Source of the DNA: a bacterium
GTDB taxonomy: Bacteria > Verrucomicrobiota > Kiritimatiellia > CAIKKV01 > CAITUY01
Direction: 5' to 3'
Length of the DNA stretch: 64,000 nt
NCBI GenBank assembly: GCA_037143175.1
Contig: JBAWZF010000012.1
Span: forward strand, 1-64,000
The notes under the pieces are model-generated. The model saw only the letters and a program-made list of their open reading frames with translations. It searched no databases and was not told where the DNA came from. The position numbers and the translations under genes are program-made. How positions within the stretch are numbered: position 1 is the stretch's first letter; every line of letters begins with the position of its first letter. Below are positions 1-64,000 of the stretch, piece after piece.

Positions 1-26
1 CGATCACATAAGACGGAGGTAAAGCC

Positions 27-302
27 ATGGATGATCTAGAGAAATACATTGAGAAACGGAAAAAGCGGTCCCCCGCTTTTGCGGCTGGATTTGAAACCGG
101 GTACGAACAGTTTAAGATCGGACTCGTCCTTCGTACGGCACGCGAAAAAGCGGGGCTCACGCAGGATGAGGTCGCCACACGCCTGAGCACAAAGAAATCG
201 GCCATCTCCAGGATTGAGAATCACGCGGAGGACATCAGGTTATCCACTCTGGAGAAATTCGCCGAGGCTATTGGCAAACGGTTGACATTGAAAATTGCCT
301 GA
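27..302 (+). CDS. XRE-family HTH antitoxin-like protein
   Basis: A 91-residue protein with a Cro/C1-type helix-turn-helix at about residues 34-88; the recognition part reads LTQDEVATRLS followed by AISRIEN. The size and the charged N-terminal extension fit HigA-type antitoxins, which bind a RelE/HigB toxin and repress their own operon. GGAGG at 15-19 sits well before this ATG. The bases before it (2-22) can be read as the last codons of an upstream gene ending in TAA five bases from the start, which would be the toxin, but too little is visible to name it. Two more toxin-antitoxin loci follow. DNA binding is well supported; the antitoxin role is inferred from context. Confidence 0.8.
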   Translation: MDDLEKYIEKRKKRSPAFAAGFETGYEQFKIGLVLRTAREKAGLTQDEVATRLSTKKSAISRIENHAEDIRLSTLEKFAEAIGKRLTLKIA

Positions 303-330
303 TTGATGAATCCATAAAATGCGAACCACA

Positions 331-369
331 CAATTCTGGCTATCGTCGCTCCGCTCCTCAGCCAGATTG
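331..369. other. Imperfect inverted repeat between two small TA loci
   Basis: The arm CAATTCTGGCT (331-341) is nearly the reverse complement of AGCCAGATTG (360-369), with one bulged T and an 18-base loop. No T-run follows, so it is not a clear intrinsic terminator. It lies in the 124-base gap between the XRE gene and the DUF4258 gene. It could be a regulator site or a relic. Nothing else is recognisable in that gap. Confidence 0.4.
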
Positions 370-426
370 TGAACGTTCGCGAAAATGATGAATGACGCCA
401 ACCAGAACCCTTGGTAATATAACGAT

Positions 427-666
427 ATGGATGAAACGAATCATTTCGGGGACATGCTGCGCGAGCGCAACATTTTGCGGGCTTGGGCACAGCGAGCAGA
501 AGATGAACCTGATCGGGTTGAAGACCATGATGATGGGACTCGACATTTCATCAAGCAAATTCCAGAGAACGATGGGAGATGGTTGCGAGTAGTTGTGAAT
601 ATTGTGGCGTTCCCGAATCGGCGTGTAACCGTTTTTTTTGACCGACGACTGAGGAGAATACAATGA
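427..666 (+). CDS. DUF4258-type small protein, probable toxin partner
   Basis: A 79-residue protein whose core matches the DUF4258 pattern: an N-terminal helix with RERNILRAW, then EDEPDRVEDHDDGTRHF, then GRWLRVVVN and the C-terminal FFDRRLRR. DUF4258 proteins resemble RelE/BrnT-like toxins in size and are often encoded just before a DUF2283 gene, as here. The stop codon overlaps the next start (ATGA at 663-666), so the two genes are translationally coupled. Calling it a toxin is inference from the pairing; the family has little direct biochemistry that I can cite. Confidence 0.75.
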   Translation: MDETNHFGDMLRERNILRAWAQRAEDEPDRVEDHDDGTRHFIKQIPENDGRWLRVVVNIVAFPNRRVTVFFDRRLRRIQ

Positions 667-863
667 GAATTAAAATCGACAAAGACAGTGATGCCCTCTA
701 CTTCCGGCTGGATGACGGACGCATCGTGGAGTCTGAAGAAGTTCGCCCTGGTGTCGTATTGGATTTTGACGCCAATGATCGCGTTGTGGGCGTGGAGTTT
801 CTAGGCATTTCGACCAGAGCCACACCAGAAGAATTGGCGAACTTCCAGTTCCAAACGTCATAA
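663..863 (+). CDS. DUF2283 protein, probable antitoxin partner
   Basis: A 66-residue protein of the DUF2283 family, recognisable by the opening IKIDKDSDALYFRL, the central EEVRPGVVLDFD and the segment VVGVEFLGIS. It is a compact, beta-rich and acidic domain. It starts inside the stop codon of the DUF4258 gene, a layout typical of two-gene toxin-antitoxin modules, and would be the antidote or partner of that protein. GGAGAA at 653-658 serves as ribosome binding site. Family assignment is firm; the functional role is inferred from gene order. Confidence 0.85.
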   Translation: MRIKIDKDSDALYFRLDDGRIVESEEVRPGVVLDFDANDRVVGVEFLGISTRATPEELANFQFQTS

Positions 864-976
864 TACCCTTCCAACCAGCGGTAGCACCATACGGCTCGCA
901 CACTCTCCGATCCTGGCCGCTGACGTTGGCATATCGATATTATTGCGGAATTTAAACTCAATGCTACTATTTATGC

Positions 977-1158
977 ATGACAACCAAAGATAGAGTACTT
1001 CATGCTGTTCAGGAGTTGCCTGACGATAGTTCGATCGAAGACGTCATGGAGCGGCTGTTGTTCATGGCAAAGGTCGAGAGTGGCATCCAGCAGGCGGATG
1101 CCAGCAAAACCATATCTCAGGTCAAGTCAGGGAGAAGATGGCCAAATGGCTGAAGTGA
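977..1158 (+). pseudogene. Frameshifted antitoxin of a ParDE-like pair
   Basis: The ATG at 977 opens a 58-codon frame beginning TTKDRVLHAVQELPDD, with EDVMERLLFMAKVESG downstream. This is the pattern of small antitoxins that precede ParE/RelE toxins. The frame stops early at 1151-1153. Reading one frame over from about 1118-1122 gives GQVREKMAKWLK and a stop at 1156-1158, which is the usual ending of this family. One missing base near 1119 would join the two halves, so the gene looks inactivated by a 1-bp deletion. The expected start of its toxin partner overlaps the end. It could still yield a shortened protein. Confidence 0.55.
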
Positions 1159-1248
1159 AGTGGACGGGCATTGATAAATGCAGTGGCTCGTATGGCGGAT
1201 GAAAATCGTCGGCTAGGGTATCCCGTTGCCGTAACGCAACATGCCTAG
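1146..1248 (+). pseudogene. Remnant of a ParE/RelE-type toxin gene
   Basis: An ATG at 1146 overlaps the end of the broken antitoxin, as expected for a ParDE-type pair, and begins MAEVKWTG, like the first strand of ParE toxins. The similarity stops after about eight codons and the frame closes at 1200-1202. In another frame (TTG at 1171 to TAG at 1246-1248) the text INAVARMADENRRLGYPVAV looks like the tail of some other small protein. The simplest reading is a deletion that removed the toxin body and joined two gene fragments. Low certainty, because the pieces are short. Confidence 0.4.
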
Positions 1249-1334
1249 ATGGCCGTAAATGGGAATGTTGTAATCTGCTGACATTGACTTCTGCGACATT
1301 TCGTCACCTTTGGCGTCTCTTTGATTAACGTAGA

Positions 1335-1360
1335 GCGACATAATGTCTCCATGATGTCGT
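1335..1360. promoter_or_regulatory. Near-perfect palindrome upstream of dnaK
   Basis: GCGACATAATG (1335-1345), TCTC, CATGATGTCGT (1350-1360) form an 11-bp inverted repeat with one mismatch and one G-T pair. It lies about 185 bases before the dnaK start, in a gap (1249-1542) with no gene. It does not resemble the CIRCE element bound by HrcA, and no T-run follows it. It could be an operator for dnaK or a leftover of the upstream accessory patch. I could not find a convincing promoter in this gap. Confidence 0.4.
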
Positions 1361-1542
1361 CTTTAATAAATGATAAACAGATAGTGAAAAAGTTTTAACT
1401 CGTTAATTGATAGATGTTTATCGTTCTATTTATGAGCTGCTTGCGTTATGATGGCACGCTCATTGCTTAGGTAAAATCATGTCATTCAATATGAAATCTT
1501 TTTCGCACTGTTTTGTTGCGATATATCGGAAGGAGTTGGCTT

Positions 1543-3465
1543 ATGGCTAAGGTATTAGGAATTGATTTAGGAACGACGAATTCTTGTATGGCGGTCATGG
1601 AGGGTGGTGAGCCTGTTGTGATCCCTAACGCTGAGGGAATGCGGACGACGCCTTCCATTGTGGCGTTCACCAAGACGGGTGAACGGTTGGTCGGGCAAGC
1701 GGCAAAGCGCCAGGCGATCACGAACTCCCAGAGCACCATTTATTCGATTAAGCGGTTCATGGGTCGTAAATTTGAGGAGGTCGCCCGCGAGATCTCGTTG
1801 GTGCCTTACAAAGTCGTTAAGGCCAAGAATGGTGATGCCCATGTTCAAGTGGGTGATAATCTGTATTCGCCGCCGGAAATTTCCTCGATGATCCTTCAGA
1901 AAATGAAGGCGGATGCCGAGGCCTATCTGGGCGAGAAGATCACCCAGGCGGTCATCACGGTGCCGGCTTATTTCAACGACAGTCAGCGTCAGGCGACCAA
2001 AGATGCGGGGCGCATCGCCGGGTTGGAAGTTTTGCGCATCATCAACGAGCCCACCGCCGCCTCGTTGGCCTATGGGCTTGATAAGAAGAAGGACGAGAAA
2101 ATTGCCGTCTACGATTTGGGTGGCGGTACGTTTGATATTTCCGTTCTGGATATCGGTGAAGGCGTCTTCGAAGTCAAGGCGACCAATGGTGACACTCATC
2201 TCGGGGGTGACGATTTTGATGACACCATCATGACGTGGCTGGCGAATGAGTTCAAGAAGGAGCAGGGGATTGACCTGACCAAGGATCCCATGGCTAAGCA
2301 GCGTCTCAAAGAGGCCGCTGAAAAGGCCAAGTGCGAATTGTCGAGCGCTTTGAGCACCGACATCAATCTTCCCTTTATCACCGCCGATGCTTCTGGTCCG
2401 AAGCATTTGAATGTGACCCTCTCCCGTGCCAAGCTGGAGCAGTTGGTCGACCCCTTGATTGAACGCACGATGCAGCCTGTGAAGAACTGCATGAAGGATT
2501 CAGGTCTTTCGACGGTTGATGAAGTGGTCCTCGTGGGCGGTATGACGCGTATGCCCAAGGTTCAGGAAATGGCCAAGAATCTTTATAATAAAGAACCCCA
2601 CAAGGGTGTGAACCCGGATGAAGTCGTGGCCGTTGGCGCCTCAATTCAGGGCGGTATTCTCAAGGGCGAAGTCAAGGATGTGCTTTTGCTCGACGTGACG
2701 CCTCTCTCCCTGGGTATTGAGACCCTAGGCCGTGTGTTCACCGCGTTGATTGAGCGGAATACGACCGTGCCCACGAAGAAGACGGAAATTTTCAGTACGG
2801 CTTCGGATAATCAGCCGTCAGTGGAAATCCACGTTCTTCAAGGTGAGCGCAAGATGGCGGACCAGAACAAGACCATTGGCCGGTTCCATCTGGATGGCAT
2901 CCCTCCTGCCGCGCGTGGTGTGCCGCAGATTGAAGTGACCTTCGATGTGGATGCGAACGGAATTCTCCATGTGTCCGCCAAGGATCTGGGAACCGGGCGT
3001 GAGCAGAAGATTACGATCACAGCCTCCAGCGGGTTGACGGATTCCGAGATCAAGGAAATGGTTAAGGATGCCGAGGATCACGCGGATGAGGATCGCAAGA
3101 ATCGCGAAACGGCCGAAACCCGCAATATGGGCGACAATCTGGTTTACCAGACTGAGAAACTGATAAAGGATCAGGGCGCCAAGATGACGGACGACAAGAA
3201 GAAGCCGGTGGAAGCTGAACTGGAGAAGCTGAAAGAGGCGCTCAAGGGCAGTGATAATGATGCCATCAAGGCGGCCATTGAGGGCGTCAACACGGTGATG
3301 CAGGCATTCACCGCCGAGATGTATGCACAAGCCAAGACACAGCATCCTGGTGGCGGGGTAGGGGATGCCGAGCCGGGGGCGGATGCAGGCGCCAAAGGCA
3401 AGGGCGGCAAGGATGATGTGATTGATGCCGATTTTGAAATGGTGGATGAGAATAAGAAGAAGTAA
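1543..3465 (+). CDS. dnaK: Chaperone DnaK (Hsp70)
   Basis: A 640-residue Hsp70. The nucleotide-binding domain opens with GIDLGTTNS (residues 6-14); the phosphate loop [11 protein letters not shown] and the adenosine motif VGGMTRMP follow, then the substrate-binding domain and a Gly/Ala-rich tail ending in [16 protein letters not shown]. It is an ATP-driven chaperone for unfolded proteins, working with DnaJ and GrpE; dnaJ lies far away at 59225. I chose the ATG at 1543 because AAGGAG (1530-1535) precedes it and the protein then begins [10 protein letters not shown] like other DnaKs; a longer frame upstream adds ten unrelated residues. groES follows after 68 bases, so a heat-shock operon is likely. 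No CIRCE element is visible. Confidence 0.98.
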
Positions 3466-3533
3466 GGACAATACGCGGGGCGACTGGTTAGCCGCTGCGA
3501 AGAAGTAGAAACAAGAAAAGGAGAACCAAATAG

Positions 3534-3821
3534 ATGAAGATTAAGCCGTTAGGTGACCGGGTTCTGGTTGAGCCCAAGAAGGAATTGGAAGTCAAAAAGG
3601 GCGGGATTATCATTCCCGACAGTGCGAAAGAAAAACCAACCGAAGGAACAGTGATTGCCATCGGTACCGGCAAGCGCGATGAAGATGGAAAGTTGATCCC
3701 GTTCACCGTCAAGGTGGGCGACACAGTGTTGATGCCCAAGTACGGCGGCACTGAAGTCAAGATCAACGACAAAGAATACCAGATCATGCGCGAAGAGGAT
3801 ATCCTCGGCATCGTTGAGTAA
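3534..3821 (+). CDS. groES: Co-chaperonin GroES
   Basis: A 95-residue Hsp10, the normal length. It starts [14 protein letters not shown], carries the mobile loop at about residues 17-33 ([15 protein letters not shown]) and ends DILGIVE. It forms the heptameric lid that closes the GroEL chamber in the cytoplasm. AAGGAG at 3518-3523 gives a good ribosome site. groEL begins 43 bases downstream, the standard groESL order, and dnaK is just upstream, so the three genes are probably expressed together. Confidence 0.98.
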
Positions 3822-3864
3822 TTTTTGGATAATTCTGAAGTAACAATAAAAGAAGGAAAAAACA

Positions 3865-5514
<1,650 letters not shown>

Positions 5515-5555
5515 GCCCGTATCAATAAACCGTTTATAGAAAACGGTTGACCTGT

Positions 5556-5597
5556 GTAAACGGGGCGCATACACTGCGCCCCGTTTACTTTTCTTTA
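5556..5597 (+). terminator. Intrinsic terminator after groEL
   Basis: GTAAACGGGGCGCA (5556-5569) pairs perfectly over 14 bp with TGCGCCCCGTTTAC (5575-5588) around a 5-base loop, followed by TTTTCTTT. A smaller perfect 8-bp hairpin (AACCGTTT at 5528-5535 with AAACGGTT at 5541-5548) lies just before it. It should end the dnaK-groESL transcript and insulate rpoZ. Confidence 0.92.
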
Positions 5598-5611
5598 TAT
5601 GGAGGTGGATT

Positions 5612-5848
5612 TTGAACGCAGAACTTATTGAACAAGCCAAATTGAAGATGACGTCGGTGCCATTGCTGGTAAATATGATCTCAAGGCGCGTGCGTCAGTT
5701 GAATGCCGGAATGCGGCCTTATCTCAAGCCCTTGACCCCGAATGAAGAGAAGGTGGACATTGCCCTGCGTGAAATTATTGAGGGTAAGTTGACCGCCGAA
5801 ATCGGATTCTTTGATCCGTCATCTCCGGGTGCTGCTTCCAGTCATTAA
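5612..5848 (+). CDS. rpoZ: RNA polymerase omega subunit
   Basis: A 78-residue protein matching the omega subunit: the segment VPLLVNMISRRVRQL is the conserved N-terminal helix pair, followed by KPLTPNEEKVDIALREI, the usual second conserved block. Omega binds the beta-prime subunit and helps assemble RNA polymerase. The start is a TTG, chosen because a full GGAGG (5601-5605) sits seven bases before it and no ATG is available before the conserved part. smpB follows 14 bases later, so the two are probably co-transcribed. Confidence 0.85.
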   Translation: MNAELIEQAKLKMTSVPLLVNMISRRVRQLNAGMRPYLKPLTPNEEKVDIALREIIEGKLTAEIGFFDPSSPGAASSH

Positions 5849-5862
5849 ACTGGAACTGTTTC

Positions 5863-6339
5863 ATGGCGGCCGCTAAGGATAAGAAAGAGGCGGACAAAAC
5901 CGCCACCAATCGCAAGGCGTTTCACGACTATTTTGTTGTGGAACGTATTGAGGCTGGGATCGAACTGCTGGGAACCGAAGTCAAGTCGGTGCGTGGTGGT
6001 AATGTGACCCTCACCGGCGGCTACGCGACTATTACAGCAGCAGGACGTGTGGTGTTGACTGATGTCCACATCGCTCCGTATGAGTGCGGGAACCAGTTCA
6101 ATCATGAACCGACACGTCCCCGCACCTTGCTTTTGAATCGTAAAGAGATTGAAAAGCTGAAAACTAAAATTGCCCAGCACGGGTACACGCTGGTTCCTCT
6201 GAAAATGTATTTCCATAAGCGTTGGGCCAAGGTCGAATTGGGGCTATGCAAAGGGAAGCAGGATGGGGATAAACGGGATACCCTGCGGAAAAAGGATGCG
6301 GATCGGGAAACTCGTCGCGCCATGTCGCGTGATTGGTAG
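5863..6339 (+). CDS. smpB: SsrA-binding protein SmpB
   Basis: A 158-residue SmpB. Landmarks are the N-terminal NRKAFHDYFVVERIEAGIEL, the GTEVKSVR motif, the central ECGNQFNHEPTRPRTLLL and the basic tail with KRDTLRKKDADRE, which enters the ribosome's decoding centre. It binds tmRNA and brings it to stalled ribosomes. The tmRNA gene itself is not visible in this window. Length and start are normal for the family. It lies downstream of rpoZ and upstream of tatA on the same strand. Confidence 0.97.
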   Translation: MAAAKDKKEADKTATNRKAFHDYFVVERIEAGIELLGTEVKSVRGGNVTLTGGYATITAAGRVVLTDVHIAPYECGNQFNHEPTRPRTLLLNRKEIEKLKTKIAQHGYTLVPLKMYFHKRWAKVELGLCKGKQDGDKRDTLRKKDADRETRRAMSRDW

Positions 6340-6399
6340 TTGGTGATCGCTTTATTTTTCAGGTAAGGTGTGGGTGTCCAATTACGAAAGGGTGGTATT

Positions 6400-6591
6400 A
6401 TGCGTAATTTAGGTTGGCCTGAATTATTGGTGATTCTCCTGGTGATCGTGGTGTTGTTTGGCGCCCGCAAACTTCCTGATTTGGCTCGTTCTCTGGGGAA
6501 AAGCCTCAGCGAATTCAAGAAGGGCCGTGATGAGGCCGCGAAACCGGGTCCGACGGATACCGGGAAGAAGGATGAAGACAGTAAGCAGTGA
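6400..6591 (+). CDS. tatA: Sec-independent translocase protein TatA
   Basis: A 63-residue protein with the classic TatA plan: a short transmembrane helix (about residues 5-22, [18 protein letters not shown]), the [23 protein letters not shown] amphipathic helix and a charged, disordered tail. It oligomerises to form the pore of the twin-arginine export route. I chose the ATG at 6400 (AAAGGGTGG just upstream) over an in-frame codon 30 bases earlier. No tatC is near, so it is an isolated copy. Its last codons lie inside a 7-bp-period repeat array that runs into the converging gene. Confidence 0.93.
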
Positions 6592-6625
6592 GCAGTCGGT
6601 CATGCTTACTGGCTGCTGCTTACAG
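6577..6625. repeat. 7-bp-period array, head to head, between converging genes
   Basis: Reading in sevens from 6577: GACAGTA, AGCAGTG, AGCAGTC, GGTCATG, CTTACTG, GCTGCTG, CTTACAG. The first three units carry CAGT and the last three carry the complementary ACTG/CTG words, so the array can fold on itself. It covers the last codons and stop of tatA and reaches the stop of the converging TPR gene (6620-6622). The same word family is found at 34201 and 51351. Confidence 0.65.
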
Positions 6626-7282
6626 TTTGATGCTTGGCCGACGGGCCTCGGAATCAAGTTGCTTCAGGGCCTCATTCACATCGTTCAGCCACGGGCTCTT
6701 GGGATTGCTGGCCAGAAAATCCTCATAGGTAGCGCGGGCCTCGACGTAACGCTTCAAATCCTGCAGGCATCGCGCTTTTCCGAATATCGCCATGGGCATC
6801 AGAAAGTGCTGGGGATGCTTGGCGGCAAATTGAGTAAAGGCCGTTAATGCAACTTCTGTGTTGCCCAGCCCCTCGGTACAATGGATTTTTCCCAGTTCAG
6901 CCATGGCAGCCATGGGGTGATCGGGATATTTCGATAGGAATTCCTGATAGTTGGACTGAGCCGCTACAAAGTCGCTGTTGTCATACTGAGCCTTAGCCAA
7001 TTGTAGCAGGGCTAATTTGGTGGCTGAGGTGTTCGGATACTGTGTGAGGATTGATTGCAGTGCCTGACTGTTGCGGGCTTCCCCGAGCATCCTGGAGGCT
7101 TTCTCTTCGTTATTGGCGTTGTTGGATCGGTAGAGTATCACCGCGAGAATCAAGATGGCTGCAATCCCGCCTGTAACAAGCCAGTTCCGCCATTCCGCAC
7201 CCGTTGACTCCAATGAAGCTCCTAGTTCGTGTCCAATCGGTTGCCCATGGTTCGGTTCATTATTATTTGTCATGATGATCAA
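6620..7282 (-). CDS. Membrane-anchored TPR protein (YfgM-like)
   Basis: A 220-residue protein (216 if the second Met is used). After a short polar N-terminus it has one transmembrane helix (about residues 34-50, WLVTGGIAAILILAVILY) and then a series of tetratricopeptide-like helical pairs to the end, for example AKAQYDNSDFVAAQSNYQEFLSKYP and ARCLQDLKRYVEARATYEDFL. The plan matches YfgM/CpoB-like periplasmic scaffold proteins held in the inner membrane. The partner is unknown. It converges on tatA with a repeat array between them. Function beyond protein-protein contact cannot be stated. Confidence 0.8.
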   Translation of the reverse strand: MIIMTNNNEPNHGQPIGHELGASLESTGAEWRNWLVTGGIAAILILAVILYRSNNANNEEKASRMLGEARNSQALQSILTQYPNTSATKLALLQLAKAQYDNSDFVAAQSNYQEFLSKYPDHPMAAMAELGKIHCTEGLGNTEVALTAFTQFAAKHPQHFLMPMAIFGKARCLQDLKRYVEARATYEDFLASNPKSPWLNDVNEALKQLDSEARRPSIKL

Positions 7283-7477
7283 TCCCTTTACGTCTGAAAA
7301 GTTCAGGCATTTAATACGGGTATGCCGGTTGAAGCAAGATCAAAATCTGAAACTCGTTATTCGTATTGTAGAGGCGGCGATCATTGGGCTGGTGTGGAAG
7401 ATTCTTGAATTGATGGTTTCGCTTTTGTTACGTTAACTCCTGTTCAATGTCATTCAAATGAGTATGAGGAGGCTATT

Positions 7478-7999
7478 ATGAGCGTACGAAGACTTAAGGC
7501 TGCAATTCGCGATGTGCCTGATTTTCCCCACCCAGGAATCATGTTCAAGGATATTACGCCGGTTCTTAAGGATCCGAAACTGTTTCGGGCTGCAGTCGAT
7601 TTGTTCGCCAAACGCCATCGAGACAAGGGTATTCGCAAAATTGCGGTGATTGACGCCCGTGGTTTCTTGTTTGGTGCCGCCTTGGCTTATAAGTTGAAAG
7701 CTGGCGTTGTACCGATCCGGAAAAAAGGGAAATTACCCTATCAGACTTATGAAGAAAGCTATGAACTCGAATATGGTTCGGCCACGCTGGCCATCCATAT
7801 CGATGCCTTTTCGCCTGGCGAGCCCGTCGTGTTGGTGGATGACCTTCTGGCCACTGGAGGGACGGCCTTGGCCTCCGCAAAGCTCATCGAGCGGGCTGGG
7901 GGGAAGGTGGAGGAAATAGACTTTCTCGTCGAGCTTGGATTCCTGAACGGGCGTGAGAAGCTTGGCGGCTATAACTTGTTTGCCCCAATCAAATATTGA
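7478..7999 (+). CDS. apt: Adenine phosphoribosyltransferase
   Basis: A 173-residue type I phosphoribosyltransferase, the usual Apt length. It has the N-terminal IRDVPDFPHPGIMFKDITP, the segment RGFLFGAALAYKL, the flexible loop with EYGSATLAIH and the PRPP-binding motif VVLVDDLLATGGTA. It salvages adenine with PRPP to AMP in the cytosol. GAGGAGG (7466-7472) precedes the ATG. The 3' end overlaps the converging DJ-1 gene by 11 bases. Confidence 0.97.
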   Translation: MSVRRLKAAIRDVPDFPHPGIMFKDITPVLKDPKLFRAAVDLFAKRHRDKGIRKIAVIDARGFLFGAALAYKLKAGVVPIRKKGKLPYQTYEESYELEYGSATLAIHIDAFSPGEPVVLVDDLLATGGTALASAKLIERAGGKVEEIDFLVELGFLNGREKLGGYNLFAPIKY

Positions 8000-8537
8000 G
8001 GCCAATGCTCTCGGAAATGGCTTGAGCCTTGGCGGCGTTGTCCACGAGGCGCACCAGGGTTAGTGCGAAGTCAAAAGTGGTTCCGGCTCCATGACTTGTG
8101 ACAATACGGCCATCAACGACGGTAGGTGCCGTGAGCCTTGGCGTGACGGTGAGTCGGCTGGCGACGCCCGGATGGCAGGTTACATTTCTACCAGTCAGAA
8201 TTCCCGCCGCCTGCAAGGTAAGGGGTGCTGCGCAAACGGCACCGATCCATTTTCCTGCCTGATGAAATTCTAGAATGGTTGCCAATAATGGCTTAAAATT
8301 AAGGAATTTCTCCACTCCCGGTCCGCCTCCAGGGATCATCAGAATATCATACTCGGAGGGGATAATTTCGGCCCATTGTTTGTCTGGTATCAGGCGGACA
8401 CCGCGCGATGCCGTTAAAATCCCTTGTTCAATTCCCGCCACGGTGACTCCCCACTGGGCACGGCGTAGGATATCAATAATGATAACCGCTTCCATTTCCT
8501 CGGTGCCATTGGCGATGGGGACAAGAACGTTAGGCAT
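7989..8537 (-). CDS. DJ-1/PfpI family protein (YajL/ThiJ-like)
   Basis: A 182-residue class I glutamine-amidotransferase-like protein of the DJ-1 group. The nucleophile elbow is GAVCAAPL with Cys102, the helper Glu is in GTEEMEA (residues 11-17), and the last strand contains TSHGAGTTFDFAL. Relatives act as glyoxalases or deglycases, or as redox-sensitive chaperones; which one applies here cannot be told. I chose the internal Met at 8537 because the family begins with a strand such as PNVLVPIANG; the longer frame overlaps the upstream gene. It follows the YugP gene by 13 bases and converges on apt. Confidence 0.88.
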   Translation of the reverse strand: MPNVLVPIANGTEEMEAVIIIDILRRAQWGVTVAGIEQGILTASRGVRLIPDKQWAEIIPSEYDILMIPGGGPGVEKFLNFKPLLATILEFHQAGKWIGAVCAAPLTLQAAGILTGRNVTCHPGVASRLTVTPRLTAPTVVDGRIVTSHGAGTTFDFALTLVRLVDNAAKAQAISESIGLNI

Positions 8538-8550
8538 AGGCTTGAATTCC

Positions 8551-9246
8551 CTAGTCGTTTCTCCGCCCCCCGAGCAGACCAGCACGGTAGAGATAGTAGA
8601 GCAGGGTGAGCAGGGCGGTGATGGCTGATGCCACGTAGGTCAAAAAGGCGGCATTCAGCACCCGTCCAGCGTCTTCCTGTTCGCGGATACTGACGATCCC
8701 TGATGAAACCATGAGTTTTTTGGCTCGCGCACTGGCATCCCATTCAACTGGCAGGGTGATCAGCGAGAATACAACCGTGATACTGAAAAGGATGACACCG
8801 ATTAGAATCATTTTCGGGTTGTGCATAAACATACCCAGCAGAAAGAAGATATAAGAGCCCCAACTGCCAATCTGGGTTGCTGGAACCAAAGAAGAACGGA
8901 GGCCCAACCAGACGTAGGCTGAAGCATGTTGTAACGCATGACCGGCTTCATGGCAGGCCACCCCAATGGCCGAGAGGGATGTGGAGTCATAAACGCCCTC
9001 CGACAAACGCAGGGTGTGGGAGGTAGGATCATAATGATCGCTTAAAAAACCACTGGCCCGTTCAATTTTAACATTTGTTACGCCGTTCCGGGCAAGCATC
9101 TGGCGTGCGGCTTCCGCTCCGGTCATGCCGGAGGCGGCCATGGTTTGCGAATAGTGCGCAAATGTGGATTTAACTTTGAAGGTGGCAATCAAAGCCAGCA
9201 CCATGCCTGGCCCGATAAATAAAAAATACAGAGGATCGAAAAACAT
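8551..9246 (-). CDS. YugP-family zinc metallopeptidase (membrane)
   Basis: A 231-residue membrane protein with the zinc protease motif HEAGH at residues 99-103, preceded by SAIGVAC. There is an N-terminal hydrophobic segment (about 4-22) and three further transmembrane stretches after the motif (about 122-137, 145-165, 205-222). Gly-Phe-Leu-Ser-Asp-His and the DPTSHTLRLSEGVYDS block are typical of the neutral zinc metallopeptidase 2 (YugP) family. The natural substrate is unknown in the family. It lies directly upstream of the DJ-1 gene and downstream of pta on the same strand. Confidence 0.9.
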   Translation of the reverse strand: MFFDPLYFLFIGPGMVLALIATFKVKSTFAHYSQTMAASGMTGAEAARQMLARNGVTNVKIERASGFLSDHYDPTSHTLRLSEGVYDSTSLSAIGVACHEAGHALQHASAYVWLGLRSSLVPATQIGSWGSYIFFLLGMFMHNPKMILIGVILFSITVVFSLITLPVEWDASARAKKLMVSSGIVSIREQEDAGRVLNAAFLTYVASAITALLTLLYYLYRAGLLGGRRND

Positions 9247-9275
9247 GGTTTATAACCTCCTGATCATTGTCGGTT

Positions 9276-10283
9276 TTAACATAAGGACTGGCAGATAGTA
9301 ATGGCGGCAACGCCGACAATATCATCTGCGCTGCACCCGCGGGAGAGATCATTTACAGGTTTTGCCAAACCTTGAAGAATGGGCCCGTAAGCAATGGCTC
9401 CGGCAAGTCGTTCTGTTATTTTGTAAGAAATGTTACCCGCTTGAAGATCAGGGAATATAAAGATATTGGCCGATCCTTTTAAGGGACTATCCGGACATTT
9501 TTTGGCGGCGACGTTGGGAATCATTGCGGCATCCACCTGAAGTTCGCCATCGACGACGGCATCTAATCCTAGTTCTGCCACGCGTTTCCGGGTTAACTCT
9601 GTCGCCTTGATCATTTTGTCCACCAAGGGATGTTGTGCGCTCCCTCGTGTAGAGAACGAAAGCATGGCGACGCGCGCTTGTCCACCTATCAGTGCTTTGT
9701 GAGAGGCAATGGTCGCCAAGGCAATATCCACCAACTGCTCAGCTGTGGGGTCAGGATTGACGCCGCAGTCGGAGTACAGCAGGACTTTATCGCCGGAAGG
9801 GGTTGGCTTGGTTAACTCCATCGCAAAGAAGCTGCTTCCAGTTTTGATACCCGGAGCTGTGCCGACGCACTGAAAAGCCGCGCGCACCATGTCGGGGGTG
9901 GAGGCAATGCTGCCGGCAACCAATCCGTCAGCCAGCCCCATCCGAACCATCATATCACCGAAATAAAGGCGATCCTTCAGAAGAGAGTGTGCCTGCTCAA
10001 TGGTGATTCCCTTATGTTTACGAATTTCAAATAACGCCTGCGCGATACGTTCGAAATCCGGGGAATGGGGATAATCCAGTAGTGTGACAGGGAGTCCGGC
10101 AAAGGAGATGCCAGCAGTGCTAATTTGAGCTTCCTCCGGAGTGGCCAGTACGATGACTTTAGCGATTCCCTGTTGGGTGATTTTTACCGCCGCTTGCATG
10201 ACCCTTGGATCATGACCTTCGGCCAGAACAAGAGTACGGTGAGCAGCGCGAGCTTTTGGAATGAGTGATTCAAGTAGTGACAT
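9276..10283 (-). CDS. pta: Phosphate acetyltransferase
   Basis: A 335-residue single-domain phosphotransacetylase: [16 protein letters not shown] near the N-terminus, [15 protein letters not shown] in the middle, and [15 protein letters not shown] plus [16 protein letters not shown] towards the end. It converts acetyl-CoA and phosphate to acetyl phosphate. The short form lacks the N-terminal regulatory domain found in some enterobacterial enzymes. It is encoded 21 bases downstream of ackA, giving an ackA-pta operon for acetate formation with ATP gain, or acetate uptake in reverse. Confidence 0.97.
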
Positions 10284-10304
10284 ATGTAAAGGATCTTTCG
10301 GATA

Positions 10305-11573
10305 TTATTTGATGCAGGCAGGGCAGGGGAGGATGGGGTTGTCGGGGACTGATAATAAACGGACGGTTTCCCGGGCAATCATTAATTCCTCATTGGTCGG
10401 CATGACAATGGCTTTCAGCTTGCTTTCCGGAGTACTGATAATTGCGGGACGTCCGATCGCAGTGTTGTTTTTCTCGGGATCCAGATAGCAGCCCAGAGAT
10501 TCAAGTTTGCGGATTGTATGTTCGCGGATATAGGAACTATTTTCTCCGATTCCCCCGGTGAAAACCACGGCATCGGCGCCATTCAGCAGGGTGAAGTAGG
10601 AACCGATATACGAGACTAATCGCTGAACAAACATTCGGATGCCGCGCTGGGCTTGGAGGTTGCCGGCCTCGGCCGCCGCAATGTTATCACGCATGTCTCC
10701 GCTGCCAATTCCGGAGACGCCAAGGAGGCCGCTACATTTATTCAAAAGTTTATCGATGGCGTCCGGCGTCATTCCGCGTCGGGCGAGGTAAAGGACTACG
10801 GCCGGATCGATATCACCACATCGGGTTCCCATAACAAGCCCGTTCAGCGGGGTCATGCCCATGCTGGTATCTAGGACATTTCCGCGTTCCACTGCAGTGA
10901 TGCTTGCGCCATTTCCAAGATGCGCCGTAATCAGTTTAAGCTCTCCCAAGGGAGCGTTTAACAGGTTGGCGGTGGCATACGAAACAAATTTATGGGACGT
11001 GCCATGGAATCCGTATTTACGGATTCCATACTTCTCGTAATAGTCATAAGGAATGGCATAGAGATAGGACGAGGCCGGCATGGAATGATGAAACGCGGTG
11101 TCGAAAACGGCGACATTCGGAACCCCTTCAAAAACCAATTGGCATGCTTCAATCCCCCCGAGATTGGGGGGATTATGAAGCGGGGCAAGTGCGGCGCATT
11201 CGTGAATATTGTTTTTTACTTCGTTTGTGACAATGACCGAGTCATGGAAATTCTCTCCGCCATGCACAACACGGTGTCCAATGGCCTCGACATCCATCAG
11301 ACTGTTTAAGACCCCCACTTCAGGTTCAACCAGTTTCGCGCATACCAGTTTTAAGGCCTCAGCATGATTAGATACGAGCGCCTGCTCCTTAAAAGAACTG
11401 CCGTCAAAGCGCTCATATTTCAAGAAGGGCTCATTGAGTCCGATTCTCTCCACAATCCCCTTGGCAAGAATTTTCTCGTGATCCATGGCAAACATGGTGA
11501 ATTTCAGGGATGAACTTCCGGCGTTAACAACGAGCACGTTAACCGGCCCGCGTAGTGATATAGCAGCAGACAT
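10305..11573 (-). CDS. ackA: Acetate kinase
   Basis: A 422-residue acetate and sugar kinase family member. Signatures: VLVVNAGSSSLKF (residues 13-25), GHRVVHGGE, AVFDTAFHHSMP, the catalytic-loop GFHGTSHKFVS, ITAHLGNGAS and FTGGIGENSS. It turns acetyl phosphate and ADP into acetate and ATP. It is the first gene of the ackA-pta pair. The 112 bases between it and the AraC gene are AT-rich and should hold its promoter; I could not pin a clear -35/-10 pair. Confidence 0.98.
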   Translation of the reverse strand: MSAAISLRGPVNVLVVNAGSSSLKFTMFAMDHEKILAKGIVERIGLNEPFLKYERFDGSSFKEQALVSNHAEALKLVCAKLVEPEVGVLNSLMDVEAIGHRVVHGGENFHDSVIVTNEVKNNIHECAALAPLHNPPNLGGIEACQLVFEGVPNVAVFDTAFHHSMPASSYLYAIPYDYYEKYGIRKYGFHGTSHKFVSYATANLLNAPLGELKLITAHLGNGASITAVERGNVLDTSMGMTPLNGLVMGTRCGDIDPAVVLYLARRGMTPDAIDKLLNKCSGLLGVSGIGSGDMRDNIAAAEAGNLQAQRGIRMFVQRLVSYIGSYFTLLNGADAVVFTGGIGENSSYIREHTIRKLESLGCYLDPEKNNTAIGRPAIISTPESKLKAIVMPTNEELMIARETVRLLSVPDNPILPCPACIK

Positions 11574-11685
11574 AATATTTCCTTAGAAACACAAAAGGTT
11601 TAGCCGTTAAAAAAATCACGATATAATTGCATGAGTGTAATAGGGAGTTCAAGCATATACGCCAAAAATTTTCATTCATGTGTAT

Positions 11686-12924
11686 TTAAAGAGGGCTCGT
11701 TTCGGGGATGATCCGTGTGCGGCGGTAGCGGGCTGGGGTCACGCCGGTCAATCGTTTGAAGTGCTTGATAAAATAGCTTTGGTCATTAAAGCCCACCTGA
11801 TAGGCAATTTCTGTGCAGGATTTATCAGTGTTTCCCAGCAGTTGAAGGGCATTTTGAACCCTCGTATGAATGATAATCTGGAGTAGTGTCTTTCCACTAT
11901 GCTCCTTGACTACGTGAGCCAATCGAAAAGGGCTCAAGCCCACTTCCTTCGCGATGTCCTTTAGTTGGATGGGCTTCATATAGTTATGTGCGATGAAATC
12001 AAGCGCCTTTGTGACGTGGGTGTTGGAGCGATTAAAGCCGTGAAGGTAAATGCCTTCAATAAAGTCATTCAGGGCGTCCGTGAGAACTCGTGCCAGGGCT
12101 TCAAAATCGCGGGCACGGATCAGGCGCTCCATCCATTGGTGATTGCGCTCAATAAGGGATTCCATGACGGGGCTGTCTTCCACGGCAGCACGGGTGAGAT
12201 ATCCCATCATTTCAATAGCACGGGCTCGCAGTACGACCAGCTTGGGTGTGGTCAGATACATGGCGCCCAGCATCTCATTCAGTACACGACGGGCTCCGGT
12301 CTGGTCACCTGCCCGGATATGCGAGAGCAGAATGCGCTCTTTTTCGAAGGGATAAGCTGTCGGAGCACCCCGTTGTTGTTGATCTTCGATCGCTTCGGCG
12401 ATTTGTTGTTGCTGCTGTCTCCTGAGGCGGTTTTCGTTCATATGAACCGCCTTCCATCCGCTCATCTGATAGAAGGTGTGCTCGAGATAGCTGGCCGCTT
12501 CGTTGCGTTCGCTAAGAGAGAGAATGGGGCGGCTCGCGTAATAGTCATGAGCTTGAGCAGGGGATAACCCCAGGGTGATCAGGTGGCGGACACTGTCCGC
12601 TTCTGGTCGCTGGTTTTCCTTGAAAAGCACATCACCCCCGATTAAGGCGCCATGGATAATCCTGCGGTGTTCCAGTGCGACCACCCAACTTCCGAGTCCC
12701 GGCATGGTTTCAAAAAAATATGGACAGCCCATATTGACACTCTCGTGAAGGGCGTAGATTCGAAGTTTATTGATTTTCAAAATTGGCACGCCGATAGGAT
12801 CGGTCTCCCGATTCGTGCACCCATTAAGATCCATGAAAAAGGGTCGTATCCCTGTGACCCTGCGGACATCACGCGATATTTCACTGAGAAGTCGCTTGGA
12901 GAGACTTGTCATAACGGCAATCAT
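11686..12924 (-). CDS. AraC-family regulator with a PocR-like sensor domain
   Basis: A 412-residue regulator. The C-terminal 100 residues are an AraC double helix-turn-helix (KALDFIAHNYMKPIQLKDIAKEVGLSPF..., then CTEIAYQVGFNDQSYFIKHFKRLTGVTPARYR). The N-terminal part (about 10-120) resembles the PocR sensor domain, with GIRPFFMDLNG, GCPYFFETMP and IHGALIGGDVLF. A Gln-rich helix (RRQQQQQ) links it to a middle helical region. PocR domains are thought to sense small ligands in pathways that often use B12. It is divergent from a corrinoid protein gene across a 258-base gap, so that gene is its likely target. Met at 12912 is an alternative start. Confidence 0.85.
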   Translation of the reverse strand: MIAVMTSLSKRLLSEISRDVRRVTGIRPFFMDLNGCTNRETDPIGVPILKINKLRIYALHESVNMGCPYFFETMPGLGSWVVALEHRRIIHGALIGGDVLFKENQRPEADSVRHLITLGLSPAQAHDYYASRPILSLSERNEAASYLEHTFYQMSGWKAVHMNENRLRRQQQQQIAEAIEDQQQRGAPTAYPFEKERILLSHIRAGDQTGARRVLNEMLGAMYLTTPKLVVLRARAIEMMGYLTRAAVEDSPVMESLIERNHQWMERLIRARDFEALARVLTDALNDFIEGIYLHGFNRSNTHVTKALDFIAHNYMKPIQLKDIAKEVGLSPFRLAHVVKEHSGKTLLQIIIHTRVQNALQLLGNTDKSCTEIAYQVGFNDQSYFIKHFKRLTGVTPARYRRTRIIPETSPL

Positions 12925-13182
12925 TGCGTATTCGTATTATTTCGGTTCGGGGAAATGAATTTTATTATAATTCACTAATAATTGATAATCTCCAGTTTAG
13001 TTGGCATTACGTCAAGTGGAGATTCAATTCGTGAATGGCCCGTTTTAGCATTAAAAATGTGATATACAGCAAGAACGTCGTATTTGAGGGCTAGAAACAG
13101 CTATTTTGATAATCTTATGGAATGCTATTTTCGTTCCCCATTAAGGAATGAATAGATCTTCAGCAAACAAAAGGAGTATATG

Positions 13183-13815
13183 ATGAGCGCAGTTTTGGAA
13201 CAGATTAAGGAATCATTGATGAAGGGCAAGGCCAATGACGTCAAAGTATTGGTTCAGCAGGCATTGAACGAGAACATCGGTGCTGCGGATATTTTGAATA
13301 AAGGGTTATTAGGCGGTATGGGTATTATCGGAGAACGTTTCAAGAAGAACGAAGTTTATGTCCCGGAAGTGTTGATCGCGGCGCGTGCGATGAAAGCCGG
13401 AATGGAGATTTTGAAGCCGGCACTGGCGGCGGCCAAGGTCGAGCCTCGTGGCGTGGTGGTGATTGGCACGGTAAAGGGCGACCTTCATGACATCGGTAAA
13501 AACCTGGTTGGCATGATGCTTGAGGGCGGCGGTTTCAAGGTGGTGGATGCGGGGATCAATGTTGAACCGGCTAAGTTTATTGAGTTAGCACGGGCCAACA
13601 ATGCCTCATTGATTGGTGCCTCGGCACTGCTCACCACCACCATGACAAATATGAAAGAGATCGTGGTGGCACTCAAGCAATCCGACCTTGCCGGTAAAGT
13701 GAAAGTGATGATTGGCGGGGCGCCCGTAACCCAGGCGTTCTGTGATGAGATCGGTGCTGATGGCTATGCTCCCGATGCTGCCTCTGCCGCGGATTTAGCC
13801 AAGAAATTGGCCTAG
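13183..13815 (+). CDS. Corrinoid-binding protein of a methyltransferase system
   Basis: A 210-residue protein with the MtaC/MtbC/MetH-cap layout: a helical cap (about 1-85, with LNKGLLGGMGIIGERFK and the conserved VPEVLIAARAMKAG) and a B12-binding Rossmann domain with GDLHDIGKNLV; His102 would be the lower cobalt ligand. Such proteins carry a methyl group between a substrate-specific methyltransferase and a second one. Neither partner is in the window, so it is an orphan here. I prefer the second of two adjacent ATGs because AAGGAG (13171-13176) then sits six bases away. A terminator follows immediately. Likely controlled by the divergent AraC gene. Confidence 0.93.
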   Translation: MSAVLEQIKESLMKGKANDVKVLVQQALNENIGAADILNKGLLGGMGIIGERFKKNEVYVPEVLIAARAMKAGMEILKPALAAAKVEPRGVVVIGTVKGDLHDIGKNLVGMMLEGGGFKVVDAGINVEPAKFIELARANNASLIGASALLTTTMTNMKEIVVALKQSDLAGKVKVMIGGAPVTQAFCDEIGADGYAPDAASAADLAKKLA

Positions 13816-13827
13816 TACTTTTTACCG

Positions 13828-13865
13828 AGGGGCTGGCGCTAATCATCGCCAAGCCCCTTTTTTTG
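13828..13865 (+). terminator. Intrinsic terminator after the corrinoid protein gene
   Basis: AGGGGCTGGCG (13828-13838) pairs with CGCCAAGCCCCT (13847-13858), with one bulged base and an 8-base loop, followed by a run of T. It sits 12 bases after the stop, which makes the corrinoid gene a single-gene transcript. Confidence 0.85.
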
Positions 13866-13971
13866 TTGTATTAATGGTTCCGTTCAGTTTTTCTTTTCTC
13901 AGAATTATCTTTAATCTCGACTCTAATCGTGACATAATATTTTTTCTCAATTTTACGGTGAAAGGATTTAT

Positions 13972-14466
13972 ATGGCCGTCTTGATTGGAATGTCGAGTAC
14001 AGTAAAAGGGAAAAAATTTGAACTGAAGCATGATGAAACATTCATCGGTCGAAGCACTCAGAACCAAATTCCGATTGATGACGTCTCGATATCTGGTCGT
14101 CACTGTAGCATCGTTAGGGATGGAAATAAATTCTCGCTGATTGATCTTGGCTCTACCAATGGCACGCGTCTAAATGGTTCCGGAGTTACAAAAACGGGGT
14201 TGCGGCCAAAGGATATTTTGCAGGTAGGCAGTGTTGAGTTGATGTTTGATGGTCAGGACGTTGAGGTAGATTCCGGAACGGCATCTGATACCGCCAAGAT
14301 AGAAGTTATGGCAGAACCGGTTCATATCCCTCCAAATTTTCATACGGCGTCGCCGTTCGGCAATCGCAAAGATAATCGGAAGCCCTGGGTGATATTAACC
14401 ATCGGGTTGATGGTTCTGGTAGTCGCGGCACTTGCATTTTTTATCGTCAGGATGTTTTTCGCCTGA
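13972..14466 (+). CDS. FHA-domain protein with C-terminal membrane anchor
   Basis: A 164-residue protein. A forkhead-associated domain fills residues about 5-95, with the key pattern FIGRSTQNQI, SISGRHC and LGSTNGTRLNG, the loops that read phosphothreonine. A linker follows, then a basic stretch and one transmembrane helix (about 139-162). It is probably an inner-membrane protein with a cytoplasmic FHA domain, binding a phosphorylated partner; no kinase is nearby. The stop overlaps the start of the next gene by one base, so it may belong with the pseudopilin. Confidence 0.9.
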   Translation: MAVLIGMSSTVKGKKFELKHDETFIGRSTQNQIPIDDVSISGRHCSIVRDGNKFSLIDLGSTNGTRLNGSGVTKTGLRPKDILQVGSVELMFDGQDVEVDSGTASDTAKIEVMAEPVHIPPNFHTASPFGNRKDNRKPWVILTIGLMVLVVAALAFFIVRMFFA

Positions 14467-15125
14467 TGGCTCCCCGAGGTAGGCGACATGCTGGCATGAC
14501 GCTGGTTGAGATTTTGGTCGCACTGTCTGTGTCTGCTTTGATTTTATCTGCCGCCGCCTTGGTTTATCGGACCATAACAGCTTCGCTACGCCGTCAGCAA
14601 AGCAGTCGGCAGGAATCTGCATATTCTGCGCTGGAACAGTTGCGGCAGGATTTAGTCCAGTGCGCCCAAGTACCCTCCACTAATCTTCCGGCCTTTGTTC
14701 TGGAGAGCCAGAGTAGTGGTAGTAACACCCCCCAGATATCATCGCTCGCCTTCTCCGCCGGGAGTCTTCCTGCGCCAGAGACCGATTTTTCAAGTTTGGA
14801 AGTCTCTCGGATTCGATACAATCTAATTCTCATGGATGCGGATACAGAGGGACGGCTGGTTCGTGAAACCATGAGCTTGTGGGGCTCGAACGCCCTTTCG
14901 CCAGCTGTCAGCAATACTCTTTTAGATCATGTGACTGCTTTTGAAGTGTCCGTGCTTGCGGATACAGGTTGGACCAACACATGGAGCTCTTCCAACCGGT
15001 TACTGGTGCCCCGTGCGGCACGTCTTCGTTTGGATTGGCGAACCGATACATCACTGGAAACGGCTCGAATGGAGGTATTCATTCCTGCTGGTAATCTCGT
15101 GCCCAGCGGGAAGTCAAAGCGGTGA
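14466..15125 (+). CDS. Prepilin-type pseudopilin (GspJ-like)
   Basis: A 219-residue protein with a type IV prepilin signal: a short basic leader, then G10 followed by MTLVEILVALSVSALIL, with Glu at position 5 of the mature chain. Prepilin peptidase would cut after G10. The rest is a long helix and a globular domain resembling minor pseudopilins of type II secretion (GspJ class). No other secretion or pilus genes are next to it, so its machine is elsewhere. It starts on the last base of the FHA gene stop. The exact minor-pilin class is uncertain. Confidence 0.85.
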   Translation: MAPRGRRHAGMTLVEILVALSVSALILSAAALVYRTITASLRRQQSSRQESAYSALEQLRQDLVQCAQVPSTNLPAFVLESQSSGSNTPQISSLAFSAGSLPAPETDFSSLEVSRIRYNLILMDADTEGRLVRETMSLWGSNALSPAVSNTLLDHVTAFEVSVLADTGWTNTWSSSNRLLVPRAARLRLDWRTDTSLETARMEVFIPAGNLVPSGKSKR

Positions 15126-15150
15126 ACTTTCTTTTCTTAAGATTTTTATC

Positions 15151-15179
15151 TTGCGTCATGTGGGGGAGATATCTATTAT
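15151..15179 (+). promoter_or_regulatory. Sigma-70-type promoter of rpmB
   Basis: TTGCGT (15151-15156) and TATTAT (15174-15179) are separated by exactly 17 bases, 30 bases before the rpmB ATG. The spacer is G-rich near its middle. AAGGAG follows at 15198-15203 as ribosome site. Confidence 0.65.
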
Positions 15180-15209
15180 CTGCCCCTCATTAATTCAAGG
15201 AGACGACCG

Positions 15210-15437
15210 ATGGGTAGGGCATGTGAAATTTGTGATAAAACGGTTAGCACGGGCAATCGAATTGTACGTCATGGTTTGGCTAAGGCCAAGGGCGGTATCG
15301 GCTTACATACCACGGGGATTACCCGCCGGAAATTCTTGCCGAATCTTCAGAAGATTCGCGTGAAAGAGGGCGGAAGCGTTATTCGCAAGACTGTTTGCAC
15401 TGGATGCATTCGTTCTGGCAAAGTGGTTAAGGGCTAA
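15210..15437 (+). CDS. rpmB: 50S ribosomal protein L28
   Basis: A 75-residue L28. It begins GRACEICDK and ends VCTGCIRSGKVVKG; Cys5/Cys8 and Cys63/Cys66 make a four-cysteine zinc site, so this is the zinc-holding C+ form. The central HTTGITRRKFLPNLQKIRV is the family signature. It has its own promoter and a terminator just downstream, so it is probably a single-gene transcript. The start is supported by AAGGAG about six bases before the ATG. Confidence 0.96.
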   Translation: MGRACEICDKTVSTGNRIVRHGLAKAKGGIGLHTTGITRRKFLPNLQKIRVKEGGSVIRKTVCTGCIRSGKVVKG

Positions 15438-15470
15438 CGGCAGAACGAACTTTCGTTTTGTCAGTTGTTC

Positions 15471-15505
15471 AAAGGGCGTGGAGTGAAAACTCTGCGCCTT
15501 TTTCC
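15471..15505 (+). terminator. Intrinsic terminator after rpmB
   Basis: AAAGGGCGTGGAGT (15471-15484), loop GAAA, ACTCTGCGCCTTT (15489-15501): a 13-bp stem with one bulged G and two G-T pairs, then TTCCTTT. It ends the rpmB transcript and lies against the 3' end of the converging dus gene. Confidence 0.7.
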
Positions 15506-15506
15506 T

Positions 15507-16505
15507 TTAATCAATGGATCTGATTTCCCGGAGCGCCTCAATGGCGTGCCGCATTTCCACCGCATCCTCAAGTTGCATCATTTCCACCAGATGCCGACGG
15601 CCGGCCAGCATCCGGCGGAGATATTGAGGAATCCATTTTCGATAAAGCCGGGTGGCTCCGATGGGGCCATACAGTTCGACCATCCGCTCAAAATGGGCTC
15701 CGGCAAAATCCACCCACTCCGCGCGGGAAGGGGGGGGCGCGGAAGGCATGCCTCTCATTTCGTTCCAGATATCGCGGATCAGCCAGGGGTGTTTCAGAGG
15801 GCCACGTCCCAGCATGATGCCTGCGCAACCCGTCACCTCGAACATCCGAAGGGCCGCCGCAGGTGAGGTTATGTCTCCATTCCCGATCATCGGTATTCGC
15901 TTGGCCGCCTGCACCACTGTTCTAATTCCCTGCAAATCGGCTTCGCCGCTGAATCCCTGACATCGAGTGCGGCCGTGAATAGTGATGGCTGCCACCCCGG
16001 CGGCTTCGAGTTCAGGAACCATTTCGTGTGCCACAAGGCTCTCTGTGTCCCAGCCCAGCCGAAGCTTGACTGTGACGGGAATCTTCACCGATTTAACGAC
16101 TCCAGCCGCGATTCGGATCGCTTCCTTGGGATCCCGTAAAAGCCCTGCGCCAGCCCCTTGAACGGAAATCTTGCGCTGGGGGCACCCCATATTGATATCG
16201 ATCAATTGTGCGCCCCGCTGTTCGAGCAATACCGCTCCGGCACAAAGGGTATCATAGTGAGCCCCATAGATCTGGTGGCCAAGCGGTAAATCTTCATCTG
16301 ATGTTGCCGTCAGGGATTTTAGGCGTCGGGCTTTACCAATTAAAAGGCTCGCGGGGCTTAGCATTTCAGTATAGGCGAAGCCCAGCCCACCTAGTGCGCG
16401 GAGGCTCATCCGAAATGCGAAGTCCGAGTATCCCGCCAACGGTGCAAACAGAATCGGGGTGTCAAATTCCAGCGGGCCGATTCTAAGCTTGAGGGGGAGG
16501 CTCAT
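15507..16505 (-). CDS. dus: tRNA-dihydrouridine synthase (DusB-like)
   Basis: A 332-residue flavoprotein. FMN-barrel marks: APLAGYSDFAFR at the N-terminus, the catalytic DINMGCPQRK with Cys108, VTVKLRLGWD, ITIHGRTRCQGFSG and IGNGDITSP, then GIMLGRGPLKHPW. It reduces uridines in the tRNA D-loop using NADPH. It overlaps the end of the malic enzyme gene by four bases (ATGA) and so is translated from the same message. It is one of two Dus enzymes in the window; this one keeps the usual basic residues after the catalytic Cys. Confidence 0.93.
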   Translation of the reverse strand: MSLPLKLRIGPLEFDTPILFAPLAGYSDFAFRMSLRALGGLGFAYTEMLSPASLLIGKARRLKSLTATSDEDLPLGHQIYGAHYDTLCAGAVLLEQRGAQLIDINMGCPQRKISVQGAGAGLLRDPKEAIRIAAGVVKSVKIPVTVKLRLGWDTESLVAHEMVPELEAAGVAAITIHGRTRCQGFSGEADLQGIRTVVQAAKRIPMIGNGDITSPAAALRMFEVTGCAGIMLGRGPLKHPWLIRDIWNEMRGMPSAPPPSRAEWVDFAGAHFERMVELYGPIGATRLYRKWIPQYLRRMLAGRRHLVEMMQLEDAVEMRHAIEALREIRSID

Positions 16506-17815
16506 GAATTTAGAAAAGACCGGGCACGGTCACGTTCCATTAATTGGGCTCGGTAGCCGCTCAGATCCCGTTGGGGAGCCGCTCCAGACGCCACAGCCGC
16601 TTCCGCAATGGCTGTCGGCACCTCAAGGAACAGTCGACGGTCAAAGGGTTTGGGAATGATATACCCGGATCCGAATGTCAGATCGGTTCCATAGAGTTTT
16701 TTGACCTCAGCCGGAACCGGTTGGCGCGCAAGGTCGGCTAGCGCTTTCGCCGCCGCCACTTTCATCGGCAGGTTGATGGTCCGTGCCCGTACATCGAGTG
16801 CGCCACGGAAAAGGAAAGGAAACCCGAGGACATTGTTGACTTGGTTCGGATAATCCGAACGGCCAGTGGCCATCACATAGGGTTTATTGCCCATGGCTTC
16901 AGCCACATCTTCAGGACGAATCTCCGGATCTGGGTTGGCCATTGCAAAAATGCCCGGTTGCGAGGCCATGGTCAAAATCGAAGCGGGCTTAACGCAGTTG
17001 GCGGCTGAAACGCCGATAAACATGTGTGCCCCTTTCAAGGCATCTGTCAGGGTAGTGTCGGACGTGGCGAAGGCATGTTCTTTCTTTTTACCGCTGAGAT
17101 CACTGCGATCACTGCGAATGACGCCTTTTGTATCGCACAACATGACGGTTTTTGCCCCCGCCGCCTTGAGCATTTCGCAAATTCGTATGCCCGCCGCACC
17201 CGCGCCGTTGATGACGATTTTCAACTCATCCAGTGAACGTTGTGAAATATGGCAGTAGTTCATGGCCGCTGCCAGGGTAATCACGGCAGTACCCCATTGG
17301 TCATCATGGAAAACAGGGATGTCCAGCATGGCATCAAGTTTGTCCTCAATTTCAAAGCAGGCGGGTGCGGCGATATCTTCCAGATTGATTCCCCCGTACA
17401 TCGGGGCAATGGCCATCACCGTATCGATGACCCGCTGAGGATCGGTTTTGCCGGTATTCTGCCCCTCCATGCGGCAGTGATTCACAGGAACGGGCCATCC
17501 ATCAACGTCACCAAAAGCCTTGAATAGAACGGCTTTTCCTTCCATCACGGGAATACTGGCTTCGGCACCGAGGTCGCCAAGTCCAAGAATCGCCGTCCCA
17601 TCAGAGACTACGGCCACCAGATTTTCCTTGGCGGTACAGCGATAGAGTGCTTCACGGTCACGAGCAATTTCTTTGACGGGCAGGGCAACACCGGGCGTGT
17701 AGGCAAGCGACAGATCGTCCGGCCCCAAAAGTTTTTTAGTGGTGCGCATGCCGATTTTGCCGCCGACATGATAATCGAGAATTTCTTTATTTTTCTGGGT
17801 CATAAGGCTCCTCAT
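16502..17815 (-). CDS. Malic enzyme
   Basis: A 437-residue malate dehydrogenase (decarboxylating), 433 if the Met at 17803 is used. It has [15 protein letters not shown], the malate-site [20 protein letters not shown], the divalent metal loop [11 protein letters not shown] and the dinucleotide motif INGAGAAGI. It lacks the C-terminal phosphotransacetylase-like domain of MaeB, so it is the short prokaryotic form. It makes pyruvate and CO2 from malate with NAD(P). The coenzyme choice cannot be read with certainty. It is followed directly by dus with a 4-base overlap, an unexpected pairing. Confidence 0.95.
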
Positions 17816-17889
17816 TGCATCAAACGAGCGGACAATATACTGGATTCCAGCCAGTCAAGACAACAGCAAACAAGGAGTCCATCGGGAAT

Positions 17890-17911
17890 TCCCTGATACA
17901 GAAATCAGGGA
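17890..17911. promoter_or_regulatory. Perfect 8-bp inverted repeat upstream of the HPr-fusion gene
   Basis: TCCCTGAT (17890-17897), six-base loop, ATCAGGGA (17904-17911). It lies in the 203-base gap between the divergent malic enzyme and HPr-fusion genes and has no T-run after it, so an operator or leader hairpin is more likely than a terminator. No clear promoter was found in the gap. Confidence 0.35.
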
Positions 17912-18018
17912 TAGGCTAGCTTGTGACATTTCATAATTAGTTTACTCTAACCCATAAGTGAATTGAGAGTTTGATAACCCATGTGCGCTGCAGGTGCTGG
18001 AGGAAGGGACCAAGAACC

Positions 18019-18603
18019 ATGAATTCGAACTGTGAATTTTCTACGACGCTGGCACCTCAGAATGATGTGGGCTGGCATCTGCGTCCAGCGGGGTTGCTTG
18101 TGAAAGTCGCCAGCATGTTCGAATCCGAAATTATCGTGAGATGCGGTCAGCGGATCGCCAGTGCGAAAAGTTTACTGGGGATTCTCTCCCTTGGCGCGGG
18201 AAATGGGGTGCGCCTTTATATTTCAGCCCGGGGGCGTGATGCCCAGTTGGCAATCAAATCAATAGGAGAAAAGTTCTCTGCTGATATGAGTACTAAGGGG
18301 GCCACCATGCAGGAGAGTCAGTCGGGGATCAAAAATAGCAAACCCAAAAAACACGTGGCGACCACCTTTAAATGTGGAGTCAAACCAGATGCCAAAAAAG
18401 CTTATTTGGTTGGTGATTTTAACGAGTGGGATCCACAGGCGGATCCCATGACCAAACGAAACGGCTGCTTTTTGAAATCCATCAAGCTTACTCCCGGGCA
18501 ATACCAGTACAAGTATGTCATCGATGGTGAATGGCATGCAGATCCGGCCGCGCCAGTGGCCGTCAGTGCGTTGGGATCAATCAACAATGTAATTTGCGTT
18601 TGA
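18019..18603 (+). CDS. HPr-like phosphocarrier domain fused to a glycogen-binding (CBM48) domain
   Basis: A 194-residue two-domain protein. Residues 5-88 form an HPr fold: GWHLRPAG contains the phosphorylatable His20 and the helper Arg22, and AKSLLGILSLGAGNG matches the Ser46 region (Ser51 here). After a Lys-rich linker (about 98-112), residues 112-194 are an AMPK/isoamylase-N-type carbohydrate-binding domain (YLVGDFNEWDP, QYQYKYVIDGEW). HPr passes phosphate in the PTS or, with HPr kinase, serves as a regulator; CBM48 domains bind glycogen-like polymers. The two together suggest a switch between phosphotransfer and stored glucan, which is inference. ATG 18019 is chosen for AGGAAGG upstream. 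No PTS gene is in the window. Confidence 0.88.
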   Translation: MNSNCEFSTTLAPQNDVGWHLRPAGLLVKVASMFESEIIVRCGQRIASAKSLLGILSLGAGNGVRLYISARGRDAQLAIKSIGEKFSADMSTKGATMQESQSGIKNSKPKKHVATTFKCGVKPDAKKAYLVGDFNEWDPQADPMTKRNGCFLKSIKLTPGQYQYKYVIDGEWHADPAAPVAVSALGSINNVICV

Positions 18604-18657
18604 CGCAACTGAAACTTTTTGATTGCGGCAGGATGCGCTCCTTGGGACTATGAGCGC

Positions 18658-19581
18658 ATGAAGCAGATTAAAGTGTTTTCTCCTGCGACGATCGGGAATG
18701 TCGGACCCGGCTTCGACGTTCTTGGGCTGGCAGTCAAAAATCTCGGTGATATCGTTGAGGCGCGGCGCTTATCTGGTGGTAAGATCCGCATTGCCGCTGT
18801 TCATTCGGCGGTTCCCCTGTCATGCGATCCCAGGAAAAATACCGCTGCACTCGCTGCCGCAAATGTTTTCAAATATCTCAATATCAAGGGGGGGATTGAA
18901 CTCACCCTTTACAAGGGTTTGCCGATTGGCTCCGGTCTTGGTTCCAGCGCGGCGTCTGCCGCGGCAGGCGCGTTTGCTGCCAATATTATTTACGGTGCAC
19001 AGCTTAGCTTGGACCAATTGATTCTTGCGGCGACCGAAGCCGAAGCCATTGTGTCAGGTGGTTTTTTTGCCGACAACACCGCGCCCGCCCTGATGGGGGG
19101 GGCAACCTTGACCCGGTGCTGTGTCCCGCTGGATGTTACCCGGATTGGGTCAATTCGGAGCTTGAAGATTGTGCTGGTGACTCCCAATGTGGTGGTGCTT
19201 ACACGTGAGGCTCGTAAAATGTTGCCACGGCAAGTTCCCATGGAACACTTTATTGCCAATATGGCGAATACGGCGTTGATCACAGCTGCCTTTGCGAAAA
19301 ATGATTATTCCCTGTTTTCGAGGTGCCTGAATGATGTCATCGTTGAACCCGTTCGATCCAAATTGATTCCAGGCTTTGATGCGGTAAAACGTAATGCGCT
19401 CAAAGCCGGTGCGGATGGCGTAGCCATTTCCGGATCCGGACCGACTCTGTTCGCCATCACGGATAATTTTAAGAAGGCGAAGGCTATTGAGAAGCAAATG
19501 GTACTTACGTTTAATTCGCTGGGAATTGCGTCCAAAAGTTGGGTCACTACGGTGGACTCTCAGGGAACCAGGTTGATATAA
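18658..19581 (+). CDS. thrB: Homoserine kinase
   Basis: A 307-residue GHMP kinase. It opens with VFSPATIGNVGPGFDVLGLAV, has the ATP loop GLPIGSGLGSSAASAAAG and the third motif DGVAISGSGPTLFAI. These match ThrB, which phosphorylates homoserine on the way to threonine. The ATG at 18658 is preferred to an upstream TTG because the family starts close to this point. No other threonine gene is adjacent. Upstream is the HPr-CBM48 fusion on the same strand, 54 bases away, so they may share a transcript. Confidence 0.93.
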   Translation: MKQIKVFSPATIGNVGPGFDVLGLAVKNLGDIVEARRLSGGKIRIAAVHSAVPLSCDPRKNTAALAAANVFKYLNIKGGIELTLYKGLPIGSGLGSSAASAAAGAFAANIIYGAQLSLDQLILAATEAEAIVSGGFFADNTAPALMGGATLTRCCVPLDVTRIGSIRSLKIVLVTPNVVVLTREARKMLPRQVPMEHFIANMANTALITAAFAKNDYSLFSRCLNDVIVEPVRSKLIPGFDAVKRNALKAGADGVAISGSGPTLFAITDNFKKAKAIEKQMVLTFNSLGIASKSWVTTVDSQGTRLI

Positions 19582-19592
19582 GGCAATGCATA

Positions 19593-20609
19593 CTACAGAC
19601 CGCTGAGGGAAAGGGTTTTGTTCAGCGCTGGGGTTGATGAAAGAAACTCATCGGCCCGGGCTCTGGCGGTTGACCAATCGGGCGCACTCTGAATGGCCGT
19701 AAAAAGGGTATGGCCGAAAGCGAAATTTCGCGCGAAGTAAGGGGTGAAGACTTTTAGTCGGATCAATCCCTTTTTCGGGTCAAAATCATCCTCCATGTAG
19801 TTGCACAGTCGCGTCCATACTTCGTGATGATCGATGGTCAGGTCACGGCGGAACCACTGTGCAAATATCCAGGGCCGTGCCGCTGCCACTCGTCCAATCA
19901 TAAGCCCTGCTGCAGGGGAAAAGAGTGATGCGTTCGACTGGATGTAGGAAATTCCCGTAATATCCCCGTTGGCGATGATGGGGAGTTTGGTTTCAGTTGC
20001 CAACTCGGCATAAAAAGAGTGTCGGGGCTGATAACGGTTTAGGGATTCTTCCGCGAATCGGGGATGTAAGGTTAATGCGTCAATGCCTTCGTCCTCGAAA
20101 AGATGCAGCCGGTCATGTAATACGCTTCGCCAATCCGGGGTGGAACGGCCCAAGCGGATTTTGACGGTCAGCGGTCCCGTAAAATCGCGTCGTATGGTAC
20201 GGATGATATCGCGAAGCCGGGCGGGATCGTCGAACAGGTTTGAACCTCCGCCCTGCTGTTGAACTGTTGCGGACGGACAACCGAGATTGATGTCAATTCC
20301 ATCTCGGGAAACCGGGGCAAGCCGGGCTAGGGTGGCTTGCAGACGGGTGGAATCGGTAATCAGCAACTGGTAGATGACCCGGTTTTCCTGTGGGCGTCGT
20401 TTAAGCCAAGGGGAGGTTGCGGGGTCTTCATGAACAACCATTTTTGCTGACAGCATTTCAGTGAACAATGCCCCGTAGCCTCCGAAATCAGCCAGAAGTC
20501 GTCTGAAGGCACTGTGGGTAATTCCTGCCATAGGGGCGCAGAAGAGCGGGGGATCATAACGTATCCCCCTGAGTGTGAGGGGAGGGTGCAATAGATGTGG
20601 CGGAGACAT
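19593..20609 (-). CDS. dus: Second tRNA-dihydrouridine synthase-like protein
   Basis: A 338-residue Dus-family protein (351 from an upstream in-frame start at 20648). The barrel marks are APMAGITHSAFRRLL, the catalytic DINLGCPSATV with Cys111, LTVKIRLGRS, DALTLHPRF and IIANGDITG. After the catalytic Cys the usual Lys-rich loop is replaced by VQQQGGGSNLF, so a residue normally touching tRNA or FMN is altered. It may reduce a different uridine from the DusB-like copy at 15507, or have another substrate. It is divergent from rsmE with about 65 bases between the starts. Confidence 0.85.
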   Translation of the reverse strand: MSPPHLLHPPLTLRGIRYDPPLFCAPMAGITHSAFRRLLADFGGYGALFTEMLSAKMVVHEDPATSPWLKRRPQENRVIYQLLITDSTRLQATLARLAPVSRDGIDINLGCPSATVQQQGGGSNLFDDPARLRDIIRTIRRDFTGPLTVKIRLGRSTPDWRSVLHDRLHLFEDEGIDALTLHPRFAEESLNRYQPRHSFYAELATETKLPIIANGDITGISYIQSNASLFSPAAGLMIGRVAAARPWIFAQWFRRDLTIDHHEVWTRLCNYMEDDFDPKKGLIRLKVFTPYFARNFAFGHTLFTAIQSAPDWSTARARADEFLSSTPALNKTLSLSGL

Positions 20610-20674
20610 AATCCGGTAGATGCTCACAAATATTGGTGGCATGTGCAACCGTTTTACGACATATTTTCAACCCA

Positions 20675-21388
20675 ATGAACCTGATACTCCTTTTTCCTGC
20701 AGATTTTATTGATGAGCATAAGGTGGTTTTACTTGGGGTGCGAATGGAACACATTCGTGCCGTGCTCCGGGCAGGAAAGGGAGATTCATTGCGGGTTGGG
20801 CTTTTGAATGGGCTTCTGGGGACTGGAATCATCTCGGCGATAACGGATAAAGGCGTTGAATTGATCATTACGTTGAAGGAAGTTTCGCCGGTTCCGCTCC
20901 CTATCACACTTCTTTTGGCGATGCCGCGGCCGAAATGTTTCCGCCGCATCATTCAGTGTGCCACCACGATGGGGGTTAAACGTATCGCATTATTTGGGGC
21001 TTATCGGGTCGAAAAAAGTTATTGGAAAAGTCCCTGGCTGGAGGATCAGGAATTGCAGCGGCAGTTGGTGCTCGGGTTGGAGCAGGCCCGCGATACGGAG
21101 ATGCCTCAAGTTACCATGCACCCCTTTTTTAAACCGTTTGTAGAGGATGAGGTATCGGCTTTGGCAGCAGGAAGCCGATGTTTGGTGGCGCATCCAAGTG
21201 AGCGTTCAGACTGTCCTTCCAATATTTCTGAACCGATGACCCTTGCGATCGGGCCGGAAGGTGGGTTTACCGATTATGAACTGGGGCTTCTGACCGAACG
21301 TGGATTTGAATGTATCACCCTGGGGAAACGTATTCTCAGAACCGAACAGGCTGTTCCTGCTTTTCTTGGTCGTTTGATGAGGGCGTAG
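20675..21388 (+). CDS. rsmE: 16S rRNA (uracil1498-N3)-methyltransferase, copy 1
   Basis: A 237-residue SPOUT methyltransferase. An N-terminal PUA-like domain (HIRAVLRAGKGDSLRVGL) is followed by the knotted SAM site: LAMPRPKCFRRIIQCATTMGVK, AIGPEGGFTDYELGLL and LGKRILRTEQAV. RsmE methylates U1498 of 16S rRNA. The last motif normally reads ETA; here it is EQA. A second, more canonical RsmE lies at 60408, so one copy may have a different target. Its 3' end overlaps the converging acyltransferase gene by 53 bases, which is long for such overlaps. Confidence 0.88.
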   Translation: MNLILLFPADFIDEHKVVLLGVRMEHIRAVLRAGKGDSLRVGLLNGLLGTGIISAITDKGVELIITLKEVSPVPLPITLLLAMPRPKCFRRIIQCATTMGVKRIALFGAYRVEKSYWKSPWLEDQELQRQLVLGLEQARDTEMPQVTMHPFFKPFVEDEVSALAAGSRCLVAHPSERSDCPSNISEPMTLAIGPEGGFTDYELGLLTERGFECITLGKRILRTEQAVPAFLGRLMRA

Positions 21389-22259
21389 CGAAAGCCGCCT
21401 TTGGGGTTGTTTTCCATCGGCGGTGAATCCAAGTCCATTGGTCAGGATATTCCCGGATCACATCTTCGATGATTTTAGTATACAGTTGAGTAAAGACGTG
21501 AATGGTTTCTGGTTTACGGTCAGGCGGAGGGGGAATGGCGGGGAACGCCTTGATGAGATGCCTGCCATTGTCCAGGCGGATCATAAAAACAGGAACCACA
21601 GCGGCCCCGGATTGGGCGGACATATAGGCGAGACCGGGAGAGGTACAGGCCTTTTTGCCAAAGAAATCGACAAAAACCCCTTCAGTATCGATCATGTTTT
21701 GGTCCAGAACAAAAGCGACAATTTCATTTTTTCGCAAGGCGGATAGGCATTGGCGATAGGAGTTATGCGCCGGCACGAACTTGAGGCCAAATCGGCTCCG
21801 GGCATCCATCCAGAATTTATTAAGCGTAACATTTTTAATACTCTTAGTAATGACTGTCGTCGGAAAATTGAACTTGGGTGCGAAGGTGCATAACAGATCG
21901 AAATTCCCGAGATGGGCTGAAAGTACAAGCAAGCCTTTGCCCGCAGTAAGCACATTATGGCTGTAGGCTTCATTCTCCCACAGGATGTTTTCCTCAAGGT
22001 AGGTTTTTGTAACGGAGGGGAGTCGGAATTCCTCAATGAGGTTCATTCCGAGATTTTGATACATCCGATCAATGATGGCGTTTCTTTCCTGTTCAGTTTT
22101 TTCGGGGAAACTGCGACGCAAGGCCTCTGAGGCGTCTTTGCGGCGATGACGCAAGACGGAGCCAAAAAACCAGCCGAGTCCACGGCCAAGCGTGAGTGCC
22201 CCGGGAAGCGACAGCCAGGCAAAGAAATGGGTCAATCCTTTTAATATGAGATGAAGCAT
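21336..22259 (-). CDS. Lipid A acyltransferase (LpxL/HtrB family)
   Basis: A 307-residue LPLAT-family protein. The N-terminal hydrophobic helix (about 8-34) anchors it in the inner membrane. The catalytic H-x4-D motif is in SAHLGNFDLLC, and DQNMIDTEGVFVDFFGKKA plus GAAVVPVFMIR are the usual substrate-pocket blocks; the C-terminal PDQWTWIHRRWKTTP is typical. It adds a secondary acyl chain to Kdo-lipid A, which implies a lipopolysaccharide outer membrane. The tail of the gene lies over the end of rsmE on the other strand. Confidence 0.92.
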   Translation of the reverse strand: MLHLILKGLTHFFAWLSLPGALTLGRGLGWFFGSVLRHRRKDASEALRRSFPEKTEQERNAIIDRMYQNLGMNLIEEFRLPSVTKTYLEENILWENEAYSHNVLTAGKGLLVLSAHLGNFDLLCTFAPKFNFPTTVITKSIKNVTLNKFWMDARSRFGLKFVPAHNSYRQCLSALRKNEIVAFVLDQNMIDTEGVFVDFFGKKACTSPGLAYMSAQSGAAVVPVFMIRLDNGRHLIKAFPAIPPPPDRKPETIHVFTQLYTKIIEDVIREYPDQWTWIHRRWKTTPKAAFATPSSNDQEKQEQPVRF

Positions 22260-22412
22260 AGGGGTAACACCGTATTCAGAAATTGGGCGCGGGTCAAGTC
22301 AGGGCGTCAATTATTTTGCGGGTCTTGCTATTTTAGTGAAATTTTCATCTTGTTACAAAATGCCGGAGGGCATAGAGTTACAACGTGTTTATCAACTAAC
22401 TGAGGAGGCGTT

Positions 22413-22691
22413 ATGAAGACCAAGAGTGAAATCATTGCAGGGTTGGCTGAAACTTCCGGAGTCGAAAAGAAGCAGGTTGCTGAAATTCTGGAGGCATTAG
22501 TTAAAATGGCGGTTAGTGAGGCCTCTGATGGTTTCACCATCCCGGGCCTTGGCAAACTTGTCAAAGTGGAACGTGCCGCACGGACTGGGCGTAATCCTGC
22601 CACTGGCGCAACAATCGAGATTCCCGCTAAGACCGTATTGAAATTCAAGATCGCCAAGGCCGCGAAAGATGCCATCCTGACGGCTCGGTGA
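22413..22691 (+). CDS. HU-family DNA-binding protein
   Basis: A 92-residue HU/IHF homologue: KSEIIAGLAETSGVEKKQV at the N-terminus and the DNA-clasping arm with VERAARTGRNPATGATIEIPA. It bends and compacts DNA as a dimer. GAGGAGG (22400s) gives a strong ribosome site, consistent with high expression. The 150-base gap before it is the shared divergent promoter region with the acyltransferase; no clear -35/-10 was identified. Confidence 0.95.
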   Translation: MKTKSEIIAGLAETSGVEKKQVAEILEALVKMAVSEASDGFTIPGLGKLVKVERAARTGRNPATGATIEIPAKTVLKFKIAKAAKDAILTAR

Positions 22692-22705
22692 TGACACGAT
22701 TTGGC

Positions 22706-24274
22706 TTATAGCGCCTTAGCGTAGATGACGCGCGCATCCCCTTCATCGTAAAAGTTGGGGATACGTGCGGATTCGGTATAGCCAGTCTGGAGATAAAATC
22801 CGCGTGTGGAATCATAGAGGGGGCGCCCGGAGGTTTCTATAATGATGGCACGTCCTTTGGCGCGGCGGATGTGCTTCTCAACATGCTCCAGTAAGGCTCG
22901 TCCGAAGCCTCGGCCTTGAGCGTTGGCACTGACCCCGATCCAGTAGATATCAAACGTTCCTTTTGTGCATGGGGTAGGACCGCAGCAAATCCAACCAGCC
23001 GGCTGGCCGTCTGTGAGAAGCGTGAAGGATTGGTAGTGTCCTGATGGCCCCTTGGCGATTGCTTCCTCCAGCACTTCGCGCGCAACCTCAATTTCCCCAT
23101 CATGGAAAAAGCCCGTCCCCCGCATAAAGTCCAGAATGCCATCGCGGTCTGACGCCTCACTATGACGGATGCGCGGCTTTATACTGGATGAGGCCTTTTT
23201 TTTCAGTTGTTTTTTTTCAGCCTTTGGCTGCGCTGCTTTTTGATTGGCCGTCCTAAGTATCAAACGAGCGCGCGCATTCCCGCAAACCTTGCTAACGAAT
23301 TTCTGATACGGGATGCGAGTTGCGGTGAGAGCGGCGGCAAAGCCGCTATCGGGTGAAATATCGGGATTCGGATTAATTTCAAGAATTACGAAATTGCCCG
23401 CCGCATCCAACCGGAAATCCACGCGGGCATAATCTCGGCAGCCCATGGTGTGCCAGGCCGCCAGAGAAGCAGCCTGAAGGCGGCGGGCAATGGCCTTGTC
23501 CATGACCGCAGGAATCACGCGCACGGTGTTTTTATATTCGAAGGAATCCGTATGCCATTTGGCGGCATAATCCACAATTCTCGGACGATCTTTGCCAAAG
23601 TTCCTGAATTCGATTTCAGCCACGGGAAGGGTCTTGATGGTGGCCCCATCTTCAAAGATGGATATGTTGATTTCGCGGGTACCAAAAAATTGTTCCACTA
23701 GAGCGGGATGCTTGAATTCACGATGAACTCGTGCGACTGCTTTTATAAGATTAGCCATACCACCGGAAATAACCGAACTGGCGTGAATGCCCTCACTCGC
23801 GTCAGCAAATAGCGGTTTAACGATCCAGGGGGGCGGCGGGAGGGCTGCGCACATGGCGGCACCGTGGCCGGGCGGTATAATGAGTCCTGCCGGGACAGGA
23901 AGGCCCGCAGCTTTAAGGATCGCCTTCGTTCGCCATTTGTCCAGAGCCAAAACCTGACACGTGCTGTCATTGCCGGTACATTCTTTGCCGAACGCTTCGC
24001 AGAGAATGGGGACCTGCATGGCATCCGCAGGACGGCCGGGGAAATTCTCGACCAGATTAAAAACCAGACGTTCAGGGGCGCTTTGCAGAATTGCAGGGAG
24101 GGTGGCGAGTGACTCCACTGCCATGATCCTGAACGGAATTGCAAGCGACTTTAAGGCTTTGGCTACGGCGTGAACTTCCTCCATGACGCCGGCATCACTC
24201 TCGACGCTCTGGCAACTGCCGGGCGCGGGGAGAGCATGGTGCAAAATGAGGATCTGGTCGCAGGGGAAATTCAT
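22706..24274 (-). CDS. ATP-grasp ligase fused to a GNAT acetyltransferase
   Basis: A 522-residue fusion. Residues 1-335 are a D-Ala-D-Ala-ligase-like ATP-grasp enzyme: LDKWRTKAIL (111-120), WIVKPLFADASEG (150-162), the pair of acidic metal sites in YARVDFRLD and VILEINPNPD (296-305). A Lys/Ala-rich linker (about 344-365) leads to a GNAT domain (366-522) with the acetyl-CoA loop QGRGFGRA (453-460) and SGRPLYDSTRGFY. The start at 24274 overlaps the upstream ligase stop (ATGA). As third gene after a lysine 2,3-aminomutase and another ligase, it may join and acetylate a beta-lysine product; AblB, the known beta-lysine acetyltransferase, is also a GNAT. The substrate is not known. Confidence 0.88.
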   Translation of the reverse strand: MNFPCDQILILHHALPAPGSCQSVESDAGVMEEVHAVAKALKSLAIPFRIMAVESLATLPAILQSAPERLVFNLVENFPGRPADAMQVPILCEAFGKECTGNDSTCQVLALDKWRTKAILKAAGLPVPAGLIIPPGHGAAMCAALPPPPWIVKPLFADASEGIHASSVISGGMANLIKAVARVHREFKHPALVEQFFGTREINISIFEDGATIKTLPVAEIEFRNFGKDRPRIVDYAAKWHTDSFEYKNTVRVIPAVMDKAIARRLQAASLAAWHTMGCRDYARVDFRLDAAGNFVILEINPNPDISPDSGFAAALTATRIPYQKFVSKVCGNARARLILRTANQKAAQPKAEKKQLKKKASSSIKPRIRHSEASDRDGILDFMRGTGFFHDGEIEVAREVLEEAIAKGPSGHYQSFTLLTDGQPAGWICCGPTPCTKGTFDIYWIGVSANAQGRGFGRALLEHVEKHIRRAKGRAIIIETSGRPLYDSTRGFYLQTGYTESARIPNFYDEGDARVIYAKAL

Positions 24275-25263
24275 GCCGGTGTTGCCAATCGGGAGCATGC
24301 GCTATCGATGATGGCGCTGATAATATCTTTATAGCTCATTCCAATGAGCTTGCCGATAATTGGGAGATCTGAGTGGAGGGGATTAAGACCGGGGAGCGGA
24401 TTGACTTCCATAAATGAAGGGTTGCCGTCCCGGTCCATGCGGATATCCACCCGTCCAGCGTCACGGAGTTCCAGGGCTCGGTAAGAATCCAATGCCAGCT
24501 TTTCGACCGCTTCGGTTTCCGGTGTGCGAGGGGGGCAATGATAATCTACATAGTGGGTGTAGTTTTCCTTCACCTCGTAGGTGTAAATGGTGGGGGCGGA
24601 GTTGTCGCGGAAACAGACCTCCATGGTCCCCATGACACGTGCCTTGGCCCCCGTGCCAAGAATGGCCACAGTAAATTCGCGGCCGGGTAGAAATTCTTCA
24701 ATCAGAACCGGTTGGTTATATTTCAGCAGCAGGGTCTGGCAGACCGCCCGCAATTCGGCGGAGTTCGTAATCCTTGAGGTGCGGTCGATTCCTTTACCCG
24801 TTCCCTCGGCGATAGGTTTTGCAAAAAGAGGGAAGGGCAGATTGACCTTGGCAACGTCGAATTCGCTATGAACCACGTGAAAGCCCGCCGTATTGAGACC
24901 TTCCGCCTTGAGAATCCGTTTTGCCACCGCTTTGTCGAGAGTGACAGCACAGACCAACGGATCCGACATCGTGTACGGAATATCAAAGGCTTCTAACATG
25001 CAGGGGATTTGTGCTTCCCGGCTGCGACCGGAAACGCCCTCGGCAATGTTGAAGACCAGATCCCAGCGGGCCCCGGCGGCCAGTTTGCTGCAAAGTGCGC
25101 GGACATGTCCAATACGCTCGGGTTTAAACCCGAGCTCGGCAATGGTGCGCTCGATGGTGTCGATGGTGACATCTGCGTCAAACTCAGCGACATCCTCCTC
25201 TTTGTAGCCGAGGGCGAGATAGTCGCGCTTCAAGTCATAGGTCAATCCGATGGTTAGGCTCAC
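24271..25263 (-). CDS. D-Ala-D-Ala-ligase-like ATP-grasp enzyme
   Basis: A 330-residue ATP-grasp ligase. Ddl-like landmarks: EGVSGRSREAQIPCMLE (75-91), TLDKAVAKRIL (108-118), FAKPIAEGTGKG with Lys149, IEEFLPGREFTVA, and the metal site GRVDIRMD...FMEVNPLPGLNP (270-295). Such enzymes form a peptide or amide bond between two amino acids through an acyl phosphate. The GTG start is chosen because GGAGG within the last codons of kamA lies just upstream; the gap from kamA is 8 bases and the next gene overlaps by 4. It is unlikely to be the cell-wall Ddl, given its divergent sequence and setting. Confidence 0.9.
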   Translation of the reverse strand: MSLTIGLTYDLKRDYLALGYKEEDVAEFDADVTIDTIERTIAELGFKPERIGHVRALCSKLAAGARWDLVFNIAEGVSGRSREAQIPCMLEAFDIPYTMSDPLVCAVTLDKAVAKRILKAEGLNTAGFHVVHSEFDVAKVNLPFPLFAKPIAEGTGKGIDRTSRITNSAELRAVCQTLLLKYNQPVLIEEFLPGREFTVAILGTGAKARVMGTMEVCFRDNSAPTIYTYEVKENYTHYVDYHCPPRTPETEAVEKLALDSYRALELRDAGRVDIRMDRDGNPSFMEVNPLPGLNPLHSDLPIIGKLIGMSYKDIISAIIDSACSRLATPA

Positions 25264-25271
25264 GTGGGGTC

Positions 25272-26684
25272 TTAACCTCCGCCTTCCGCCATAAGTGATT
25301 CCAACAAGATCCGGAATTCGGGATGTTCCTGTCCAGGATCCGGCTTCTGATACTTGCGGGCGGATCGACGTTTGTTTCGATTGGAGTTTGCAGGCGTAAT
25401 CACCGAAGAATGGCCTGCGGCCACTTCCCAGACGCCGTGGCTTCCACTTCGTGTCCCGGCAGGCGCCGGAGTGCGGGCCATGGGTTCCATCGGTTCGGGA
25501 TAGTTAACAATCATGCCTTCAAAGTTCCGGAGCACGGTGTGTGTCGGACTGGAAGAGATAATGTAATTGGGCAATACAGGGATCTTGCCGCCACCGTGCG
25601 GGGCGTCGACCACATAGGCCGGGATGGCCAGACCGCTAAGCCGCCCACGAAGATATTCCATGATCTCAATACCTCTACTGATCGGGGTACGGAAATGCTC
25701 AACCCCTCTTACCAGATCGCATTGGAAAAGGTAATAAGGGCGGACGCGGATTTTCACGAGACCGCGCAAAAGTTCCTCCATCACCTGAGGGGAGTCGTTG
25801 ATACCTCGCAGAAGTACCGTCTGGTTCCCGAGCGGAATTCCGGCATTGACCAGCTTGGCGCAGGCGGCTGTGGATTCAGTGGTGATCTCGTTGGGATGGT
25901 TAAAATGGGTGTTAACCCACACCGGATGGTATTTCGCCAACATCTGGGTTAGTTCTGAATTAATCCGTTGGGGCAAGACTACCGGAACGCGAGTCCCGAT
26001 CCGGATGATATCCACGCTGGGTACTGAGCGTACGGCGGCCAGAATACGTTCCAGCAGAGAGGTTGCCATAGTCAGCGGATCTCCGCCGGAGATGACTACA
26101 TCCTTGATTTCCGGATGAGCCCGGAGATAGCCCGTGATGGTGTTCAGTTGGGCGACATCAATACAGGATTCCTGGTATCCGGCTACACGCTTCCGGGTGC
26201 AGTGGCGGCAATACATTGAGCACATGGTGGTTGCCATCAAGAGTGCGCGGTCTCGGTACCGGTGAATCAATCCTGGTACAGGCATATCTTCCTCTTCTTC
26301 CAAAGGATCCGCATGCAGGAAGTCGGGTGCAAAAAGTTCCTGCCCCTGAGGCACGCTCATCTGGAAAACAGGATCAGATAGATCTGTTGTTTTGATGAGT
26401 GAGGCGTAATAAGGGGTGATGGCCATGGGGTATTTTTCACATACCCGGGCAATGCCCTTATTGGTTTTTAGTGAGGGGAAGAATTCTGTGAGTTCATTGA
26501 ACGTCCGGATGCGGTTCCGAACCTGCCAGCGCCAGTCATTCCACTTTGGGTTTTGTTGAGGGTTGAGCGTGGATGAGGGCAGGGGCGCGGCAGAGCTTGT
26601 ACTTGCAGGCTCATCACTACTACTAAGCGGAGGTTCTTCTTTTACTGAGACTAACTCGTTTGTCATATTATTATTGCTATTCAT
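25272..26684 (-). CDS. kamA: Lysine 2,3-aminomutase (radical SAM, KamA family)
   Basis: A 470-residue radical SAM, PLP-dependent aminomutase. The N-terminal WNDWRWQVRNRI block, the cluster motif CSMYCRHC (Cys155, Cys159, Cys162), SAM-binding GGDP, and the PLP lysine in GGGKIPV (Lys367) are present. Asp323 (QCDLVRG) and Asp360 (VVDAPHG) match the two aspartates that hold the side-chain amine of lysine in the clostridial enzyme; the EF-P enzyme EpmB and glutamate mutases lack them. So L-lysine to L-beta-lysine is the likely reaction. It heads a tight operon with two ATP-grasp enzymes, behind a TetR gene. An added 40-residue Ser/Pro-rich N-terminus and a 70-residue tail differ from the family core. 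Confidence 0.93.
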   Translation of the reverse strand: MNSNNNMTNELVSVKEEPPLSSSDEPASTSSAAPLPSSTLNPQQNPKWNDWRWQVRNRIRTFNELTEFFPSLKTNKGIARVCEKYPMAITPYYASLIKTTDLSDPVFQMSVPQGQELFAPDFLHADPLEEEEDMPVPGLIHRYRDRALLMATTMCSMYCRHCTRKRVAGYQESCIDVAQLNTITGYLRAHPEIKDVVISGGDPLTMATSLLERILAAVRSVPSVDIIRIGTRVPVVLPQRINSELTQMLAKYHPVWVNTHFNHPNEITTESTAACAKLVNAGIPLGNQTVLLRGINDSPQVMEELLRGLVKIRVRPYYLFQCDLVRGVEHFRTPISRGIEIMEYLRGRLSGLAIPAYVVDAPHGGGKIPVLPNYIISSSPTHTVLRNFEGMIVNYPEPMEPMARTPAPAGTRSGSHGVWEVAAGHSSVITPANSNRNKRRSARKYQKPDPGQEHPEFRILLESLMAEGGG

Positions 26685-26764
26685 CTAAAACTCCTGGTTA
26701 AAAAGCTTTTTTTAAACTGATATAAAAATCTAAATTCCGAACAAACCATACCTGACAGGCCGGT

Positions 26765-27406
26765 CTACACGGCACACCTCGGTCGTTGCGACGTGCCGAT
26801 CAGCAGCGACTGTCGCGCCAGATCGAGGTTAGTGATCACGTCATGTTTACTACTTAAAATGGATAGGCCGACGGTGATGTGTCCGCAAATGGTGGCGGCG
26901 ATGGCGACAGCCAAGCGACGCGTGTCAACGGCATTAACAGGAGCCGGAAGTATCGGGGCTAAGCGTTGCTCCAGTTCGGTGATGTATCGGGCGAACGGGG
27001 GTTGAAGTCCCGGCACGGCTGCTGACCGCGCTGCCACCATCATCTGGCCTTGCAAAAAAACATTAAACAAGTCTGCGCGTTCAGATAGGAACGTTACATG
27101 GGCATTAAAAAGCTGGGTGATCCGATCTTCAAGCGAGAGAGGGGCAGTGGTGGTGGTGGGCATGCGCAGGATCAAATCATCAGTAGCCAGATCGAGAAGA
27201 GTGCGGAGAACATCCATTTTATCCATAAAGTGGCGGTAGAACGTCCCTTTGCCGACATCCGCACTTTCAGTGATATCTTCGATGGCACAGGCTTCAATAC
27301 CTTTGGTATTGAAGACATAGAGGGCAGCGTCTAGCAATCGCTGTCGGGTTTTGGTAGCCCGTCGCGATGCTCTGCCCTCAGTTCTAGGGTCTGGTTCGTC
27401 GTCCAT
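26765..27406 (-). CDS. TetR/AcrR-family regulator
   Basis: A 213-residue repressor-type protein. The N-terminal helix-turn-helix spans about residues 17-66 (TRQRLLDAALYVFNTKG, then ITESADVGKGTFYRHF). The remainder is a helical ligand domain with no clear family clue. It lies 80 bases upstream of kamA on the same strand, so it may be the first gene of that operon and control it. Two copies of ACTGACTAT, each part of an inverted repeat, lie upstream of its start and are candidate operators. The ligand is unknown. Confidence 0.9.
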   Translation of the reverse strand: MDDEPDPRTEGRASRRATKTRQRLLDAALYVFNTKGIEACAIEDITESADVGKGTFYRHFMDKMDVLRTLLDLATDDLILRMPTTTTAPLSLEDRITQLFNAHVTFLSERADLFNVFLQGQMMVAARSAAVPGLQPPFARYITELEQRLAPILPAPVNAVDTRRLAVAIAATICGHITVGLSILSSKHDVITNLDLARQSLLIGTSQRPRCAV

Positions 27407-27422
27407 TTTTTCGTCACCAGTA

Positions 27423-27556
27423 AGTCAAAACTGACTATTTGGTCGCTTTTTCGCTTGTTGTTGCGGCCATTAAGCCTTGATTCTCAAGATACACACAATA
27501 GCTTGTGGTTTCTTATTGTTCTCTTGTTTAAGGGGAAAATAGTCGCTACTGACTAT
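27423..27556. promoter_or_regulatory. Paired inverted repeats, candidate TetR operators
   Basis: Site 1: AGTCA-AAAC-TGACT (27423-27436). Site 2: ATAGTC-GCTACT-GACTAT (27539-27556). Both contain ACTGACTAT (27430-27438 and 27548-27556), 118 bases apart. They lie in the 165-base gap upstream of the tetR-kamA-ligase cluster. Repeated short palindromes before a TetR gene fit autoregulation. No other feature is seen in the gap. Confidence 0.5.
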
Positions 27557-27571
27557 ACCGTCAATAAACTT

Positions 27572-28117
27572 TCAACAAACTTTAATGTTTTTTTGAAGTT
27601 TCATTGCTTTTGCCAGTAATTGATTGACCAGTGGGGTTTTTGCTTTGGTATAGGCATCACGGTTGTGCCTGTATTTTTTGGCAAGGGCTTTTTTTAGATT
27701 ATTGTATTTTTGCGCTTCGGCAGGATTGGCCCTGAGATAATCTCTGAAGAGAAGCCAACGGGGCCAGTGTTCACTGCCTTTTGAAACGAGATGAAGGTGA
27801 TGGGTCACCGGATTTCCACGTATGAAAAAATGTCGTCCGGGAAGTCCATACTCACCTTTGTAGGCATAACCGGCCGCTTCAAGTCTCTTAATCCAAAGTG
27901 GAAGGCGGCGCAGACTGGGGATCATCATGGCCATGTCAATGATCGGCTTGGCATCAAGTCTTTGAATGGCGGTGCTGCCGATATGCTCAAGCAGATAGCG
28001 TGAGCCGCTCGTATAACGCTTTAGCCGCCGATCTTCGGTCCGGAACCGATTCCGCCACAAGGCTGTATAATGGCGCAATTTAACTGTGCCGGGCGTGAGG
28101 CCAATCATGGTTTTCAT
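27572..28117 (-). CDS. GrpB-family protein (UPF0157, nucleotidyltransferase-like)
   Basis: A 181-residue protein of the GrpB/UPF0157 family, which shares the nucleotidyltransferase fold. The core is LEHIGSTAIQRLDAKPIIDMAM, where the G-S and D-x-D-like residues line the putative active site, followed by HHLHLV and WLLFRDYLRANP. Substrates are not established for most members. It is very basic towards the C-terminus (KKALAKKYRHNRD). It lies between the tetR cluster and the UDP-sugar gene, on the same strand, 14 bases after the latter. Confidence 0.85.
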   Translation of the reverse strand: MKTMIGLTPGTVKLRHYTALWRNRFRTEDRRLKRYTSGSRYLLEHIGSTAIQRLDAKPIIDMAMMIPSLRRLPLWIKRLEAAGYAYKGEYGLPGRHFFIRGNPVTHHLHLVSKGSEHWPRWLLFRDYLRANPAEAQKYNNLKKALAKKYRHNRDAYTKAKTPLVNQLLAKAMKLQKNIKVC

Positions 28118-28131
28118 TTATTTGCCAGAGC

Positions 28132-29088
28132 TTAACTGCGGTTCAATAAATCTCTGAAGTAGGCAATCGTTTTGGTGAGGCCTTCGTCAAGCGCGATGGT
28201 GGGTTGCCATTGGAGGATGGTTTTGGCCAGGGTTATGTCGGGCTGACGTTGCTTGGGATCATCGGCGGGCAGGGGCATAAAATTCAGTTTGGATTTTGAG
28301 CCTGAGAGCGAAATGACTTTTTCAGCCAATTCGAGCATGGTGAATTCGCCAGGGTTGCCGAGGTTGATGGGGCCGGTCACCTCATCTGTGGAGTTCATGA
28401 GGCTCATCAGACCGTTGACCAGATCATTCACATAGCAGAAAGACCGGGTTTGTTTTCCGTCGCCATAAATAGTGATGGCGTCATTACGCAGGGCCTGAAC
28501 GATGAAATTTGAGACGACTCGCCCATCATTAGGATGCATTCTGGGACCGTAGGTATTGAAAATACGCGCTACCTTGATTCGCACTTTATTCTGGCGGTGA
28601 TAGTCGAAGAACAGGGTTTCCGCACAGCGTTTCCCTTCATCATAGCAGGATCGAATTCCGATGGGATTGACATGACCCCAATAATCTTCGCGTTGGGGGT
28701 GGACGTGGGGATCACCATAGACCTCACTGGTAGAGGCCTGAAGAATTTTGGCGCGGACGCGCTTCGCGAGCCCCAACATATTAATGGCACCATGTACGCT
28801 GGTTTTGGTGGTTTGCACGGGGTCGTATTGATAATGAATGGGAGAGGCGGGGCAGGCCAGATTGTATATCTCATCCACTTCGACATAGAGGGGGAACGTG
28901 ACGTCATGTCGCATGAGTTCAAAAAATGGATTAGCCAGTAGATGCGCGATATTGGCTTTTGTCCCGGTAAAATAATTATCAACACAAATAACCTCATGTC
29001 CCTGCGCGATAAGCTTCTCACATAGATGCGAACCTACAAAGCCAGCTCCACCGGTGACCAGAATTCGCTTTGATGTCAGTGTTTTCAT
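28132..29088 (-). CDS. UDP-glucuronate decarboxylase (UDP-xylose synthase)
   Basis: A 318-residue extended SDR. NAD-binding [13 protein letters not shown], the UXS signature [20 protein letters not shown], the catalytic YDEGKR and the sugar-binding NTYGPRM are present. It oxidises and decarboxylates UDP-glucuronate to UDP-xylose for surface polysaccharides. The Met at 29088 is chosen since the nucleotide-binding strand starts soon after it; the longer frame adds twelve residues. A role alongside the glycosyltransferases at 54385-57781 is possible but distant. Confidence 0.93.
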
Positions 29089-29154
29089 GAGGTGAATATA
29101 TAGGTGATTAAGTGTGAGAGGCAAGAAGAGTGGTGAAAAATAAGAAATTTGTTC

Positions 29155-31173
29155 CTAGGGTTTGAGCGCGAGAATTCTCTGAATCTCCAGTTCCAGCAAA
29201 CGGGGGTCTGCCGGACTACGTCCTTTATTGGTTTTGGGAAGAGTCGGAATCCATTTGCGCAACTCTTCAAGTAAAATGGCGGGCATATAGGGGCGCGAGA
29301 TGACACCAAGAATAGGTTGCCTCTCGGCTAGAGGAGGAGGGGTGGCCGGTTGCTGCGCGGCCAGTATGATCTTTGTGTTTTTCAGCCAGTCCATATTTTC
29401 TATTTGATTTATAAACTCTTGCACGCTGATGAAAGGGAGGAGGGTGTCCAGAATCAGGTAATCCGGATGTGAGCTCTTAAGCCGGTGCAGAGCATCAGCC
29501 GCACTCTTCGCCAGCAGAATTTGGCAGGTCCCCATTTGATGGAGGGTTGTTCCTGCCAGTAATAACTGGGGAAGCTCGTGATCGACAACCATGATCGTGA
29601 TTCCTGGGGGAGATTGAAGCGAACTATTATGGCTGATAATCCGCCTGATTTGACTCAGAAATTCAGGCATGGCGGGGGGCTTGAGGAAATAATCGCTGGC
29701 ACCAAGTTTCATGACGCGTTCAATACTCTCTTTGTTGCTAACCATCATCATGGTGCTTAGCGCACTGGCGTATTTTTGTGTATTCAGTTGTTGCAAAAGA
29801 TGGAAGCCGCTTTCTTGCGGAAGCTCGTCATCCAAAATGAGCAGGCTGAAGGGGGTACTGGTCATGCGCTGAAAAACGCTTTCGGTGTTTGTAAAAGTTT
29901 CCACCCGAAACGTCTCCCGTTCGAGAATCTGTTTGATCACATTCGCTACGTTCGGATTCGTCAGGCAGAGCGCGACGGGTTCCTCCCGGTGAGAGATTGG
30001 GGCGGCGTCCGAGATGATTTGATTTCTGGCTGAATGGGAATCGGCCTCGCTAAAGGCCATATAGAGGTGGCTTTCCGCTCGGAGAGCCGCGTCTTCAATA
30101 GCGGTGTTTGAGTCGTGGATGGTAATCCCGATACACACGACGATGGGAATCAGTTGTCCTGTCGAATTTTTAATTGTCAAATGGGATAGTTCTGGAAGCA
30201 ATTTCTCCACCGCCTTGGTTGCCCCGAAATGATCCTCGCCTGTTAACAGAATGGCGAATTTTGATACATCCCACCTTGCAACGACATCAGTTGCCCGGAG
30301 CTCTGACGAAAGAATAACTCCCATTGCCCTCAGGAGTTCATCACAGGCCGTGGGGGGGCAGTGGTTGCTTAGCGCCGCAAAATGAGGGATGCCTACTAAT
30401 ACAAATGCCATTGGATCGTTCTTTTGAATCGATCGTTGAAGCTGTTTGAAAATTTCATGGCAGGCTGCGCGGTTGGGAAGGCCCGTTGTCAGATCCCGGC
30501 GTGATTGCAGGCCTTTCATATAATTTCGTTTAAGCCGAAGCGTTAGATAATTGGCAATATCTTCCAGGACAGCGGACTTAGAGAAAACACCATCTGCACC
30601 CGGCACGGAAAATGCCGAGGGGTGATTGTAGCGGGTTCCTGTAATGCTGGGTGTAATTGCGATAATAGGAAGGGCGGCTGTCTCAGGATGGTTCCGTAGT
30701 TCATTGATAAATGCTCTGCCGTCCAGATCAGCCAGAACAACGTCTACGATACAGAATGCCACCGGGGCGCTGGAGAGCAACTCGTCGGCCTTGCGTCGAG
30801 ATTCTGCTATAAGCGCTTGATGATTCTGTGCCTTTAAGCTTTCCACAAGAAGCGAGCTGTAGATTTTGTCAGATGACACAATCAGCACCAGTCCTGTATT
30901 ATCGGGGGTGCGCTCAAGTGCATGTTGGATTTCGGAAATCAGTTCCTGCAGTTTGTCAGGGAATGCCGCGGAGGTCGCCTGTTCAGCATTCCGTGCAGAT
31001 TGCAACAGGTCATCCATGCCCCGGAACTCACTGGAGGCCCGTAGCAAGGCGACCAATCGACGGGCTTCGTTTTCGGATTCATCATGGGTATGAGTTTCCA
31101 TCCGTGCCAGCAATTGGGTCAGGCTGGAAAGCCGATAGGTCAGATTCACTGGTGATGTTATACTGTTAATCAT
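29155..31173 (-). CDS. Multi-receiver signalling protein with a degenerate GGDEF domain
   Basis: A 672-residue protein: an N-terminal helical region, a first receiver-like domain (about 92-210), a diguanylate-cyclase-fold domain (about 220-380, opening RRDLTTGLPNRAACHE), then two more receivers (about 398-515 with LLILDDELPQESG and the Lys in YFLKPPAM; and about 525-640 with YLILDTLLPF). The signature loop that should read GGDEF is WDVSKF, so it cannot make cyclic di-GMP. It is likely a phosphorylation-driven scaffold or a sensor of c-di-GMP or another nucleotide. Its histidine kinase is not in the window. The start faces the thi promoter. Confidence 0.87.
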   Translation of the reverse strand: MINSITSPVNLTYRLSSLTQLLARMETHTHDESENEARRLVALLRASSEFRGMDDLLQSARNAEQATSAAFPDKLQELISEIQHALERTPDNTGLVLIVSSDKIYSSLLVESLKAQNHQALIAESRRKADELLSSAPVAFCIVDVVLADLDGRAFINELRNHPETAALPIIAITPSITGTRYNHPSAFSVPGADGVFSKSAVLEDIANYLTLRLKRNYMKGLQSRRDLTTGLPNRAACHEIFKQLQRSIQKNDPMAFVLVGIPHFAALSNHCPPTACDELLRAMGVILSSELRATDVVARWDVSKFAILLTGEDHFGATKAVEKLLPELSHLTIKNSTGQLIPIVVCIGITIHDSNTAIEDAALRAESHLYMAFSEADSHSARNQIISDAAPISHREEPVALCLTNPNVANVIKQILERETFRVETFTNTESVFQRMTSTPFSLLILDDELPQESGFHLLQQLNTQKYASALSTMMMVSNKESIERVMKLGASDYFLKPPAMPEFLSQIRRIISHNSSLQSPPGITIMVVDHELPQLLLAGTTLHQMGTCQILLAKSAADALHRLKSSHPDYLILDTLLPFISVQEFINQIENMDWLKNTKIILAAQQPATPPPLAERQPILGVISRPYMPAILLEELRKWIPTLPKTNKGRSPADPRLLELEIQRILALKP

Positions 31174-31295
31174 TATTGTTACATATTATCCCGATTAATC
31201 GCCTCTCGTCAAGGAGGCTCCCGAAGAGTCTGATCCATCCTTATGATTTTGGATTTCGACTCGAATCTTTCCGACAGAATGGTCGGCCAGCTTGC

Positions 31296-31326
31296 TTGAC
31301 AGAGGGCGGGGGTAGAGTACTATTAT
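31296..31326 (+). promoter_or_regulatory. Promoter of the thiSGHE operon
   Basis: A perfect TTGACA (31296-31301) is followed after 16 bases by TACTAT (31318-31323), or after 19 bases by TATTAT (31321-31326). Transcription would start near 31330, exactly at the first bases of the TPP riboswitch. Confidence 0.7.
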
Positions 31327-31329
31327 GTC

Positions 31330-31406
31330 CAAATCTTGGGGTGCCCTTTCGTTGGGCTGAGATTATACCCGTTGAACCTGTCTGGGTCATTCCAGCGTAG
31401 GGATTA
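31330..31406 (+). ncRNA. TPP riboswitch (THI element)
   Basis: The conserved thi-box parts appear in order: GGGGTGCCC (31338-31346), GGGCTGAGA (31354-31362), ACCCGTTGAACCTG (31367-31380), TCTGGGT, CCAGCGTAGGGA (31392-31403). AATC (31332-31335) and GATT (31402-31405) close helix P1. It binds thiamine pyrophosphate and shuts the thi genes when the vitamin is plentiful. It directly follows the promoter and precedes a terminator hairpin next to thiS. Confidence 0.96.
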
Positions 31407-31413
31407 TAACTGG

Positions 31414-31442
31414 AAGGCGCCTCAAAAAGGGGCGCTTTTTTT
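31414..31442 (+). terminator. Riboswitch expression-platform terminator, abutting thiS
   Basis: AAGGCGCCTC (31414-31423) and GGGGCGCTTT (31429-31438) form a 10-bp stem with two G-T pairs and loop AAAAA, followed by seven T in all (31436-31442). The thiS ATG is the very next base. The only purine-rich ribosome site, AAGGGG (31427-31432), lies in the loop and 3' arm, so the hairpin could block both transcription and translation. Confidence 0.8.
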
Positions 31443-31643
31443 ATGAAAATAATTGTAAACGGCAATACACATGAACTTAACAGGATGGCTTCGCTTGACG
31501 ACCTTTTAAAGCAACTGGGTGCCAATCCTGAGGCTGTTGCTCTCATGGTGAACGATCAGGTGATTCCTAGGACTGAACGAGCAGGCATGGTACTCAAGGA
31601 AGGGGATCGTCTTGAGGTGCTGTCTTTCATGGGGGGGGGATAA
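31443..31643 (+). CDS. thiS: Sulfur carrier protein ThiS
   Basis: A 66-residue beta-grasp protein ending SFMGGG. The C-terminal Gly-Gly is adenylated and then thiocarboxylated to carry sulfur for the thiazole ring of thiamine. [12 protein letters not shown] at the start and NDQVIPRTE in the middle are typical. It is the first gene after the riboswitch. The adenylating enzyme ThiF is not in the operon, so it must come from elsewhere or be replaced by MoeB. Confidence 0.94.
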
Positions 31644-31650
31644 TATCGTG

Positions 31651-32439
31651 ATGAAAACTAATGATAAATTAATTTTGGGTGGGCAGGAGTTTGAGTCCCG
31701 CTTGCTGGTGGGCACGGGGAAATTTTCGTCTATTGAGGTGATGTTGGCTGCGATTAAGGCTTCAGGGGCGCAATTGGTAACGGTTGCCCTGCGTCGGTTT
31801 AACCGGGAGCGGCCATCAGATGATTTATTGGGGCCGTTGGTAAAACTTGGAATTACGTTGGTTCCGAATACCTCCGGGGCACGGAATGCGGCTGAGGCGG
31901 TTCGAGCGGCCATGTTGGGGCGTGAATTATCGGGGAGTCGCTTTGTGAAGGTTGAAATTCATCCTAATCCACACCATCTCATGCCGGATCCGATCGAGAC
32001 CTATGAGGCCTCCCGGCAATTGGCCCAGGAAGGATTTATCGTGTTGCCCTATATGCCAGCGGATCCTGTTCTGGCTAAGCGACTGGAAGATGTGGGGTGC
32101 GCTGCCGTTATGCCCCTGGGTTCAGCTATCGGTTCAGGCCATGGTTTATCCACCGCCGAAATGGTTAAGTTGATTATTGCCGATAGCGGGATTCCCGTCA
32201 TTGTGGATGCCGGCATCCGCTCCCCCTCTGAAGCCGCGGCCTCCATGGAAATGGGCTGCAGTGCCGTTTTGGTTAACAGCGCTATTGCCGCTGCGGGTGA
32301 TCCTGTGGGTATGGCCTCTGCGTTTTCATGGGCCGTCAAGGCAGGGGCTGCGGCCCGGCTGGCTGGCCTTATGGCTCAAAGCGGTCATGCCGTGGCAACC
32401 AGCCCTTTGACCTCGTTTCTGACAGGGGATCATGCGTGA
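31651..32439 (+). CDS. thiG: Thiazole synthase ThiG
   Basis: A 262-residue TIM-barrel enzyme. [19 protein letters not shown] opens it; [20 protein letters not shown] holds the Schiff-base Lys region, followed by [20 protein letters not shown] and [12 protein letters not shown], and [12 protein letters not shown]. It condenses deoxyxylulose phosphate, dehydroglycine (from ThiH) and ThiS sulfur. I chose the ATG at 31651, eight bases after thiS; the open frame begins earlier inside thiS. Its stop overlaps the GTG start of thiH. Confidence 0.96.
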
Positions 32440-33563
32440 TCTCTGAACTCCCGACAGAACTTGCGCCATCGCCCTGGTTACTTAAGGCTCGCGCGGCCTC
32501 GGAGCTGGATGTGCGGCGTGCGTTGACGTCCTCCGCTCCGACCGAGGCTGAATTTGCTGCCCTGATCTCGCCAGCGGCGGACGGGTTGCTGGAGGAAATG
32601 GCTCAGCGGGCCAAACATCTGACGGAGAATCATTTTGGCCGGACTATCTCCATCTATGCGCCGCTTTATCTCTCTGATTATTGCCCCGGCGGCTGTGCCT
32701 ATTGCGGGTTTGCCGCCGACCGCTCCCAGCCGCGCAGCCGACTGAGCCGTGATGAGATGCTGAGTGAATTTGTGGCCCTTAAGGCAATGGGGTTTGAGGA
32801 GGTGCTGTTGCTTACAGGAGAGCGTTCTCCCCAGGCTGACTTTGAATATCTTCGTGATGCCGTGGCTGAGGCTGCTAAACATTTTGCGGCTATTACGGTG
32901 GAAGCTTTTCCCATGACGACTGATGAGTATCGGGAGTTGGCTGCGGCGGGCTGTGTTGGTGTCACGCTCTATCAGGAAACCTATGAGCCCATTCAATATC
33001 AGGCACTGCATCGCTGGGGCCCTAAGCGGGATTACGCCAATCGTCTGGACGCTCCCTCCCGTGTGTTGGAGGCGGGAATGCGCTATGTGGGATTGGGTGC
33101 GTTACTGGGGATTAGCGATCCGATGTTTGATACCCTTGCACTGTATCGGCATGCCCGTGCCTTGCGCCGAAAATTCTGGCAATCGGGGGTGACGATTTCA
33201 TTCCCGAGGGTTTGTCCCCAGGAAGGTGGATTTCAGCCTCCGTTTCTAGTGGATGAGCGTTTGCTGGCCCGGATCATTTTTGCCTTCAGGATTTGTATGC
33301 CGGATATCCCGTTGGTGGTGTCAACTCGCGAAAACGCCAAGTTCCGTGATGGCATCGCCGGGGTGGGGGTGTCAAAAATGAGTATAGCTAGTCGGACGAC
33401 CGTGGGGGGGTATCGCGCGCCCACCTCTTCTCCGGATGGCCAGTTCCAAATCAATGATAACCGGGATATCGAAACCTTCTTTACCGCTTTACGAGACAAG
33501 GGCCTGGAGCCAGTTTTCAAGAATTGGGATAGTGTGTATAGCTTACATAAGGATGACACATGA
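32436..33563 (+). CDS. thiH: 2-iminoacetate synthase ThiH (tyrosine lyase)
   Basis: A 375-residue radical SAM enzyme. The cluster motif is CPGGCAYC (Cys83, Cys87, Cys90), preceded by [12 protein letters not shown], and the ThiH pattern [20 protein letters not shown] and PRVCPQEGG follows. It splits tyrosine to dehydroglycine for ThiG, the oxygen-independent route that is typical of anaerobes and enterobacteria (aerobes tend to use ThiO). The GTG at 32436 overlaps the thiG stop (GTGA) and fits the family's N-terminus; the open frame extends upstream within thiG without support. Confidence 0.95.
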
Positions 33564-34216
33564 GCGGACTACACTCAGAGCGTATGCAGCGTTTTCAGGC
33601 GGCAGGTCTTTATCTGGTTACATCGCAGGCACTTTCGGCAGAACGAACCACGGTTGAGATCGTGAGGGCCGCACTGGCGGGCGGTGTGAAGTTGATTCAA
33701 CTCCGGGAAAAAAGTATGCCGCTCTGCGACTATGTCAAGTTGGCGGAACAAATCCGGGCCATGACTTCGTCGGCGGGATGTCTCCTGATCATCAATGATC
33801 GGGTGGATGTGGCCTTGGCCGTGGGGGCGGATGGTGTTCATCTGGGACAGGATGATTTTCCTATTCCTGCAGCCCGACGCCTGGCACCTGAAATGATTAT
33901 TGGGTCCTCCACCCATAACGTTGAGGAGGCAGTGCGTGCCCAGAATGAAGGGGCTTCCTATATCAATATCGGGCCGATTTATCCGACTGGGACCAAGGTG
34001 TGGAAAGGTGAGTATCTGGGGCTTGAGGGACTTCGTACTATCGCAACGGTGGCACGGATCCCCTTCACGGTGATGGGGGGCATCAAGAAAAGCCATTTCC
34101 CCGGTCTCATCGCAGCGGGCGCCCGTACCATTGCACTTGTGACCGCCGTGACCGCTGCACCGGATCCTGAGGAAGCAGCGAGAACGTTACTGGGGCAAAT
34201 AGTGAGCAGTCGCTAA
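33560..34216 (+). CDS. thiE: Thiamine-phosphate synthase
   Basis: A 218-residue TIM-barrel enzyme joining HMP-pyrophosphate to thiazole phosphate. Landmarks: KLIQLREKSM, LLIINDRVDVALAVGADGVHLGQDD, IIGSSTHN, YINIGPIYPTGTK and VMGGI. It overlaps the thiH stop by four bases. It is the last gene of the thi operon; a 7-bp-period repeat array covers its end. thiC and thiD are not in this window. Confidence 0.96.
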   Translation: MSGLHSERMQRFQAAGLYLVTSQALSAERTTVEIVRAALAGGVKLIQLREKSMPLCDYVKLAEQIRAMTSSAGCLLIINDRVDVALAVGADGVHLGQDDFPIPAARRLAPEMIIGSSTHNVEEAVRAQNEGASYINIGPIYPTGTKVWKGEYLGLEGLRTIATVARIPFTVMGGIKKSHFPGLIAAGARTIALVTAVTAAPDPEEAARTLLGQIVSSR

Positions 34217-34256
34217 TTAGCCGTGAGCAGTTGCTGTCCACTGCCTCGCGCTAACT
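34201..34256. repeat. 7-bp-period array between thiE and a converging gene
   Basis: From 34201 in sevens: AGTGAGC, AGTCGCT, AATTAGC, CGTGAGC, AGTTGCT, GTCCACT, GCCTCGC, GCTAACT. The phase is unbroken for eight units. AGTGAGC-like words come first and complementary AGC/ACT words later, as in the arrays at 6577 and 51351. It covers the last codons of thiE (stop 34214-34216) and the stop of the COG2509 gene (34251). Confidence 0.6.
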
Positions 34257-35843
34257 GTTTTTTTCGGCTGCCCTCATCCCATCCAGTGCAGAACTGACGA
34301 TTCCACCAGCATAGCCTGCCCCTTCCCCAATAGGGTATAAGCCACGGGTGTTGGTGGACTCTCCCTCAGGATTTCGTGTGATCCAGAGGGGACTTGAACT
34401 GCGAGTCTCGGGTGCATAAAGAATCACTTCCTCCAGTTTGCTTCCGTTCAGTTCCTTCAGCATGAGGGGAATGGCGACTTCTAATGTGCGGGTGACAAAT
34501 GGTGGTAGAATACTTCGGAATTCGACTGGGACAGCCCGCGGACAGGATCGGCCATCCGGCAAAGAAGCAGGGGCTTGTTTTGCCAGAAAATCTACAAGTC
34601 GGGTAGCGGGGACAATATAGGCCCCACCGGCCGCAGCGAAGGCCGCCTGCTCCAGTTGTCGTTGGAACTCCAGGCCCGCCAGGGCGGGATTGGCGTGAGC
34701 GGGGTAATCAGTGGGCCCGACCGGGACGAGAAAGGCGGCGTTCCCCAGTGGCAATGAGCGTTTGGAATAGCTCATGCCATTGGTGGTCAGCAGTCGGGGT
34801 TCCGAGGCACAACTGATCACTTTTCCACCCGGACACATACAGAAACTGTAGCAGGATCGGATTCCCTTTTCCTCACGTCGCGTCAATCGGAAACTGGCTG
34901 CGCCAAGTAAGGGGCTTCCTGCAAAACGGCCATATTGAGCCTTATTTATCGTGGTTTGGGGCAGCTCAAGCCGGACGCCGACGGCGAAGGGTTTGGGGGT
35001 GAGTTCTACCCCGGCCGCAGCCAGCATGACATACACATCATGGGCACTATGGCCAACAGCGAGGAAGCAATAATCGCAGGCAATTTCCTGGCCATGAATC
35101 ACGACGGCTTGAAGTGCCCTATCCTTAATGATTAATTTTTCCAAACGCGCTCCGAACCTTACCTCACCGCCTGCCTCGATTATGCGCTGGCGCAGGCGGG
35201 GAACAATATCCAGCAGCACGTCACTGCCGACATGTGGCTCAGCATCAATCAGTACGGTATCACTTGCGCCGCATGCATGGAGCAATTCCATAAACTCGCG
35301 GATTCGGCCCCGCTCTTTGCTGCGTGCGGTGAGTTTGCCGTCCGAGAAAAGGCCGGCTCCCCCTTCGCCGTAAAGGACATTACTTTCCGGGTCAAGGGTA
35401 CCATCGTTCCAGAACTGGGCCACTTTGGTGCCCCTTGCAGGGGCGGCCTCGCCCCGTTCGATTAATAGGGGGCGGGCTCCGGCCATAGCTAGTTTGTACG
35501 CTGCCATCAGTCCGGCGGGACCAGCTCCAACCACGATGGGGCGTGGCTTATGCTTTGCCCGACTGCATGACATAGGCGCGGCCTCCACCAGTGGAATGCT
35601 CTCGCAAATCTCAATACTCGGCAGGTGTGCCTCCTTGGGGAGGGCGGCTAAACCGAGATCGACGGCTATCGACAGGACGAAAACGGGCTCGGGATTACGT
35701 GGTCGGGCATCCAGTGAACGGCGTAGAACTTGAAGATTTGAGAGGTCGGATGGCTGGCAGCCAACTTTCCGACTGACTCGTTGCAATATGACTGCATTGT
35801 CATAACTGAGGGGGACACTCACTTGTTGTACTTGAATTCGCAT
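34251..35843 (-). CDS. FAD-dependent dehydrogenase, COG2509 type, long form
   Basis: A 530-residue flavoprotein. A roughly 95-residue N-terminal domain (SVPLSYDNAVILQRVSRKVG...) precedes the FAD-binding strand IVVGAGPAGLMAAYKLA, with LIERGE, the family block LDPESNVLYGEGGAGLFSDGKLTAR, CYSFCMCPGGKVI and the end motif LYPIGEGAGYAGGIVSSALDG. This is the uncharacterised COG2509 group; its members are thought to be oxidoreductases, substrate unknown. A shorter paralogue lacking the N-terminal domain is at 43748. Met at 35843 is chosen since the conserved part begins there. Confidence 0.87.
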   Translation of the reverse strand: MRIQVQQVSVPLSYDNAVILQRVSRKVGCQPSDLSNLQVLRRSLDARPRNPEPVFVLSIAVDLGLAALPKEAHLPSIEICESIPLVEAAPMSCSRAKHKPRPIVVGAGPAGLMAAYKLAMAGARPLLIERGEAAPARGTKVAQFWNDGTLDPESNVLYGEGGAGLFSDGKLTARSKERGRIREFMELLHACGASDTVLIDAEPHVGSDVLLDIVPRLRQRIIEAGGEVRFGARLEKLIIKDRALQAVVIHGQEIACDYCFLAVGHSAHDVYVMLAAAGVELTPKPFAVGVRLELPQTTINKAQYGRFAGSPLLGAASFRLTRREEKGIRSCYSFCMCPGGKVISCASEPRLLTTNGMSYSKRSLPLGNAAFLVPVGPTDYPAHANPALAGLEFQRQLEQAAFAAAGGAYIVPATRLVDFLAKQAPASLPDGRSCPRAVPVEFRSILPPFVTRTLEVAIPLMLKELNGSKLEEVILYAPETRSSSPLWITRNPEGESTNTRGLYPIGEGAGYAGGIVSSALDGMRAAEKNS

Positions 35844-35869
35844 GCTCGAAAATCTACACTCCATTACCT

Positions 35870-35897
35870 TAATAACCAATAACGAATAACCAATTCA
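35870..35897. repeat. Short 7-bp-period array in a divergent promoter gap
   Basis: TAATAAC, CAATAAC, GAATAAC, CAATTCA: four units in strict 7-bp phase with the core AATAAC, ending at the ATG of the VF530-type gene. It lies between the divergent COG2509 gene and that gene. The word differs from the CAGT-type arrays, but the period is the same. Confidence 0.5.
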
Positions 35898-36160
35898 TGA
35901 ACACGCAGCACCCTCGAGATCCTCTTCACGGCATTAAGCTTACTAAGATCCTGGATGATTTACTGGCGCACTATGGATGGGACGAGTTGGGGAGAATGAT
36001 CCCTGTTCGTTGTTTCACCATGAATCCCAGCGTCAGCTCCAGTTTGAAGTTTCTCCGTCGGACTCCCTGGGCTCGGGAGCGTGTCGAAGCTCTGTATTTG
36101 CGCCTGATCACCTCAAACGATGTCGAAACGAAAATGGTGTGGTCCCCCAAAGATACCTGA
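35897..36160 (+). CDS. VF530-family small DNA-binding-type protein
   Basis: An 87-residue protein that matches the VF530 family (DUF2132) along its length: [51 protein letters not shown]. The family fold is a small helical bundle, suggested to bind DNA; the cellular role is not known. The 3' end is followed at 19 bases by the converging YkgJ-type gene. Confidence 0.9.
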
Positions 36161-36178
36161 TTCCAAGTCCTGATCGTT

Positions 36179-36712
36179 TTACTGGGCTGCGGGACGGAGG
36201 CGGCGGGCGAGCTTGTTTTTAAGGGTTTCGTAGGTGTTGAAAACAATCGGACAGCAATCGTAATTTTCGACGGATTGGCGGACCCTGAAAACGAAGCCGC
36301 GCCGGTGTAAATGGGGGTAGGACCGGCAATCACGTGGGCGAACTTCATAGACTGTGCAATGTTTCTGTTTCAAGAAGGGGCAGGGGCGTTTTTGAAAAAT
36401 CAAAACGTCTTTTTTGTCCTGCTTTATTTTCTGGAGATATCGGGCGGTAAATGATTTCAAGGTCATCCCGAGGTGGCGGGCCAGCCGTTTGGCATCGGCA
36501 AGGGTCAGCGTAGGATTGAGCTTGCGACAGCAGTTGGCGCAGTCGGTACAATCTACTTTTCGCGTGATCGCGCTGTAGGCCTGCTCAACGGCCTGATCGA
36601 TGGCCTTGATGGAGTAGGGTAACTCCCTCACATACATTCGAAAATCATCATTCTCCGCCTGCCGGAGTTTTCCCAACCGTTTGATGGTTTTAAGTTCCGT
36701 GATGATATTCAT
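36179..36712 (-). CDS. YkgJ-family cysteine cluster protein
   Basis: A 177-residue protein with the CxxCxxCC-type cluster: CTDCANCCRK (about 55-64), then CPFLKQKHCTVYEVRPRDCRSYPH (with further Cys) and a late DCC. These cysteines are expected to hold an Fe-S cluster or zinc. Relatives are uncharacterised; some are named FliB-like methylase parts because of this domain. It lies 8 bases downstream of the Orn-like gene and is probably in its operon. A much smaller YkgJ-type gene is at 52724. Confidence 0.88.
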   Translation of the reverse strand: MNIITELKTIKRLGKLRQAENDDFRMYVRELPYSIKAIDQAVEQAYSAITRKVDCTDCANCCRKLNPTLTLADAKRLARHLGMTLKSFTARYLQKIKQDKKDVLIFQKRPCPFLKQKHCTVYEVRPRDCRSYPHLHRRGFVFRVRQSVENYDCCPIVFNTYETLKNKLARRLRPAAQ

Positions 36713-36720
36713 AAAGGTAG

Positions 36721-37338
36721 TTATACCGTTTTAATGAAATGGCGCCGGTAGAAATTCAATTCGGCAATGGAGCACATCACGTCATAGAGTGCATCATGCC
36801 GTTTTGCCTGTTTGGGCAGGATCCAGCCGGAGAGATAGTCCTGCATCAGGGTAATATTTTCCTTCTCGAACTCCGGTCCGAGCTTGGCATCCAACCAGAG
36901 GATTTTCAGAGAGCTGACGTCCAGCATTCTGTAATGGAGTCGCGTCAGGAATTGTGGCAGATATCGCTGGGCAAACCACCAGTCGGCATGGATGGTATTC
37001 CCCGCCAGTATAGGACGGTCTTTGATTTTTGCCACCATCGGCCCCACCAGAGCGTCAATGGTAGAGGCTAGAAGGTGGTCCACATCCGACACGGTGGGGG
37101 CGTTTTCTGAACGGGCCTGAGTGACGATATCCGGACACTCTTTCGCCACAAAGTCACTGACGGATGCCGTTAGAGGAAGTCGAACAGGTGTCACCAGATC
37201 CTTTTCCGCGGGGGCTATCCTACGCCCCTGCATGTCGGTAATAACCATGGCAACCTGCAGCAGGTGGGCCTGTTCAAGCTCTAAGGTCGAATATTCGGTG
37301 TCAAACCAGACGAGATACGGTCCTGCTGATGCGTTCAT
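36721..37338 (-). CDS. Oligoribonuclease-like DEDDh exonuclease
   Basis: A 205-residue 3'-5' exonuclease of the Orn group. The first acidic motif is WFDTEYSTLE (Orn usually WIDLEMTGL), the middle one GNTIHADWWFAQRYLP, RMLDVSSLKIL follows, and the last is KRHDALYDVMCSIAELNFYRRHFI. Orn clears the last dinucleotides of RNA and linearised c-di-GMP. Several motif residues differ from classical Orn, so it may be a relative with altered substrate choice. It is followed by the YkgJ-type gene. Confidence 0.82.
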   Translation of the reverse strand: MNASAGPYLVWFDTEYSTLELEQAHLLQVAMVITDMQGRRIAPAEKDLVTPVRLPLTASVSDFVAKECPDIVTQARSENAPTVSDVDHLLASTIDALVGPMVAKIKDRPILAGNTIHADWWFAQRYLPQFLTRLHYRMLDVSSLKILWLDAKLGPEFEKENITLMQDYLSGWILPKQAKRHDALYDVMCSIAELNFYRRHFIKTV

Positions 37339-37354
37339 GAGTTCCCTGTGATTT

Positions 37355-37388
37355 AGGATTAGGATTACGATTACGATTCGGATTACGA
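37355..37388. repeat. 6-bp-period microsatellite upstream of orn-like gene
   Basis: AGGATT, AGGATT, ACGATT, ACGATT, CGGATT, then ACGA: five and a half units of six bases with a GATT core. It lies in the 66-base gap between the SNF2 gene end and the Orn-like start. Here the period is six, unlike the seven of the other arrays. Confidence 0.5.
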
Positions 37389-37404
37389 GAATGATGAGAA
37401 GGGG

Positions 37405-40400
37405 TTACAAGGTCAGCAAGTCCTGGATATCCGTCCAGGTCATGGCCGTGAAGGCATTCTCGCCGGTGGTCAGGGTGGCGTCGATAATGGCCTTTTTGCG
37501 GCGCTGTAACTCGAGCACTTTTTCTTCAACGGTACCCTTGGTAATGAGTTTGACGCTGTAAACGGTTCGTTTCTGGCCGATACGATGGGCTCGATCGGTG
37601 GCCTGATTCTCCACGGCGGGATTCCACCAGGGGTCGAAATGGATGACCATGTCGGCACCCGTCAGGTTCAATCCGACGCCACCGGCTTTCAAACTGATCA
37701 GGAATACTGGAATCTTGCGATCGGTATTGAATTTGTGGACCACGCTCATACGATCCTTGGTGGCGCCATCCAAGTAACAATAGGGGATTTGTTTGTGATC
37801 CATCTGAGCGCGCAGGATGGTGAGCATGGAGACGAACTGACTGAATACCAGGACGCGGTGTCCGCCGTCCAAAGCCTCGTCCAGGAGTTCGAAGAAGAGC
37901 TCCATTTTGGCTGATGGCGCCTCGACTTTTAGCCCTTCCATCTTGAGGAGATCAAGGTGGCAGCAAACCTGACGCAGGCGCAACAGGGTCTTGAGCACTT
38001 CCATGCGTGATTTCTGGAAGCCCTGTTTGGCAACCAGATCGGTAAGTTTGTTACGCGAACTGTCGATCAGCTGTTTGTACACGGCCTTCTGGTCGGCGCT
38101 GAGGGTGCAGGCCGCAATGCGTTCGATGCGTGGCGGCAGATCTTTTGCCACGTCGACCTTCAGGCGGCGCATCAGAAAAGGCTGGAGCTTGCGGCGGAGT
38201 CGGGCTTGTGCCGCTTCGCCTTCCGGCCCACCACCGGCAATCGGCAGTTCGCAGTTGTGCCGGAAACTGTCATGACTGCCCAGATAATGCGGCATCAGGA
38301 AGTCCATAATCGACCACAGGTCTGACACGCTGTTTTCAATGGGTGTACCGGTGAGCACCACTTTATGAAAGGCCTTCATCTCCTTCGCGACAATGGCATT
38401 TTGGGTGGATCGGTTTTTAATATGCTGGGCTTCGTCCAGCACCAGAACGCCAAAGTCATGTTCCCGATAATGCTCTGCATCGCGTCGGAGCAGGGCGTAG
38501 GAGGTCACCACCAGATGGGCTTGCGGCAACTCTGCCCACTTGGCATGCCGATCAATTCCAGAGAGCGTGAGGACCTTCAGTGACGGCACGAAGCGCTGAG
38601 CTTCTTCGGCCCAGTTTCCCACAAGACTGGTAGGGCAGACAATCAGGCATGGTTTTCCGCGGACGGCGGGATGAAAGCGTTCCATCTGTAACCAGACCAA
38701 GGTTTGAAGCGTTTTCCCCAGTCCCATTTCGTCGGCCAGAATTCCGCCAAACGTGTTGGTCTCCAGGAAGCGCAGCCAACTGACCCCTTCCTTCTGGTAG
38801 GGGCGGAGAATGGCATCGAGGGCGGGTGGAATCGTGGCCGGTTCAATAGCGAGACCATCCGACTGTCTCTGCGCCTGATTGCGCCATGCCAGCGGGGCTT
38901 CGACGTCCACGCCGTCAAGGGCATCAAGGGAGTTTTTAACATACGAGGCGTAAACGGACGGCATGCGGAACACACCGGGTTGGGTGCTCTCGCCGCTGGA
39001 ACAATCCCGGAAGACTTCGATCATGCCCTCAATCGCCTCGGCGTCCAGCATGATGGTCCGGCCGTTGTGGTCGATGAACGAGTCCCCTTTACGCAGGGCA
39101 CGTTGGATTTCGGCGGAGGTGAGGCGGTTGCCGGTGCCATCTTCAAAGTCAAAGCCGACCTCAAACCAGCCTGACTCCTCATCCTTGTAATTAATATGAA
39201 CAACCGGAGTGGCAAATTCGGCCTTTTCCATGAAACCGTCGACCCGGCCTTCCAGTTCGACCTTCCAGCCTTTACGCCGCAGGGCGGGGACATGACTGCC
39301 GAGGAAGTTCAATACTTCCCGACATCCCACCACGGGTGTAAAAGTGTCACCGGTTTCCCCTTTGAACCCGTATTGGGCCAGAAATTCGGTGGCCCTTTTC
39401 TCGGCGTCAAGATTCCGGACCAGGTAGCGGAGAAAGTCATTCGGGTCCGGAATGGCAAAATGTCCCTGGGGATCTTTTTTGACGGTCACCATTTTGAAAC
39501 CGTTGTATTCGGCATATAGGGTTCCGGCGAGTGAGGCCGGACTTCCCTTGATGACGAATCTGAATTTGGGTTGGGCTGGCTCGATGGGGAATAGTTCCAG
39601 GGACAGATCGCTTTCCACCCTCATGAATCCTGCCAGCATCGGCAGTTCTGCCTGCATGAAGCGGGGGACAGAGGTTCGGGGAATGATGACGGGTTCAACG
39701 TAAATGGAGCGGATCGGGTCTGGTAAAATCTGTTCTAAAGGCCAGAAATGATTGGCCCCGAATACCCAGCCATGCCGACCGGCTACCACGTACAGCGGGA
39801 TTTCGGTGGCTTGGCGGAACGGGATCTCAGTGTGAATCATCAAGATCAGTTCCCCATTATCGCGGTCGAGATCAAGATGCAGGAATGAGGTGAGTTTCGT
39901 GGCGGTGACGGTTATGGGCAGGGGGTTCTGTTCTTCCTCAATCTGAAGCCCTTGCAATAATTGCAATAAGGAGACGAAGTCCTGCGGTTTGAGATCGATC
40001 TCGCTTTGGGCGGGTCCCTCGCAGATATCTTCCAGTACGAAAAGGACGGATTCATCCTTTTGATTAAGACCCAGACTCGTGGTCGGGGGGACATTGCTGA
40101 GAGGAATGACCTGATCCTTGATCAGGGCATCACAGCGGATCGGGATCCGATGATTCAAAACTTCACGACGCCAGCCACTCTTGAGGGTTAGCCGGATATG
40201 TGCGTCCGTACTTCCGGGGGTGCCATTGCGGGTGCGCTTGACATAGGCTGCTTCATTAAATTTGGCGATACGCTCGGCACGGCGGAGTTCTTCCTGCCGC
40301 TTCGCCTCCATCTCCGGATTATTGGCGCGGCGGATCAATTCCAGACATAAGGCGACCACATGGGCACAGATGATGCCCCGCTCCTTGCTATCCCGACAAG

Positions 40401-40608
40401 GGCAGTGATTCTGGGCAGACCCATCTTGCAGGATACGTACCGAGGTTTTTAGAGGCCGGTTGCTCCAGAGAACGGTGCCGGTGACGAAGGGTTCTTCATA
40501 AGCTACATCCTGAACCAGGCCCCGCTCAACCAAAGCCTTGGCATCCTGGAAGACGCGTTGGCCCGCCCAGTTGATCAGGATTTTGTGTGTGATGGGAGCT
40601 CGGGTCAT
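37405..40608 (-). CDS. SWIM zinc-finger / SNF2-family ATPase
   Basis: A 1067-residue SNF2-type translocase. The N-terminus holds a SWIM-type finger (CPCRDSKERGIICAHVVA). A long middle region precedes the motor: LADEMGLGKTLQT (ATP loop), the DEAQ box VLDEAQHIKN, TGTPIENSVSDLWSI, then the second lobe with VLVFSQFVSM, GGVGLNLTGAD and QATDRAHRIGQKR. It resembles bacterial HepA/RapA-like helicases and probably moves on DNA to strip or remodel proteins, with the SWIM finger binding DNA or protein. The start overlaps the prmA stop by four bases. Confidence 0.93.
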   Translation of the reverse strand: MTRAPITHKILINWAGQRVFQDAKALVERGLVQDVAYEEPFVTGTVLWSNRPLKTSVRILQDGSAQNHCPCRDSKERGIICAHVVALCLELIRRANNPEMEAKRQEELRRAERIAKFNEAAYVKRTRNGTPGSTDAHIRLTLKSGWRREVLNHRIPIRCDALIKDQVIPLSNVPPTTSLGLNQKDESVLFVLEDICEGPAQSEIDLKPQDFVSLLQLLQGLQIEEEQNPLPITVTATKLTSFLHLDLDRDNGELILMIHTEIPFRQATEIPLYVVAGRHGWVFGANHFWPLEQILPDPIRSIYVEPVIIPRTSVPRFMQAELPMLAGFMRVESDLSLELFPIEPAQPKFRFVIKGSPASLAGTLYAEYNGFKMVTVKKDPQGHFAIPDPNDFLRYLVRNLDAEKRATEFLAQYGFKGETGDTFTPVVGCREVLNFLGSHVPALRRKGWKVELEGRVDGFMEKAEFATPVVHINYKDEESGWFEVGFDFEDGTGNRLTSAEIQRALRKGDSFIDHNGRTIMLDAEAIEGMIEVFRDCSSGESTQPGVFRMPSVYASYVKNSLDALDGVDVEAPLAWRNQAQRQSDGLAIEPATIPPALDAILRPYQKEGVSWLRFLETNTFGGILADEMGLGKTLQTLVWLQMERFHPAVRGKPCLIVCPTSLVGNWAEEAQRFVPSLKVLTLSGIDRHAKWAELPQAHLVVTSYALLRRDAEHYREHDFGVLVLDEAQHIKNRSTQNAIVAKEMKAFHKVVLTGTPIENSVSDLWSIMDFLMPHYLGSHDSFRHNCELPIAGGGPEGEAAQARLRRKLQPFLMRRLKVDVAKDLPPRIERIAACTLSADQKAVYKQLIDSSRNKLTDLVAKQGFQKSRMEVLKTLLRLRQVCCHLDLLKMEGLKVEAPSAKMELFFELLDEALDGGHRVLVFSQFVSMLTILRAQMDHKQIPYCYLDGATKDRMSVVHKFNTDRKIPVFLISLKAGGVGLNLTGADMVIHFDPWWNPAVENQATDRAHRIGQKRTVYSVKLITKGTVEEKVLELQRRKKAIIDATLTTGENAFTAMTWTDIQDLLTL

Positions 40609-41528
40609 ATGAGATGGACTGTATCCCGTTTTTTCATACAGAGGGTGGTCCATTCGCCACGTTGAATGCTCTCGACGACACTCAGGTATTGTGCCTCAAA
40701 GGCGGCTTGGACATCGGCAGCCTGGGGATTGAGAATACCGGACAGAATGATGCAAGCTTGGGGGATGGGGGCCATAAAGGTTACGAGCACTTGTGCGTTG
40801 GCAATCAACACCGTGGCCAGAATATTGGCGACGACAATGTCGCAAGCACCTTCAAGTCCCGCTTCCGAGACATCCCCCGTCATGAACCTGATTTGGTCGG
40901 CCACGCCATTCAGTTCTGCATTCTCACGTGCGATTCGAACGGCAAGGGGATCATTGTCCAGTGCGATCAGCCGGGAATACCCCAATTTGGCGGCAGCAAT
41001 GGTGAGGATTCCCGAACCGCAGCCCAGGTCGGCGAAGGTAGCACCGGAGTGTGTTACGGCCAGCTGGTCAATCATTTCCAAGCAACCACGAGTGGTGCCA
41101 TGTTGTCCGGTACCAAAGCTCATGCCGGGATCAATTTCAACCACGATGTCGTCGGGGTGTGCGGGACAGGTTTCCCATGATGGCTTGATCCAGATCCGGT
41201 CTGAAACTTTTTCGGTGTGGAAAAATTTCTTCCAGGCTTCAGCCCAATCTTCAACGGGAAGTTCGCGGATGACACTTTTCAGGGCATCCTGTCCCTGGTG
41301 GGGGGCCAGAACGGCCGCCATCGCCGCGAGGCGATGTTCAGCCTCTGCCTTGGTGGCACAAAAATACTCAATGATGGCCAGATCGCGGTCAGCGTCAAAC
41401 CAGGCCGTGCATTGATCATCGCCCCCTTCGACAGAATAGTCATCGTAGAGCTCTGCAAGCCGGCTGGAGGTTTCCAGACGGGCAACATAAAGGAGGGGAA
41501 AATCAGGTTTGGAGGCGGGTTTCGTCAT
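40605..41528 (-). CDS. prmA: Ribosomal protein L11 methyltransferase PrmA
   Basis: A 307-residue SAM methyltransferase. An N-terminal substrate-recognition domain with WAEAWKKFFHTEKVSDRIWIKPSW leads to DPGMSFGTGQHGTTRGCLEMI, the SAM site FADLGCGSGILTIAAAKLG and the catalytic-type VVANILATVL. It trimethylates L11. It sits in the chain rnhC-prmA-SNF2 with four-base overlaps on both sides, so the three are translated from one message. Confidence 0.93.
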   Translation of the reverse strand: MTKPASKPDFPLLYVARLETSSRLAELYDDYSVEGGDDQCTAWFDADRDLAIIEYFCATKAEAEHRLAAMAAVLAPHQGQDALKSVIRELPVEDWAEAWKKFFHTEKVSDRIWIKPSWETCPAHPDDIVVEIDPGMSFGTGQHGTTRGCLEMIDQLAVTHSGATFADLGCGSGILTIAAAKLGYSRLIALDNDPLAVRIARENAELNGVADQIRFMTGDVSEAGLEGACDIVVANILATVLIANAQVLVTFMAPIPQACIILSGILNPQAADVQAAFEAQYLSVVESIQRGEWTTLCMKKRDTVHLI

Positions 41529-42541
41529 TCTGACTCCTGGCTTTTGGCGCCTGACTTCTTCGGAAATCGGCTATAAGGCTTTGATTGAACTGCGCCATCC
41601 GGGCCCAGCACGGCGCGGGTCTCGTGAACACGTGCCAGAACGGACTCGGTGGTTTTGAAATGGCATTTGGCCGTATCTAGTAAAACCTTCGGGGAATGCT
41701 TTTTGATCAGTTCCACGGCGGCCATTTGAACCATCTCGGAGGCTCCTTTGGGAAGTTTGACGCCGTACTGTTCGCCCAGTCGTTGAATTCCAAGGACAAA
41801 AGCTTCCCGTGCCAAGATAGAGGCGGCGGCCACGGCCAGATCCGCTTCAGCGCGGTGCATTTGGACCAGTTCAATTTTTTTGCCCTTATTCATCAAAGCG
41901 CGCTTTACCTGCTCTTTGCTGCCGAACTGATCTGAGATCGCGCGCGGACAAGTGGGGATTTTTTCCAGCATGTTTTCGATGGCGCGGGCATGTCCCCAGG
42001 CTAGCATGGCGTTGACGCTCCGCATTTTGGCGTACAGTTGATTGTATTTGCCCGGGCCGATATGGATCAGCGTAAAGCGATCCCCCAGAAGTTTCCGGAT
42101 TTCGCGGGCGAGTTCAAGAATACGCTTGTCGGTGGAGATTTTCTTGCTGTCTTTGACCCCCAGTTCACGCATCTTTTCAATGATCGGTTGATCAGTGTAG
42201 GCGCTGGCAATGACCATGGGGCCGAAAAAATCGCCTTTTCCGCTTTCATCTACACCGATATGTGGGGCCAGGGCCTCGGGGTTAAGCACGTCTTCATAGC
42301 CAACTTGGGCGGACATCAGAACCAGCGGTTCGAGAGTAAAGGTGACGAAATCCTGCGCTCCCTTGCCCTGTACACAGACTTTGCCTGAGGTATAGAGAAC
42401 AATCCTGCAATGATCGCCGTCAACGGCAATAGTGGAATAGGGCACGGTTGCCCGCTTATAGTTCCCCCCTTCGAGGAGCATAATCAGGGCCGCCTGCTGG
42501 ATTTCAGACAACTCAAATGTGAACGAATTTCGTTGTTCCAT
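41525..42541 (-). CDS. rnhC: Ribonuclease HIII
   Basis: A 338-residue type 2 RNase H with the HIII layout: an N-terminal TBP-like domain (about 1-90) and a nuclease domain starting IGVDESGKGDFFGPMVIA (the DEsGkG motif), then LGVKDSKKIS and HRAEADLAVAAASILAREAF. It cuts RNA in RNA-DNA hybrids. It is an uneven family in bacteria, common in Firmicutes, Chlamydiae and some relatives, which is one weak clue to the host lineage. It is the first gene of the rnhC-prmA-SNF2 operon. Confidence 0.95.
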   Translation of the reverse strand: MEQRNSFTFELSEIQQAALIMLLEGGNYKRATVPYSTIAVDGDHCRIVLYTSGKVCVQGKGAQDFVTFTLEPLVLMSAQVGYEDVLNPEALAPHIGVDESGKGDFFGPMVIASAYTDQPIIEKMRELGVKDSKKISTDKRILELAREIRKLLGDRFTLIHIGPGKYNQLYAKMRSVNAMLAWGHARAIENMLEKIPTCPRAISDQFGSKEQVKRALMNKGKKIELVQMHRAEADLAVAAASILAREAFVLGIQRLGEQYGVKLPKGASEMVQMAAVELIKKHSPKVLLDTAKCHFKTTESVLARVHETRAVLGPDGAVQSKPYSRFPKKSGAKSQESE

Positions 42542-42646
42542 AAACGCTTAGTTATATCAAACTTCTCATGGCAGGCAAAATATATTTGGGCCACAACGCC
42601 CTAATAGCCGGATGACGATTTAAGAACCCTTATGGCACACCATCAT

Positions 42647-42726
42647 CACGCGGCTCAGACTCCAAAAAAAATATCTAGAAGATAAAGATCATTCTACTGG
42701 AGGGCGAAGCTTGTCTGAGCCGCGTG
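42647..42726. repeat. 14-bp perfect inverted repeat with 52-base loop
   Basis: CACGCGGCTCAGAC (42647-42660) is the exact reverse complement of GTCTGAGCCGCGTG (42713-42726). The spacer is AT-rich at first and then GGAGGGCGAAGC. It lies in the 207-base gap between rnhC and the radical SAM gene, where no gene is seen. The arms have no T-run after them. It could be a small mobile palindrome or REP-like unit, or a long stem at the end of the radical SAM transcript. Confidence 0.6.
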
Positions 42727-42748
42727 GACAGGGCGTCAAAATATAGCG

Positions 42749-43630
42749 TCACTTCTTATCAAACCGCAGCCGATAAGTACATCGGCGGCAGAGCGGTTCT
42801 GTGATGTGACCCCGCCCAAAACCATCCCTCATCGTTTGGGCCCTTGGAGCGGCAAGTATCTCTGCGAGTGTTTGTTCTTCCAAATTGCCCAGGGCCGTAA
42901 CGCCATTCCGGTCGAGGCAGCAGGGGACCACGGTGCCATCAACGAGCACCGCCAACTGATCGTTTAAGCCCGGGCATCGGCCGGATTCCCCAAGATCAGG
43001 CGCCTCGAGGTTCGGCCATTCAAATCGTTCTGCGGTATTAATGAAAAGGTAGTCGCTGATTCGTAGTGCCCCTTTGGCCTGTAGCGTTCGGATCATTTGG
43101 TCGGGTGTTCCATTGAAATGCCCTGAGGTGCAGAGCGCGGTTAAAAAGAACTGGGTTGCTGGGGAATTCAGGCTATGTTCGCGGTTCCAGAGGCGTAGGC
43201 TGATGTTCGGGTGTATTTTTTGAGCGAAAATGAACTCGATGATTCGGGAGGTATAGGGCTCGACGTTCTGGCCGGCATTTGCTTCAAGACTATGGAGCGA
43301 GATACTGATTTGTTGTATGGCGGGAGAATTGAGAAGGAGTGCCGTGTGATGGGAAAGGAGTGTGCCGTTGGTCACAAGGTTCACTTTGGCTCCGTGTGCA
43401 GCGCAAAGGGTTAGAATAGAACTGAATTCAGGGTGATGGAGCGGTTCCCCCATGATGTGGAGGTGCAGGATCCCTGAAAGTGGCGCCAGTGTAGCGATAT
43501 ACCGCTCCGCACGGCCTAGGTCGATGTGTTCGATTGGTCGCGTGGTGCCGGGACAGAATTCACATACAAGGTTACAGGCGTTTGTGATTTCGAGGTATAT
43601 TTTACGAAATTTCAATAGTGGGCATTCCAA
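42749..43630 (-). CDS. Radical SAM protein with SPASM-type C-terminus
   Basis: A 293-residue radical SAM enzyme. The cluster motif is CNLVCEFC (NACNLVCEFCPG), followed by LHIMGEPLHHPEF, the usual GEP segment, and LVTNGTLL. A C-terminal cysteine-rich part (GRCPGLNDQ, VVPCCLDRNG, EPLCRRCTYR) looks like a SPASM/twitch auxiliary cluster site. SPASM enzymes modify peptides or proteins, but no precursor peptide was seen nearby and the substrate is unknown. The start appears to be a TTG; no better start exists before the motif. Confidence 0.85.
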   Translation of the reverse strand: MECPLLKFRKIYLEITNACNLVCEFCPGTTRPIEHIDLGRAERYIATLAPLSGILHLHIMGEPLHHPEFSSILTLCAAHGAKVNLVTNGTLLSHHTALLLNSPAIQQISISLHSLEANAGQNVEPYTSRIIEFIFAQKIHPNISLRLWNREHSLNSPATQFFLTALCTSGHFNGTPDQMIRTLQAKGALRISDYLFINTAERFEWPNLEAPDLGESGRCPGLNDQLAVLVDGTVVPCCLDRNGVTALGNLEEQTLAEILAAPRAQTMRDGFGRGHITEPLCRRCTYRLRFDKK

Positions 43631-43747
43631 TAGGTTTTATGGACAAGGCAATGTATTCACGGTGATTGTTTCCGCTTCGGGATTCAAGAACAATCGCCGT
43701 GACTTTGTGAATGGGGCATGCCTAGTATCCCGCAAGGATTTATCATC

Positions 43748-45073
43748 ATGAGAACGAGGTCTGCATTGGATGTTATCATAATAGGGTTTGGCCCCGCAGG
43801 CATGTTTGCGGCCCTCGAGCTTCTTGATCATGGGATCAAGCCGCTCATCTTCGAGAGGGGCAAGAAGATCGAAGAGCGGGATATTGATGTTCAACGATTT
43901 ATCAGGGAAAGGACATTGGATCCTGAATCCAATATCCAGTTTGGTGAAGGTGGCGCCGGTTCCTACTCGGATGGAAAACTGTTTTCGAGGATCAACAATT
44001 CAGTCCATGCCAACAAGGTCTTGGATACGTTTATCAAGTTCGGTGCTCCGGAGGAAATCGGGCATGTCCGCAAGCCACATCTGGGAACTGACGTATTGTG
44101 TGGAATTGTCCGCAAAATCAGGGCCTCTGTTCTCGATCGGGGCGGGGAGATTCATTATTCCTCAAGAATGACCGATCTGCTTGTTTCTGACGGCGAAGTC
44201 TCCGGTGTCGTGATCAATGGGGAGAAGGAATATCGTGCGTCAAAAGTCTATCTGGCGGTGGGACATTCTGCGCGCGACACTTTTGAGTTACTCCAAAAGA
44301 GAGGCGTGGCTCTGGAGCAGAAACCCATTTCTATCGGCGTGCGGATTGAACATCCTGTTGAGTTGATCAATCATATACGATATGGAGGAAAAGGGCAGGA
44401 TCCGTCCTGCGTGGGAGCGGCAACGTATTCTTTCAACAATACCAATAAAAGGACCGGAAGAGGCGTATATACCTTCTGTATGTGTCCGGGCGGGGAGATT
44501 GTGAATGCATCGTCAGAGAACGGGTTAATGGTTCTTAACGGCATGAGTTACTCCGCGCGGACGTCTGCGTTCTCAAATTCGGCGCTTGTTGTGAGTTGCC
44601 ATACTGCGGATTATCAATCGTCAGATCCATTGGCAGGCATTGATTTCCAGAAGGCGATTGAGAGAAAGGCCTTTGAAGTAGCTGGGGGAGGCTGGAAGGC
44701 GCCTGCTCAGAATCTCGTGGATTTTTTAAGTGGCCGAGCCTCTTCCGGATTAAATCCGAATTCCTTTAAGATGGGAACTGCCTCTGTTGTTCTAAATGGA
44801 ATCTTTCCACAATTCATATGCGATGAACTTATGAATGCCTTTGCCGCGTGGAAGGAAGAGTATCCCTTATTTGTTTCAGAACATGCGATCCTGCTAGCCT
44901 CGGAAACAAGAACGTCCTCGCCTGTGAGAATCGTCCGAGGCGAAACGCGTGAGTCAGTGAATGTTAAAAACCTTTTCCCGATAGGTGAAGGGGCTGGCTA
45001 CGCGGGGGGGATAACGAGCTCGGCGATTGATGCCATCAAGGCGGTCGAACGCAGTTTTAACCTTACGGCATGA
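43748..45073 (+). CDS. FAD-dependent dehydrogenase, COG2509 type, short form
   Basis: A 441-residue flavoprotein, paralogue of the long form at 34251. It begins with the FAD strand VIIIGFGPAGMFAALELL, has IFERGKKIEERD, LDPESNIQFGEGGAGSYSDGKLFSR, YTFCMCPGGEIVNASSE and LFPIGEGAGYAGGITSSAID. It lacks the extra N-terminal domain. The function of the COG2509 group is not established. The ATG at 43748 gives the natural N-terminus. It is divergent from the radical SAM gene (117-base gap) and overlaps the converging Nramp gene by 11 bases. Confidence 0.87.
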   Translation: MRTRSALDVIIIGFGPAGMFAALELLDHGIKPLIFERGKKIEERDIDVQRFIRERTLDPESNIQFGEGGAGSYSDGKLFSRINNSVHANKVLDTFIKFGAPEEIGHVRKPHLGTDVLCGIVRKIRASVLDRGGEIHYSSRMTDLLVSDGEVSGVVINGEKEYRASKVYLAVGHSARDTFELLQKRGVALEQKPISIGVRIEHPVELINHIRYGGKGQDPSCVGAATYSFNNTNKRTGRGVYTFCMCPGGEIVNASSENGLMVLNGMSYSARTSAFSNSALVVSCHTADYQSSDPLAGIDFQKAIERKAFEVAGGGWKAPAQNLVDFLSGRASSGLNPNSFKMGTASVVLNGIFPQFICDELMNAFAAWKEEYPLFVSEHAILLASETRTSSPVRIVRGETRESVNVKNLFPIGEGAGYAGGITSSAIDAIKAVERSFNLTA

Positions 45074-46340
45074 AGGTATTGCGGAGCAGAATCAGATTGA
45101 GCACAATGACGATAATGGCGATGGCCCAGAGCAGGATCTTGCCGCGCGGAGTATTGGCGTGAGTGCCCATGACCTTTGGAGATGAGGTCAGGTAGACCTG
45201 CAGCATAATGGTGAACGGCAGTTGGATGCTTAGCAGGACTTGAGAAAGAATCAATGCTTTGAAACTGTTCGTGACAAACAGGATAGCTAAAAAGGCAGCG
45301 CCTAATGTGATGGCCACCCCGAGTTTTGATGTCCGGGTATGGATATCGTAATGCTTGTTGAACATTCCCGCATAGATGGAGCTACCGGCCATCCCTGCGG
45401 TTACACTGGCGGTCAAGCCTGCACAGAGGAGCGCAACGGCGAAGAGCGTGGCGGCCAAGGGGCCATTTCCACCCAGAATCGGCCGCAACATATCTTGAGC
45501 CTGTTCCAATGATGTGACAGGGACGCCCGCTCTAAAGAAGGTGGCAGCGGCCAGCAGAATCATCGCACTATTGATCATCCACCCGATAATCATGGAAAAC
45601 AGGGTGTCGAGCCACTCATACTTCAGATGATTGGCAATGGCGCTTTCCCCTTGGATATTCCATTGCCGGCTCTGAATGACTTCGGAGTGAAGAAACAGGT
45701 TGTGAGGCATAACGACCGCCCCAAGTACGCCCATGACAATCAAGATCGAGCCGGTGGGGAGCGCGGGGGTTACCCAGCCTTTGGCGGCCGTGACCCAGTT
45801 TGTGTCTATCAGGAACATTTCAGCGATAAACGCGAGACCTATCAGGGAGACAAAGCCGATAATGAGTTTCTCCAACCGCCGGTAGGAGTTCCAGAGGAGG
45901 AGACCGAGCGAAACAACAGTGGTCAGGGCGGCTCCAATTCTCAGTGGAAGCTGGAACAGCATCTGAAGCGCAATCGCACCGCCCAGAATTTCTGCAAATG
46001 CAGTGGCTATGGCGGCAATGACGGCCGAACCCAGTAGCGGGCGTGAAAGCCAGCCAGGCAGATGCTGGGTAGCCGACTCCGCGAGGCAGGAGCCCGTGAC
46101 AATTCCGAGATGGGCCGCATTATGCTGGAGCAGTATCAGCATCGCTGTGCTGATGGTGATCACCCAAAGTAAGGTATATCCGAACTGGGCACCCGCTGCG
46201 ACATTGGTTGCCCAGTTCCCCGGGTCAATGAACCCGACAGTCACCAGCATGCCGGGCCCAAGAAAACGCAGGGCATTTAAGGCACCCGAGTAGGCTCGTT
46301 TCTTTTGAAGATGTTCGTGAAGTTGTCTCAATAGATTCAT
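45063..46340 (-). CDS. Nramp-family divalent metal transporter (MntH-like)
   Basis: A 425-residue membrane protein with about eleven transmembrane helices. The metal-site motifs are FIDPGNWATN in helix 1 and VVMPHNLFLHS in helix 6, with the Met-Pro-His core. It imports manganese or iron with protons. The Met at 46340 gives the normal short cytoplasmic N-terminus; the open frame extends 50 residues upstream without family likeness. The 217-base gap to pheS is the divergent control region; I saw no clear Fur or MntR box. Confidence 0.92.
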   Translation of the reverse strand: MNLLRQLHEHLQKKRAYSGALNALRFLGPGMLVTVGFIDPGNWATNVAAGAQFGYTLLWVITISTAMLILLQHNAAHLGIVTGSCLAESATQHLPGWLSRPLLGSAVIAAIATAFAEILGGAIALQMLFQLPLRIGAALTTVVSLGLLLWNSYRRLEKLIIGFVSLIGLAFIAEMFLIDTNWVTAAKGWVTPALPTGSILIVMGVLGAVVMPHNLFLHSEVIQSRQWNIQGESAIANHLKYEWLDTLFSMIIGWMINSAMILLAAATFFRAGVPVTSLEQAQDMLRPILGGNGPLAATLFAVALLCAGLTASVTAGMAGSSIYAGMFNKHYDIHTRTSKLGVAITLGAAFLAILFVTNSFKALILSQVLLSIQLPFTIMLQVYLTSSPKVMGTHANTPRGKILLWAIAIIVIVLNLILLRNTFMP

Positions 46341-46557
46341 GCGGGGGGAAACTATAGCAAAGTCCGGAAAAGTTGAGAGTCCAAAGTAACCTGTCTTTGA
46401 CGCCGGGCGAATAACAAATTTTAGGAAGTTACTCAAAAGGCCTTTATTCCAACCCCTGAAAACACATACGAAGACATTCTCGACACCCAATCAGTGTTTC
46501 TGTAGTTTACTTGGCCTTTATGGCGTTGGATGGGAGTTTTGGAAAACGGGGCTATTT

Positions 46558-47577
46558 ATGAATGCACAGGATATTGTTGCGCTGAAGGAGCAGAGTCTGG
46601 CGGAAGTCAAGGCGGCTGCCTCCTTGAATGAAATTGATGCTGTCCGGATTAAATACCTGGGACGGAAGGGCTTGCTGCCTGCAATTATGGAGGGACTCAA
46701 GACCGTCGCACCTGATGATCGACCGGAAGTAGGGCGTCGCGCCAATGAACTTAAGCAGGAATTGGGGCTGGCACTGGATGAAGTGAAGGCCGCCCTCGGT
46801 GCGGCCTCAAAAGCGGCCGACCAGAAACAATTTGATGTCACCTTACCCGGCGCCTGGAAAACCCTTGGCTCTCGCCATCCCGTTACTCAGGTGATCGAGG
46901 AAGCCATCCGGATTTTCAGTATGCTCGGGTTCACAGTGGCGGATGGGCCCGATATGGAGACCGAATACCATAACTTTGATGCCCTGAACACGCCTGCTGA
47001 CCACCCGTCCCGCGACACGCAGGATACATTCTGGCTGGATAAGAAGACCTTGCTGCGGACACAGACCTCGCCGGTTCAGATTCGCGTGATGGAAAGTTGC
47101 AAGCCTCCGATTCGCATTATTGCGCCTGGTCGCTGTTACCGGCGTGATACCACCGACGCCACTCATAGCGCGAACTTCCATCAGATCGAAGGCCTGTATG
47201 TGGATCGTAAAGTCTCGATGGCGGATCTGAAGGGGGATATCACCTTCTTTGCCAACCAGATGATGGGGCCGAATGTCAAAGTGCGGTTCCGTCCTCATTT
47301 CTTCCCCTTTACCGAGCCCAGTGTGGAATATGATTTTTCCTGTCATGTCTGTGGCGGCCAGGGCTGCCGGGTCTGTAAAAATAGTGGCTGGATAGAAATC
47401 TCCGGTGCTGGCATGGTCAACCCCAAAGTCTTTAACATCGTGGGCTATGACCCCGAGTCGGTTACAGGTTATGCCTTCGGCATGGGCGTTGAACGCATTG
47501 CCATGATCAAGTTCGGTATCGAGGATATCCGACTGCTGTATGATAACGATGTGCGATTCTTGTCCCAATTTTCCTGA
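46558..47577 (+). CDS. pheS: Phenylalanyl-tRNA synthetase alpha subunit
   Basis: A 339-residue class II synthetase subunit. An N-terminal coiled coil is followed by the catalytic core: GSRHPVTQVIEEAIRIFSMLGF, FDALNTPADHPSRDTQDTFW, RCYRRDTTDATHSANFHQIEGL (motif 2) and FGMGVERIAMIKFGI (motif 3). A CxxC pair near the end (CHVCGGQGCRVCKNSGW) is a common feature. It pairs with PheT, whose gene follows after 11 bases. No T-box or Phe-rich leader peptide was found upstream. Confidence 0.97.
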   Translation: MNAQDIVALKEQSLAEVKAAASLNEIDAVRIKYLGRKGLLPAIMEGLKTVAPDDRPEVGRRANELKQELGLALDEVKAALGAASKAADQKQFDVTLPGAWKTLGSRHPVTQVIEEAIRIFSMLGFTVADGPDMETEYHNFDALNTPADHPSRDTQDTFWLDKKTLLRTQTSPVQIRVMESCKPPIRIIAPGRCYRRDTTDATHSANFHQIEGLYVDRKVSMADLKGDITFFANQMMGPNVKVRFRPHFFPFTEPSVEYDFSCHVCGGQGCRVCKNSGWIEISGAGMVNPKVFNIVGYDPESVTGYAFGMGVERIAMIKFGIEDIRLLYDNDVRFLSQFS

Positions 47578-47588
47578 GGAATACGACC

Positions 47589-50024
47589 ATGAAACTTCCA
47601 TTGAGCTGGTTAAAAGAATATGTGGATTTTGAACTGACCCCCAAGGAACTGGCCTCCCTGCTGACGTTCTCCGGAACCGAAGTCGAGGGGATCAAGACCA
47701 TTGGTGGTGATTTTACGGGCCTGATAGTGGGCGAGGTGCTCAGTGTTGAGCGGCATCCGAATGCCGACCGCCTGACCGTCTGTCAAGTGAATGACGGAAC
47801 GAGCACGCTGACGGTGGTCTGTGGGGCACCTAATGTGGCCGCCGGGATCAAGGTGCCACTGGCAACGATCGGGACTACCTTGCCGAATGGTTTAAAGATC
47901 AAAAAGGCCAAGGTGCGTGGCATCGAATCGTTCGGTATGCTTTGCGCCGCTGACGAATTGGGCCTTTCTGAGGATCACAACGGCTTGATGATCCTGCCTG
48001 CCGATGTCATAACGGGGACGCCTTTCTCCGAGATCGTGGGTCCGCCCGAGACGGTATTGGAACTCGAAGTGACGCCCAACCGCCCCGATTGCCTCAGCAT
48101 GATCGGGATGGCTCGTGAGGTAGCAACCTTGTTGGGAAAGCCCTTGAAGATTCCCGCTCCGGTGATGAAGGAGTCCGGCACGTCTGTCGAGAGTTTAGCT
48201 AGTGTGACGATCGAGGATGCCGTAGGATGTCCACGTTACACCGGTCGGGTGGTGCAGGGGATCACGATCGCGCCAAGTCCGCAATGGCTTCAGAGTCGGT
48301 TGTCCGCGGCGGGGATTCGCCCCATTAACAATGTCGTTGATATCACCAACTATGTCATGTTGGAGTCCGGTCAGCCTCTGCATGCCTTTGATTACGAATT
48401 ATTGGAAGGCCATAAGATTGTGGTGCGGCGCGCCAGGGTTGATGAGGCTATGAGCACTCTTGATGGGGCGGCCCGTGAGCTTACTTCTGAGATGCTGTTG
48501 ATTGCCGATGTGCGGCGTCCTGTGGCAGTAGCCGGCGTGATGGGCGGGGCGGGGAGTGAGATTCGCGACGTTACCAAAACGGTGTTGCTGGAGAGCGCCT
48601 ATTTCAAGCCGTCTGATGTTCGCAAGACCTCCAAGAAAATGGGGCTCTCGTCCGAGTCATCCTACCGCTTTGAACGCGGCGTGGATGTCGAAAACGTGGA
48701 GTGGGTCAGTCGCCGGGCAGTTCAGTTGATGTGTGAACTGGCCGGTGGGGTGGCAGCCAAGGGGGTAATAGATGTATACCCGACCAAGACGGCGCATGGA
48801 CAGGTGACGCTCCGGTTTGCTCGTGTCCGGGACTTGCTTGGAATTGAGATCACCAATGAGAAAGTGATGTCGATTTTCACCTCTCTTGGGTTTGGTATCG
48901 TGTCGAACGACGCGGTCCGTTGTGTGGTTGATGTACCCGCTTTCAGGGTGGATGTGTTGCAGGAGGCGGATCTCATTGAGGAAGTCGCCCGTATCAATGG
49001 GCTGGATAAAATTCCCTCACCTTCACCAGTGGCGAAGATTGTGCCGGGAGTCGACGACAAACCGACCCGTGCGGTTTTAGCACTGCGTGAGAATCTGGTC
49101 GGGTTGGGGCTTGCCGAAACCATGAACTACAGCTTCCTGTCTGAGAAGTTGCTGGATCTGGTGGACTATGGGGACGCGGCGAAGCGGGTTGTATTGCCGA
49201 ACCCGATCAGTGCAGATCATACGATTCTGAGGGATTCGTTCATCCCGCAGATGATCGAGACACTGGGTAAAAACCGGGCACGCCAGGCTCGGGAAGCGTC
49301 ATTATTTGAAATGGGCCGCGTGTTCTTTAAGGATGCCGATGGCAAGAATGCCGAGTCGGACCGCATTTGCATCGGGCTGATGGGGCCGGTCGGTCGGGCA
49401 GGGATTCTGAAGTCGCAGCCGGTGAAGGATGAGGAGATGTTCCAGTGGATCAAGGGGATTCTCGAGTCACTTGGCCGGGCGCAACATGTGGCGGCAGTCG
49501 CCCGTGGCGGGCTGTGCCGTCTGGATATCGAATTGAAGCCCTTATCGAGTCCTTGCTTTGAAGAAGGCCGTGCGGTCTCGGTGTGGCTGGCGGGAGTCAA
49601 TGTCGGTGTGATGGGCCTGGTCAGTGAACGCTTGCGCAATGAGTGGCGTATGGCGGATCCTGTCGCAGTGCTTGAGCTTGAGGTGGCGCCGCTGCTCAAG
49701 GATGTGCTGCGGGTTCCGGTATCTCATGGAATCGGTTCATTCCCCGGCGTCGATCGTGATGTGGCCATGGTGGTGGAAGATGGTATCTCGCATGAGGCGA
49801 TACTGAAATCTATCTGGACGGCCGCCCCGCCGGAGTTAGTCGACATCCAGCTTTTCGATGTCTATCGCGGTGAGAACCTGGGGAAAGGACGGAAGAGTCT
49901 GGCCTATTCGCTGACCTATCGCTCCATGGACAAGACCCTGACCGATGAAGTAGCCAACGCTTTCCACGACAAGGTCAAAGCCGCCTTACGAAAAGATGTG
50001 GCCGCCGATATAAGAGAGGGCTGA
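47589..50024 (+). CDS. pheT: Phenylalanyl-tRNA synthetase beta subunit
   Basis: An 811-residue beta subunit. Domains in order: N-terminal SWLKEYVDFELTPKELASLL, a tRNA-binding EMAP-like domain (about 40-150, with VCGAPNVAAG), B3/B4 editing region with FERGVDVENVEWVSRRA, B5 (VYPTKTAHGQVTLRF...), the class II-like core and a C-terminal anticodon-binding FDX-ACB fold (FPGVDRDVAMVVEDGISHEAI, SLAYSLTYRSMDKTLTDEV). Together with PheS it charges tRNA-Phe. A perfect palindrome follows 11 bases after the stop. Confidence 0.97.
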   Translation: MKLPLSWLKEYVDFELTPKELASLLTFSGTEVEGIKTIGGDFTGLIVGEVLSVERHPNADRLTVCQVNDGTSTLTVVCGAPNVAAGIKVPLATIGTTLPNGLKIKKAKVRGIESFGMLCAADELGLSEDHNGLMILPADVITGTPFSEIVGPPETVLELEVTPNRPDCLSMIGMAREVATLLGKPLKIPAPVMKESGTSVESLASVTIEDAVGCPRYTGRVVQGITIAPSPQWLQSRLSAAGIRPINNVVDITNYVMLESGQPLHAFDYELLEGHKIVVRRARVDEAMSTLDGAARELTSEMLLIADVRRPVAVAGVMGGAGSEIRDVTKTVLLESAYFKPSDVRKTSKKMGLSSESSYRFERGVDVENVEWVSRRAVQLMCELAGGVAAKGVIDVYPTKTAHGQVTLRFARVRDLLGIEITNEKVMSIFTSLGFGIVSNDAVRCVVDVPAFRVDVLQEADLIEEVARINGLDKIPSPSPVAKIVPGVDDKPTRAVLALRENLVGLGLAETMNYSFLSEKLLDLVDYGDAAKRVVLPNPISADHTILRDSFIPQMIETLGKNRARQAREASLFEMGRVFFKDADGKNAESDRICIGLMGPVGRAGILKSQPVKDEEMFQWIKGILESLGRAQHVAAVARGGLCRLDIELKPLSSPCFEEGRAVSVWLAGVNVGVMGLVSERLRNEWRMADPVAVLELEVAPLLKDVLRVPVSHGIGSFPGVDRDVAMVVEDGISHEAILKSIWTAAPPELVDIQLFDVYRGENLGKGRKSLAYSLTYRSMDKTLTDEVANAFHDKVKAALRKDVAADIREG

Positions 50025-50035
50025 TTAGTTGGAAT

Positions 50036-50063
50036 GTAGGGCCGTCGCTTGCGACGGCCCTAC
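50036..50063. repeat. Perfect 13-bp palindrome after pheT (REP-like)
   Basis: GTAGGGCCGTCGC (50036-50048), TT, GCGACGGCCCTAC (50051-50063). It is GC-rich and has no T-run after it, so it is more like a REP element than a terminator, though it could stabilise the pheST message end. It lies in the 62-base gap before dtd. Confidence 0.7.
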
Positions 50064-50086
50064 GGTAAATCAGGCGATTTAACGAT

Positions 50087-50545
50087 ATGAAGGCTTTGAT
50101 CCAGAGAGTGAGCCGGGCAAGGGTGACGGTGGAGGGGAAGGAAACCGGGGCCATCGGGAAAGGCTATGCCATTCTTTTGGGCGTCCGGTTACAGGATACT
50201 GATACTGATGCCATCTTCCTGGCAGAAAAGACCGCAGGACTTCGCATTTTTACCGATGCCGAGGATAGGATGAATCTTGCATTGTCTGATGTAGATGGAA
50301 CCGTTTTGGTCGTTTCGCAGTTCACACTTTACGCTGATACCCGCAAGGGAAACCGTCCCAGCTTTATCAATGCTGCCGCTCCTGCCGAAGCCGAACGCCT
50401 TTACGAGGTCTATGTCAACCAACTCCGCCGTATTCTCGGGCCGGACAAAGTGGCGACCGGTATATTCCGCGCCAACATGAGTGTCGAGATCATCAACGAC
50501 GGCCCAGTCACGATCGAGTTGTGCTCGGATGGTAGGACGATTTGA
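50087..50545 (+). CDS. dtd: D-aminoacyl-tRNA deacylase
   Basis: A 152-residue Dtd, normal length. MKALIQRVSRARVTVEG starts it; the active-site blocks are VVSQFTLYADTRKGNRPSF and INDGPVTIEL. It frees tRNA from wrongly attached D-amino acids and glycine. It follows pheST, a sensible quality-control neighbour, and precedes an SDR gene by 49 bases. Confidence 0.96.
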   Translation: MKALIQRVSRARVTVEGKETGAIGKGYAILLGVRLQDTDTDAIFLAEKTAGLRIFTDAEDRMNLALSDVDGTVLVVSQFTLYADTRKGNRPSFINAAAPAEAERLYEVYVNQLRRILGPDKVATGIFRANMSVEIINDGPVTIELCSDGRTI

Positions 50546-50594
50546 GGCCTAACTCATACTTCGTAATTCATACATGGAAGAGGAGGGCTGATGA

Positions 50595-51347
50595 ATGCGT
50601 AAACACGTGGCAGTCATGACCGGCGGGGCGCAAGGGATTGGCAAGGCCTTGGCCCACCGCTTCCTGTTGGACGGCTTTGCGGTGGTGATTGCCGATGTCG
50701 ATGAGGAAGCCGGCCGTGAAACGGAAGCTGAGTATACCGGGCTAGGTGCCATTCGTTTTGTCAAAGCCAATGTCGCGTCCGAACCTGATGTCGTGCGCCT
50801 TGTGGCTGACACACTGGCGGCTTTCAATGGGGTGAACGTGCTGATCAATAATGCCGCGATTGGGTGTAATGAGCCTGTGACAGAGCTCAGCCTGACCGAT
50901 TGGGATCGTGTAATCGGGGTTAACTTAACGGGCCCGTTCCTTTGCGCTAAACATTTTGCGCCTTCCCTGCGCCAGAGACATGGTGCCATCATTAACATTG
51001 CCTCCACCCGCGCGTTGATGTCAGAACCCAATACGGAAGCCTATTCTGCAAGTAAGGGTGGCATCATGGCGTTGACCCATGCGCTGGCCGCGAGTCTTGC
51101 ACCGGATGTCCGCGTGAATTGCATTAGTCCCGGCTGGATTGAAACAGGGGCCTGGCGTAAGGCGAAAGAACGGACCACACCTGTCCATAGTGAGGCCGAT
51201 AAGAAGCAGCATTGGGTGGGGCGGGTTGGCCAACCCGAGGACATTTCCAGCCTTGCCGCGTATCTCGCTTCTGCCCAAAGCGGATTCATCACAGGCAGTA
51301 ATATGGTGGTGGATGGTGGCATGACTCATAAAATGATCTACGTGTGA
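50595..51347 (+). CDS. Short-chain dehydrogenase/reductase
   Basis: A 250-residue classical SDR. The nucleotide motif TGGAQGIGKALA (9-20), NNAAIG (about 86-91), the catalytic Ser in NIASTRALM and YSASKGG are all present, and a C-terminal GSNMVVDGGM completes the fold. D37-like acidic residues after the second strand (ADVDEE) suggest NAD preference. The substrate cannot be read from the sequence; glucose or sugar dehydrogenases and ketoreductases look alike. A repeat array lies after the stop. Confidence 0.92.
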   Translation: MRKHVAVMTGGAQGIGKALAHRFLLDGFAVVIADVDEEAGRETEAEYTGLGAIRFVKANVASEPDVVRLVADTLAAFNGVNVLINNAAIGCNEPVTELSLTDWDRVIGVNLTGPFLCAKHFAPSLRQRHGAIINIASTRALMSEPNTEAYSASKGGIMALTHALAASLAPDVRVNCISPGWIETGAWRKAKERTTPVHSEADKKQHWVGRVGQPEDISSLAAYLASAQSGFITGSNMVVDGGMTHKMIYV

Positions 51348-51350
51348 GGA

Positions 51351-51475
51351 GCCAGTGGCCAGTGAGCAGTGAGCAGTAGGCAGTTGGCAGTAAGCAGTCG
51401 TCATTGAGAATTCTGCTTGCTGCAAACTGCTTACTGTAAACTGCCTACTGCTTGCTGCCCACTGCTAACTGAATT
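51351..51475. repeat. Large head-to-head array of 7-bp units between converging genes
   Basis: The left arm has seven units in strict phase from 51351: GCCAGTG, GCCAGTG, AGCAGTG, AGCAGTA, GGCAGTT, GGCAGTA, AGCAGTC. After a 13-base centre, the right arm has nine units from 51413: CTGCTTG, CTGCAAA, CTGCTTA, CTGTAAA, CTGCCTA, CTGCTTG, CTGCCCA, CTGCTAA, CTGAATT. The arms carry complementary CAG/CTG words and can pair as a long, imperfect hairpin. It fills the whole 132-base gap between the SDR and the converging kinase. Confidence 0.85.
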
Positions 51476-51479
51476 TTAT

Positions 51480-52421
51480 TCATGAGATATCTTTGCATCT
51501 TTCTGGTTGTATCTGGAGTGAAAGTTCGATGATACGGTCACGGGAGAGGAACGGTGTGCCATAGTGTTCTACCGAAGCGGCTCCTGCGGCCACCGCCCGC
51601 GCCATGATTTCAGGCGTCATGATTCGACTCGGGAAATAGTCTGCACAGAATTGGCCGAGCAAAGCATCACCGGCGCCTGTGGTATCGATACATGACACGA
51701 CCGGGGATGCGGCAAACCAGATGTGGCCCCGTCCCGCGAACCAGGCTCCCTGTGCTCCGTCGGAAACAACGATGGTTTCATGGCTGCCCATGAGCTTGCG
51801 GAGTGCATTTTGCAGCGCCGCTTTCGTCTCCAGGGCTTCGTGGAGTACGGTTTCCAGTTCTTGACGGTTAGGCTTGATCACATCCGGTTTTTCCGCCAGA
51901 GCAGCAGCCAGTGCCGGGCCCGAGGTGTCAAGGACTGTAGGACACCCTGCAGACCGGAATAGACGGATCAGATGGGCGTAAGTATCTGGAGGGAATTGGG
52001 CCGGTAAGGATCCACTCATGATGACAACGTCTTCCGGTGTTGTCAGAGATTGTACATAAGTACGCAAGGTGGGTTCGTCAAAGGACAGGTCGGGAAAACC
52101 CGGGCAGTTGAATTTCTGTTCGTGGCCAAGTTCATCGGAGATCATGAGGTTGACCCGCGTGGGGTAGGGCAGGGTGAGAAATTTACACGTAATGCCGGCA
52201 GGGGTGAGGGCGGTTTTATAGAAGTCGATGCGATCTTCACCCAGCAAACCGGCCGCCGTTACCGGCAGGCCGTTGGCGGCGAGCATTTTGGCCACATTGA
52301 CTCCCTTGCCCCCGGGGGTGTTGGCTTCCGCCATAACGGTATGCACGGCATTAAGTGTGAGCGCGCCGGAAACCGAAAGAGAATGATCAATTGCCGGATT
52401 AAGAGTAAGTGTCACAAACAT
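51480..52421 (-). CDS. PfkB-family kinase, probable 1-phosphofructokinase
   Basis: A 313-residue ribokinase-fold sugar kinase. It begins VTLTLNPAIDHSLSV, the hallmark of the FruK/LacC/PfkB subgroup, with NTPGGKGVNVAKML and the catalytic DTTGAGDALLG. Fructose-1-phosphate or tagatose-6-phosphate are the usual substrates; no PTS gene is nearby to decide. It converges on the SDR gene with the large repeat array between them. The start is divergent from tRNA-Asn. Confidence 0.9.
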   Translation of the reverse strand: MFVTLTLNPAIDHSLSVSGALTLNAVHTVMAEANTPGGKGVNVAKMLAANGLPVTAAGLLGEDRIDFYKTALTPAGITCKFLTLPYPTRVNLMISDELGHEQKFNCPGFPDLSFDEPTLRTYVQSLTTPEDVVIMSGSLPAQFPPDTYAHLIRLFRSAGCPTVLDTSGPALAAALAEKPDVIKPNRQELETVLHEALETKAALQNALRKLMGSHETIVVSDGAQGAWFAGRGHIWFAASPVVSCIDTTGAGDALLGQFCADYFPSRIMTPEIMARAVAAGAASVEHYGTPFLSRDRIIELSLQIQPERCKDIS

Positions 52422-52466
52422 CCTGTCAAAATATCATATCGTATGGAATTTGAAAAGGAGGTCACA

Positions 52467-52583
52467 ATGAACGTTTTGTCAGGAGAAATGGTCGGCGGTA
52501 AAAATGATTTTTTTAAAGATTGGTCACTTGACAATTTACTGTCAAACGCTAGAGTGTACCGCTCTTTGATTATTCCGGCGTAG
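52467..52583 (+). CDS. Possible 38-codon ORF with perfect Shine-Dalgarno, running into tRNA-Asn
   Basis: AAGGAGGT (52455-52462) sits four bases before an ATG at 52467, followed by 38 codons (MNVLSGEMVGGKNDFFKDW...) and a TAG at 52581-52583, inside the tRNA-Asn gene. The body covers the tRNA promoter. A perfect ribosome site argues for a real small gene or for the surviving head of a gene cut by the tRNA. The overlap with tRNA and the lack of any family likeness argue against. I do not recognise the peptide. Confidence 0.3.
   Translation: MNVLSGEMVGGKNDFFKDWSLDNLLSNARVYRSLIIPA
52528..52555 (+). promoter_or_regulatory. Promoter of tRNA-Asn
   Basis: TTGACA (52528-52533), 16-base spacer, TAGAGT (52550-52555). 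Transcription would begin near 52562, about twelve bases before the mature tRNA end. Confidence 0.6.
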
Positions 52584-52648
52584 CTCAATGGTAGAGCGTC
52601 TGGCTGTTAACCAGAATGTTACAGGTTCGAGTCCTGTCGCCGGAGCCA
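52574..52648 (+). tRNA. tRNA-Asn (GTT)
   Basis: A 75-base tRNA including an encoded CCA end. Acceptor TCCGGCG pairs with CGCCGGA; D arm GCTC/GAGC with loop AATGGTA; anticodon arm TCTGG/CCAGA with loop CTGTTAA and anticodon GTT; T arm ACAGG/CCTGT with loop TTCGAGT; discriminator G. All stems are perfect. It has its own promoter upstream. There is no sign of an integrated element downstream; the next gene converges after about 75 bases. Confidence 0.97.
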
Positions 52649-52723
52649 TTCAATAGACAGCTCACTCTTACCGGGTGCCTTTATTTCTATCCCCAAGATG
52701 TGATCTGTGGCGTCCCGAAAATG

Positions 52724-53017
52724 CTATTGATGGCCGATATGCGTGGTTGCCTGTGCGCTTCGTGTCGGCATAGTAGCCTGCTCAAGCGCCGCAAGATAGT
52801 GATAGGCGTGGAGTTTGGTCTGTCCGCACATCTCTTCTGATGGTTTTAGCCGGACGCATATCGCGGGGCGACTGGGCTGGCCAAAAAGCTTACAAAGACC
52901 GTCTATGGTTAATTGAAGGCATCGTAGCCCAGCCGGTTTACCGTCTGGTAATCCGGGAATAGACGAGGAAATGGAGATTTCCACGCAACAGGCTGCGCAT
53001 CCCGGCCGGCAGTTCAG
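52724..53017 (-). CDS. Small YkgJ-type cysteine cluster protein with a CTG start
   Basis: A 97-residue protein that is missed if only ATG, GTG or TTG starts are allowed. Read from a CTG at 53017 it begins with NCRPGCAACCVEISISS, then GLPDGKPAGLRCLQL, DGLCKLFGQPSRPAICVRL, SEEMCG and HYLAALEQ, which match the small YkgJ family over the whole length, including all expected cysteines (an Fe-S or zinc site). The CTG overlaps the TGA stop of the upstream methyltransferase (CTGA), like the ATGA couplings elsewhere in the window. Either CTG is a true coupled start, or an ATG was lost. A GTG at 52984 would cut off the main cysteine motif. Confidence 0.75.
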   Translation of the reverse strand: MNCRPGCAACCVEISISSSIPGLPDGKPAGLRCLQLTIDGLCKLFGQPSRPAICVRLKPSEEMCGQTKLHAYHYLAALEQATMPTRSAQATTHIGHQ

Positions 53018-54165
53018 GATTTCACCGATTTTACGATTTGATACCCGCGGCGATGGATCATTTCTGCATTCCCGAAGAGTTCCTTCATATAATCCAGATG
53101 ATGGGCTGCATTTTTGGCAACGCTATAAGCGCGCCCCTCCGGTAACAAGGTCTCAAAGGCCGTACGAATGAAAAAATCCGTGATGCGGTCATGGGAGTAG
53201 TAGGGCGGGTTGCCCACAAATAACGTAAAGCGGGGCGGGGGCGGGATCCCCTGGTCGCTGAGTACTACGGTGTAATTTATGAGCCCATTGTTAAAGGCGT
53301 TTTGCTGGGTAATGGCGGTGGCACGTGAATGGGCGTCCACAAAACAAACACTTGCAGTCGGCTGGTTTTTTGCCAGCGAGATCCCAATGCTGCCGCACCC
53401 GCACCCCATGTCCAGAATGACATCCCCGGGCTGACTTATGGCTACTTCAGCGAGCGCCTGGGCACCCGGGTCCACCCGGCGGTGGGCGAAGACTCCCGGG
53501 AGCGTGGTGAGCGTGACGGGTAATCCATTGGGAATGGTCATGGTGAATTCGGCCTGATAGACCTTGAGTGCTTTTAACTCATGTTTCTTTTGGGCCATAA
53601 GAAGAGTGGATCCTTTTTTCTGGCCGCGGATGGAGCAGTTGCTGAAAAACTTTTTGACGTGTTCGGCAACCCAGGGCGCCTCTTCTTCAATCGAAACAAA
53701 GCATCGTCCACCCGTTTTAAGGGCCAGATGGCTTTGCTGCAGAAGATCCAGAATCAGTTCGTTGGACGTGGTGCCTTTTGAGATCTGAAGGCAGACGGCA
53801 TCAAAACAATTCCGCTCCGGGATGTAAGGCTCGCACCGGGAGGTCACCCCGGACGCCGGATTCCGGAGAAGATTCCGTTCAACGGCATGGTGGTGAAACA
53901 GATCAAGCGAGGAGACGACCGCTTCAAGTCCGTGGTGAAAGTGTGTGGCCATCATGGCAATGGCCCCGGTACGATTGCCGAGAACCAGGAGCCGTTGCGG
54001 CTTGGTCGGGAGCAGGGGGATGGCTTCGATAAGATGAGCCTCGGTACGGCTCAGGCCGGAACGGGAGATGACTTCATATTTTCCATCGAGAAACAATTCA
54101 GCGGTGGACGCGAGGTCGGCTTGAGTTTCTGTGATATGGAAGGTGATGATCGGGAGGTCAAGCAT
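53014..54165 (-). CDS. RsmC-like class I SAM methyltransferase
   Basis: A 383-residue protein with two methyltransferase-fold halves, as in RsmC (16S rRNA G1207) and RlmG. The N-terminal half has LLVLGNRTGAIA but is otherwise degenerate; the C-terminal half has the SAM motif ILDMGCGCGSIGISLA and the catalytic FVGNPPYYS, where N-P-P-Y marks amino-group methylation. Rules for RsmC would expect NPPFH, so the exact target base is uncertain. It is coupled to the small YkgJ-type gene by a four-base overlap. Confidence 0.85.
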   Translation of the reverse strand: MLDLPIITFHITETQADLASTAELFLDGKYEVISRSGLSRTEAHLIEAIPLLPTKPQRLLVLGNRTGAIAMMATHFHHGLEAVVSSLDLFHHHAVERNLLRNPASGVTSRCEPYIPERNCFDAVCLQISKGTTSNELILDLLQQSHLALKTGGRCFVSIEEEAPWVAEHVKKFFSNCSIRGQKKGSTLLMAQKKHELKALKVYQAEFTMTIPNGLPVTLTTLPGVFAHRRVDPGAQALAEVAISQPGDVILDMGCGCGSIGISLAKNQPTASVCFVDAHSRATAITQQNAFNNGLINYTVVLSDQGIPPPPRFTLFVGNPPYYSHDRITDFFIRTAFETLLPEGRAYSVAKNAAHHLDYMKELFGNAEMIHRRGYQIVKSVKS

Positions 54166-54245
54166 AGGTTATAGGTTCTTTCATTTGCCTTAGTCTCGCA
54201 TCATCCCTCGTCGCCCGTCAACATGATGCTACACATGCGGCTAAG

Positions 54246-54388
54246 GGGTGGGCAGCTCCTCATGTTCGCTACTGACCACAAGATTCTGTTCGTTGATAAT
54301 ATTGAAATAATAGACATGGGTGCCTGGTGGTAATTGGGCGGAAGCCCTTTTTGAAACGATAATTGGCCACTGCCAGGGTTTGAATCAT
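54246..54388 (-). pseudogene. Gene remnant(s) after the glycosyltransferase operon
   Basis: In the frame that follows the last glycosyltransferase stop without further interruption, the text runs PWQWPIIVSKRASAQ, then LPPGTHVYYFNIINEQ, then NLVVSSEHEELPTP and a TAG, which looks like a genuine protein tail but has no start codon. In another frame an ATG at 54388 overlaps the same stop (ATGA) and begins MIQTLAVANYR, like the start of RecF-like AAA ATPases, before degrading. Both hints suggest a deletion scar in the last gene of the operon. The rest of the gap (54166-54245) shows nothing. Confidence 0.35.
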
Positions 54389-55503
54389 GGGAGAGCCACC
54401 CTGATGGTCTTTTTGATCAAGGCGTCGAGGCCATCAATAAAAGCCTGGATGCTGAAGGTTTCAGCATGGGCCCGGATGAGGCGAGGATCCCAGGTCTTGC
54501 CGGCACAAGTTTCGATAGCTGCGATAAGGGCTTCAGGAGTTTGCTGGTCGAAAAAGAGTCCGGATACGCCCGCTTTGACTGTCTCCAAGGCTCCGCCGCG
54601 ACCAAAGGCCACCACAGGGCGACCGCAGGCCTGTGCTTCGAGTGGGGCAATGCCGAAGTCTTCTTCGCCCGGGAAGATAAACATCCGGCACCGGCGATAG
54701 AGTCCCAGTAATTCATCATCCGTTTGCCGGCCCAGAAGTTCAATAGTGGGTCCCGCCATGGCCTTGAGCGATTCAAATTCGGTGCCTGTCCCGACAATTT
54801 TAAGGCGCCGTCCTGTTCGGTTGTAGGCCGTTACGGCCAGATCAATTTTTTTATAAGGAACCAGGGCCGATGCGATCAGATCAAAATCGCCAGCAGGTTG
54901 GTAATCCGGCGTCCAGCGGTCAAGATCCACGGGCGGATACAGGACGTCCGCCTCACGGCCATAAAAGCGGTTGATCCGGTCCTCAATATGCTGGCTGATG
55001 CCCACGAACCGGGTAACCCGTTTTGAGGCATGGCGGTCCCAGCGGCGCAGCCATGCCAGGAGGGGCCGTGCCAGCAATTTTTTCAACGGGTTTCCCTTAA
55101 GGTATTCATCGTGGAACAACCAGGCATAGCGCATGGGGGTAAAGCAGTAACAGAGCTGGGGTGCTTCGGAACGCAGGCCCTTGGCGACGCAGTGGCTGGT
55201 ACTGATGACCAGGTCGGCCGTGGGAACCTTGAACTGTTCAATCGCTGATGGGAAAAAGGGCAGGAAATAGCGATATCGTTTTCCGATGGACGGGATGGCC
55301 TGAAGCCAGGAGGTGTGGATGGGGTGGCGGTTAATGGTATCGGAGATGGCGCTGCGATTACGGATGAGGGTGAAGATGGGGGCTTCAGGGAAGCCCTCGC
55401 AGAGAACCTCAAGGACGCGTTCGCCTCCGCGCATTCCGGTAAGCCAGTCATGGCAGAGAACCACGCGTAAATTTTTCCAGGATGCAGGGAATGTGTGGCT
55501 CAT
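54385..55503 (-). CDS. Glycosyltransferase family 4 protein (third gene of operon)
   Basis: A 372-residue GT-B enzyme. N-terminal LRVVLCHDWLTGMRGGERVLEVLCEGF is typical of WbaZ/mannosyltransferase-like GT4 proteins; the C-terminal donor site has GTGTEFESLKAMAG, FIFPGEEDFGIAPLEAQACGRPVVAFGRGGALET. It transfers a sugar from a nucleotide donor to a surface glycan or glycolipid. Its start overlaps the stop of the preceding GT gene by four bases. Substrate not known. Confidence 0.92.
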   Translation of the reverse strand: MSHTFPASWKNLRVVLCHDWLTGMRGGERVLEVLCEGFPEAPIFTLIRNRSAISDTINRHPIHTSWLQAIPSIGKRYRYFLPFFPSAIEQFKVPTADLVISTSHCVAKGLRSEAPQLCYCFTPMRYAWLFHDEYLKGNPLKKLLARPLLAWLRRWDRHASKRVTRFVGISQHIEDRINRFYGREADVLYPPVDLDRWTPDYQPAGDFDLIASALVPYKKIDLAVTAYNRTGRRLKIVGTGTEFESLKAMAGPTIELLGRQTDDELLGLYRRCRMFIFPGEEDFGIAPLEAQACGRPVVAFGRGGALETVKAGVSGLFFDQQTPEALIAAIETCAGKTWDPRLIRAHAETFSIQAFIDGLDALIKKTIRVALP

Positions 55504-56663
55504 AACTGAATCAATTCGTGATAAAGGGCAATGGTTTGTCGGGCGGCTGCGGTCCAGGTGAACTGTCGGGCCTGCTCAAAGCCGAATTGAATCATATTGC
55601 GGCGGAGTTCGTGATCGGTCAGAACACGCAGGATCCCGTTTGCCAGTTCGGGGCCATTGTCGAGCGGGGTATAGAAAGCGGCCTGCCCGCCGATCTCTTT
55701 GAAGACCGGAATATCACTGCATAACATCGGTGCGCCACAGGCCATGGCCTCGACTACCGGCAGGCCAAAGCCTTCGTAGCGGGAGGGCAACACCACGACA
55801 TCGGCACTCTGATAGGCCTTCACTAGGGCTGAACTGGTTTGATACCCCACCCAGGAGATGGCGGCTTCCATACCCAGCGCTTTGACACGTTGTCCGGCTT
55901 CCGGGTATCTGGGGTCGGGCGGACCAAGGATCTTGAGTTGGATTGGGAAGGGCGCCTTTTGGCGAGCTTCCGAGAAGGACTCAATCAGGAGGGGTAAGTT
56001 TTTATAGGGATCACTCCGTCCGACATAAAGCACCGTGCGGGGCCTTGTGGGGTCATCGTGTACAGCCTCCGAAGCAGGGCGGGGGACGAAGATTGGCGAG
56101 ACTCCATTGTAGATCACTTTGACGGAATCGTGGCGCTCCGGCGGGATATTGAGATGTTTTACGATATCGGAGCGCGAGGCTTCACTGACCGCGATGATCC
56201 GGTCGGCGCGGGCCCCGATTTCAAGCATCAGGCGACGATAGATTGGGAATAGCCGGGTTTTCAGGGCGCGCGGGGTGGCCGAGGGAAAGAGCAAAGGGAT
56301 CAGGTCGTGAATGGTGGCGATGCAGCGGATTTTGCCAACTTGCCCGCGTGGGAAGCAAGCGAGGGGAATCATGTAGTTGGTGGAGTGGTAAACTTCAATA
56401 CCGTTGCGGGCGAGGCGTGACGGAAGCAGGAGCTGACTGTGCGGGGAGAAGACGCTCCAGGGGACGATATCGGGGCGGAAATTCGGTTTGTCCGCCAGTT
56501 CGGCCTCAATCCAGGTTCGTTCGGCCAAAGCCCGGTCGGAGAATATCAGCAGATAGGAGTTTAAATGATCCTCACGGGCAATATGGCGAATCAGCTCCCG
56601 GGTGTGGGCCCCAATACCTGAGATCTCGTTAAATATCCAGCGGGCGTCGAGCGCGATCTTCAT
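55500..56663 (-). CDS. Glycosyltransferase family 4 protein (second gene of operon)
   Basis: A 387-residue GT4 enzyme: IALDARWIFNEISGIGAHTRELI at the start, HDLIPLLFP and IIAVSEASRSDIVKHL in the acceptor half, then TVLYVGRSDPYKNLPLLIESF and the donor motif VLPSRYEGFGLPVVEAMACGAPMLCSDI. Closely related in plan to the next gene upstream, suggesting old duplication. Coupled by four-base overlaps on both sides. Confidence 0.93.
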   Translation of the reverse strand: MKIALDARWIFNEISGIGAHTRELIRHIAREDHLNSYLLIFSDRALAERTWIEAELADKPNFRPDIVPWSVFSPHSQLLLPSRLARNGIEVYHSTNYMIPLACFPRGQVGKIRCIATIHDLIPLLFPSATPRALKTRLFPIYRRLMLEIGARADRIIAVSEASRSDIVKHLNIPPERHDSVKVIYNGVSPIFVPRPASEAVHDDPTRPRTVLYVGRSDPYKNLPLLIESFSEARQKAPFPIQLKILGPPDPRYPEAGQRVKALGMEAAISWVGYQTSSALVKAYQSADVVVLPSRYEGFGLPVVEAMACGAPMLCSDIPVFKEIGGQAAFYTPLDNGPELANGILRVLTDHELRRNMIQFGFEQARQFTWTAAARQTIALYHELIQL

Positions 56664-57781
56664 GACAAAACCTTCCGGTAAACATCCAGTGTTTTAAGGG
56701 CGGTATCCCGCCAAGAAAAGCGGGCGGCATGTGCCGGTGCGTGTTTCGCAAGTTGATTGCGCCGGTCTGTATCATTGAGCAGGTTGGTGACGGTTCCTGC
56801 CCAGACCGAGGCGTCAAAGCCGGGGATTAAAACCGAGGCGGATCCCGTCAGCATTTCCGGAAGTGAGCCGCCTGTAGAGGAGACGACCGGGGTGCCGCAG
56901 GCCATGGCTTCCAGGGGAGGCAGCCCGAAGCCTTCGTAAAAGGACGTCATGACATAAAGTTCCGCACCGGCATAGAGTGAGAATAGATCACCGTCGGGGA
57001 CAAACTCCAGATAGCGGATGCGGTCTTTACGCGAGGAGGAGTTCATGCATTCAAGGATGGGTTCCACCTTCCAGCCTTTCATTCCGGCAATGACGAGATC
57101 GCCATCGAATTCCGATAGCTGTTCAAACATTTCGATCAGGAAGGGAATGTTTTTGCGCGGTTCCAAGGTGCCGACGCTGAGGAGATAAGGGCGGTCGAGT
57201 TTGAGTTGACGCCGGGTCTTCGAGATTTGTTCGGCGGTTGGGCGGGTGCAGCCGGGGGTGATCCCCAGCGGGGTTGCGAATATTTGCGCGGGATCCAGCC
57301 CCAGCAACTCAGAGGTTTCTTTTCTGCTGAATTCAGACACCGTGATAATGGCATCGGCGCGCCTGACCGTGTCATGGATGAAGGTTGATAAATAATCCAG
57401 ATTTTTTTTCTCGGAAAATTCAGGGTAACGCAAAAAACTCATGTCATGGATGGTGACGATCTTTTTTCCCTGAGTAAGCGGGGGAATCGTGAAGTTGGGG
57501 AAGTGATAGAGGTCAGCCTTTCCCGAAAACCAGTCGAAGGGCGGCCATTGGAGCCGTTTCCAGGCTTGCTGGACATATTTGCCAGGAACCCAGCGTACGG
57601 GGTTCTGATGGGCGCCCGTGCAGGGGAAATCAAGACCGCGGCGATGGAAGTCGAAATAAAAGAGATCCAGATCATCGGCCGGTGACATGATGGGGGCCAG
57701 GTGTTCCACGAGGTTTCTCGTGTAACGCCCCACTCCGGCCCGTTGCGAAACGGCCGATTGTATATCCACACAGATTCTCAT
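56660..57781 (-). CDS. Glycosyltransferase family 4 protein (first gene of operon)
   Basis: A 373-residue GT4 enzyme: MRICVDIQSAVSQRAGVGRYTRNLVEHL, TIHDMSFLRYPEF, IITVSEFSRKETSELLG, LLSVGTLEPRKNIPFLIEMF and MTSFYEGFGLPPLEAMACGTPVVSSTGGSLPEM. The Met at 57781 is chosen because the family begins with this strand; the open frame extends 21 residues further without likeness. It heads a three-gene operon and is divergent from rsmI, with 81 bases between the starts. Confidence 0.93.
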   Translation of the reverse strand: MRICVDIQSAVSQRAGVGRYTRNLVEHLAPIMSPADDLDLFYFDFHRRGLDFPCTGAHQNPVRWVPGKYVQQAWKRLQWPPFDWFSGKADLYHFPNFTIPPLTQGKKIVTIHDMSFLRYPEFSEKKNLDYLSTFIHDTVRRADAIITVSEFSRKETSELLGLDPAQIFATPLGITPGCTRPTAEQISKTRRQLKLDRPYLLSVGTLEPRKNIPFLIEMFEQLSEFDGDLVIAGMKGWKVEPILECMNSSSRKDRIRYLEFVPDGDLFSLYAGAELYVMTSFYEGFGLPPLEAMACGTPVVSSTGGSLPEMLTGSASVLIPGFDASVWAGTVTNLLNDTDRRNQLAKHAPAHAARFSWRDTALKTLDVYRKVLS

Positions 57782-57862
57782 TGCTTTCGTTTCTGAAACC
57801 CTTAGAAATGGATGGCATTGTAATGAGGGCTTGGAAAACGACAAGAACAGAGTGAAATCAAT

Positions 57863-58543
57863 ATGAGTATAGCGCAGGGACTTTATGTGGTGGGAACGCC
57901 AATTGGGAATCTGGACGATTTATCGGCCCGGGCGATTGAGACCTTGAAGCAGGTTCATGGTATTTTAGCCGAGGACACCCGTCATACGCGCATCCTTTTG
58001 GATCGGTTTGGGATTAAAACCCCCGCGTTCAGTTGTCATAAATTCAATGAAGCCGCGCGGGTGGACGGTATTCTGGCCCGTTTGCGGGCCGGAGAATCGT
58101 TGGCGCTGGTGTCCGATGCCGGGATGCCGGGGGTGTCGGATCCCGGTTCGCGCATGGTGGCTGCCTGCCGCAAGGCGGGGATCCCCGTGATTTGTGTTCC
58201 CGGGCCGTCCTCCGTCACCGCAGCGATTTCCCTATGTGGCTTTCCAGGTGCCGGTTTTGTATTTGCCGGGTTTACCCCCAGGAAGAGTGGGGCACTACGG
58301 AAGTTCCTTCTGGAATTTGCCACCTGTCCGGTGCCGGTGGCCGTTTTCGAATCTCCTTTCCGCCTGATGAAGTTGCTGGATGAAATTGAGGCGACGCTGT
58401 GCGAGCGCGAGCTGTTTGTAGGCCGGGAGCTCACTAAAAAGTTCGAGGAGACGGTTTGGGGGACGGCTGCAGAGTTGAAACGCACATTTCAGGGCAGAAC
58501 CATCAAGGGGGAAATTGTTCTGGTGATCGCTTCACCCCGTTGA
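57863..58543 (+). CDS. rsmI: 16S rRNA (cytidine1402-2'-O)-methyltransferase RsmI
   Basis: A 226-residue tetrapyrrole-methylase-fold enzyme. LYVVGTPIGNLDDLSARAIETL, ILAEDTRHTRILLDRFGI, ALVSDAGMPGVSDPGSRMV and CVPGPSSVTAAISLCGF are the RsmI signature blocks; FVGRELTKKFEE is near the end. It methylates the ribose of C1402 at the decoding site. It is slightly shorter than the 280-residue enterobacterial form because it lacks the C-terminal extension. Confidence 0.95.
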   Translation: MSIAQGLYVVGTPIGNLDDLSARAIETLKQVHGILAEDTRHTRILLDRFGIKTPAFSCHKFNEAARVDGILARLRAGESLALVSDAGMPGVSDPGSRMVAACRKAGIPVICVPGPSSVTAAISLCGFPGAGFVFAGFTPRKSGALRKFLLEFATCPVPVAVFESPFRLMKLLDEIEATLCERELFVGRELTKKFEETVWGTAAELKRTFQGRTIKGEIVLVIASPR

Positions 58544-58593
58544 CAGCAGAGGCGACGGGTGCTAGCCTTTCGAGAGTTATATTAAGGGTTCAT

Positions 58594-59130
58594 ATGGAAA
58601 TATTGGGTGACAGCGTAGAAGTTGCGATTCAGGCCTCTGATGCATTTGTTCGGGTTCACGGCCGAGCTACCTTTAAAATCGGGCCCGCGCTCAAACAGTT
58701 TGGCATGATGGCCTGTGAAAAGGGCTGTCGGCGTATCATTGTTGAAATGCAGGATTGTGTGGGAATGGATAGTACCTTTATGGGGGTATTGGCGGGTCTG
58801 GCAACCCAGCTTAAGAAAATAGACGGTGCAGTTGTACTGCGTAATATCAGTGATAAAAATTCCTTTCTGATAAAAATGCTGGGGATTAATCATTTGGTTA
58901 CCATTGATGCAAATGACTCCTCCACCAGCGCCATGCCCGGTAATGGCAAGTCCTTGCAGACAGGTGCTGACAAGCAGCAGATGACCCAGACCATGATTAC
59001 GGCGCATGAGGCGCTGATCGAGGCGGCTCCGGATAACATGGTCAAATTTAAGGATGTATTGGTTTATTTGAAGGAAGATCTCGCGCGAACGGTGATGCAA
59101 CAGACCGCCGCCGCAAATCAGGCTCATTGA
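58594..59130 (+). CDS. STAS-domain protein
   Basis: A 178-residue protein. The first 105 residues are a STAS fold (VRVHGRATFKIGPALKQF, IIVEMQDCVGMDSTFMGVLAGL), where the Ser in MDSTF is at the place of the phosphorylated Ser in anti-anti-sigma factors. The C-terminal 70 residues (ITAHEALIEAAPDNMVKFKDVLVYLKEDL) are an added helical segment. It likely works in a partner-switch pathway; no anti-sigma kinase is near. The Met at 58594 gives the domain start. Confidence 0.85.
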   Translation: MEILGDSVEVAIQASDAFVRVHGRATFKIGPALKQFGMMACEKGCRRIIVEMQDCVGMDSTFMGVLAGLATQLKKIDGAVVLRNISDKNSFLIKMLGINHLVTIDANDSSTSAMPGNGKSLQTGADKQQMTQTMITAHEALIEAAPDNMVKFKDVLVYLKEDLARTVMQQTAAANQAH

Positions 59131-59224
59131 TCATTCCTGAGCTTTTTTGATTTTTGCTTCCTGTTATGCGGAAGAAAATCCCATATTTTTTCAAACATTA
59201 GATTTTTTATGTGAGGGCTGAAGT

Positions 59225-60397
59225 GTGACTGTAAAGCGCGATTATTATGAAGTGCTCGGTGTGGCAAGGTCCGCCTCGGCCGATGAGGTCAAAAAAGCTT
59301 ACCGTCGTATGGCGATGCAGTATCACCCTGACCGGAATCAGGGTGACAAGGCTGCCGAGGCCAAGTTCAAGGAAGTCAGTGAGGCCTATGAGATTTTGAG
59401 TGATGCCGGAAAGCGGCGTCAATACGACCAATATGGCCATGAAGGTTTGAAATCCACTTTTGGACCGGATGGTTTTAACTTCTCACGGGATTTTACCCAT
59501 GTGTCTGATTTACAGGATTTATTTGGCAGCCTGTTCGGGGATGGCGGCGGTGTTTTTGAAGATATGATGGGGGGCGGTCGGCGGACGTCGCGAACGGGCC
59601 CGCAACAAGGGGCGGATCTCAGGTTCGATTTGGAGATCGGTTTCGAGGAGGCTATGTTCGGGGCTCAACAGGACATTACGTTGCCGGTGACTGAGCAATG
59701 TGCCGCGTGTAACGGAATGGGAAGCGAACCGGGTAGCTCCGAAGAGACATGCCGTCATTGCGGCGGGCGGGGTGCGGTGATTTCGGCGAGTGGCTTTTTC
59801 CAGGTGCGCCAGACCTGTCCGGTGTGTTCCGGCAGTGGCAAGATGATTACCAAGCCGTGTCGTGACTGCAAGGGGGCTGGCCGCGTCAAAAACAAAAAGC
59901 GCCTCACCCTACGCATTCCTGCAGGCGTTGAGACGGGATCCCGTTTGCGTCTGGCCGGTCGTGGCGAAGGTGGCGTGCGGGGGGGTGTTGCCGGCGATCT
60001 CTATGTGATTCTCCATGTCCGCGAACATGATCTGTTCCATCGGGAGGGTGCTGAGTTGCTTTGCGAGGTGCCGATCCCCATGCATATTGCGGCATTGGGC
60101 GGTGAAGTAAATGTCCCCACCCTTGATGGATTTGTTCCGCTGCATGTGGAGGCGGGCACGGAGTCGGGGCATATGTTCCGGTTGAGCGGCAAGGGGGCGC
60201 CCAGCCTTGATGGGCATGGGCGGGGGGATTTGCATATCAGGGCCGTTGTGGAAGTACCGGTTAAACTCAGTTCCAAACAAAAAAAGGCACTTAAGGATTA
60301 CAGCGATTTATGCGCTGACGAAAATCATCCCATGACTCGTAAACTGCAGGAACGGTCCGAGCAATTTTTTAAAGCCAAACCCACCCCGGATAAGTGA
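59225..60397 (+). CDS. dnaJ: Chaperone DnaJ
   Basis: A 390-residue type I DnaJ. J-domain (4-70) with the HPD in [19 protein letters not shown]; Gly/Phe region; four CxxCxGxG zinc repeats ([32 protein letters not shown]); C-terminal substrate domain with [19 protein letters not shown]. It delivers unfolded proteins to DnaK and triggers its ATPase. The start is a GTG. It is followed by rsmE2 after 10 bases, a gene order seen in many bacteria (dnaJ-prmA/rsmE). Confidence 0.97.
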
Positions 60398-60407
60398 GCG
60401 TTGAAGG

Positions 60408-61157
60408 ATGATCCCGCGTTGTTTTATTACCCCGGATGCATGGGAGCGTGACACGATCACGCTTTCCCGTGATGATTCGCACCATTTAACTGACGTTTTG
60501 CGGATGGAAATCGGTGCATCCGTAGTGATTTGTGACGGCCAGGGCGGAGAGGCGTCGGCCGTGATCACGGCGCGCAGCACGGGTATTGTGACGGTATGGA
60601 TCGTGGAGCGGAAGCGGCAGGCGGGGGCGGGGATTGCCATCACCCTGATTCAGGCCGTACCCAAATCCCAGAAGATGGATTTGATCATTCAGAAGGCGAC
60701 CGAACTGGGGGTTTGCACCATTTATCCTGTCATGACGGATCGGGGCGTGGTCCGACTCGAGGATGAGCGGGCTGATCATCGTATGACTCGGTGGCAGCGG
60801 ATTGCGTTTGAGGCGGCCAAGCAGTGTCGTACTTCATGGATCACGAAGGTCCATCCTGTCGCAACGCTGGTATCGGTGCTGGGGCGGAAGCTGGTATTGG
60901 ATGCCTTGCTGATCGGTTCCTTGGAGCCAGAGAGCCGTCCTTTAAAGTCCTGCTTGCAGGAGTTGAGAGAACGCCATATCGGTTCAGTCGGCTTGTTAAT
61001 CGGGCCTGAAGGCGATTTTTCGCCGCGTGAATATGAGCTGGCCAAGCAGGCCGGGGCCATTCCCATCAGTTATGGCAACCGCGTGTTAAGAGTGGAGACG
61101 GCGGCGTTGTATGGTGTGAGCGTGTTGGCTTATGAGTTAATGGAGGATCATGTATAA
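60408..61157 (+). CDS. rsmE: 16S rRNA (uracil1498-N3)-methyltransferase, copy 2
   Basis: A 249-residue SPOUT methyltransferase with RCFITPDAWERDTITLSRDDSHHLTDVLRMEIG in the PUA-like domain, LIQAVPKSQKMDLIIQKATELGV, LLIGPEGDFSPREYELA and the canonical NRVLRVETAALYG. Compared with copy 1 at 20675 this one keeps the ETA motif and lies next to dnaJ, as in many genomes, so it is the better candidate for the true U1498 enzyme. Its end overlaps plsC by 8 bases. Confidence 0.92.
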   Translation: MIPRCFITPDAWERDTITLSRDDSHHLTDVLRMEIGASVVICDGQGGEASAVITARSTGIVTVWIVERKRQAGAGIAITLIQAVPKSQKMDLIIQKATELGVCTIYPVMTDRGVVRLEDERADHRMTRWQRIAFEAAKQCRTSWITKVHPVATLVSVLGRKLVLDALLIGSLEPESRPLKSCLQELRERHIGSVGLLIGPEGDFSPREYELAKQAGAIPISYGNRVLRVETAALYGVSVLAYELMEDHV

Positions 61158-61989
61158 TCTCCAGCAATCCAAGGCATTTCATCGTCAAATTAAAATGGCG
61201 CAGCATTACGTGACCACCCGCCGGTCGGGTGTCCCGATGCGGTTGGGCCCCTTCGAGTGGATCCGGGCACTCTGTTTCCACACGCGGATTATTTGGAGTT
61301 ATTATGTGGCCCGGAACATGATTAAGCGTGGCGTGTTTGATGCCGACGGCTATGCCAACCGCTCCTGGAAATCCCTGTATGTGACGGAGGCTCTCGGTGG
61401 GCGGATTGAGGTGGAGGGGTTGGAACATTTGGCGAAAACCCCCGGGCCGGTGGTGATCATTGGTAACCATATGGCCTCCTTGGAAACTGTGGTTTTGCCC
61501 TGCTTCATTCTTCCCTTTAAAGAGGTGGCGTTTGTGGTGAAGCAAAGTCTGCGCACGCATTTTGCCTTTGGACCGATCATGTGCGCGGTGAAGCATATTG
61601 CCGTGAGCCGCGATAATCCGCGTGAAGACTTGAAACGGGTGTTAAACGAAGGCACCGAATTGATTCGTCAGGGGGTAACGGTGGTTATTTTCCCGCAGGC
61701 GACCCGGTCGGCTGAATTTGATGTGGACGGCTTTAACACCTTGGGGGTAAAGCTGGCGGCCCGCGCGGGTGTACCGGTGATCCCCCTGGCCTTGAAAACT
61801 GATTTCATGGCGAATGGTAAATGGGTCAAGGATGCCGGTTATGTGTATCCCGAGCGGCCCATCCGGTTTGCTTTTGGTGCCCCGCTAGCGGTAACCGGGA
61901 ACGGACGGGAGACCCATGCGGCCGTGGTGGATTTTATCGTGACTCATCTGAAGGCGTGGGGTGGCTCAATTAAAGGAACGGCAACATGA
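61150..61989 (+). CDS. 1-acyl-glycerol-3-phosphate acyltransferase-like protein (PlsC family)
   Basis: A 279-residue LPLAT-family protein. The catalytic H-x4-E is in IIGNHMASLETVVLP, and the substrate block is VVIFPQATRS (PlsC usually FPEGTRS). There is an N-terminal membrane-associated region (about 35-60). It may make phosphatidate or acylate another lipid. The Gln for Glu and Ala for Gly changes in the phosphate-binding block set it apart from housekeeping PlsC. Overlaps neighbours by a few bases on both sides. Confidence 0.85.
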   Translation: MYNLQQSKAFHRQIKMAQHYVTTRRSGVPMRLGPFEWIRALCFHTRIIWSYYVARNMIKRGVFDADGYANRSWKSLYVTEALGGRIEVEGLEHLAKTPGPVVIIGNHMASLETVVLPCFILPFKEVAFVVKQSLRTHFAFGPIMCAVKHIAVSRDNPREDLKRVLNEGTELIRQGVTVVIFPQATRSAEFDVDGFNTLGVKLAARAGVPVIPLALKTDFMANGKWVKDAGYVYPERPIRFAFGAPLAVTGNGRETHAAVVDFIVTHLKAWGGSIKGTAT

Positions 61990-62408
61990 TGACTCCCGAT
62001 CTCCAAATGAGCGTTTTATGTGATGATGTGCGCCAGGAACGATCCGGTAAATTCATCCTCATCGGGCTTTTTGATGTCATTGGCACGCCACAATTCCCTG
62101 CCGTTTTTCAGCGCGTTTGCATTGTCAATCGCTGGTGCAGCGGGCAGGGGGCCTTTACGGAAAAGACCCGTATCATTGGCCCTGATAATGGAGTGGTGGT
62201 CGCCGAGGGGCAGGAAATCCGGGTGCTGTTGAATGATCCGGAGTCTACGGTGACCAATGTTGAATTTTTCATGAATCTCAAGTTCGATAAAGAAGGGGTT
62301 TATTGGATTGAGATCCTGATTGATGGCGATCTTAAGTTGCGGTATCCGCTGCGGGTGAATCGTGTGGTGATACCTCCAATGGCCCCGGGCGGACCCCAGG
62401 TTGTATGA
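61986..62408 (+). CDS. Conserved hypothetical protein (DUF6941-like)
   Basis: A 140-residue protein that I recognise only as a type with an N-terminal LCDDVRQERSGKFILIGLFDVI, seen in DUF6941-like proteins. It is beta-rich, soluble and without signal peptide. Neighbours: it overlaps plsC by four bases and alr by four bases, so it is translated within the plsC-alr message and may serve the cell envelope. Function unknown. Two adjacent ATGs (61986 and 61989) are possible starts. Confidence 0.75.
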   Translation: MMTPDLQMSVLCDDVRQERSGKFILIGLFDVIGTPQFPAVFQRVCIVNRWCSGQGAFTEKTRIIGPDNGVVVAEGQEIRVLLNDPESTVTNVEFFMNLKFDKEGVYWIEILIDGDLKLRYPLRVNRVVIPPMAPGGPQVV

Positions 62409-63526
62409 CGATGAGCTCAAACGTAAAACGACGCAGCCATGCCTGGGTGGAGCTGGATCTGGATCTCCTGTGCCAGAACCTGGCATTAATGAAGGCGGCT
62501 TTACCGCCTTCTTCAGACGTGGTGATGGTTGTCAAGGCCAACGCCTATGGGCATGGTATTACAGCGGTGACCACGAAGGCCTTTGACTGTGGTGTGCGGT
62601 GGTTTTTTGTGGCGACGCTTGAAGAGGCCTTGAGCGTTCGCATGGTGCTGCCTGAGGCCAATATTCTTTTGCTGGGTGCCGTGTGGCCGTGGGATATCCC
62701 TGAAATTTCGCGGTATCGCATCCTGCCGGTGTTGGTAAGTGAAGAGCAGGCCCTTGAACTGGCGGAGATTGCCCGGAATTCAGGGCTGACGTTGCGCTGC
62801 CATGTTAAGGTGGATACCGGCATGGGGCGCTTGGGATTTCCCTGGGAAAAGGCCCCGGAACAGATGGCGGGGATAGTCCGGAGGGGTGGCTTGGTTATCT
62901 GTGGCATCTGCATGCATTTTGCCTCGGCTGGGCGCTCCACTGATTTATTTGCGAGACTTCAGGCGGAACGATTTCAGGGCGTGCTGGACGGCTGTGCCGC
63001 TCTGGGGATGACTCACCTTTTCACGCATTCGGCTAATAGTGCGGCGTTTTCGTCCCATCCCGAGCTGGACATGGATGGGGTTCGGCTGGGGATTCTGGCT
63101 TATGGGTATGGTGGACGCAACAGCATCTCGCGCGTCAGCACAAAGCCGTTGTTGCAGTGGAAAACCCGTGTGATTCAAGTGAAGCAGGTTCCCGCCGGAT
63201 TTCCTGTCAGTTATCTCAGCACCCATGTGACCTCTGAACCTACCTGCCTGGCCACCATTGATGTCGGTTATTCCGACGGCGTCTCGCGACTCATGAGTAA
63301 CAAGGGGTATGTCCTGGTCGGTGGACGGCGCGCTAAGGTGGTCGGGCGAGTGACGATGAATTTCACCATTGTCGATGTGGGGGCGGGGAACGGTGTGAGG
63401 CCCGGTGATGAAGTGGTACTGATTGGGCAGCAGGGCGATGAATCCCTTTGGGCGGATGAAGTGGCGCGGTGGTGTGCGACGATCCCCTATGAAATTCTAA
63501 CCAATATCCGAAGTGATACCCGATGA
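62405..63526 (+). CDS. alr: Alanine racemase
   Basis: A 373-residue fold-III PLP enzyme. VVKANAYGHG carries the PLP Lys44; HVKVDTGMGRLGF, THSANSAAF and the second catalytic Tyr in VSYLSTHV (usually VSYGxT) follow, with VGRVTMNFTIVDV in the C-terminal domain. It supplies D-alanine for peptidoglycan. It lies in the dnaJ-rsmE-plsC-alr chain with small overlaps. Confidence 0.95.
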   Translation: MTMSSNVKRRSHAWVELDLDLLCQNLALMKAALPPSSDVVMVVKANAYGHGITAVTTKAFDCGVRWFFVATLEEALSVRMVLPEANILLLGAVWPWDIPEISRYRILPVLVSEEQALELAEIARNSGLTLRCHVKVDTGMGRLGFPWEKAPEQMAGIVRRGGLVICGICMHFASAGRSTDLFARLQAERFQGVLDGCAALGMTHLFTHSANSAAFSSHPELDMDGVRLGILAYGYGGRNSISRVSTKPLLQWKTRVIQVKQVPAGFPVSYLSTHVTSEPTCLATIDVGYSDGVSRLMSNKGYVLVGGRRAKVVGRVTMNFTIVDVGAGNGVRPGDEVVLIGQQGDESLWADEVARWCATIPYEILTNIRSDTR

Positions 63527-63885
63527 ACACAGCACTACCACCGCCTGTTAAATCGGCTCAACCCGGAAAATATTTCTTATCTCCGATGGCGCTTTCGGCT
63601 CTCGTCTATCCGGGCGCCGGGCAGTTGATGCAGCGCCGGTGGGGGGCGGGTATTTTCTTTATCATGACCTCCAGCGCGGCGGTAATCTGGCTTGTGATTG
63701 AAGTCTTTATCGTCTTAAAAGCCTATTATGGCATGGCCTTTGCCCCAATGAATGCACCGGCTGAAGCACCCGCCTTGGCCTCGTTAATCGTTCCCTTTGT
63801 GATCTGGCTAGCCCTGTATGTGGCAGGAATCGTAGATACCGCCATCGCCACTTATCGTCAGCAGGTGAAGCGGGGGAAAGCGTGA
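63523..63885 (+). CDS. Small membrane protein
   Basis: A 120-residue protein with three or so hydrophobic segments: about 23-36 (ALSALVYPGAGQLMQ), 42-66 and 87-107. The LVYPGAGQLMQRRWGAGIF stretch resembles the loop of DUF5683/TM2-type membrane proteins, which are uncharacterised. It overlaps alr by four bases and closes the operon before a converging gene. Function unknown. Confidence 0.75.
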   Translation: MNTALPPPVKSAQPGKYFLSPMALSALVYPGAGQLMQRRWGAGIFFIMTSSAAVIWLVIEVFIVLKAYYGMAFAPMNAPAEAPALASLIVPFVIWLALYVAGIVDTAIATYRQQVKRGKA

Positions 63886-63935
63886 AACGTGAGGCGTAAA
63901 GGGTGAGACGTTGATCTCACATTTGACATCTCACT
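63880..63935. repeat. 7-bp-period array, head to head, at converging gene ends
   Basis: In sevens from 63880: GCGTGAA, ACGTGAG, GCGTAAA, GGGTGAG, ACGTTGA, then TCTCACA, TTTGACA, TCTCACT. The first five carry GTGA/GTAA words and the last three the complementary TCAC/TGAC, so it can fold. It covers the stop of the small membrane protein (63883-63885) and of the gene entering from the right (63931-63933). Confidence 0.65.
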
Positions 63936-63999
63936 TCTTCTTCACGGCATCCGTGGTGGCAATCCAGCGGGACACTTCATAATACACATCGTTCCAGAA
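63931..63999 (-). CDS. C-terminal end of a gene running off the window
   Basis: On the minus strand the last 22 codons read FWNDVYYEVSRW, then IATTDAVKKK, and end in TGA. The composition and the good position after the repeat array suggest a real gene whose body is outside the window. Too short to identify. Confidence 0.5.
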   Translation of the reverse strand, partial: FWNDVYYEVSRWIATTDAVKKK

Positions 64000-64000
64000 T

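Follow-up and report, generated by a model that had tools for sequence, protein, structure and literature searches.

A four-gene operon on the minus strand of the window (the whole 64 kb stretch of DNA analysed here) is probably a conserved, uncharacterised cassette that makes a small N-acetylated peptide containing beta-lysine. The operon encodes a TetR-family regulator (213 aa, 26765..27406, Pfam TetR_N 3e-11), the lysine 2,3-aminomutase-type radical SAM enzyme KamA (470 aa, 25272..26684, Radical_SAM and LAM_C domains), the Ddl-fold ATP-grasp carboxylate-amine ligase Lig1 (330 aa, 24271..25263, PF07478 (Dala_Dala_lig_C) 1e-28) and Lig2-GNAT, a second Ddl-fold ATP-grasp ligase fused to a GNAT acetyltransferase (22706..24274, PF07478 3e-22 and PF00583 (Acetyltransf_1) 4e-10). 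The coordinates bear out the layout described in the initial annotation, with tetR ahead on the same strand, an 8-base gap and a 4-base overlap. The gap separates the kamA stop from the GTG start codon of Lig1, whose Shine-Dalgarno-like sequence GGCGGAGG lies within the 3' end of kamA. The longest reading frame of Lig2-GNAT opens at 24298. A likelier start is the ATG at 24274, which overlaps the Lig1 stop as ATGA and gives a protein of 522 aa.

Upstream of tetR, an exact-match scan located a candidate minus-strand promoter, TTGACG-N17-TATTTT (27536..27564), which is the single exact match with that spacing in the window, where 0.01 are expected. A motif scan allowing at most one mismatch returned two candidate TetR operators in the 64 kb, against 0.16 expected, both on the minus strand and 5' of tetR: TAGTCAGTAGCGACTA (27540..27555), within the promoter spacer, and TAGTCAGTTTTGACTTA (27421..27437), just 5' of the tetR start. 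The tetR upstream region is conserved in four further genomes of the same genus, and tetR keeps its position in loci L012, L013, L030-L033, L035, L036 and L040. These two conserved palindromes suggest that TetR is probably an autoregulatory repressor, which would act on its own promoter and hence on the whole operon. No Rfam riboswitch match and no osmotic regulator were found at the operon.

KamA aligns with the Clostridium subterminale lysine 2,3-aminomutase (2a5h) at 476 bits over 396 residues. The equivalents of the radical SAM motif CxxxCxxC, the carboxylate-binding Arg134, the lysine-binding Asp293 and Asp330 and the PLP lysine Lys337 are all present, as the initial annotation had claimed for the lysine-type residues, and they are invariant across cassette KamAs wherever the sites are covered. 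Among the NCBIfam models, KamA scores above the cut-off of the KamA-family subfamily model TIGR00238, just under the equivalog cut-off of TIGR03820 AblA (506.5 against 525.4 bits) and well under that of EpmB (245 against 369.3). From the fold and these residues we infer that KamA turns L-lysine into beta-lysine.

The two ligases resemble D-alanine--D-alanine ligases in fold and in catalytic residues. The AlphaFold model of Lig1 has a pLDDT of 91.7, and that of Lig2-GNAT, at 83.7, consists of two folded domains joined by a low-confidence linker; the best PDB matches of both ligases are Ddl structures. Residues K97, K144, E187, K215, R255, D257 and N272 of DdlB are kept in both; the Ddl fold and the residues for ATP, Mg and the acyl phosphate are found in Lig1 and Lig2 alike. 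The D-Ala pocket, defined by DdlB Tyr216, Ser281 and Leu282, is altered: Y216 is replaced by W, E, R or D in Lig1 and by W in Lig2, S281 is kept in Lig1 and mostly Ala in Lig2, and L282 is replaced in both. Near DdlB Glu15, where the first amino group is bound, 78 of 81 Lig1 sequences carry an E-x-D motif, in an alignment uncertain by one column. Scores against the NCBIfam Ddl models (cut-off 243) are 157 for Lig1 and 108 for Lig2, against 351 for the canonical Ddl of this genome, which lies elsewhere, beside an ftsQ-like gene. On account of the low scores, the altered pocket and the separate canonical Ddl, we rejected a cell-wall D-Ala-D-Ala ligase identity for Lig1 and Lig2. Ligases acting only on D-alanine, named beforehand as an outcome that would count against the pathway, are likewise unlikely, given the substitutions in the pocket and the canonical Ddl encoded at another place in the genome. 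The nearest database models for these ligases are thus those of a function that the evidence here contradicts.

Among solved structures, the nearest relative of the GNAT domain (22706..23179, minus strand, placed by alignment) is PDB 2r7h (102 bits) from Desulfovibrio G20, titled 'Putative D-alanine N-acetyltransferase of GNAT family'; the protein is not known to have the activity that its title gives. Identity with AblB was rejected: the AblB model TIGR03827 (cut-off 205) gives 15.6 for a homologue of the cassette GNAT and does not list the GNAT of the window, and no AblB was found in the genome.

Using the GNAT domain as the cassette marker, we scanned GTDB and recovered 80 loci, 67 of which hold all four enzymes together; in seven of the other 13, all that is missing is a part located at or close to the end of a contig. 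The arrangement TetR-KamA-Lig1-Lig2/GNAT is repeated in genomes of the same genus, family and order, and loci with all four enzymes occur in Acidobacteriota/Aminicenantes, KSB1, Lentisphaerota, Ignavibacteriota, Fidelibacterota, Calditrichota, Kryptoniota, Chloroflexota and others. A second arrangement, Lig1-Lig2-GNAT-KamA, has GNAT as a separate gene, and the same four enzymes are retained despite the two gene orders, a fused or unfused GNAT, and fusion of Lig1 to Lig2. The genome search that the initial annotation had suggested thus found the order to recur widely and rules out that it is unique to this contig; such conservation also excludes a chance arrangement or a contig artefact.

The association holds even where the genes are unlinked. 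In a set of 388 genomes from the window's phylum, cassette-type Lig1 and GNAT are both present in 38, one without the other in three (two and one) and neither in 347 (Fisher p 4e-49). All 14 re-searched genomes, picked mostly because their GNAT locus missed a part, contain Lig1 and a KamA homologue, often adjacent to each other elsewhere. Distance correlations among the components reach 0.84-0.95, to which shared host ancestry contributes. Cassette KamAs do not form a single clade against other KamAs, which implies repeated gain or loss of the link between KamA and the cassette. At the locus level, the Lig2-GNAT of spirochaetes lacks a neighbouring KamA or Lig1, and in three acidobacterial loci GNAT stands by itself. 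The cassette was not found in a plasmid search, and spread by plasmids was set aside because the GNAT and ATP-grasp matches there are distant relatives in other contexts (for example Nostoc, Deinococcus, Aquisphaera and rhizobial plasmids).

An HDAC-like gene lies within the operon in L015 and adjoins or is near cassette genes in L172, L071, L092, L093, L094 and L107. Related ligases resembling Lig1 are fused to S58, the DmpA/BapA beta-aminopeptidase family, and followed by an HDAC-like gene.

We propose the following pathway. KamA would convert L-lysine to beta-lysine, and Lig1 would use ATP to activate a carboxylate as an acyl phosphate and couple it to an amine, placing beta-lysine in a dipeptide; the chemistry of this step follows from the Ddl fold, and its substrates are those we consider plausible. 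Lig2 would repeat the coupling with a second partner, and the fused GNAT domain, judging by its fold, would acetylate one amine from acetyl-CoA, perhaps that of the side chain. Where an HDAC-like deacetylase accompanies the cassette, it probably recycles or tunes the product. That product is most likely a protective solute, by analogy with known acetylated osmolytes, a physiological role that we propose with less confidence than the pathway itself. More tentatively, the cassette may stand for an unrecognised class of acetylated beta-peptide metabolites, built by ligases independently of ribosomes and NRPS in about ten phyla of uncultured bacteria and served by turnover enzymes of their own, namely the HDAC-like deacetylase and, in relatives, the ligase-beta-aminopeptidase fusion. 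A search of the accessible literature found no paper joining an aminomutase, an ATP-grasp enzyme and an acetyltransferase; those pairing beta-lysine with ATP-grasp looked unrelated, judging by title and abstract.

Alternatively, KamA could mainly supply beta-lysine for EpmA-dependent modification of EF-P, leaving the ligases and GNAT to make a product without beta-lysine. The initial annotation had dismissed EF-P beta-lysylation on the grounds that efp and epmA are absent; this is true of the window and fails for the genome, which carries an efp-epmA pair elsewhere, with efp at 210 bits (above cut-off) and epmA split into two fragments at contig ends, scoring 140 and 169 bits. EpmA also scores above cut-off in 45 of 58 related genomes. 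Because efp and epmA are present and searches of the genome found no KamA homologue besides that of the window, the beta-lysine of this KamA may also feed EF-P. As the main role of KamA, this is nevertheless unlikely. KamA tracks the ligases across phyla in both gene orders, G036 and G017 possess a second, non-cassette KamA besides that of the cassette, and in related genomes none of the 14 KamA genes that lie outside cassettes has a ligase gene beside it. Furthermore, EpmA uses (R)-beta-lysine from EpmB, whereas KamA/AblA enzymes produce the (S) form. Joint conservation across phyla, co-occurrence of unlinked genes and the KamA residues support the dedicated pathway around KamA, two ligases and an acetyltransferase that had been proposed at the outset; the dismissal of EF-P is not upheld.

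The Ddl fold could instead point to the envelope, with the ligases making a peptidoglycan stem or cross-bridge peptide that contains beta-lysine. A paper on lichen Nostoc, which lists LAM among its abbreviations, describes an operon with an extra 'type 3' D-Ala-D-Ala ligase as a peptidoglycan modifier (PMC5987646). We consider an envelope role improbable, since mur, flippase and transferase genes do not recur among the neighbour clusters examined, the canonical Ddl has its own place in the genome, and N-acetylation would block the amine required for cross-linking.

It is about as doubtful that KamA and GNAT yield an acetylated beta-lysine solute in the manner of AblA/AblB. N-epsilon-acetyl-beta-lysine is a known solute in bacteria and archaea (PMC9337991, PMC3543383), and KamA and a GNAT are present in a genome with no AblB of its own. 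Against this, the AblB model fails to recognise the GNAT, which is here fused to a ligase, and the ligases persist where GNAT does. A secreted antibiotic-like compound or signal is highly improbable: beta-lysine does form part of viomycin and streptothricin, and the regulators flanking the cassette vary (TetR or two-component genes), but no recurrent exporter or resistance gene was seen, and plasmid searches did not find the cassette, which persists throughout the genus, family and order.

The acetylated beta-lysine peptide that we favour would be an uncharacterised metabolite of many uncultured bacteria, probably mostly anaerobic (Aminicenantes, Kiritimatiellota, KSB1, Ignavibacteriota and others), and because the cassette has four genes and its enzyme chemistry is defined, expression combined with mass spectrometry offers a direct test of the product.

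Several known systems share parts of the cassette. Ddl/VanA-type ligases have the fold and the ATP and acyl-phosphate residues of Lig1 and Lig2, which differ from them at the DdlB Y216 and L282 positions, score far under the Ddl cut-offs and coexist with a canonical Ddl. The lichen Nostoc operon is likewise described in PMC5987646 as having an extra Ddl-like ligase, and LAM appears among the abbreviations of that paper. In EpmB/EpmA, a KamA-family aminomutase also supplies beta-lysine, but the KamA of the window falls under the EpmB cut-off and is clustered with ligases instead of efp-epmA. The AblA/AblB pathway to N-epsilon-acetyl-beta-lysine shares a lysine 2,3-aminomutase and a GNAT with the cassette, whose GNAT is not AblB, whose KamA narrowly misses the AblA cut-off and which has two ATP-grasp ligases in addition. 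Finally, the NAGGN (N-acetylglutaminylglutamine amide) cassette makes an acetylated dipeptide osmolyte with an ATP-grasp/GNAT fusion; the operon described here has a similar fusion, but no NAGGN GNAT model was listed for its GNAT domain, and in place of an asparagine-synthetase-like partner it carries KamA.

Our analysis establishes the minus-strand operon at 22706-27406, its conservation, the co-occurrence of its components, and their enzyme families and key residues. As the initial annotation proposed, a TetR gene accompanies genes for KamA (a lysine 2,3-aminomutase-type radical SAM enzyme), the Ddl-like ATP-grasp ligase Lig1 and Lig2-GNAT, a second Ddl-like ligase fused to a GNAT acetyltransferase domain, and the 8-base gap and 4-base overlap (ATGA) that it described between genes are both present in the sequence. 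The proposed gene order is not confined to this contig: it is identical in relatives at the genus, family and order level, and the four parts also occur together in other phyla.

Scanning GTDB genomes with the GNAT alignment returned 430 relatives. Among the best 80 of these, all four parts are found in 67 loci, with the order Lig1-Lig2-GNAT-KamA in 59, KamA-Lig1-Lig2-GNAT in seven, and Lig1 and Lig2 in a single reading frame in one. The same 80 include seven loci with a part missing at or near a contig end, for one of which (L096) Lig1 was found on a different contig of its own genome (G387), three spirochaete loci (L065, L072 and L073) with Lig2 and GNAT only and no KamA or Lig1 nearby, and three acidobacterial loci with GNAT alone. 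The named hosts are Acidobacteriota/Aminicenantes, KSB1, Lentisphaerota, Ignavibacteriota, Fidelibacterota, Calditrichota, Kryptoniota, Chloroflexota and Bacteroidota, together with Spirochaetes, where the cassette is partial. The operon is split in families f2 and f5. KamA still adjoins Lig2-GNAT in genomes G012 and G016, with Lig1 apart from KamA, and the KamA-Lig1 pair is intact in G009 and G014, with Lig2-GNAT at another place. An Ignavibacteria record (L112:5141-7198) has Lig1 and Lig2 as one 685-residue frame containing an ambiguous residue, the fusion being uncertain. Phosphonate-type ABC transporter-like genes lie downstream of Lig2 and GNAT in L065 and L072.

Across 388 genomes of the phylum, we compared a strong GNAT set (39 genomes, two weak matches left out) with a strong Lig1 set (40 genomes, E 1e-100 or better). 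Both occur in 38 genomes, Lig1 only in two, GNAT only in one, whose contig stops at the cassette, and neither in 347. The Fisher p of ~4e-49 overstates the strength of this co-occurrence because the thresholds were picked after viewing the lists, in which a wide gap parts strong from weak matches, and because related genomes are not independent. All 14 genomes re-searched, most of them picked for a GNAT locus without some part, contain both Lig1 and a KamA homologue; the two are side by side and apart from GNAT in G122, G189 and G218. Over 74 loci, protein distances of the four components are correlated (0.84-0.95), a figure that includes the shared descent of the hosts. As a control, no ligase neighbour was found at 14 non-cassette KamA genes of related genomes. 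Cassette genes form at least three groups in the KamA tree, interleaved with non-cassette KamAs, indicating that the association of KamA with the cassette was gained or lost more than once.

KamA matches a solved lysine 2,3-aminomutase with 476 bits, and CxxxCxxC, Arg134, Asp293, Asp330 and Lys337 are kept in every cassette KamA covering those sites. In glutamate 2,3-aminomutase, the equivalents of both aspartates are replaced. The window KamA scores 506 bits, slightly short of the AblA equivalog cut-off of 525. We infer that its product is beta-lysine.

Both ligases have the Ddl fold according to predicted models and best PDB matches. Relative to E. coli DdlB, K97, K144, E187, K215, R255, D257 and N272 are kept in both, and the Tyr216 and Leu282 positions are substituted in both. 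In Lig2, Ser281 is gone in most alignment rows and Gly276 in nearly all; 78 of 81 Lig1 sequences have an E-x-D motif near the Glu15 position, where the alignment is uncertain by one column. The genome encodes a separate canonical Ddl (351 bits, cut-off 243) adjoining an ftsQ-like gene. At another place, the genome also has an orphan Ddl-like ligase (L178:1494-2549, minus strand), which is far under the Ddl cut-offs and shares features of the cassette ligases such as an AKW motif. The structure nearest to the GNAT domain is 2r7h. Comparison with the model of AblB, the acetyltransferase of the known N-epsilon-acetyl-beta-lysine pathway, ruled out this assignment for the domain.

Upstream of tetR, sequence matching identifies a promoter-like element (TTGACG-N17-TATTTT) with the palindrome TAGTCAGTAGCGACTA within its spacer, and a near-copy lies immediately ahead of the tetR start. 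With at most one mismatch, the motif occurs at only these two sites in the 64 kb, and both palindrome regions are kept in four further same-genus genomes. These candidate operators look like the picture of an autoregulated TetR operon. Elsewhere in the window, a TPP riboswitch (31327-31420, plus strand) lies 5' of thiG- and thiH-like ORFs, lookalikes of thiamine genes.

One operon contains, between KamA and Lig1, a gene for an HDAC-like protein that carries a GNAT domain of its own (L015:6997-8799, minus strand), a GNAT and HDAC-like fusion lies directly beside another cassette (L172:3398-5656, minus strand), and such proteins are near or adjoin KamA or Lig2-GNAT in L071, L092, L093, L094 and L107. 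Relatives that do not have the GNAT cassette carry fusions of a Lig1-like ligase with peptidase S58 (L020:6405-8624, plus strand; L025:5467-7623, minus strand; L023, L024, L026 and L027), and an HDAC-like gene follows, adjoining the fusion in five of these six loci, a possible second beta-peptide system within the same bacterial class. HDAC-like enzymes take acetyl groups off lysine-type or polyamine amines, and the S58 family includes the DmpA and BapA beta-aminopeptidases, some members being able to cut off N-terminal beta-amino acids. Because of these activities, both neighbours fit, and circumstantially point to, an acetylated beta-lysine peptide as the product. A third ATP-grasp protein, which is RimK-like and matches Pfam weakly or not at all, also recurs near the cassette (L059:9621-10562; homologues in L063, L068, L084, L091, L093 and L094). 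Rhizobial symbiosis plasmids (for example L127:6773-7783) carry a Lig1-like gene with no KamA annotated nearby, and in NGR234 such a gene is near a CapA-family gene.

The most likely mechanism is that KamA would convert lysine to beta-lysine, the ligases would then perform two ATP-driven couplings, and one acetylation would complete the product. Beta-lysine would thus be the substrate of Lig1 and Lig2, the GNAT domain would acetylate the cassette product, and this product is presumably a solute. The initial annotation argued against a role of KamA in EF-P modification from the absence of efp and of epmA, which encodes an EF-P modification enzyme. This absence holds within the window but not in the genome, where efp and the start of epmA lie at a contig end (L123:2-984) and the remainder of epmA is on another contig (L122:1-507), weakening the case against EF-P. 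No KamA/EpmB homologue beyond the window KamA was found in this genome (107 contigs, 95% complete), so KamA may serve two customers, supplying both the cassette and EF-P. Such a role in EF-P modification would still leave the ligases and the GNAT domain unaccounted for.

A literature search, with most subscription journals outside it, found no published description of the cassette, and this silence is therefore weak evidence of novelty. Among described systems, an operon with an extra D-Ala-D-Ala ligase is reported for lichen Nostoc, and the article includes LAM in its abbreviation list (PMC5987646).
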